Shown here piece by piece: positions 1 to 23,604 of a stretch of 23,604 nt of DNA (position 1 is the first letter of the stretch; the number at the start of each line of letters is the position of its first letter). The notes under the pieces are model-generated. The model saw only the letters and a program-made list of their open reading frames with translations. It was not told the origin of the DNA and ran no database searches. The DNA lies in the IMG/VR virus record IMGVR_UViG_3300001349_000096, positions 1 through 23,604 of that record. The stretch is one strand, 5' to 3'. The translations under genes were made by a program, and so were the position numbers. This DNA comes from a virus.

Positions 1-1
1 T

Positions 2-184
2 CAACATACTATGAAAATTTTGTTGAATAGTTTATATGGCGCTACTGCTTTAGGATCATTTAGATATGGTAATGTGATCTTAAGTGAAGCCATAACTTTA
101 TCTGGTCAGCGTATTATTCAAGAATCCGCTTTGTGTGCTAATAGACATATGAACAAAGTAATAAAAGGACAATTAACATTATGA
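2..184 (+). CDS. 43: Family B DNA polymerase, upstream piece (3' end of gene only; T4 gp43-like)
   Basis: Open from the left edge and ending in TGA, this is the end of the N-terminal part of a T4-type replicative polymerase. It carries motif B of the family, seen as KILLNSLYG (codons from position 14), followed by an aligned stretch resembling the T4 sequence after motif B (EAITLSGQRIIQE). The normal protein would then continue to motif C (DTDS), but this reading frame stops about 20 residues earlier. Motif C is found in a separate gene starting at 444. The stop overlaps the next start as ATGA, so the three genes look translationally coupled. The exonuclease domain and motif A should lie upstream of the window. 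The identification is firm; the left boundary is unknown. Confidence 0.88.
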   Translation, partial: QHTMKILLNSLYGATALGSFRYGNVILSEAITLSGQRIIQESALCANRHMNKVIKGQLTL

Positions 185-444
185 AATTAACACCTCAATC
201 AATTAGAAATAACGTAAAAATTACTTGGAATGGAGAACCTATCTCTAAACAAGAAATTATAGATATGAGTGCTCTCTGGAATGAAAAACAAATTGTTTAT
301 TTTAAAAAAATGGCTAAACAAGGGGGTACATTTAAAATCGACAATAATAAATTTAAAATAATAGTTGGTGAACCTATTTTAACTTCACGAGGAACACGAG
401 ATGGAGGTATCATCCAAATTCCAGACCCAGACGCTAGATTTTAA
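181..444 (+). CDS. Unknown 87-residue protein embedded between the two polymerase halves
   Basis: I do not recognise this protein. It begins in an ATGA overlap with the upstream polymerase piece and ends in a TAATG overlap with the downstream piece, so it fills the gap exactly and is probably co-translated with both. The sequence is mixed charge, with a basic N-terminal half and a C-terminal tail reading IIQIPDPDARF. No cysteine or histidine metal site, no GIY-YIG, LAGLIDADG or HNH motif and no intein splice residues are visible, so it does not look like an intact homing endonuclease. It could be a fragment of a mobile gene, a small DNA-binding protein, or a bridging subunit of the split polymerase. 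The last idea is inference from position only. Confidence 0.75.
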   Translation: MKLTPQSIRNNVKITWNGEPISKQEIIDMSALWNEKQIVYFKKMAKQGGTFKIDNNKFKIIVGEPILTSRGTRDGGIIQIPDPDARF

Positions 445-1376
445 TGAAGCATTTAGAAGATACTCCTTGGTGGATTTGTGACGAAGGTGACTATAATTTT
501 TGTGCCTACGTAGACACAGATTCTAATTACTTTAATGCTGAGCCTTTACTTAAACATTTATATCCCAATTTTGAGGAAATGGGTGATGAAGAAAAAGATA
601 ATGTATTAGAACAAGTAGCCCTTAAATATCAAGATATTATTACTAATGACTATGATAGATTAGCTCGAGATTGTTTTAATGTTCAAGAACATAGACTTGA
701 AATGAAAACTGAATGTGTTATCCGTTCAGCTTATTTTAGAGCTACCCGTAGATATGCTCAATGGATCACAAAACAAGAAGGCATTGCTAAAGAATCACTT
801 GATATTAAAGGACTTGAATTTAAAAAAGCTAATTTTCCTCCTATATTTGGAGAATTTTTTAATGATATTTTACAACAAATTCTAAAGGGAGCAGAACAAA
901 AACATATTGATAAATTAATTATGGATTTTAGGGGTAAAATAATGTCTAAAAATACAGATATTGCTTTATTAGGGAATCCTACCTCTGTTAAAACCTTAAA
1001 CGAATATGTCTCTCGTAAACCCAGAGCTGGAGAGGTATTAACTGAATTAAAAAAAGGTGCTCCTGCAAATGTTAAAGCAGCAGTTAAATATAACGATTTA
1101 CTCCGTTTTTGGCAATTAGATAAACAACACAGCCCAATTGTACAAGGTGATAAAATTAAATGGATTTATTTAATTGATAATCCTTACAAAATTGAAGCGA
1201 TTGGTTTTCTTAGCTTTGATGTTCCTGATAGAATGCGTAAATTCTTAAACGATTATGCTGATCGAAGAAAATCATTTGAAACTATATTACAATCTAAATT
1301 AGAAAATTTTTATACTGATTTAGGTTGGACTTTAAATTTAAATCCAAATATTAACAAATTTTTCCAATTCCAATGA
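444..1376 (+). CDS. 43: Family B DNA polymerase, downstream piece: motif C, palm end and thumb (T4 gp43-like)
   Basis: This 310-residue protein is the C-terminal part of a T4-type DNA polymerase. Motif C, YVDTDS, sits at residues 22-27 and supplies two catalytic aspartates (D24, D26). The rest matches the palm end and thumb of gp43. The last residues, INKFFQFQ, resemble the hydrophobic sliding-clamp-binding tail of T4 polymerase. Motif A must lie in the upstream polypeptide and motif B is seen at its end, so the two proteins must assemble to make one active site. The start is the ATG in the TAATG overlap with the 87-residue gene, and the end overlaps the clamp gene by four bases. Split gene 43 is known in some T4-like Aeromonas phages; whether the break site is the same is not known to me. 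Confidence 0.9.
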   Translation: MKHLEDTPWWICDEGDYNFCAYVDTDSNYFNAEPLLKHLYPNFEEMGDEEKDNVLEQVALKYQDIITNDYDRLARDCFNVQEHRLEMKTECVIRSAYFRATRRYAQWITKQEGIAKESLDIKGLEFKKANFPPIFGEFFNDILQQILKGAEQKHIDKLIMDFRGKIMSKNTDIALLGNPTSVKTLNEYVSRKPRAGEVLTELKKGAPANVKAAVKYNDLLRFWQLDKQHSPIVQGDKIKWIYLIDNPYKIEAIGFLSFDVPDRMRKFLNDYADRRKSFETILQSKLENFYTDLGWTLNLNPNINKFFQFQ

Positions 1377-2125
1377 TAACAAAAAATAAATTACAATCAA
1401 TTATTTCTAAGTACTATCTTGGAGGTAAAGTAGAATCTGTTAAATGGAAAGTTAAAGATGGAAAACTTGATATTGATTTTATGGCACCTACTAAAGATAT
1501 GATCGGTAGATTGTCTTGTGATAGTTTTTCTATGGTTAATGAGGGTGAAATGGCTATTTTTAATACAACCCAACTTAATAGATTACTAAATGTATTAGCA
1601 GGAGATTTAATGCTCGATGCTTCTAAAACTAATAAAGTATTAACTAAGCTTACTATCCAGGATAATAATGCTTCTATTAATTATTCATTAGCAGATCCTC
1701 TTATGATTCATAAGGTAGGTGAAGTAGATGAAAATGTTGAATGGAAAGTACAATCAACACTTGAAAATGAAGATTTCCATACATTTGTTAGGGCTGCATC
1801 CTCAATTCAAGGAAATGAAATAGTAACTTTAGCTGCTACTAGAGATACTATTGATACCCCTATTATTAAATTTGTATTTGGTGAACGTATGGAATTTTCA
1901 AATAAAGTAGAATTTCATACTAACGCTCAATTTGGGGATGATGTCAGAGAAGATAATAAAATCCCATTTAACAGTGAAATGCTTAGAGAAATATTCAATG
2001 CTAACAAAACATCAGATGAATGCCATTTAAGTTTTGTAGATGATGGGCTTCTTCGCCTCACTTTTACAGCAGAAGATGAAGGAATAAAAACAACATATTT
2101 CGTTGTACGAAAAGCAGATTATTAA
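1373..2125 (+). CDS. 45: DNA polymerase sliding clamp (T4 gp45-like)
   Basis: This 250-residue protein has the length and alternating beta-strand pattern of a gp45-type clamp (T4 gp45 is 228 residues) and directly follows the polymerase C-terminal piece with an ATGA overlap. The family forms a trimeric ring that tethers the polymerase to DNA and, in T4, also activates late transcription. Clamps have no catalytic motif, so the call rests on overall sequence character (for example the KVEFHTNAQF strand region and the beta-rich C-terminus TTYFVVRKADY) and on context beside polymerase and near the clamp loader genes. The polymerase tail INKFFQFQ would be its natural binding partner. Confidence 0.8.
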   Translation: MITKNKLQSIISKYYLGGKVESVKWKVKDGKLDIDFMAPTKDMIGRLSCDSFSMVNEGEMAIFNTTQLNRLLNVLAGDLMLDASKTNKVLTKLTIQDNNASINYSLADPLMIHKVGEVDENVEWKVQSTLENEDFHTFVRAASSIQGNEIVTLAATRDTIDTPIIKFVFGERMEFSNKVEFHTNAQFGDDVREDNKIPFNSEMLREIFNANKTSDECHLSFVDDGLLRLTFTAEDEGIKTTYFVVRKADY

Positions 2126-2140
2126 ATATGTATAATAAAC

Positions 2141-2203
2141 AAGGATGAACCTTCAGGACATCTAAGTTATAAAAATTTATTAACCCGAGTAGCTTAGGCA
2201 CTC
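2141..2203 (+). promoter_or_regulatory. Possible structured 5' leader of the hsp20 gene (pseudoknot-like)
   Basis: The 93-base gap between clamp and hsp20 holds several mutually compatible or competing pairings. AAGG (2141-2144) can pair with CCTT (2150-2153). GAGT (2187-2190) can pair with ACTC (2200-2203). The loop of that hairpin holds CTTAG (2193-2197), which is complementary to CTAAG (2162-2166), giving a possible pseudoknot just upstream of the hsp20 ATG at 2219. This is pencil-and-paper folding of short stems and could be chance. No known riboswitch class was recognised. Confidence 0.3.
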
Positions 2204-2218
2204 ACAAATTAAAATGAT

Positions 2219-2638
2219 ATGAGTACATTATTCAATGAACACACCCCATTCGATATTTTATATCGAAACCTTTTTAAAGCAGATGAAACATTTGCTCCTG
2301 CTTTAAATTCAAAACAACCCCATCCCTTAAACATTTATTACAATGAAGATGGTCTCTATTTTGAGATCGCTTGTACTGGTTTAACTAAGGATGATATCCA
2401 ACTTAAAACTGAAGGAGATATATTAAATATCTCATATGATAAACCTGAAAAATCTGATCTTAAAGATTATTCGGGGTACATTTACCATGGTTTAAGCAAA
2501 AAGTCATTTAGCTTAGGATATAAAATAGCTCCTAAATTTGACTTATCAAAAATCGAAGCAGAAATGCTTAACGGATTATTAAAAATATTCTTACCTCTAA
2601 CAAAAGAATCGAAACCAAAATCAATTAAAATTAAGTAA
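2219..2638 (+). CDS. hsp20: Small heat shock protein, Hsp20 / alpha-crystallin family
   Basis: This 139-residue holdase chaperone would bind unfolding proteins in the cytoplasm without ATP. The alpha-crystallin domain runs from about residue 35 to 129, with the typical pattern LYFEIACTGLTKDDIQLK followed by a short acidic loop and a C-terminal strand ending in NGLLKIFLPL. The C-terminal tail carries an I-K-I motif (residues 136-138), the I-x-I signature that docks neighbouring subunits in oligomers. Hsp20 genes are common in marine T4-like phages. It lies between the clamp gene and the GroES-GroEL genes, forming a chaperone block. An ATG at 2214 begins only a two-codon frame, so 2219 is the start. 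Confidence 0.9.
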   Translation: MSTLFNEHTPFDILYRNLFKADETFAPALNSKQPHPLNIYYNEDGLYFEIACTGLTKDDIQLKTEGDILNISYDKPEKSDLKDYSGYIYHGLSKKSFSLGYKIAPKFDLSKIEAEMLNGLLKIFLPLTKESKPKSIKIK

Positions 2639-2645
2639 TTAAAAA

Positions 2646-2683
2646 CTTGGAGTCCTGAAGATTCGTTCGTATATTTACAGGGT
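2646..2683 (+). promoter_or_regulatory. Promoter-like repeat, copy 1 (upstream of the groES-groEL operon)
   Basis: TATATTTA (2670-2677) lies 20 bases after CTTG (2646-2649), fitting the Bacteroidota promoter pattern TTTG-N19/20-TAnnTTTG. The 27 bases at 2657-2683 are identical to 20343-20369, and TTCGTTCGTATATTTA also occurs at 23145-23160. Transcription should begin about 2684, giving a leader of roughly 48 bases to the ATG at 2732. The conservation between distant copies is direct evidence; promoter function is inferred. Confidence 0.65.
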
Positions 2684-2684
2684 T

Positions 2685-2702
2685 CGGTTACGGTTGTAAC
2701 TG
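2685..2702 (+). other. Small hairpin at the predicted 5' end of the chaperonin transcript
   Basis: CGGTTAC pairs with GTAACTG around the loop GGTT (seven pairs, one G-T wobble). It lies immediately after promoter copy 1, so it would sit at or near the 5' end of the mRNA, where hairpins often stabilise transcripts. Copy 2 keeps similar bases here but not the pairing. Confidence 0.4.
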
Positions 2703-2731
2703 AGCAATAATTTAATTAATTTTTAAGAGTT

Positions 2732-2985
2732 ATGGAATATTTAAAAGACCCGTTATTAGGCGATTATTATATCGTTATTGATGAGTATAACTACTCAGCA
2801 TACAAAACAATTATGCCTGATAGTGGAACTCCTTATGATTCGTGTATTGGCCATTTTGGTCACATTGGTGGAGCACTTAAAAAAATTGCTGACAACACTA
2901 TGAAAGGTCAGTCATATGATAGCATTAAAGAATATATCAAACAATATAAATTAATTTTAAACAAATTTAACGAAAATTTTATGTA

Positions 2986-2986
<1 letters not shown>
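2732..2986 (+). CDS. Unknown 84-residue protein, first gene of the chaperonin operon
   Basis: This small protein was not firmly recognised. Its layout, an N-terminal strand pair (DYYIVIDEYNYSAYKTI), a short loop with histidines (IGHFGHIGG) and a C-terminal helical part, is reminiscent of small phage DUF5405-type proteins; that is a weak resemblance by eye. It is the first gene after promoter copy 1 and its TAA overlaps the GroES ATG as TAATG, so it is co-transcribed and probably translationally coupled with groES. No signal peptide or membrane segment is seen. A role in regulating or assisting the chaperonin is possible but rests only on position. Confidence 0.7.
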
Positions 2987-4892
<1,906 letters not shown>

Positions 4893-4901
4893 ATTTAGAT
4901 A

Positions 4902-5171
4902 ATGTCTGAATTCGAAACAGTAGAGCAGAAACAACTTATTGCCAAGCGAGTCCCGCCTGGTGATTCTTGGAGGTTAGTGGACGATCCCCAGGGGGTCGTC
5001 CACTCTTCCCTTACTGAAACATTAGAAGCATATTTTAAGAAAACTCAATTTAACGCAGCGTTTTATTTAGACCCTCTTGGAAGTGCTTTGTATGCAGTTG
5101 AACGAACAGAAATAGAAATTAAACCAGAACCAATCAAAACATTTGACTTTTATGGAGACGGCTATCAATAA
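4902..5171 (+). CDS. Unknown 89-residue protein with an internal strong hairpin
   Basis: I do not recognise this protein. It reads as an ordinary soluble small protein (for example GDSWRLVDDPQGVVHSSL in the first third, an aromatic DFYGDGYQ end). It follows groEL by nine bases and overlaps the gp44 start by 20 bases. Codons about 26-34 contain a perfect-looking 27-base hairpin (4977-5003), far more GC-rich than the surroundings, which suggests the RNA is doing something besides coding here. No signal peptide, membrane segment or metal site is visible. Confidence 0.7.
   Translation: MSEFETVEQKQLIAKRVPPGDSWRLVDDPQGVVHSSLTETLEAYFKKTQFNAAFYLDPLGSALYAVERTEIEIKPEPIKTFDFYGDGYQ
4977..5003 (+). other. 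Strong GC-rich hairpin inside the 89-residue gene
   Basis: GTGGACGATCCC (4977-4988) pairs with GGGTCGTCCAC and flanking G (4992-5003): twelve pairs with a single G-T wobble and a three-base loop. It lies within a coding frame and is followed by TCTTCCCTT rather than a clean T-run, so it is not a classical terminator. It could slow transcription or translation between groEL and gp44, or protect the upstream mRNA from 3' decay. Confidence 0.6.
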
Positions 5172-6078
5172 TTCACTTTGGGTTGAAAAATACAGGCCAA
5201 CCATACTGGATAATTACATAGGTAATGAGCACCTTAAAGGTGTTATGGCTAAGAACATATCTGAAAATGATATGAACAATATGATTTTTTACGGCCCAAG
5301 TGGCACAGGTAAAACTACATTGGCTAAACTCCTAGTTAATAACCTTAATTGTGATTACCTCTACATCAATGCAAGTGATGAAAGAGGTATTGAAACTATT
5401 AGAGACAAAGTATCAGGTTTTGCTAGTACAATGTCGTTTAAACCTCTTAAGGTAGTTATTTTAGATGAGGCTGATTTCTTAACAATTCAAGCACAAGCTT
5501 CACTTCGAAATGTTATTGAAACATTTTCTAAGAGTACACGATTTATTCTAACTTGCAATTATGTGGAGCGTATTATTGATCCACTTCAATCACGTTGTCA
5601 AGTACTTAAAATTGTACCTCCTAGTAAGGGGGAAGTAGCTAAGCATATTTTTAAAGTATTATCTAAAGAAAATGTACAACATAGTACTGACCATCTTAAA
5701 GATTTAATAAATCAATACTATCCTGATGTACGTAAAATGCTTAATGTATGTCAAATGTCTTCTAAAGATGGTGAGTTAGAACTAGATAAACAAACACTTG
5801 TATCAAATAACTATGTTGATAAGGTAATTGAATTGCTACCTAATAAAAAGTCATTTAAACAAATTAGACAGGTTATCGCCGACTCTAATGTAAATGATTT
5901 TGAATCGCTATATAAAACGTTATATGAACGTATGGACGAATATACATCACGACCTGCTGAAGCGATTATTATTATTGAAGAATATATGTACCATTCAAAC
6001 TTTCGTATTGATAAAGAAATTAATGTAATGGCGTGTATTTCTAAACTACTTGAAATCTCTGGAAGAGTTGTTTTATAA
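5152..6078 (+). CDS. 44: Clamp loader large subunit, AAA+ ATPase (T4 gp44 / RFC-like)
   Basis: This roughly 308-residue AAA+ protein would form the ATPase subunits that open and load the sliding clamp. It begins with the clamp-loader signature WVEKYRP, then shows Walker A GPSGTGKT (about residues 48-55), Walker B VVILDEAD (101-108), a sensor 1 region (FILTCNY) and the SRC box (147-149) whose arginine acts as a finger on the neighbouring subunit. I chose the ATG at 5152; a TTG at 5143 would add three residues. It overlaps the 89-residue gene upstream. Its partner gp62 is encoded at 6491. Confidence 0.93.
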   Translation: METAINNSLWVEKYRPTILDNYIGNEHLKGVMAKNISENDMNNMIFYGPSGTGKTTLAKLLVNNLNCDYLYINASDERGIETIRDKVSGFASTMSFKPLKVVILDEADFLTIQAQASLRNVIETFSKSTRFILTCNYVERIIDPLQSRCQVLKIVPPSKGEVAKHIFKVLSKENVQHSTDHLKDLINQYYPDVRKMLNVCQMSSKDGELELDKQTLVSNNYVDKVIELLPNKKSFKQIRQVIADSNVNDFESLYKTLYERMDEYTSRPAEAIIIIEEYMYHSNFRIDKEINVMACISKLLEISGRVVL

Positions 6079-6247
6079 AGACATCATAGAATTTGGAGAT
6101 AGAAAATTCTTATTGTATCGTACGGTAAGAGAATTTGAAAAATTAGATGCTGAAATACTTAAACAGTATTGGCATTGCGACACAGTTTTAAAAAAAGAAA
6201 ACTTATATTATTTTTGTAACGAAATTAAAGAAATAGATTATGAATAA
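6050..6247 (+). CDS. Unknown 65-residue acidic protein
   Basis: I do not recognise this small protein, which fills the space between gp44 and the next gene. It is rich in aromatic and acidic residues (RKFLLYRTVREFEKLDAEIL, then a CDTVLKKENLYYFC stretch with two cysteines). There is no ATG in frame; the start must be a TTG (6050 or 6068) or CTG (6059), inside the end of gp44, so translation probably depends on coupling. Its TAA overlaps the next ATG. The lack of an ATG lowers confidence in the exact start but the frame is open and sits in an otherwise unfilled gap. Confidence 0.6.
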   Translation: MKSLEELFYKDIIEFGDRKFLLYRTVREFEKLDAEILKQYWHCDTVLKKENLYYFCNEIKEIDYE

Positions 6248-6488
6248 ATCTGATATGCAACAAATGCAACAACCCCAAATTGATTTGGAAAAAACAACAA
6301 TCATCCCTAATAAATCAGGAGGTGAATTATTTAAACAAGGTTATGTACTCCGTAAAGTATCCCGCTTTATTACAGGTGGTGATGAAGATGCAGTACTTCC
6401 TATTCCTGTATTTTATGACGGATCCACAGGTAAAATTTTGAAAGATACTTTACCACCTGAGATTCGAGGTGATTATGATACTATCTGA
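6240..6488 (+). CDS. Conserved T4-like phage protein of unknown function, zinc-ribbon relative without its cysteines
   Basis: This 82-residue protein has a central YVLRKVSRFITGGDEDAVLP segment that resembles, from memory, a small zinc-ribbon protein found in marine T4-like phages next to clamp-loader genes. In those relatives the segment is flanked by two CxxC pairs. Here the corresponding places read PNKSGG and FYDGSTG with no cysteines at all, so metal binding appears lost. The family link is a recollection, not a search result. It sits directly between gp44 and gp62, two bases before the gp62 start, so it is part of the replication operon. Its function is unknown. Confidence 0.7.
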   Translation: MNKSDMQQMQQPQIDLEKTTIIPNKSGGELFKQGYVLRKVSRFITGGDEDAVLPIPVFYDGSTGKILKDTLPPEIRGDYDTI

Positions 6489-6490
6489 TC

Positions 6491-6901
6491 GTGACCTTAT
6501 TTGATTGGCTAAAAGAATTAACAGGTAAGAAACGAGATTGGGACTCCTTCTCGGATAAAGAGAGGGAGTCCTTTAATCCCTATATGGTTAATCGTTTTTT
6601 ATCTATGCATCAACCTTTTATTGAATTGGTAAATTATGTTCAAACAATCCCTTACACCGATAAGAAAAAATACTATACAGTGTATTGTGGTTTGTTACCA
6701 AAACAAAATGTTTGGCTAAAATATATTAAATCAAAAATGAAACAACCAACACCAGAACTAATAGATGCCATTTGTGGGATATTAAATTGTTCTAAACGCG
6801 AAGCACGTGAAGAAGTTATTTTATTAGATAATGATGTGCTAGAGGAAAATTTATACAGAGCAGGATATCAACCAAGTGAAGTAGCAAAAATGTTTAAATA
6901 A
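6491..6901 (+). CDS. 62: Clamp loader small subunit (T4 gp62-like)
   Basis: This 136-residue protein matches the short form of gp62 seen in T4-like cyanophages, which is smaller than T4 gp62 (187 residues). The recognisable segment is FNPYMVNRFLSM (about residues 28-39) followed by a tyrosine-rich helix and a KYIKSK basic patch. gp62 is the single non-ATPase subunit that joins four gp44 subunits in the clamp loader. The start is GTG at 6491, just after the preceding stop; no ATG precedes the conserved region. The stop overlaps the next ATG (TAATG). A strong hairpin lies at codons about 17-27. Confidence 0.75.
   Translation: MTLFDWLKELTGKKRDWDSFSDKERESFNPYMVNRFLSMHQPFIELVNYVQTIPYTDKKKYYTVYCGLLPKQNVWLKYIKSKMKQPTPELIDAICGILNCSKREAREEVILLDNDVLEENLYRAGYQPSEVAKMFK
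6541..6571 (+). other. Strong hairpin inside the gp62 coding region
   Basis: GGACTCCTTCTC (6541-6552) pairs with GAGAGGGAGTCC (6560-6571) around a seven-base loop, twelve pairs with one G-T wobble. It lies 50 bases into the gene and could pause ribosomes or serve as a protein-binding or decay-control site. Followed by TTTAAT, not a true terminator run. Confidence 0.55.
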
Positions 6902-7116
6902 TGGATAGTATAGTAAAATCAGTTATAAAACAATTTACTGAACGAGCAGAATTTGGTAAAGAAAAATATGGTGTTGACTTAGACAGGGAAGATTTAGTAT
7001 TTGGAGAATGGGTTACTCATATGAAAGAGGAACTTATGGATGCTATACTTTATTTAGAAAAATTAGAAAAGTTATATGGCAAAGAAACCCCAAATACTCA
7101 AGGAAATACAGAATAA
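6901..7116 (+). CDS. MazG-like NTP pyrophosphohydrolase-type small protein
   Basis: This 71-residue helical protein resembles the all-alpha NTP pyrophosphatase (MazG-like) superfamily. The telling segment is HMKEELMDAILYLEKL (about residues 40-55), where E43, E44 and D47 match the metal-binding EExxD pattern, preceded by ERAEFGKEKYG, a common start of small phage members. Members cleave (d)NTPs to the monophosphate; in phages they may adjust nucleotide pools or alarmone signals. It is shorter than a full MazG domain (about 100 residues), so activity is uncertain and it may need to dimerise. It overlaps gp62 upstream by one base and the nuclease gene downstream by about 40 bases. Confidence 0.65.
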   Translation: MDSIVKSVIKQFTERAEFGKEKYGVDLDREDLVFGEWVTHMKEELMDAILYLEKLEKLYGKETPNTQGNTE

Positions 7117-8011
7117 AGAATTGCCTGAGGTAAATTATGCTTACCAAAAAACAATTTCTTATTCCCAAATGTCAATGTATAGAAGTTGCCCTCATAAGTG
7201 GGAGCTTCAATATAAAGAAGGACATTACAACAATGATCCTAACATACATTTTACATTTGGAACCTCAATGCACGAGGTAATTCAAGATTGGCTTACAGTT
7301 TTATATGAAGAATCTTTATTAGTAGCAGATGACATGGATTTAGAAGGATTATTCCAAGAAAAATTTATAAATCTCTACCAAGAAGAATATAAAAAATTTA
7401 AAAATACCCACTATTCATCCCCAGAAGAACTTAGAGAGTTTTTTGAAGATGGGGCAGCAATTCTTAATTTCCTCCAAAAGAAACGTAGCACTTATTTTAG
7501 TAAACGTGGATGGCACTTAGCTGGCATCGAATTACCTATCGTGATGGACGTTGGTAACAATTTGATATACAAGGGTTTTATTGATATGGTATTATATCAT
7601 GAACCCACAAATAAATTTTATATATACGATATAAAAACGTCGAGAAGTGGGTGGAATGCTAAAGCTAAAAAGGATGAAACTAAACAAATGCAGTTAGTCC
7701 TTTATAAAAAGTTCTTTAATGAGCAGTATGGGATCCCACTTGAAGATATAGAAGTTGAATTTTTTATAGTTAAAAGAAAAATATGGGAAAATAGTGATTA
7801 CCCAATTCATAGAGTACAATTACACAAACCCGCAGCAGGTCGTAATAAACTTAGTAAAGCTAATAAAATATTAGATGAATTTATTAGTGAATGTTTTACA
7901 CCTAAAGGTAAGTATCAAGAAAAAAAACATCCTAAAGTAGTATCCCCTTTATGTAAGTGGTGTGTTTTTAATAATAATAAAGAATTATGCGATAAGCATG
8001 AATCTTCTTAA
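7076..8011 (+). CDS. PD-(D/E)XK nuclease with iron-sulfur cysteines (RecB/Cas4/AddB-like)
   Basis: This 311-residue protein shows the complete RecB-family nuclease plan: SYSQMSMYRSCP at the N-terminus (C38), FGTSMHE with H66, GFID with D170, IYDIKTS with D185 and K187, and the QMQLVLYK glutamine motif near 204-210. Three further cysteines at the C-terminus (C293, C296, C305) with C38 form the four-cysteine pattern that holds a 4Fe-4S cluster in AddB, Cas4 and Dna2-type nucleases. It would cut DNA ends or single strands in recombination or repair, or degrade host DNA. No cas1 or cas2 is nearby, so a CRISPR role is not supported. It starts inside the MazG-like gene in another frame. Confidence 0.88.
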   Translation: MAKKPQILKEIQNKELPEVNYAYQKTISYSQMSMYRSCPHKWELQYKEGHYNNDPNIHFTFGTSMHEVIQDWLTVLYEESLLVADDMDLEGLFQEKFINLYQEEYKKFKNTHYSSPEELREFFEDGAAILNFLQKKRSTYFSKRGWHLAGIELPIVMDVGNNLIYKGFIDMVLYHEPTNKFYIYDIKTSRSGWNAKAKKDETKQMQLVLYKKFFNEQYGIPLEDIEVEFFIVKRKIWENSDYPIHRVQLHKPAAGRNKLSKANKILDEFISECFTPKGKYQEKKHPKVVSPLCKWCVFNNNKELCDKHESS

Positions 8012-8018
8012 CTCTCCG

Positions 8019-8026
8019 TATATTTA
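8019..8026 (+). promoter_or_regulatory. Possible promoter -7 box (weak copy)
   Basis: CCGTATATTTAT here repeats the core of the promoter-like elements at 2670, 20356 and 23153, 19 bases ahead of the ATG at 8045 and in one of the few gaps between genes. The -33 TTTG is missing at the expected distance, so it is a weaker candidate. Confidence 0.3.
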
Positions 8027-8044
8027 TATATAAAATATACCAAC

Positions 8045-8227
8045 ATGAAAAAAGATTTAACATTAACAAGCGTAAAAATCCAAAGTGATTTATTTGAAGA
8101 ATTTAAAGTAGCATGTGTTAGGCATAAGTTTTCTTTTCAAAAACTTGCTGACCGATGTGTTCATTTATATCTTACAGATGAGGATTTTAAACGACAAATC
8201 CACAATCACAACAATTTAGATTTATAA
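8045..8227 (+). CDS. Ribbon-helix-helix-like small DNA-binding protein
   Basis: This 60-residue protein has the layout of an Arc/MetJ/CopG repressor: a short N-terminal strand (LTSVKIQSDL) that would pair in the dimer ribbon, then two helices (FEEFKVACVRHKF and SFQKLADRCVHLYL). It likely binds DNA as a dimer and may regulate phage genes, possibly starting with its own cluster since a promoter-like box precedes it. The fold call is from pattern only. It stands at the boundary between the replication genes and the sugar-modification island. Confidence 0.6.
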   Translation: MKKDLTLTSVKIQSDLFEEFKVACVRHKFSFQKLADRCVHLYLTDEDFKRQIHNHNNLDL

Positions 8228-8234
8228 AACAAAA

Positions 8235-9668
8235 ATGAAAAAAGGTTATATTCCAAAAGATCAACGAAAGAAAATTTTGTTGATGTGTGACGATATTAGA
8301 ACCCACTCTGGTATTGGAACTATAGCAAAAGAAATAGTAGTTCATACAGCTCATCATTTTAATTATGTAAATGTAGGAGCAGCTATTCAACACCCCGAAG
8401 CAGGTAAACGATTAGATTTAAGCGAAAGCACAAATCAAGAAGCAGGGATAAAAGATGCTTCAGTAATTATTTATCCTTCTAACGGATACGGTACTCCTGA
8501 TCTAGTACGTCAAATGATATCTACTGAAAAACCAGATGCTATCTTTATTATTACTGATCCTAGATATTGGACTTGGTTGTTTCAAATGGAAGCAGAAATC
8601 CGTAGAAAAATCCCTATTGCTTACCTAAACATTTGGGATGATTACCCCGCTCCTCGTTATAACGAAGCATTCTACGAATCATGTGATTTACTGATGGGTA
8701 TTTCAAAGCAAACAGTTAATATTAATAAGATTGTTTTGGGAGAAAAAGCAGAAAATAAAATTATAGAGTATATTCCTCACGGTTTGAATCATAACATTTA
8801 TAAACCTTTAGAAAAAGATGATTCTAAATTGGTAGAATTTAAAAAGAATTTGTTTAAAGGAAAAGAATATGATTTTGTAGCTTTCTATAATTCTAGAAAC
8901 ATTAGACGCAAACAAGTTCCTGATACCATTTGGGCATTTACTCAGTTTGTAGATAAATTGTCCTTAGAACAGGCTAAAAAATGTGCCCTTGTACTCCATA
9001 CCCAAAAAGTAGACCCTAATGGAACTGATCTCCCCGCAGTAATTGATATGCTTTGTGGAGATGATGAAAGATATAATATTATTTTTTCAGAAAATAAACT
9101 TTCTACTGAAGAAATGAATTTGTTATATAACAGCACAGATGTTCAAATTCAACTTACTTCAAATGAAGGTTGGGGCTTAAGTTTAACTGAAGCTATGTTA
9201 GCAGGAAATCCTATTATAGCTAATGTTACAGGTGGGATGCAAGATCAAATGCGTTTTGAAACTAAAAATGGTACTTGGATTGAGTTTGATGAATTGTTCC
9301 CTTCAAATCATAGAGGTACCTTTAGAAAGTGTGGACCTTGGGCATTCCCAGTATTCCCTACTAGTATTTCAATTGTAGGTTCACCCCAAACTCCTTATAT
9401 TTTTGATGATAGATGTGAAGCTAGTGATGCTGCTAATCAACTTATGGAAGTTTATAATTTAGACCCTAAAGCTAGAAAATCATTTGGGCTAATGGGGAGA
9501 ACATGGGCTACAGGGAATGAAGCAGGATTTACAGCTGAACATCAAGGTGAAAGAGTTATAGAAAATATAGAAAAACTATTTAAAACTTGGAAACCTCGAT
9601 CCAAATATGAGTTGGTTAAATCAACCCCACTTAAGAAAAAAGTTACACAACACAATTTAATATATTAA
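8235..9668 (+). CDS. Glycosyltransferase, GT-B fold (GT4-like)
   Basis: This 477-residue protein resembles GT4-type retaining glycosyltransferases. The N-terminus KILLMCDDIRTHSGIGTIAKE has the glycine-rich loop of the acceptor domain. Near residues 308-325 the NEGWGLSLTEAMLAGNPII segment carries the E-x7-E motif that binds the nucleotide-sugar donor. A cytoplasmic enzyme is expected; no membrane segment is seen. The donor and acceptor cannot be read from sequence. It is the first gene of the glycan island and overlaps the next glycosyltransferase by one base (TAATG). Upstream it is separated from the ribbon-helix-helix gene by only seven bases. Confidence 0.85.
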   Translation: MKKGYIPKDQRKKILLMCDDIRTHSGIGTIAKEIVVHTAHHFNYVNVGAAIQHPEAGKRLDLSESTNQEAGIKDASVIIYPSNGYGTPDLVRQMISTEKPDAIFIITDPRYWTWLFQMEAEIRRKIPIAYLNIWDDYPAPRYNEAFYESCDLLMGISKQTVNINKIVLGEKAENKIIEYIPHGLNHNIYKPLEKDDSKLVEFKKNLFKGKEYDFVAFYNSRNIRRKQVPDTIWAFTQFVDKLSLEQAKKCALVLHTQKVDPNGTDLPAVIDMLCGDDERYNIIFSENKLSTEEMNLLYNSTDVQIQLTSNEGWGLSLTEAMLAGNPIIANVTGGMQDQMRFETKNGTWIEFDELFPSNHRGTFRKCGPWAFPVFPTSISIVGSPQTPYIFDDRCEASDAANQLMEVYNLDPKARKSFGLMGRTWATGNEAGFTAEHQGERVIENIEKLFKTWKPRSKYELVKSTPLKKKVTQHNLIY

Positions 9669-10966
9669 TGAAACCGATGTTTATAGTAAGCTGTCCGATT
9701 GATACGTACAGCGGTTATGGAGCGAGAGCTAGGGATTTTGTAAAAGCTTTAATTAAATTAAATGAGTATGATGTTAAGGTTTTACCTCAAAGATGGGGAC
9801 AAACCCCTTGGGGATTTATAGAGGACCATCCTGAATGGCAATTTTTAACCCCTCATCTTTTACCTATTGGGAATCAACTTCCTAAACAACCTGAAATTTG
9901 GTGTCAAATAACTGTACCTAATGAATTCCAACCTGTAGGAAAATATAATATAGGACTTACTGCAGGGATTGAAACTACAGGATGCCATCCTACATGGATT
10001 GAAGGATGTAATAGAATGGATCTAGTATTAACCTCCTCAGAACATTCTAAAAAAGTATTAGAAACTATCAAATTTGAACAAAGAAATCAACAAACTAACC
10101 AAGTAGTAGGTGAATACGGCTTACAAAAACCCGTAAAGGTTTTAATTGAAGGAGCAAATTTAGATGTTTACCAACCTAAAAAATCTACATTTGACTTAAG
10201 CCAAATTAAAGAAGAATTTGCTTATTTATTTATAGGTCATTGGATGCAAGGAAACATAGGCCATGATAGAAAAAATGTGGGTTTGCTTATTAGGTTGTTT
10301 TTTGAAGCATTTAAAAATAAAAAGAAAACACCCGCTTTAATTTTAAAAACTTCTACAGTAGGATCTTCATATATGGATAGAAATGAAATCCTTAAACGAA
10401 TTGATATGATTCGCAATTCAGTAGAAGATGCTAGAACTTTACCTAATGTTTACTTACTTCAAGGTGAGTTTACAGATGAGGAAATGAATGAAATCTATAC
10501 TCATAATAAAGTTAAAGCAATGATTAATTTAACTAAGGGTGAGGGCTTTGGTCGTCCTTTACTTGAATTTAGTTTAATTAAAAAACCCATTATCACTACA
10601 AATTGGAGTGGGCATACTGATTTTCTCAATGAAAAATTTACAACTTTGCTTCCAGGTGAAACGCACCAGTTGGATGATAGTTCAGTAGTAAAAGATATGT
10701 TAATGAAGGAATTCCAATGGTTTGGAGTTGATCACACTGCAGCTGTTGTAGCTATGAGGGATGTATTTACTAACTATAAAAATTATAAAGAAAAAGCAAC
10801 TCGACAAGCCTATAAAAGCCGTAAAGAATTTAGTTTTGAAAATATGGTTGATCAACTAAAAGGGTACTTAAACCAATATGTGCCTAAATTTCCTAAAGAA
10901 GTTAAATTAGAACTTCCAAAGTTAAATTTACCTAAACTTAAAAAAATAGAAAATGCAGAAGGATAA
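9668..10966 (+). CDS. Glycosyltransferase, GT-B fold (GT4-like), second copy
   Basis: This 432-residue protein has an N-terminal TYSGYGARARDFVKAL acceptor-domain loop and, near residues 288-310, GEGFGRPLLEFSLIKKPIIT, the donor-binding E-x7-E region of GT4-type enzymes. It is related in architecture to the preceding gene and may have arisen by an old duplication. Phage proteins of this sort are seen in marine T4-like genomes. Its start lies in a TAATG overlap and its end overlaps the zinc-ribbon gene by 14 bases, so the three genes form one transcriptional unit. Sugar and target unknown. Confidence 0.82.
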   Translation: MKPMFIVSCPIDTYSGYGARARDFVKALIKLNEYDVKVLPQRWGQTPWGFIEDHPEWQFLTPHLLPIGNQLPKQPEIWCQITVPNEFQPVGKYNIGLTAGIETTGCHPTWIEGCNRMDLVLTSSEHSKKVLETIKFEQRNQQTNQVVGEYGLQKPVKVLIEGANLDVYQPKKSTFDLSQIKEEFAYLFIGHWMQGNIGHDRKNVGLLIRLFFEAFKNKKKTPALILKTSTVGSSYMDRNEILKRIDMIRNSVEDARTLPNVYLLQGEFTDEEMNEIYTHNKVKAMINLTKGEGFGRPLLEFSLIKKPIITTNWSGHTDFLNEKFTTLLPGETHQLDDSSVVKDMLMKEFQWFGVDHTAAVVAMRDVFTNYKNYKEKATRQAYKSRKEFSFENMVDQLKGYLNQYVPKFPKEVKLELPKLNLPKLKKIENAEG

Positions 10967-11402
10967 TTTAGGAATATGCCCCCGCTGTGGGAGTGATGCT
11001 TGCTATGAAAGTAATTTAGGAGCAGACTATAAAGTATATCAATGTTATGGGTGTGGTTTTACTACTAATACATTAATGATTGAAGATAGTGAATTTTTAG
11101 AAGAACAATTAGAAGTATTACCTGAAATTTATAAAGATTTGGTTTATGTAGATGAAGCAGGTTTAAATTGGATGCCTTCTACAATTAATGTTGAAAGTAA
11201 GGGTATGATCTTTATTCAAGGAAAAACTATTAAAGATTGGAATTGGGTAGCTTGCCCCGCTAAAGAACTCACAGAGGAAGAAAAAGAAAATTTTCCTGAA
11301 AATGCTACTTATAAAATGGATATGAAAAACGCTTCTTATTTTAAAGAGCGTGATTTTATAGAAGCTATGGATTATATTGGATTATTCAATGCTCCTGAAT
11401 AA
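10953..11402 (+). CDS. Zinc-ribbon protein of unknown function
   Basis: This 149-residue protein opens with a classic zinc ribbon, CPRCGSDAC then CYGCG, in which C9, C12, C31 and C34 would hold one zinc. The rest is acidic and holds no recognised domain; it includes a tryptophan-rich stretch (TIKDWNWVACPAKELT). Zinc ribbons of this type bind nucleic acids or proteins. Similar N-terminal zinc-ribbon proteins occur in T4-like marine phages, again from memory. It is embedded between glycosyltransferase genes with overlaps on both sides, which may mean it helps that pathway or may only reflect tight packing. Confidence 0.75.
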   Translation: MQKDNLGICPRCGSDACYESNLGADYKVYQCYGCGFTTNTLMIEDSEFLEEQLEVLPEIYKDLVYVDEAGLNWMPSTINVESKGMIFIQGKTIKDWNWVACPAKELTEEEKENFPENATYKMDMKNASYFKERDFIEAMDYIGLFNAPE

Positions 11403-12025
11403 TGACAATAAGCTACGCTATACCAACATGTAATGAACGGACCCAGTTAGAACAACTTTTAAATACTTTATTTAAACGTAAGCGAGAACAAGATGAAATT
11501 GTAGTACAATGTGATAAAGGGAACACTACACCTAGTGTATACCAAGTATTAAAAACATTTAACTCTTATTCTAATTTTAAAGTAATTGAATTTCCTTTAA
11601 ATAGCGATTTTGCTTCATTCAAAAATAATCTAAAAAAACATTGCTCCGGAGATTGGATTATCCAAGTTGATGCTGATGAGATGTTAGGAGATATATTAAT
11701 TGATAATATACCTAATATAATAGAATCCAACCCCCATAATGATGTTTACTTAGTTCCTAGAGTTAATACTGTAAAGGGATTAACCCAAGAACATATTCAA
11801 CAGTGGGGGTGGAACGTAAATGAAAAAGGATGGGTAAACTGGCCTGATTATCAATGGCGCATTTTAAGAAATATACCTGAAATTAATTGGATAAATAAGG
11901 TTCATGAACGATTAGATGGATTCAAAACATACGCACCCCTCCCAGAAACAAAAGAATTAGCAATCCATCATCCTAAAGATATTAAGCGTCAAGAAAAACA
12001 AAATAAATTTTATAATAATTTATAA
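11402..12025 (+). CDS. Glycosyltransferase family 2 (GT-A fold)
   Basis: This 207-residue protein begins SYAIPTCNERTQLEQLL, the usual GT2 start, and carries the metal-binding D-x-D motif as DADE (residues 90-93), followed by a C-terminal segment with WINKVHERL typical of the short waaE/kdtX-like group of GT2 enzymes. It is a soluble enzyme that would transfer a sugar from a nucleotide donor to an unknown acceptor. It overlaps the zinc-ribbon gene by one base and the aminotransferase-like gene by one base. Confidence 0.85.
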   Translation: MTISYAIPTCNERTQLEQLLNTLFKRKREQDEIVVQCDKGNTTPSVYQVLKTFNSYSNFKVIEFPLNSDFASFKNNLKKHCSGDWIIQVDADEMLGDILIDNIPNIIESNPHNDVYLVPRVNTVKGLTQEHIQQWGWNVNEKGWVNWPDYQWRILRNIPEINWINKVHERLDGFKTYAPLPETKELAIHHPKDIKRQEKQNKFYNNL

Positions 12026-12666
12026 TGGCTAATGGTATATATAAAATAACAGAAGAATTTGAAAAACAACTTTCAGATTACACGGGTGCACCATATGTGG
12101 TCACATTAGACAATATGTCAAACGCTTTATTTTTAGCGTTATATTATGAAAATTACATTAAAAAGAGTATTGATGGTAAAATTAGTATTCCTTGTAGGAC
12201 ATACCCATCAGTACCCTGTGAAATAATTCACGCGGGACTTAAAGTGGAGTTTGAACCCGTTGAAGGCAGAACAATAAAAGGTATATACCAGCTTAAAGGA
12301 AGTAATGTGTGGGATTCAGCTCTTACATTTACAGCAGACATGTATAAAAAAGGTCAACATATCTGTGTTTCATTTACAGGTCCTTATAAACACTTTAAAT
12401 TAAGTAAAGGAGGAGCCATTTTAACAGATTGCCATGATGCTTATTTATGGTTTAAACGTGCCCGATACTCAGGTAGACGTGAGTGTTCCTATCATGATGA
12501 CAACTTAGATATGTTAGGTTGGAACTTTTATATGATGCCTGAATTAGCGGCAAGAGGTTCACTCTTAATGGGTCAGTTTTATAATATTGACGGTACTAAG
12601 AAACATAATCAAGATTTGGAATTACCATATCCTGATTTGAGTAAATTTGATATCTATAAAAGATGA
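12025..12666 (+). CDS. Shortened DegT/DnrJ/EryC1-type aminotransferase-like protein
   Basis: This 213-residue protein matches the PLP-binding half of sugar aminotransferases (normally about 370-400 residues). The opening FEKQLSDYTGAPYVVTLDN corresponds to the family start; VWDSA (D97) matches the aspartate that contacts the PLP ring; and SFTGPYKHFKLSKGGAILT places K122 as the lysine that would form the Schiff base. The GWNFYMMPELAARG segment matches the family's NxRMxExQAA region. The C-terminal small domain is missing. It may be a minimal enzyme, a regulatory relative, or a degraded gene kept by chance; the open frame and intact key residues favour function. Full members make amino sugars such as those in O-antigens. 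Confidence 0.75.
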   Translation: MANGIYKITEEFEKQLSDYTGAPYVVTLDNMSNALFLALYYENYIKKSIDGKISIPCRTYPSVPCEIIHAGLKVEFEPVEGRTIKGIYQLKGSNVWDSALTFTADMYKKGQHICVSFTGPYKHFKLSKGGAILTDCHDAYLWFKRARYSGRRECSYHDDNLDMLGWNFYMMPELAARGSLLMGQFYNIDGTKKHNQDLELPYPDLSKFDIYKR

Positions 12667-13271
12667 AAATATTTTGTATAGGTTATAATAAAACAGGGAC
12701 GACTTCATTAGAAAGACTAATGAATAATAACAATATTAATAGTGCACAACAAAAACCATTTGAATATAACTTAGAATCGTATTTTTATGATAATTATAGC
12801 ACATTTGTAAAAATGATAAAAAACGATTATTACGAATATAGCTTTTTTCAGGACGTCCCATTTTCCTTACCAAATTTTTATAAAGTTCTTGATAAAGAGT
12901 TTGAAAATGCTAAATTTATCCTTACAGTTAGAGATACAAAGGATGAATGGTATATTTCACTGATTAGATTTTATAAAAAAATGTTCTTAAATTTTTATAA
13001 TCCAAAAAGTATAGATGGTTATGTTTATGAAGGAGTAATATTTAAAATTTTAACACAAGTTTACGGTGCACCAAAAGAAGACCCATATAATGAAAAAATA
13101 TTAAAAAATTCTTATCTAAATCATATATTAGAAGTAAAAAAATATTTCAAAGATAGAGATAACCTACTTGTTATTAACCTCAAAGAAGATAATTTAATAG
13201 AAAAAATTGAAAATTTTTTAGGTACTGAATTTAAAAATAAAAATATCCCACATTTAAATAAATCAGAATGA
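12663..13271 (+). CDS. Sulfotransferase-like protein
   Basis: This 202-residue protein starts with CIGYNKTGTTSLERLM (residues 5-20), the phosphosulfate-binding loop of PAPS-dependent sulfotransferases, and has FILTVRDTKDEWYISL (85-100) containing the 3'-phosphate-binding arginine and serine. It would move sulfate from PAPS to a sugar or other hydroxyl. Sulfated glycans are typical of marine environments. It is notably AT-rich and lysine-rich, so it may have a different recent history from its neighbours. ATGA overlap with the aminotransferase-like gene. Confidence 0.75.
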   Translation: MKIFCIGYNKTGTTSLERLMNNNNINSAQQKPFEYNLESYFYDNYSTFVKMIKNDYYEYSFFQDVPFSLPNFYKVLDKEFENAKFILTVRDTKDEWYISLIRFYKKMFLNFYNPKSIDGYVYEGVIFKILTQVYGAPKEDPYNEKILKNSYLNHILEVKKYFKDRDNLLVINLKEDNLIEKIENFLGTEFKNKNIPHLNKSE

Positions 13272-13867
13272 AAAAAGCAATCATAGGAGCTGGAGGGTTC
13301 GCCCGAGAAATATATTGGAGCCTACCAGTAATAGAAAGACTTAATGCTGTATTTTTTATAGATGACATTTATTGGAATGATTCAAATAATTTAGTATTAC
13401 CACTTTCTAAATTTAATCCGAGTGAATATGAAGTAGTAGTAGCAATAGGTGATCCTAAAGATAGGTTTGATATGGTTCAAAAACTTCCCAAAGAAACTAA
13501 ATATTTCACCCATATTAATTCATCTGTATTAATATTAGACCCAAACATTGAAATAGGTGAAGGCAGCATTATATGTGCAGGTTGTATATTAACAACAAAT
13601 ATCACTATAGGAAACCATGCCCATCTAAACTTACAAACTACAATCGGGCATGATTGTAAAATAGGAAATTATTTTACAACAGCACCTGGAGCTAAAATTT
13701 CAGGGAATTGTGAAATACATGATTATGTTTATATAGGGACTAATGCCTCTATTAAACAAAAATTAACAATAGGTGATAACACAATTATAGGCATGAATTC
13801 AGGTGTTGTAAAAAACATTGTAGAACCCGGAGTATATGTAGGTACTCCTTCTAAAAAAATAAAATAA
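13268..13867 (+). CDS. Sugar O/N-acyltransferase, PglD/NeuD-like left-handed beta helix
   Basis: This 199-residue protein has the PglD/NeuD plan. The N-terminus KKAIIGAGGFAREI is the small nucleotide-sugar-binding domain. From about residue 95 onward, hexapeptide repeats (EIGEGSIICAG, ITIGNHAHLN, TIGHDCKIGN and so on) form a trimeric left-handed beta helix that binds acetyl-CoA. H128 in TIGHDCKIG lines up with the catalytic histidine of PglD. It likely acetylates the amino group of a sugar made by a DegT-type aminotransferase, and such an enzyme-like gene lies two genes upstream. Confidence 0.88.
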   Translation: MKKAIIGAGGFAREIYWSLPVIERLNAVFFIDDIYWNDSNNLVLPLSKFNPSEYEVVVAIGDPKDRFDMVQKLPKETKYFTHINSSVLILDPNIEIGEGSIICAGCILTTNITIGNHAHLNLQTTIGHDCKIGNYFTTAPGAKISGNCEIHDYVYIGTNASIKQKLTIGDNTIIGMNSGVVKNIVEPGVYVGTPSKKIK

Positions 13868-14484
13868 TGATGCACACTGAAGAATCTCTTAACCTTACTA
13901 GGCATATAACTGATAGAATCAATCATCATTCAATGCACCACCATTATTACGTGCTTTTTGATATAGCTAATACCTACCCTAAAGATAAAACAATTACCTA
14001 TGTTGAAATAGGATGCTACACAGGAGGATCTGCATGCCTAATGCTACAGAGGCCTAATACCAAAGTAATCTCTATAGACTTAGGATACCCTATCCCCCAA
14101 TCTACAACCCAGGATAATGTTAAAAAACTAAATAATTATAATAACTCTTATAATTATCTTGAGGGCAATTCCCAATCTTCTGAAATGGTTAATAGATTAA
14201 AAGAGTTAACAAATGAAGTAGATATTTTATTTATAGATGGAGACCATTCATATCAAGGAGTTATTAATGATTTCTTATTATATGAGGGTTTAGTAAAACC
14301 TAAGGGTTATATTATTTTTGATGATTACAATGATAGCGGCTGCCCGGGGGTGAGGGTTGCTGTAGATGAGTTAGTTAATTCCTCTATTAATCGTTATGAT
14401 ATTATTGGGACTTTTCCAAATACTTTTAAAGCAAGACCTGAAACATTATTAGAGGGCAATGACTTTATAATACAGAAAAAATGA
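13867..14484 (+). CDS. SAM-dependent class I methyltransferase (Methyltransf_24-like)
   Basis: This 205-residue protein shows the SAM-binding motif I as VEIGCYTGGSA (about residues 46-56), the acidic end of strand 2 (ISIDLG), FIDGDHSYQGVINDF (D124-H127 region) and KPKGYIIFDDY, the pattern of Methyltransf_24-type enzymes often found in sugar and antibiotic clusters. It would methylate a small acceptor, perhaps a sugar hydroxyl. The first two codons are both ATG, and the first overlaps the preceding TAA. It overlaps the following glycosyltransferase by four bases. Confidence 0.83.
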   Translation: MMHTEESLNLTRHITDRINHHSMHHHYYVLFDIANTYPKDKTITYVEIGCYTGGSACLMLQRPNTKVISIDLGYPIPQSTTQDNVKKLNNYNNSYNYLEGNSQSSEMVNRLKELTNEVDILFIDGDHSYQGVINDFLLYEGLVKPKGYIIFDDYNDSGCPGVRVAVDELVNSSINRYDIIGTFPNTFKARPETLLEGNDFIIQKK

Positions 14485-15191
14485 AATTAGGAATAGTAAT
14501 AGCTACCTACCAAAAATCTGATGGTTCAACACCTTTTTTACTTAAAAGAGCAATTGAAAGTATTAAAAACCAATCTTATCAAGATTTTACATTAATTATT
14601 ATTGGAGATAAGTACGAGGATAATGATGAATTTGAAAGCATATGTAATGATAAAGATCTAGAAGGTAAAATAATCTATGAAAATTTATCTTATGCCAAAG
14701 AAAGAGAAAAATACTCTATAGGTAGTAAAGAATTATGGAGTTCAGGAGGGGTAAATGCCCGCAATATAGGTGTTGATGTTGGTTTAAATCTAGGATTAGA
14801 ATATCTTTGCCATTTAGACCATGATGATTATTGGCACCCTCAACACTTAGAAGTAATTAACCATGCTATTGAAACTACTCAAGATGCTTCATTTATTTGT
14901 ACCTGTTCTACTTATTTTAATTCACATAGACCCCAAGTTAAGCTTACCAATGAAATTATCCCATTAGAGATAAAACCAGGGCAACAAATACACTCTTCAG
15001 TCTGTACAAATCATAAATTAATCCCTTTAAAGTATCGAGATGTATACGAAGAAACAGGAAAAGAGTATGCGTCAGATGCCGATATGTGGGAGAGGGTAGG
15101 AGAATATGTAAAACAAAATAATTTAAAAACCTATTTAATAACATCTTTAACATGTTTCCATCCAACAGAGGGAACAGATTTAAAAAACTAA
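14481..15191 (+). CDS. Glycosyltransferase family 2 (GT-A fold)
   Basis: This 236-residue protein begins KLGIVIATYQKSDGSTPFLL, the usual GT2 start, and carries an acidic D-x-D-like motif in HLDHDDYWHP (about residues 111-120) preceded by NARNIGVDVG, a typical pre-motif helix. It should be a soluble enzyme transferring a sugar from a nucleotide donor; the acceptor is unknown. It joins the methyltransferase through an ATGA overlap and stops three bases before the next acetyltransferase gene. Confidence 0.85.
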   Translation: MKLGIVIATYQKSDGSTPFLLKRAIESIKNQSYQDFTLIIIGDKYEDNDEFESICNDKDLEGKIIYENLSYAKEREKYSIGSKELWSSGGVNARNIGVDVGLNLGLEYLCHLDHDDYWHPQHLEVINHAIETTQDASFICTCSTYFNSHRPQVKLTNEIIPLEIKPGQQIHSSVCTNHKLIPLKYRDVYEETGKEYASDADMWERVGEYVKQNNLKTYLITSLTCFHPTEGTDLKN

Positions 15192-15194
15192 AAA

Positions 15195-15749
15195 ATGATT
15201 CCTAGAGGAAAATACACATATGGTCCCGAACCCAAAATAATGGGGGTGCCTGAGATTGCGATAGGGAGTAAAATTGGGAAATTTTGTTCCTTAGCAGACA
15301 ACTTACAATTCATATGTAAAGGCACCCACATGCCCCAGTGGGTCACAACATATCCTTTTAATGAAATTTGGGGGATTGATATCCCCCTATATGAAATCAA
15401 CGGGATTAAAGGAAAAGTAGGTGATGCTGTGATACAAAGCCCTATTATAATAGGAAATGATGTTTGGGTAACATCAAATGTTAAAATCAAACAAGGAATA
15501 ACAATAGGGGATGGTGCCGTATTAGCAACAGAATGTTTTGTAACCAAGGATGTCCCCCCTTATGCTATCGTAGGAGGAAACCCTGCTAAAATTATTAAAT
15601 ACAGATTCTCAGAAGAACAAATAAAGGACTTATTAGAAATAAAATGGTGGGATTGGGATGTTGAAATGGTTGTAAAAGCAGCACCCCTATTAGCTTCAGA
15701 AAATATTGATGAATTTATTTCCTACGCTAAAAATATGAAAGTAAAATGA
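15195..15749 (+). CDS. O-acetyltransferase, CatB/xenobiotic acetyltransferase type left-handed beta helix
   Basis: This 184-residue protein matches the hexapeptide acetyltransferases of the CatB/Vat type. IAIGSKIGKFCSLADNL starts the helix, H45 in GTHMPQW corresponds to the family's catalytic histidine, and the hexapeptide segment with IIIGNDVWVTSNVKI, ITIGDGAV and ATECFVTKDVPPYAIVGG leads to the family-typical end RFSEEQIKDLLEIKWWDW. Members acetylate sugars or antibiotics; in a glycan island, sugar O-acetylation is the likely role. It overlaps a 30-codon frame downstream. Confidence 0.9.
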   Translation: MIPRGKYTYGPEPKIMGVPEIAIGSKIGKFCSLADNLQFICKGTHMPQWVTTYPFNEIWGIDIPLYEINGIKGKVGDAVIQSPIIIGNDVWVTSNVKIKQGITIGDGAVLATECFVTKDVPPYAIVGGNPAKIIKYRFSEEQIKDLLEIKWWDWDVEMVVKAAPLLASENIDEFISYAKNMKVK

Positions 15750-15838
15750 AAATAATCTATAGAATATCAAACGCGGGTTATAATAAAGTAAAACCCTATT
15801 ATATTGGAAATGAACAATACTTAAAAGATGTATTATGA
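15746..15838 (+). pseudogene. 30-codon remnant resembling the start of the next gene's family
   Basis: An ATG at 15746, overlapping the acetyltransferase stop (ATGA), opens 30 codons ending in TGA, which overlaps the next gene's ATG in the same way. The peptide contains YNKVKPYYIGNEQYLKD. The following protein has at its own N-terminus HNKPRPEWFDREKIFDK, with matching N-K, P, aromatic, E and D positions in the same order. It therefore looks like the first 30 residues of a paralog of the next gene whose remainder was deleted. It may still be translated and act only as a coupling leader. Confidence 0.5.
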
Positions 15839-16542
15839 TTAGAGTATTCCAACGCCATTGTAATTTTTCATCTAATTCTCACAATAAACCACGTCCTGAG
15901 TGGTTTGATAGAGAAAAAATATTTGATAAATTTATGTTTACTTTATTTAATGAAGCACTATTTGATAATGTTAAGTATACGGCTTTTCATGATTGTGGAA
16001 ATGGAAGCATTAAAGACCACTTTTTAAATTATAAAGATGTAAATAAAATAAGCATGCATGGAGGGAATGATGCCCAATCATTTCTTAACTTGCTTAATTA
16101 TGTTAAAGACCAAAACTACCCAGATAATGATATTATATACTTTGTAGAAGATGATTATCTACATAAAGAAGGATGGATAGATATTTTACTAGAGGGATTT
16201 AAACACATTGGGGCTGATTATTATACCTTATACGATCACCCAGATAAATATTATTTATCAATGTATGAAAGTTTAACATCAAAGATTATAGCTACTCCTT
16301 CTATACATTGGAGAACAATTCCCTCTACAACAAATACTTATGCGTGTACAATGGGTACTTTAAAAAAGCATTTTGATATACACGTAAGATATTGTGACTT
16401 AGTTGAAAAATGGACTAAGGACCACGATAAATTTACTCATTTATGGAATGAAGGCTCTAATTTAGTATCTTGTATTCCTGGTTATTCTACTCATGTAGAA
16501 TCTAATATGTTATCCCCAACAATAAACTGGTCCCAACTATGA
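15835..16542 (+). CDS. Probable GT-A-like glycosyltransferase of an uncharacterised family
   Basis: This 235-residue protein was not matched to a named family. It has an FVEDDYLHKEGW segment (about residues 103-114) reminiscent of the D-x-D metal site and following helix of GT-A enzymes, and a second half with WRTIPSTTNTYACT. It contains no membrane segment or signal peptide. Position between an acetyltransferase and a GT2 gene supports sugar-transfer activity. Start is ATG within an ATGA overlap with the short remnant; the end overlaps the next gene by four bases. Confidence 0.65.
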   Translation: MIRVFQRHCNFSSNSHNKPRPEWFDREKIFDKFMFTLFNEALFDNVKYTAFHDCGNGSIKDHFLNYKDVNKISMHGGNDAQSFLNLLNYVKDQNYPDNDIIYFVEDDYLHKEGWIDILLEGFKHIGADYYTLYDHPDKYYLSMYESLTSKIIATPSIHWRTIPSTTNTYACTMGTLKKHFDIHVRYCDLVEKWTKDHDKFTHLWNEGSNLVSCIPGYSTHVESNMLSPTINWSQL

Positions 16543-17303
16543 TATCTGTAATAATCCCTACCTACAAATCCCCTGAATATCTTGATTTATGTCTTAAATC
16601 TGTTTTTGAAGGGCAAAAAAATAAAAATGAAATTATAGTTGTTATAGATGGGTTTTATGAATTAAACAAACCTATACTAGACAAATACCCAGATGTAAAT
16701 GTATTAGATTTAGGTATTAATCAAGGATTATCTGTAGCTACTAACTGGGGGGTGTATAATTCTTCAAATGATTATATTTTAGTAGTAAATGATGATAATG
16801 TGTTCCCTAAAAATTGGGATGTTGAATTAGAAAAATATTTAGATAAAGGTAAAGTAATTACCCCTAATCAAATTGAACCTAAACCTTCTATGTTTAGACA
16901 ATTTCACATTAAAGATCTAGGTAAAAACATAGAGGAATTTGATTTAAACAAATTTTGGGAATATGAATCTAACCTAAACCAACCCAGTGATAACACAGGT
17001 TCAACTTTGCCTTTTGCTATGTATAAACCTGATTACTTAGCAATAGGTGGGTGGGATATTATGTACCCTTCCCCACACGTAGTTGATTGGGATTTCTTTT
17101 TAAAATGTGAGTATGCTGGGTATGAAATGGTACGTGTATATAAACATTTTTACCATTTTGCAGGGATGTCTACACGTAAAACACAAGAACAAAATTTAGA
17201 ATCAATTCATAAAGAACAATTAGCACACCAATTTTTTGCTAATAAGTGGGGTCAAACAGCTAAGCATAACCCCCAAAATAACTCTAAGATGTTAGTTTTT
17301 TAA
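16539..17303 (+). CDS. Glycosyltransferase family 2 (GT-A fold)
   Basis: This 254-residue protein is a clear GT2 enzyme: SVIIPTYKSPEYLDLCLKSV at the N-terminus, NQGLSVATNWGV before the metal site, VVNDDNVFP (residues 83-90) as the D-x-D-like motif, and GGWDIMYPSPHVVDWDF as the acceptor and catalytic-base region, like rhamnosyl- and related transferases. It is the last gene of the main glycan island. Twelve or so bases separate it from the next gene, and a TATATTTA box lies in that gap. Confidence 0.88.
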   Translation: MISVIIPTYKSPEYLDLCLKSVFEGQKNKNEIIVVIDGFYELNKPILDKYPDVNVLDLGINQGLSVATNWGVYNSSNDYILVVNDDNVFPKNWDVELEKYLDKGKVITPNQIEPKPSMFRQFHIKDLGKNIEEFDLNKFWEYESNLNQPSDNTGSTLPFAMYKPDYLAIGGWDIMYPSPHVVDWDFFLKCEYAGYEMVRVYKHFYHFAGMSTRKTQEQNLESIHKEQLAHQFFANKWGQTAKHNPQNNSKMLVF

Positions 17304-17311
17304 TATATTTA
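17304..17311 (+). promoter_or_regulatory. Possible promoter -7 box ahead of the small-gene cluster
   Basis: TATATTTA lies five bases before the ATG at 17317, in one of the few gaps, the same layout as at 23153-23160. No TTTG is seen 20 bases upstream. If used, the transcript would be nearly leaderless. Confidence 0.25.
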
Positions 17312-17316
17312 TAAAC

Positions 17317-17664
17317 ATGGGTAGAAAGAAAAAAGAGCGAGAAATTCTTTCATTAGAGATACTCTATGATCATAAGGAAGAACTTAATGAATTAGTTGAA
17401 AGTAAAGATTTTCATCAATTATTACTAGATGAAGCTGTAAAAGTGATAGAGGAATCTTTAACTAAAGAAATAAATGAGGTTAAATTATATTCAATTACTA
17501 ATTTAGATTGTTTTTTAATACTACAAAGATCTAATTTTTCTAAAGTTATAAGTAAAGCTATAAAACTTTATGAAGCTGAAGAAGATTATGATAAGTGTGC
17601 TGAATTAGTTAAGCTAAAAGAAAAGGTTAATGAATCAAAGAAAAGAACTAAAAGAGGTAATTGA
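17317..17664 (+). CDS. Unknown protein with C-terminal UVR-like helical hairpin (paralog A)
   Basis: This 115-residue protein is basic at both ends (MGRKKKERE and KKRTKRGN). Its C-terminal part, VISKAIKLYEAEEDYDKCAE and onward, resembles the UVR motif of UvrB/UvrC, a helical hairpin with EEDYxxC at the turn. The same arrangement is seen in the proteins at 18677 and 19082, with a preceding short strand region, suggesting three related genes. UVR-like motifs mediate protein-protein contact; partner unknown. It overlaps the next gene by 35 bases. Confidence 0.7.
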   Translation: MGRKKKEREILSLEILYDHKEELNELVESKDFHQLLLDEAVKVIEESLTKEINEVKLYSITNLDCFLILQRSNFSKVISKAIKLYEAEEDYDKCAELVKLKEKVNESKKRTKRGN

Positions 17665-18046
17665 GAATATTTTAGGAACCCCACTTAATATTAGTGTTGT
17701 TAGCAATGCTGAAGAAGATAAATTAAAACTAGAATTTCTTAAAACTATAGACTTATTTGAGAGCGTTTGGAAACGCCAAAACCATCTAGAAGATGAAATG
17801 GGGCTTGACTTTTCAACCTACGATGATGATTTTTTTAAAGTAATTGAAGGTATAATACACTTTAGTTTCTCCCCTGCTGCTTCAGAAGCTATTTTATTTT
17901 ACATCTATTCTAGATATGATGAAGAAGATAAACTTATACCTTTTGTTGATATAGATGGTGAGGAACATTTAATGGCTAATTCTGAAGATTTGTGGGAATA
18001 CTTGTTATATCTCACAGACAAATTAATGATGAACGGAGATGCCTAA
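17630..18046 (+). CDS. Unknown 138-residue acidic protein
   Basis: I do not recognise this protein. It is acidic and rich in aromatics, predicted mainly helical, for example IIHFSFSPAASEAILFYIYS and a C-terminal DLWEYLLYLTDKLMM. No metal motif, signal peptide or clear membrane span is visible, though the middle helix is hydrophobic. It begins within the preceding gene and overlaps the following HTH gene by eight bases, so it is likely expressed with both. Confidence 0.7.
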   Translation: MNQRKELKEVIENILGTPLNISVVSNAEEDKLKLEFLKTIDLFESVWKRQNHLEDEMGLDFSTYDDDFFKVIEGIIHFSFSPAASEAILFYIYSRYDEEDKLIPFVDIDGEEHLMANSEDLWEYLLYLTDKLMMNGDA

Positions 18047-18671
18047 AGCCAAGCCACTTAGCAAACAACAAATTTTAGCAGCGGTTAATAAAACTAAATC
18101 TAACCGCGCGGCGAGTCGTTACTTAGGTGTATCTTATATTCATTATAAGAAATGGGCTAAAAATTATGATGCTACTGAAGAGGGGTATGAAAACATATTT
18201 GAACAACATAAAAATCAAAGTGGTAAAGGTATACCTAAATTCTTAAATGGTGGTAAAAAAACACCTGCCATAGTAGATATTATAGAAGGTAGAATAGACC
18301 CATCACATTTTGATGCTGCCAAAATTAAAGATAAATTAATTGCTGAAGGGTATTTAGATGAATGTTGTAATAATTGTAAATTTAACGAACGAAGGGTATT
18401 AGATTATAAAGTCCCCTTAATAATGCATTTTAAAGATGGAGAAAAGAAAAATTATAAACTAAACAATGTAGGATTACTTTGCTACAATTGTTATTTTCTC
18501 CAGGTAGGGAACATATTTAATGACGTACAAATCCAAGGAATGGAAGAACATAAAACACCAAACGAAAGTAAGGTGGATTGGAAGGTTGATAACTACCATA
18601 TGCAACGTTTAAAAGAACTTGGGTTAGAAGATAGTGATGAAGATGAACTTGATTTAATTTCTAGAATATAA
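18039..18671 (+). CDS. Helix-turn-helix protein with HNH-like zinc domain
   Basis: This 210-residue protein has two parts. The N-terminus KQQILAAVNKTKSNRAASRYLG, up to HYKKWAKNY (about residues 9-43), is a helix-turn-helix of the type that pairs with phage DNA-binding or homing proteins. At residues 110-152 lie C110xxC113, MHFKDG with H130, LNNVG and C148xxC151, the skeleton of an HNH endonuclease. The final histidine of the HNH pattern is a tyrosine (Y152), so cleavage may be lost and the domain may act only as a zinc-bound DNA reader. A 7-base inverted repeat, GCGGTTA...TAACCGC (18081-18107), lies in the HTH coding part. Confidence 0.7.
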   Translation: MPKAKPLSKQQILAAVNKTKSNRAASRYLGVSYIHYKKWAKNYDATEEGYENIFEQHKNQSGKGIPKFLNGGKKTPAIVDIIEGRIDPSHFDAAKIKDKLIAEGYLDECCNNCKFNERRVLDYKVPLIMHFKDGEKKNYKLNNVGLLCYNCYFLQVGNIFNDVQIQGMEEHKTPNESKVDWKVDNYHMQRLKELGLEDSDEDELDLISRI

Positions 18672-18676
18672 AAGAT

Positions 18677-18925
18677 ATGAACACAGTTTTAGTAAATAAG
18701 ATATTTGAAGCAGTCACCACAGACAAACATAAAATATTAATGAGTAAAGAGGTAGTAAACTCAATAAAACATAATAAAATATGTAAAGTTCATCTATTTG
18801 GTGATGTATACCTTGAAACTAAAAAAGAAGATTATAAGGAGATAATACAAAACTATCTCCCAATTTTATTAGATAAAGAGGAATATGAAATTTGTAATGA
18901 ATTAAAATCCTTAAAGTTAATATGA
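18677..18925 (+). CDS. Unknown protein with C-terminal UVR-like hairpin (paralog B)
   Basis: This 82-residue protein has a strand region, KVHLFGDVYLETKKEDYK, followed by a helical hairpin, IIQNYLPILLDKEEYEICNE, that matches the ends of the proteins at 17317 and 19082 (EE-Y-x-x-C pattern). The N-terminal helix is shorter. It starts five bases after the HTH gene and ends in an ATGA overlap with a tiny basic gene. Function unknown; likely a small partner-binding protein. Confidence 0.65.
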   Translation: MNTVLVNKIFEAVTTDKHKILMSKEVVNSIKHNKICKVHLFGDVYLETKKEDYKEIIQNYLPILLDKEEYEICNELKSLKLI

Positions 18926-19080
18926 AAAAGAAACGCAAACATCAAAAATTAGTAACTGATTACGAAACTCAAAAGAGTAAACACATCGAAAAATTATCTA
19001 CTAAGATGTTGGAGAACGATGAAAAGATGCGTAAATTCAAGGAGAAGAATATAAGCGATAAATTTCTAGATTTATTTTAA
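18922..19080 (+). CDS. 52-residue basic protein with hydrophobic C-terminal FLDLF
   Basis: This short gene begins in an ATGA overlap with paralog B. The protein starts MKKKRKHQK, is highly charged and probably one long helix, and ends SDKFLDLF. A terminal acidic-hydrophobic tail of this sort is how T4 gp43, gp33 and gp55 bind the sliding clamp, so this could be a small clamp-binding or transcription co-activator protein. That is an inference from a five-residue tail; alternatives include an RNA-binding peptide. The start and end are tightly packed between neighbours, which supports it being real. Confidence 0.6.
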   Translation: MKKKRKHQKLVTDYETQKSKHIEKLSTKMLENDEKMRKFKEKNISDKFLDLF

Positions 19081-19081
19081 A

Positions 19082-19399
19082 GTGGTTTACGTGAAGAAAA
19101 TACAAGTAGGTAGTTATGATGAATGGCTTAAAATGGCTTTAACTCAAAAATTTACTATATCACAAACAATAGTAGAATCTATATTAGACAATATCGATAC
19201 TAAAAGAGATAAACTCCCTATATTTGAAGTAGAAGTAGAAAGTAAAGGAGATATCTACACACTTTCTATTGAGACAGATCAGTTTATTAATACATTAGAA
19301 ACAAACCTTATTCATTATGAAAATGAAGAGGCATATGAAGGTTGTCAAAAAATTATTGAAGCTATAAATTATTTAAAATCTAAAAAGTCAAATGGCTAG
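19082..19399 (+). CDS. Unknown protein with C-terminal UVR-like hairpin (paralog C)
   Basis: This 105-residue protein has an N-terminal VGSYDEWLKMALTQKF helix, a strand-rich middle (IFEVEVESKGDIYTLSIE) and a C-terminal hairpin, LETNLIHYENEEAYEGCQKI, in the same order as in the proteins at 17317 and 18677. The start is a GTG (19082, or 19091). It overlaps the next tiny gene by eight bases. Function unknown. Confidence 0.65.
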   Translation: MVYVKKIQVGSYDEWLKMALTQKFTISQTIVESILDNIDTKRDKLPIFEVEVESKGDIYTLSIETDQFINTLETNLIHYENEEAYEGCQKIIEAINYLKSKKSNG

Positions 19400-19529
19400 G
19401 AAAATGAACGCCTTTGAATTTGTCAAAGGTAACAATGTGAAACGACCTGGAGTTCACTCTAAAACTAAATCCAGTAAAAATAAAAATTCTCGTAATTATA
19501 AAAAAGCCTATAGAGGTCAAGGACGATGA
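19392..19529 (+). CDS. 45-residue basic protein, conserved phage RPGxHxK...YRGQGR type
   Basis: This very basic protein contains KRPGVHSKTKSSKNKNSRNY and ends YKKAYRGQGR. From memory, small proteins with this RPG-x-H-x-K and Y-R-G-Q-G-R pattern recur in marine T4-like phages, always tiny and of unknown role. Its charge suggests nucleic-acid or ribosome binding. It starts in the tail of paralog C and its stop overlaps the next ATG (ATGA). Confidence 0.65.
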   Translation: MARKMNAFEFVKGNNVKRPGVHSKTKSSKNKNSRNYKKAYRGQGR

Positions 19530-19693
19530 GCAAAAATAGTAATCACCAACGTTTACAAACTCTTAAAGAGTGGGATAAGTGGATGGAAAATGAAAGCCCC
19601 CAATATAAAGAACGTAAAAAGCGTAAGCCAAAACGTTCTAATATTCCATTTATTGATGATGATGAGGTTGATTTCTCCCAATATGGGGTCTGA
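19526..19693 (+). CDS. 55-residue protein of unknown function
   Basis: The protein has a helical N-terminal half (QRLQTLKEWDKWMENES), a basic middle (KERKKRKPKRS) and an acidic end (FIDDDEVDFSQYGV). No family was recognised. It starts in an ATGA overlap with the 45-residue gene and ends 11 bases into the next gene, a spacing that fits the operon-like packing and supports a real gene. Confidence 0.6.
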   Translation: MSKNSNHQRLQTLKEWDKWMENESPQYKERKKRKPKRSNIPFIDDDEVDFSQYGV

Positions 19694-19955
19694 TCAAAAT
19701 CTAATTAGTGTTGAGGAAGCTATAAATACCATTCCTGAAGAGGATTTGGTGTTTATAGCTACCTACAATCCTTTAGCATTTAAACAAATGTGCTTAATGC
19801 TAGCTCTTGAACAACAATTGAATCGTGAAGGTAAATCTTTTCACAACTCTGTCATATTAGAAACTAGGAAGCCTGAAAATAAATTCGTATCTTTATGGTA
19901 TAAGTTTAAAAAATGGCTATTTTCCAAGTTTTTAAAGATGGGGTTAAAGAAGTAA
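19683..19955 (+). CDS. Unknown 90-residue protein with basic C-terminus
   Basis: I do not recognise this protein. A longer version of the frame is open to an ATG at 19590, but that region is already used by the 55-residue gene, so I place the start at the ATG at 19683, giving MGSDQNLISVEEAINTIPEE. It has a helical middle (FKQMCLMLALEQQLN) and a basic aromatic tail (WYKFKKWLFSKFLK) that could touch membrane or nucleic acid. It overlaps the SWIM-finger gene by 43 bases. Confidence 0.6.
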   Translation: MGSDQNLISVEEAINTIPEEDLVFIATYNPLAFKQMCLMLALEQQLNREGKSFHNSVILETRKPENKFVSLWYKFKKWLFSKFLKMGLKK

Positions 19956-20329
19956 TCGTTCAAAACTCCTCGGCATTTACATTTGTCCCTGATGGGAAAA
20001 CTAAATCTGTATCAATTCAAAGGGTAATGTATAAACATGAACATTGGATGCCTCCTGCATTTGTTAATATTGAAGATAAAAGGTATATTCTACCTACATG
20101 GAAAGAAGTTCACCCTGATACTACTTTTGAAGATGTTTTTCACATTAAGCCTGAAGTAAAAAAACCTGTTAAGGAAACTAAAACATTTACTTCAAAAAGT
20201 GATCCAACAATTACTTACAAAGCAACTGTCACTACTTACCCTTCAGGCGAAGTAAAAATGTATTGTAATTGTCCTGGTAAGTGGAGAGCGAAAGATGGAA
20301 TGTGCAAGCATTTAAAATCATTTGCATAA
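19913..20329 (+). CDS. SWIM-type zinc finger protein
   Basis: This 138-residue protein has an N-terminal beta-rich part (FKDGVKEVIVQNSSAFTFVP), a lysine/proline linker and a C-terminal SWIM zinc finger, CNCPGKWRAKDGMCKH, with C118, C120, C131 and H133 in the C-x-C-x10-C-x-H arrangement. SWIM fingers bind DNA or proteins and occur in transposases, helicases and DNA-repair proteins. No catalytic domain accompanies it here. It closes this cluster; a promoter-like repeat follows directly. Confidence 0.72.
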   Translation: MAIFQVFKDGVKEVIVQNSSAFTFVPDGKTKSVSIQRVMYKHEHWMPPAFVNIEDKRYILPTWKEVHPDTTFEDVFHIKPEVKKPVKETKTFTSKSDPTITYKATVTTYPSGEVKMYCNCPGKWRAKDGMCKHLKSFA

Positions 20330-20331
20330 GA

Positions 20332-20369
20332 TGTGGGATCTGGAAGATTCGTTCGTATATTTACAGGGT
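20332..20369 (+). promoter_or_regulatory. Promoter-like repeat, copy 2 (upstream of the small membrane protein and tRNA cluster)
   Basis: TATATTTA at 20356-20363 lies 20 bases after TGTG (20332-20335), and 20343-20369 is identical to 2657-2683 near the chaperonin operon. Conservation continues weakly to 20380 (about 39 of 46 bases in all). It would drive the 41-residue gene at 20405 and possibly the tRNA cluster. Confidence 0.65.
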
Positions 20370-20404
20370 CCGGTTGCGGGTAAAAAACGTTTAAATTTTT
20401 TATA

Positions 20405-20530
20405 ATGTTAGATTTACTTATTGATATTGTTGTTTTTATTGTAGAGATAGTATTTGTTATAAATGTTGTAAAAGTGATTGAGGGTGCTCGAAATAGGGCA
20501 ATTGAGAGAAAAATAAAAGAAAACGCATAA
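20405..20530 (+). CDS. 41-residue single-span membrane protein
   Basis: This short gene begins 36 bases after promoter copy 2. The first 25 residues (MLDLLIDIVVFIVEIVFVIN and on) form one hydrophobic segment long enough to cross the membrane, followed by a basic tail RNRAIERKIKEN that would stay in the cytoplasm. There is no lipobox. Such peptides in phages may act in lysis control, membrane stress or superinfection exclusion, none of which is shown here. It ends eight bases before the first tRNA. Confidence 0.6.
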   Translation: MLDLLIDIVVFIVEIVFVINVVKVIEGARNRAIERKIKENA

Positions 20531-20537
20531 AATAAAT

Positions 20538-20622
20538 GCTCGGATGGTGGAATTGGTAGACACGACAGACTTAAAATCTGTTGCTCATTATGGGCGTGCG
20601 GGTTCAAGTCCCGCTCCGAGTA
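20538..20622 (+). tRNA. tRNA-Leu (TAA)
   Basis: An 85-base long-variable-arm tRNA. Acceptor GCTCGGA pairs with TCCGAGT, the anticodon stem ACAGA/TCTGT holds loop CTTAAAA with anticodon TAA, and the T arm reads GCGGGTTCAAGTCCCGC. Discriminator A; no encoded CCA. It reads TTA, a very common leucine codon here. Confidence 0.92.
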
Positions 20623-20627
20623 CACTT

Positions 20628-20701
<74 letters not shown>

Positions 20702-20721
20702 CTAATTGTTCATTGAAATAT

Positions 20722-20793
20722 GCACCTATAGCTCAGCGGTAGAGCAGCAAACTCATAATTTGTCGGTCTCAAGTTCGAATCTTGGTGGGTGCA
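20722..20793 (+). tRNA. tRNA with CAT anticodon (Met, or Ile if lysidine-modified)
   Basis: Acceptor GCACCTA/TGGGTGC, D arm GCTCAGCGGTAGAGC, anticodon stem GCAAA/TTTGT with loop CTCATAA, and T arm with AAGTTCGAATCTT. The closed first acceptor pair argues against an initiator. Without identity-element analysis, elongator Met and Ile(AUA) cannot be separated. Confidence 0.88.
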
Positions 20794-20798
20794 CATAT

Positions 20799-20875
20799 TG
20801 TCTGGTATCTCCTCAAGCTTATACCTTGTTGAAAGAGTAACTGGTTACATGAGGGTTCAATCCCCTCCCAGACGA
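20799..20875 (+). tRNA. Aberrant tRNA-like element (no canonical D or anticodon arm)
   Basis: This 77-base element sits in line with the tRNAs. It keeps a seven-pair acceptor (TGTCTGG/CCAGACG, one T-G), discriminator A and a perfect T arm (GAGGGTTCAATCCCCTC). The middle does not fold normally. CAAG/CTTG (20814-20817 and 20825-20828) enclose a seven-base loop CTTATAC that looks like an anticodon loop for TAT but lies where the D arm should be. GTAAC/GTTAC with TGG between lies where the anticodon arm should be. It may be a degenerate tRNA, or a tRNA-like RNA. Confidence 0.5.
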
Positions 20876-20880
20876 CATAT

Positions 20881-20954
20881 GACTTCGTAGCTCAGCTGGT
20901 TAGAGCATCTCACTTTTAATGAGAGGGTCGTGGGTTCGAGTCCCACCGGGGTTA
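20881..20954 (+). tRNA. tRNA-Lys (TTT)
   Basis: Acceptor GACTTCG/CGGGGTT (three wobble pairs), D arm AGCTCAGCTGGTTAGAGC, anticodon stem TCTCA/TGAGA with loop CTTTTAA (anticodon TTT), T arm GTGGGTTCGAGTCCCAC, discriminator A, no encoded CCA. It reads AAA, the main lysine codon here. Confidence 0.92.
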
Positions 20955-20969
20955 CTAAAATAAAACAAA

Positions 20970-21152
20970 ATGAAAAATTTACTATTAATTACAGCAGTAG
21001 TGGGTCTAATGGCTTGTAATTCTACTGAAGAAACAACTAGTATAGAATGTTGCCACACTGATGCAACTGATTTACCTTTTGATATTAATTCAATCCAAAA
21101 CGTAGGACAATTATTAGATTCACTTGAAGCTGTACCTCCTAAAAATTTTTGA
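20970..21152 (+). CDS. Small lipoprotein (60 residues)
   Basis: The N-terminus MKNLLLITAVVGLMAC is a lipoprotein signal peptide with a lipobox (LMAC) and the lipid-carrying cysteine at residue 16. The mature part is only about 45 residues, acidic and serine/threonine-rich, with two further cysteines (ECCH). It would be anchored to a membrane of the infected cell. Phage lipoproteins such as T5 Llp block superinfection by masking the receptor; that role is a hypothesis here. It lies 15 bases after the tRNA cluster and ends before a hairpin. Confidence 0.75.
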   Translation: MKNLLLITAVVGLMACNSTEETTSIECCHTDATDLPFDINSIQNVGQLLDSLEAVPPKNF

Positions 21153-21167
21153 TATTTATTATCAAAA
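21147..21167 (+). other. Perfect AT-rich hairpin between lipoprotein and LamG genes
   Basis: TTTTGATA (21147-21154) pairs perfectly with TATCAAAA (21160-21167) around a five-base loop, overlapping the lipoprotein stop codon and ending eight bases before the LamG ATG. It is too AT-rich, and has no following T-run, for a convincing terminator. It could affect initiation at the LamG gene. Confidence 0.35.
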
Positions 21168-21174
21168 TTAAATA

Positions 21175-22173
21175 ATGGCTAATCCGGTACAATTTTCACA
21201 AAGTACTCCTAACAGAGACTATTTAAGAAATCAAAACTTTTTTATTGGGATAGGAGGTTCCCAAGGTGCACATGGTCCTACTTCTGAAACTGGATTTTAT
21301 GCAGGACTTACTCCTGCTAAAGATAGTTATGTTATTTATGAAAGTAAAGCTACTTTAGGTCCTAGTATTAGAGTAATCCCTAATGAAAACCTTTTAGAAA
21401 GTACTTTACAAGCAAAATTTAATAGTGCTAATGTGCAAGATGGGATGATAAGTGCTAGCCGTGTTAATGGTGTTGCTATCTTAAATAAAGAATACGAAAG
21501 CATTGTTACCAATAATCTACAGTATCATTATGATGCTGCGTTTTCTCCTTCATATTTTAGTGGCAGTAATGCTATTTTCAATATAGGTGTAGGTACATCT
21601 TATGTTGAAGGAGAAGTTGGTGCTGCATATAATGATGCCGGAAGTGGTTCACTCAGATTTAATGGTAGTAATACCTATGTTAATACTAATATAGCGGGTG
21701 ATAACATATTCCGAAGCCCTTTCTCAGTATCTATTTGGTTTTACGATAATGGCTCTTCAGATGGTTCTAAACTTATAGATAAAGGTGAAACTACCCCACC
21801 AAACTCAGATGATGGATTTAGTATCACCACAGAAATTTCTGCATCCTCTAGGTATATTGGGACAGAACTTGCAGGAGAAAAAACAGAAATAAACAGTGTA
21901 ACTTATACTGGAGGGCAATGGAATAATGCTGTAGTAATATTTGATGCTTCATCTAATGAGATAGTTTTAAACTCAGCATCTTCAGGAAGTAGAAGTCGTT
22001 CTTCAGCTATAACTGATGTAGTTTCTACTCGAGATGTATATTTAGGTAGCTTTGCAGCTGCAGCTAATTTCTTCCAAGGGGATATAGCATTAGTTTCTAT
22101 TTATTCAGGCAAATTGAGCCAAGACGAAATTAGCCAAAATTATAATGCTTTAAGAGGAAGATTTGGTTTATAA
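21175..22173 (+). CDS. LamG/concanavalin-like domain virion protein, probable tail fibre or decoration protein
   Basis: This 332-residue protein starts MANPVQFSQSTPNRDYLRNQN without a signal peptide, as expected for a virion component. The first 110 residues are glycine-rich and unfamiliar. From about residue 115 to the end it has the pattern of a laminin-G-like (LamG_3) jelly-roll: SLRFNGSNTYVNT, FSVSIWFYDNG, a strand with QWNNAVVIFDASS, and the closing GDIALVSIYSGKLSQDEISQ. These domains bind sugars and are common in phage adhesins and head decoration proteins. A glycosyltransferase-like gene follows directly, which could mean virion glycosylation. Confidence 0.8.
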   Translation: MANPVQFSQSTPNRDYLRNQNFFIGIGGSQGAHGPTSETGFYAGLTPAKDSYVIYESKATLGPSIRVIPNENLLESTLQAKFNSANVQDGMISASRVNGVAILNKEYESIVTNNLQYHYDAAFSPSYFSGSNAIFNIGVGTSYVEGEVGAAYNDAGSGSLRFNGSNTYVNTNIAGDNIFRSPFSVSIWFYDNGSSDGSKLIDKGETTPPNSDDGFSITTEISASSRYIGTELAGEKTEINSVTYTGGQWNNAVVIFDASSNEIVLNSASSGSRSRSSAITDVVSTRDVYLGSFAAAANFFQGDIALVSIYSGKLSQDEISQNYNALRGRFGL

Positions 22174-22192
22174 TTAAAAATTAAAAGGTTAT

Positions 22193-23101
22193 ATGAATTC
22201 GTGTATTGTTGTTACTTCTCATTTAAGTAACCCCCACAAAGAACAAGTTGCTTTAGATTTATTAGATTTTTTTAAGGATAAAAATTTACCTATTATTTTT
22301 GTAGGCAACTATAAAATCCCTGAATCAGTACAAGAAAAATCAGATTGGGTTCTTTACACTAAAGAAAATCCTAAAATCAATAGAGCTATGTGTGTGTGGA
22401 GCCAAATCCCATACAACCCTGAATTTAGAGTAGCTGCTGTTACTCCTGATCATGGTTATGCTCATCTTCTACAAGCTTATAGAGGATTTAAATTAGCAGA
22501 TAGTTTAGGATATGATCATGTGATTCATGTAAATTATGATTTGAATTTAAATAAAGATCAATTTAATCAAATTTTAAGTCAAATTAATTCTACCCCTAAT
22601 CTAACATTTCTTTGGGAAGATGGGATAGGATGTGCTACTAATTTTTATTGTTTAAAAGTAGCAGATTTTATTTCTACTATAGAAAACTATCTTCACTTTT
22701 ATAGAAATAATGACCCTCCTGATATTAGAGAAGGATGGTACTGTGAAATATTTTTTAAATGGGCATTAGACAAAAATAATATTGATTATAATCTAGTAAA
22801 TACTAACCCCACAGATAAAATAAATGAAGAATTTTTATATCTTAATAATTATTCTTTTAAAGCATTTGGATGGGAAGAACAAAACCAAATTATTCTTCAT
22901 TTTGAACATGGGGAAACCCCTAATTTAGATAACTTAATATTTTTACTAGAAAAAGAAATTATTCAAGCATCCCCTACTTCTAGTCCTAAACATTTTACCT
23001 TACCTTTTAAAAAAGGAAAATATTGTGATTTAAAAGGAAATCTTATTTTTGATATAGATAATGATTATTTATCCAAATTTAAGATTCTCCCTATGACTTA
23101 A
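22193..23101 (+). CDS. Glycosyltransferase-like protein (unassigned family)
   Basis: This 302-residue protein looks like a GT-A type sugar transferase. It opens SCIVVTSHLSNPHKEQVALDLL, continues with PIIFVGN, and has AYRGFKLADSLGYDHVIHVN followed by YDLNLN, where an acidic residue would hold the donor metal. The second half (LWEDGIGCATNFYCLK, then DIREGWYCEIFFKWAL) is not one I can place. No membrane segment is visible. It is separate from the main glycan island and directly follows the LamG virion gene, a pairing that suggests it modifies that protein; this is inference. Confidence 0.6.
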   Translation: MNSCIVVTSHLSNPHKEQVALDLLDFFKDKNLPIIFVGNYKIPESVQEKSDWVLYTKENPKINRAMCVWSQIPYNPEFRVAAVTPDHGYAHLLQAYRGFKLADSLGYDHVIHVNYDLNLNKDQFNQILSQINSTPNLTFLWEDGIGCATNFYCLKVADFISTIENYLHFYRNNDPPDIREGWYCEIFFKWALDKNNIDYNLVNTNPTDKINEEFLYLNNYSFKAFGWEEQNQIILHFEHGETPNLDNLIFLLEKEIIQASPTSSPKHFTLPFKKGKYCDLKGNLIFDIDNDYLSKFKILPMT

Positions 23102-23128
23102 TCCTTTCACACCTTTTATGCGAAAATT

Positions 23129-23160
23129 TTTGGAATCTCAAGATTTCGTTCGTATATTTA
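23129..23160 (+). promoter_or_regulatory. Promoter-like repeat, copy 3 (nearly leaderless)
   Basis: A perfect TTTG (23129-23132) lies 20 bases before TATATTTA (23153-23160), and TTCGTTCGTATATTTA repeats copies 1 and 2. The ATG follows only four bases later at 23165, so transcription would begin about at the start codon, implying a leaderless or near-leaderless mRNA. Confidence 0.65.
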
Positions 23161-23164
23161 TGGT

Positions 23165-23389
23165 ATGAAAAAAGTTACAATCGACAGCGTTTACGCTCAA
23201 GCACGTGAAGTGCTTAAAGAAGGTCGTGTTGATGAAGCACGTGACCTAGCAGATTACGGAATCGTAATGGCAGCTGAAGCCCAAGAAGAGGGTTTGACAA
23301 TGGATGATGAACTCGAAGGAGTTCGAATCGGGTTGTGGCTTGAGCGATTTTGGTATTTTTTAGAAAACAATAACCTCTTATTAGCATGA
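23165..23389 (+). CDS. Unknown 74-residue protein behind promoter copy 3
   Basis: I do not recognise this acidic helical protein. It reads SVYAQAREVLKEGRVDEARD, with a tetratricopeptide-like spacing of small residues in the first 35 residues, then an acidic stretch and an aromatic end (LWLERFWYFLENNNLLLA). Base use is less AT-rich than the neighbours. It has its own strong promoter-like element, so it may be made in quantity at one stage of infection. Its stop overlaps the next ATG (ATGA). Confidence 0.75.
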   Translation: MKKVTIDSVYAQAREVLKEGRVDEARDLADYGIVMAAEAQEEGLTMDDELEGVRIGLWLERFWYFLENNNLLLA

Positions 23390-23562
23390 TTATTTCTGAA
23401 TACAGCTATCAAGTAATTGAAGCAATGATTAAGGACATCCAAATATCACTTAAGAATATTAACACCCTACACCGTGATAATATCCATCCTGATGTAGCCG
23501 ATCTGCTCAACCAAATTGACTTCTCAGTTGAAGAAATCGAAAGACGAATGTATGAAGGGTAA
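23386..23562 (+). CDS. Unknown 58-residue protein
   Basis: The frame starts in an ATGA overlap with the preceding gene and reads MIISEYSYQVIEAMIKDIQ, followed by ISLKNINTLHRDNIHPDVAD and a charged helix ending EEIERRMYEG. It is probably a small helical protein. No family recognised. Its end is followed at once by another possible start. Confidence 0.6.
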   Translation: MIISEYSYQVIEAMIKDIQISLKNINTLHRDNIHPDVADLLNQIDFSVEEIERRMYEG

Positions 23563-23604
23563 TAATGAAATTGATTTAGAAATAGCAAACGAACATAGTA
23601 ATCC
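23552..23604 (+). CDS. Possible start of a further gene, cut by the window edge
   Basis: An ATG at 23552, inside the end of the 58-residue gene, opens a frame (MKGNNEIDLEIANEHSN) that runs off the right edge. The overlap style fits this genome, but 17 codons are too few to be sure. Confidence 0.35.
   Translation, partial: MKGNNEIDLEIANEHSN

Follow-up and report, generated by a model that had tools for sequence, protein, structure and literature searches.

The window analysed here is the whole 23,604-nucleotide stretch of the virus record IMGVR_UViG_3300001349_000096, and it opens inside the gene for a replicative DNA polymerase (PolB) whose coding sequence is divided between two genes, with a third and much shorter gene between them. 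Motif B lies on the part encoding the N-terminal half of the enzyme (N-half) and motif C on the part encoding the C-terminal half (C-half). The features at this junction are as follows.

2..184, plus strand: ORF1, 3'-terminal part of the N-half polymerase gene, running in from the contig edge
14..40, plus strand: PolB motif B, KILLNSLYG, inside ORF1
181..184, plus strand: ATGA overlap of the N-half stop and the ORF2 start
181..444, plus strand: ORF2, 87 aa, an inserted independent gene from a conserved family of phage genes
442..446, plus strand: TAATG overlap of the ORF2 stop and the C-half start
444..1376, plus strand: ORF3, the C-half polymerase gene, 310 aa, encoding the palm with motif C and the thumb
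444..494, plus strand: N-terminal extension of the C-half, MKHLEDTPWWICDEGDY, near-invariant, a proposed inter-subunit clasp
513..524, plus strand: PolB motif C, DTDS
1373..2125, plus strand: sliding-clamp gene, in ATGA overlap with the C-half; weak match to the clamp model (E=1.7e-6, below the curated cut-off)

The stop codon of ORF1 is the TGA at 182-184, and the genes for the two halves are followed in order by those for the sliding clamp, HSP20, GroES/GroEL-like proteins and the clamp loader. The initial annotation of this DNA described an 87-residue gene filling the split through ATGA and TAATG overlaps, and this is what is present at 181-184 and 442-446. It was also right in placing motifs B and C on separate frames, but not in placing them at the frame ends, as ORF1 continues for 47 codons after motif B and motif C lies 23 codons into ORF3. 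When compared with the phrog_262 profile, residues 1-55 of ORF1 match positions 513-567 and residues 11-309 of ORF3 match positions 565-853; because the matched positions meet, no conserved polymerase residue has been lost at the split. Elsewhere in the window, an 84-aa gene between HSP20 and GroES (2732-2986) is weakly similar to phrog_154 (replication initiation) and P22_AR_C, and four tRNA genes are clustered at 20538-20954 (Rfam). A long run of genes at 8235-17303 looks, by sequence appearance, glycosyltransferase-, sulfotransferase-, acetyltransferase- and methyltransferase-like; genes of this kind also enter the polymerase junction as cargo in relatives.

An assembly error at position 182 can be ruled out, as a second contig, IMGVR_UViG_3300025886_002770 (L002), repeats the stop and encodes proteins 100% identical to those of the window, and as many relatives carry the same split; the set of ORF1, ORF2 and ORF3 with the same types of overlap recurs in independent contigs. 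The upstream coding sequence, which was to be read for motif A and the exonuclease, is available in L002, where the complete N-half is 560 aa long and contains the 3'-5' exonuclease, motif A and motif B, with Pfam matches to Exo1 and DNA_pol_B. Taken across both halves, the exonuclease domain and motifs A, B and C that characterise a T4 gp43-type PolB are all present, and two adjacent genes together encode a complete gp43, as in the 43A/43B kind; what departs from the gp43 type is the lack of a single polypeptide, N and C being separate genes in the 107 junctions surveyed. One could suppose that such a polymerase is non-functional and that another one replicates the phage, and the genome fragments considered here do leave room for a second polymerase. 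This is scarcely conceivable, however, given that throughout the clade the halves have kept their catalytic motifs and exonuclease domain, and that they lie beside clamp and clamp-loader genes. In the split clade, the gene immediately upstream of the N-half encodes a conserved membrane protein (~320 aa, no Pfam match; L002:1824-2783), which other members of the wider phage group encode immediately downstream of ORF2 (L120:8268-9248).

The distribution of the split was surveyed with C-half queries, for which the best 80 of 411 and the best 80 of 532 related stretches were kept, and the final junction set combines the dereplicated C-half loci with loci found through ORF2. Among the loci so surveyed, which are biased to close relatives and from which N- and C-halves separated by a long distance or encoded on different strands would be missed, there are 107 distinct split junctions versus one continuous gene (L127), and no continuous polymerase falls inside the split clade. 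The content of the junction is variable. Sixty-six junctions were found through the C-half alone, and the halves are directly joined in 19 of them, separated by ORF2 only in 18, by ORF2 and other genes in 21, and by other genes only in 8. In the direct junctions the halves abut through ATGA, which joins N-half to C-half; over all 107 junctions the gap from N to C ranges from -4 to 5214 bp, and in all but one of these (106/107) the C-half ATG is found -4 to +16 nt from the preceding stop. When the junction of the window is aligned with a direct junction that is 90% identical to it, both edges of the insert fall exactly at ATGA. Apart from ORF2, about 25 families of inserts were encountered in the junctions surveyed, including ManC-type cupin, DUF6165, Smr, PALP, Trp halogenase, PIG-L, GIY-YIG and HNH genes, with DUF6165, Smr and the ManC-type cupins being the most recurrent, and one junction (L156) holds ORF2 together with five genes that are mostly of glycan type by sequence. 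The gap between the C-half and the clamp gene is a second variable slot (for example L011 2867-3245 and L050 6932-7330), and DUF2452, DUF6165 and phosphomannomutase-like genes are found in either slot.

Shine-Dalgarno-like 4-mers occur upstream of the C-half in 18 of the 107 junctions and upstream of one of the 27 genes of the window, counts that speak against Shine-Dalgarno coupling; since such 4-mers are rare, translational coupling of the halves, if any, would rest on the overlap instead. A single polypeptide might be envisaged if one continuous polymerase were expressed through an intron, a split intein or a programmed frameshift. Phage polymerase genes carrying group I introns or inteins have been described (PMC2993671, PMC6892783), and in the direct junctions a single -1 shift at ATGA would be enough, but several observations make this scenario very improbable. 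The inserts are different complete genes, amounting to as much as 5.2 kb, with their own starts and stops, and the C-half ATG is conserved. No intron, of group I or other type, was detected by the Rfam scan of the window, which returned the four tRNAs only; no intein blocks were seen by eye in the N-half tail or the C-half start, and no intein family is among the Pfam matches of the halves. The version of this scenario entertained earlier, in which relatives would have a continuous polymerase with the intervening region removed as an intron, fails on the Rfam result and on the lack of a continuous gene in the clade among the loci surveyed. With both this version and the assembly error discounted, the earlier proposal that the active site would have to be built from two polypeptides stands on the evidence of sequence, and the tight packing of the insert is real.

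The model of the C-half has the palm-thumb fold of RB69/T4 gp43 (best E=1e-9, TM about 0.6-0.76), and in an alignment with RB69 gp43 the split falls at the GTEG turn that immediately precedes motif C. In the split enzymes the C-half starts with about 15 residues (MKHLExTPWWICD) that are extra relative to every continuous homologue compared, being not present in the five continuous relatives in that comparison. Among 106 distinct C-half proteins, conservation over the extension and the adjoining residues is nearly complete, with E5 in 102, P8 in 105, W9 in 104, I11 in 105, C12 in 103, D16 in 105 and N18 in 105. When the C-half is modelled in isolation, the extension is placed at low confidence (pLDDT<50 at residues 7-12). 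A segment that is near-invariant and yet not confidently folded alone is suggestive of a role in binding a partner, and the extension is probably an inter-subunit clasp by which the C-half is docked onto the N-half.

The viruses that share this arrangement are bacterial viruses of T4 type, a large group of which most are marine and which are uncultured; the T4-type capsid protein gp23 is encoded on two of the clade's large contigs (G024, G027) as well as by a continuous relative (G004). A quick maximum likelihood tree of N plus C (85 rows) unites the 79 split polymerases with an SH-aLRT of 99 and leaves the continuous polymerases of L127, G001, G006 and L253 outside; continuous relatives outside the clade are 858-909 aa long. 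The presence of ORF2 in the junction changes 7 times on this tree and the direct state 6 times, each label being set against all other rows. The polymerase of G002 (L259 = G002:C1:3000-14000) is likewise cut between motifs B and C, and a collagen-like repeat and other tail-type genes (about 4 kb) separate its halves; because it is nested among continuous genes and does not carry the C-half extension, it represents a separate event. In LR756508.1, a 484-kb uncultured phage, the halves are also separate, with the N-half about 3 kb upstream of the C-half. The start of the latter (L091:2987-4852) is some 22 residues ahead of motif C, into which an intein is inserted precisely at the pol-c site (YTD^...HN^TDS), and the clamp-loader ORF of this phage (L091:6243-7637) also appears to hold an intein. 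No close isolate of the window virus was found, the best cultured relative being Microcystis phage Mel-JY01, whose C-half is 35% identical and whose polymerase is continuous (848 aa). Matches to ORF2 in cellular genomes are limited to two, both phage contigs in MAG bins that keep the N-ORF2-C order, and one of these is in a Flavobacteriaceae bin, a weak hint as to the host.

The dN/dS of ORF2 is 0.06-0.17 versus the five closest relatives among the matches listed, and it is therefore more than a chance ORF. Across 60 aligned representatives, Q6, R9, K23, W33, K43 and Q47 are invariant and the length is nearly constant at about 87 aa. The AlphaFold model (pLDDT 79) has a beta-alpha-alpha-beta-beta order for which Foldseek returned no significant match (best E 0.25 in PDB, 0.075 in BFVD), and a PDB profile search gave weak and unconvincing matches only. 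A search of 20 members against PHROGs and Pfam gave no credible match to a nuclease domain (GIY-YIG, HNH, LAGLIDADG), the one HNH-named match, Tox-HNH-HHH, being at E=0.09, and neither NCBIfam nor PADLOC gave a nuclease or defence match; a nuclease or defence gene was rejected on these grounds, in agreement with the initial annotation, which had seen no recognisable homing endonuclease here. That annotation had offered two alternatives, a degraded mobile element or a third subunit, and neither has fared well; it had noted neither the variable cargo of the junction nor the conserved extra segment at the start of the C-half. GIY-YIG or HNH genes adjoin ORF2 in some junctions and lie near it elsewhere, as one might expect were it the remnant of a homing endonuclease or of another mobile element that split the gene. 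However, these endonuclease genes are separate from ORF2, which has no nuclease family match of its own, and the purifying selection seen among close pairs, the nearly constant length and the conserved residues of the family make a remnant very unlikely.

A third polymerase subunit or assembly factor, bridging both halves and for this reason positioned between them, is unlikely as well. ORF2 is indeed the commonest insert among the junctions surveyed, it is under purifying selection, and at the sites examined it lies near replication or nucleotide-metabolism genes. It is nevertheless missing from 27 of the 66 junctions found through the C-half (the direct and the other-gene-only classes) and was not found in whole direct-junction contigs of 100-110 kb, which may be incomplete. 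Nor is it confined to split polymerases among the relatives searched, as it also occurs, away from any split, in phages with continuous polymerases. In L127 it is between groEL and the clamp loader, and in L120, L122 and L162, among others, it is beside ribonucleotide reductase-type genes, a polymerase being seen on some such contigs only. No tblastn match was obtained in isolated phages. The selection on ORF2, its non-split sites and its absence from direct-junction contigs thus speak against both a mobile element in decay and a third subunit on which the enzyme depends; it is an independent conserved gene of a wider phage group that occupies the junction slot.

Split versions of gp43 are already known, as the initial annotation noted for some T4-like phages, but the known examples from Aeromonas phages are cut at another site. 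As here, the T4-type PolB of Aeromonas phages 44RR2.8t and 25 is on two adjacent genes (43A/43B), which in phage 25 have a homing endonuclease between them, and gp43A and gp43B of phage 25 co-purify and are active (PMC2988022). In 44RR, 43A (about 498 aa) contains motif A and 43B (about 391 aa) contains motifs B and C, so the cut precedes motif B, whereas in the present clade it falls between motifs B and C. Unlike the Aeromonas case, the split described here is fixed in a clade, the C-half has gained a conserved extension, and many cargo genes are found in the junction. The polymerase of Rhodothermus phage RM378, which like the window's clade belongs to the T4 superfamily, is split into one gene for the exonuclease and another for the polymerase; one 532-aa ORF of this phage matches a region that takes in motif A, motif C and sequence on either side of them, and any division must therefore be at another site than here. 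Jumbo phage MIJ3 resembles the present phages in having PolB spread over two genes with a gene between them, but its split PolB has a putative intein (PMC6892783), of which no signature was seen by eye here. The OM43 phages MEP401 and MEP402 have a split DNA polymerase and a small unknown ORF (PMC10580990); they are related to Zobellviridae, a different phage lineage, and are likened to the present case by description. The gene content reported for the far-T4 phages, uncultured clades of the T4 superfamily, overlaps with that of this clade (GTP cyclohydrolase, queuosine genes, phosphoribosyl transferase, Hsp), and the word 'split' does not occur in the text of that paper (PMC4360716).

Homing endonucleases are present in few junctions, each time directly after the N-half. 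In the GIY-YIG junctions (L179/L180) and the HNH junctions (L070/L222) the last residues of the N-half have been replaced by similar new tails; in a third kind of endonuclease junction (L140) the tail is ordinary. Such enzymes are a plausible agent of both the fission and the turnover of genes, and as few junctions hold one, a role in the original fission is circumstantial.

Overall, it is likely that these phages constitute a clade with a fixed two-subunit PolB, derived from an ancestral fission, in which the junction is a tolerated insertion slot with ORF2 as its commonest occupant. A gp43-type PolB would have been broken in the loop that connects motifs B and C, leaving an N-half that would provide the exonuclease, motif A and the fingers with motif B, and a C-half that would provide motif C and the thumb. 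The halves would be translated from tightly packed genes and joined non-covalently into one active site, the extension having presumably evolved with the split to dock one half onto the other. Once the frame was broken, genes could enter and leave seamlessly at the ATGA/TAATG stop-start overlaps, by which translation would be kept coupled. It is also possible, though doubtful, that the PWWIC clasp regulates when the catalytic site forms and that ORF2 is a small replisome factor modulating the replicase, a notion that draws on the position of ORF2 near replication genes even where the polymerase is whole.

For annotation, there is a risk that the two polymerase genes are mistaken for truncated genes or for errors of assembly. 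The larger significance is that a replicative polymerase has been cut between two catalytic motifs that have to come together in the active site, and that this state is fixed in a large clade of environmental phages. The more than 100 natural variants are a ready series for asking how split enzymes stay functional and which changes follow a fission, the conserved segment added to the C-half being one. The junction also illustrates that an essential gene can, after it is broken, turn into a tolerated docking slot, in which cargo is swapped at stop-start overlaps of four bases.
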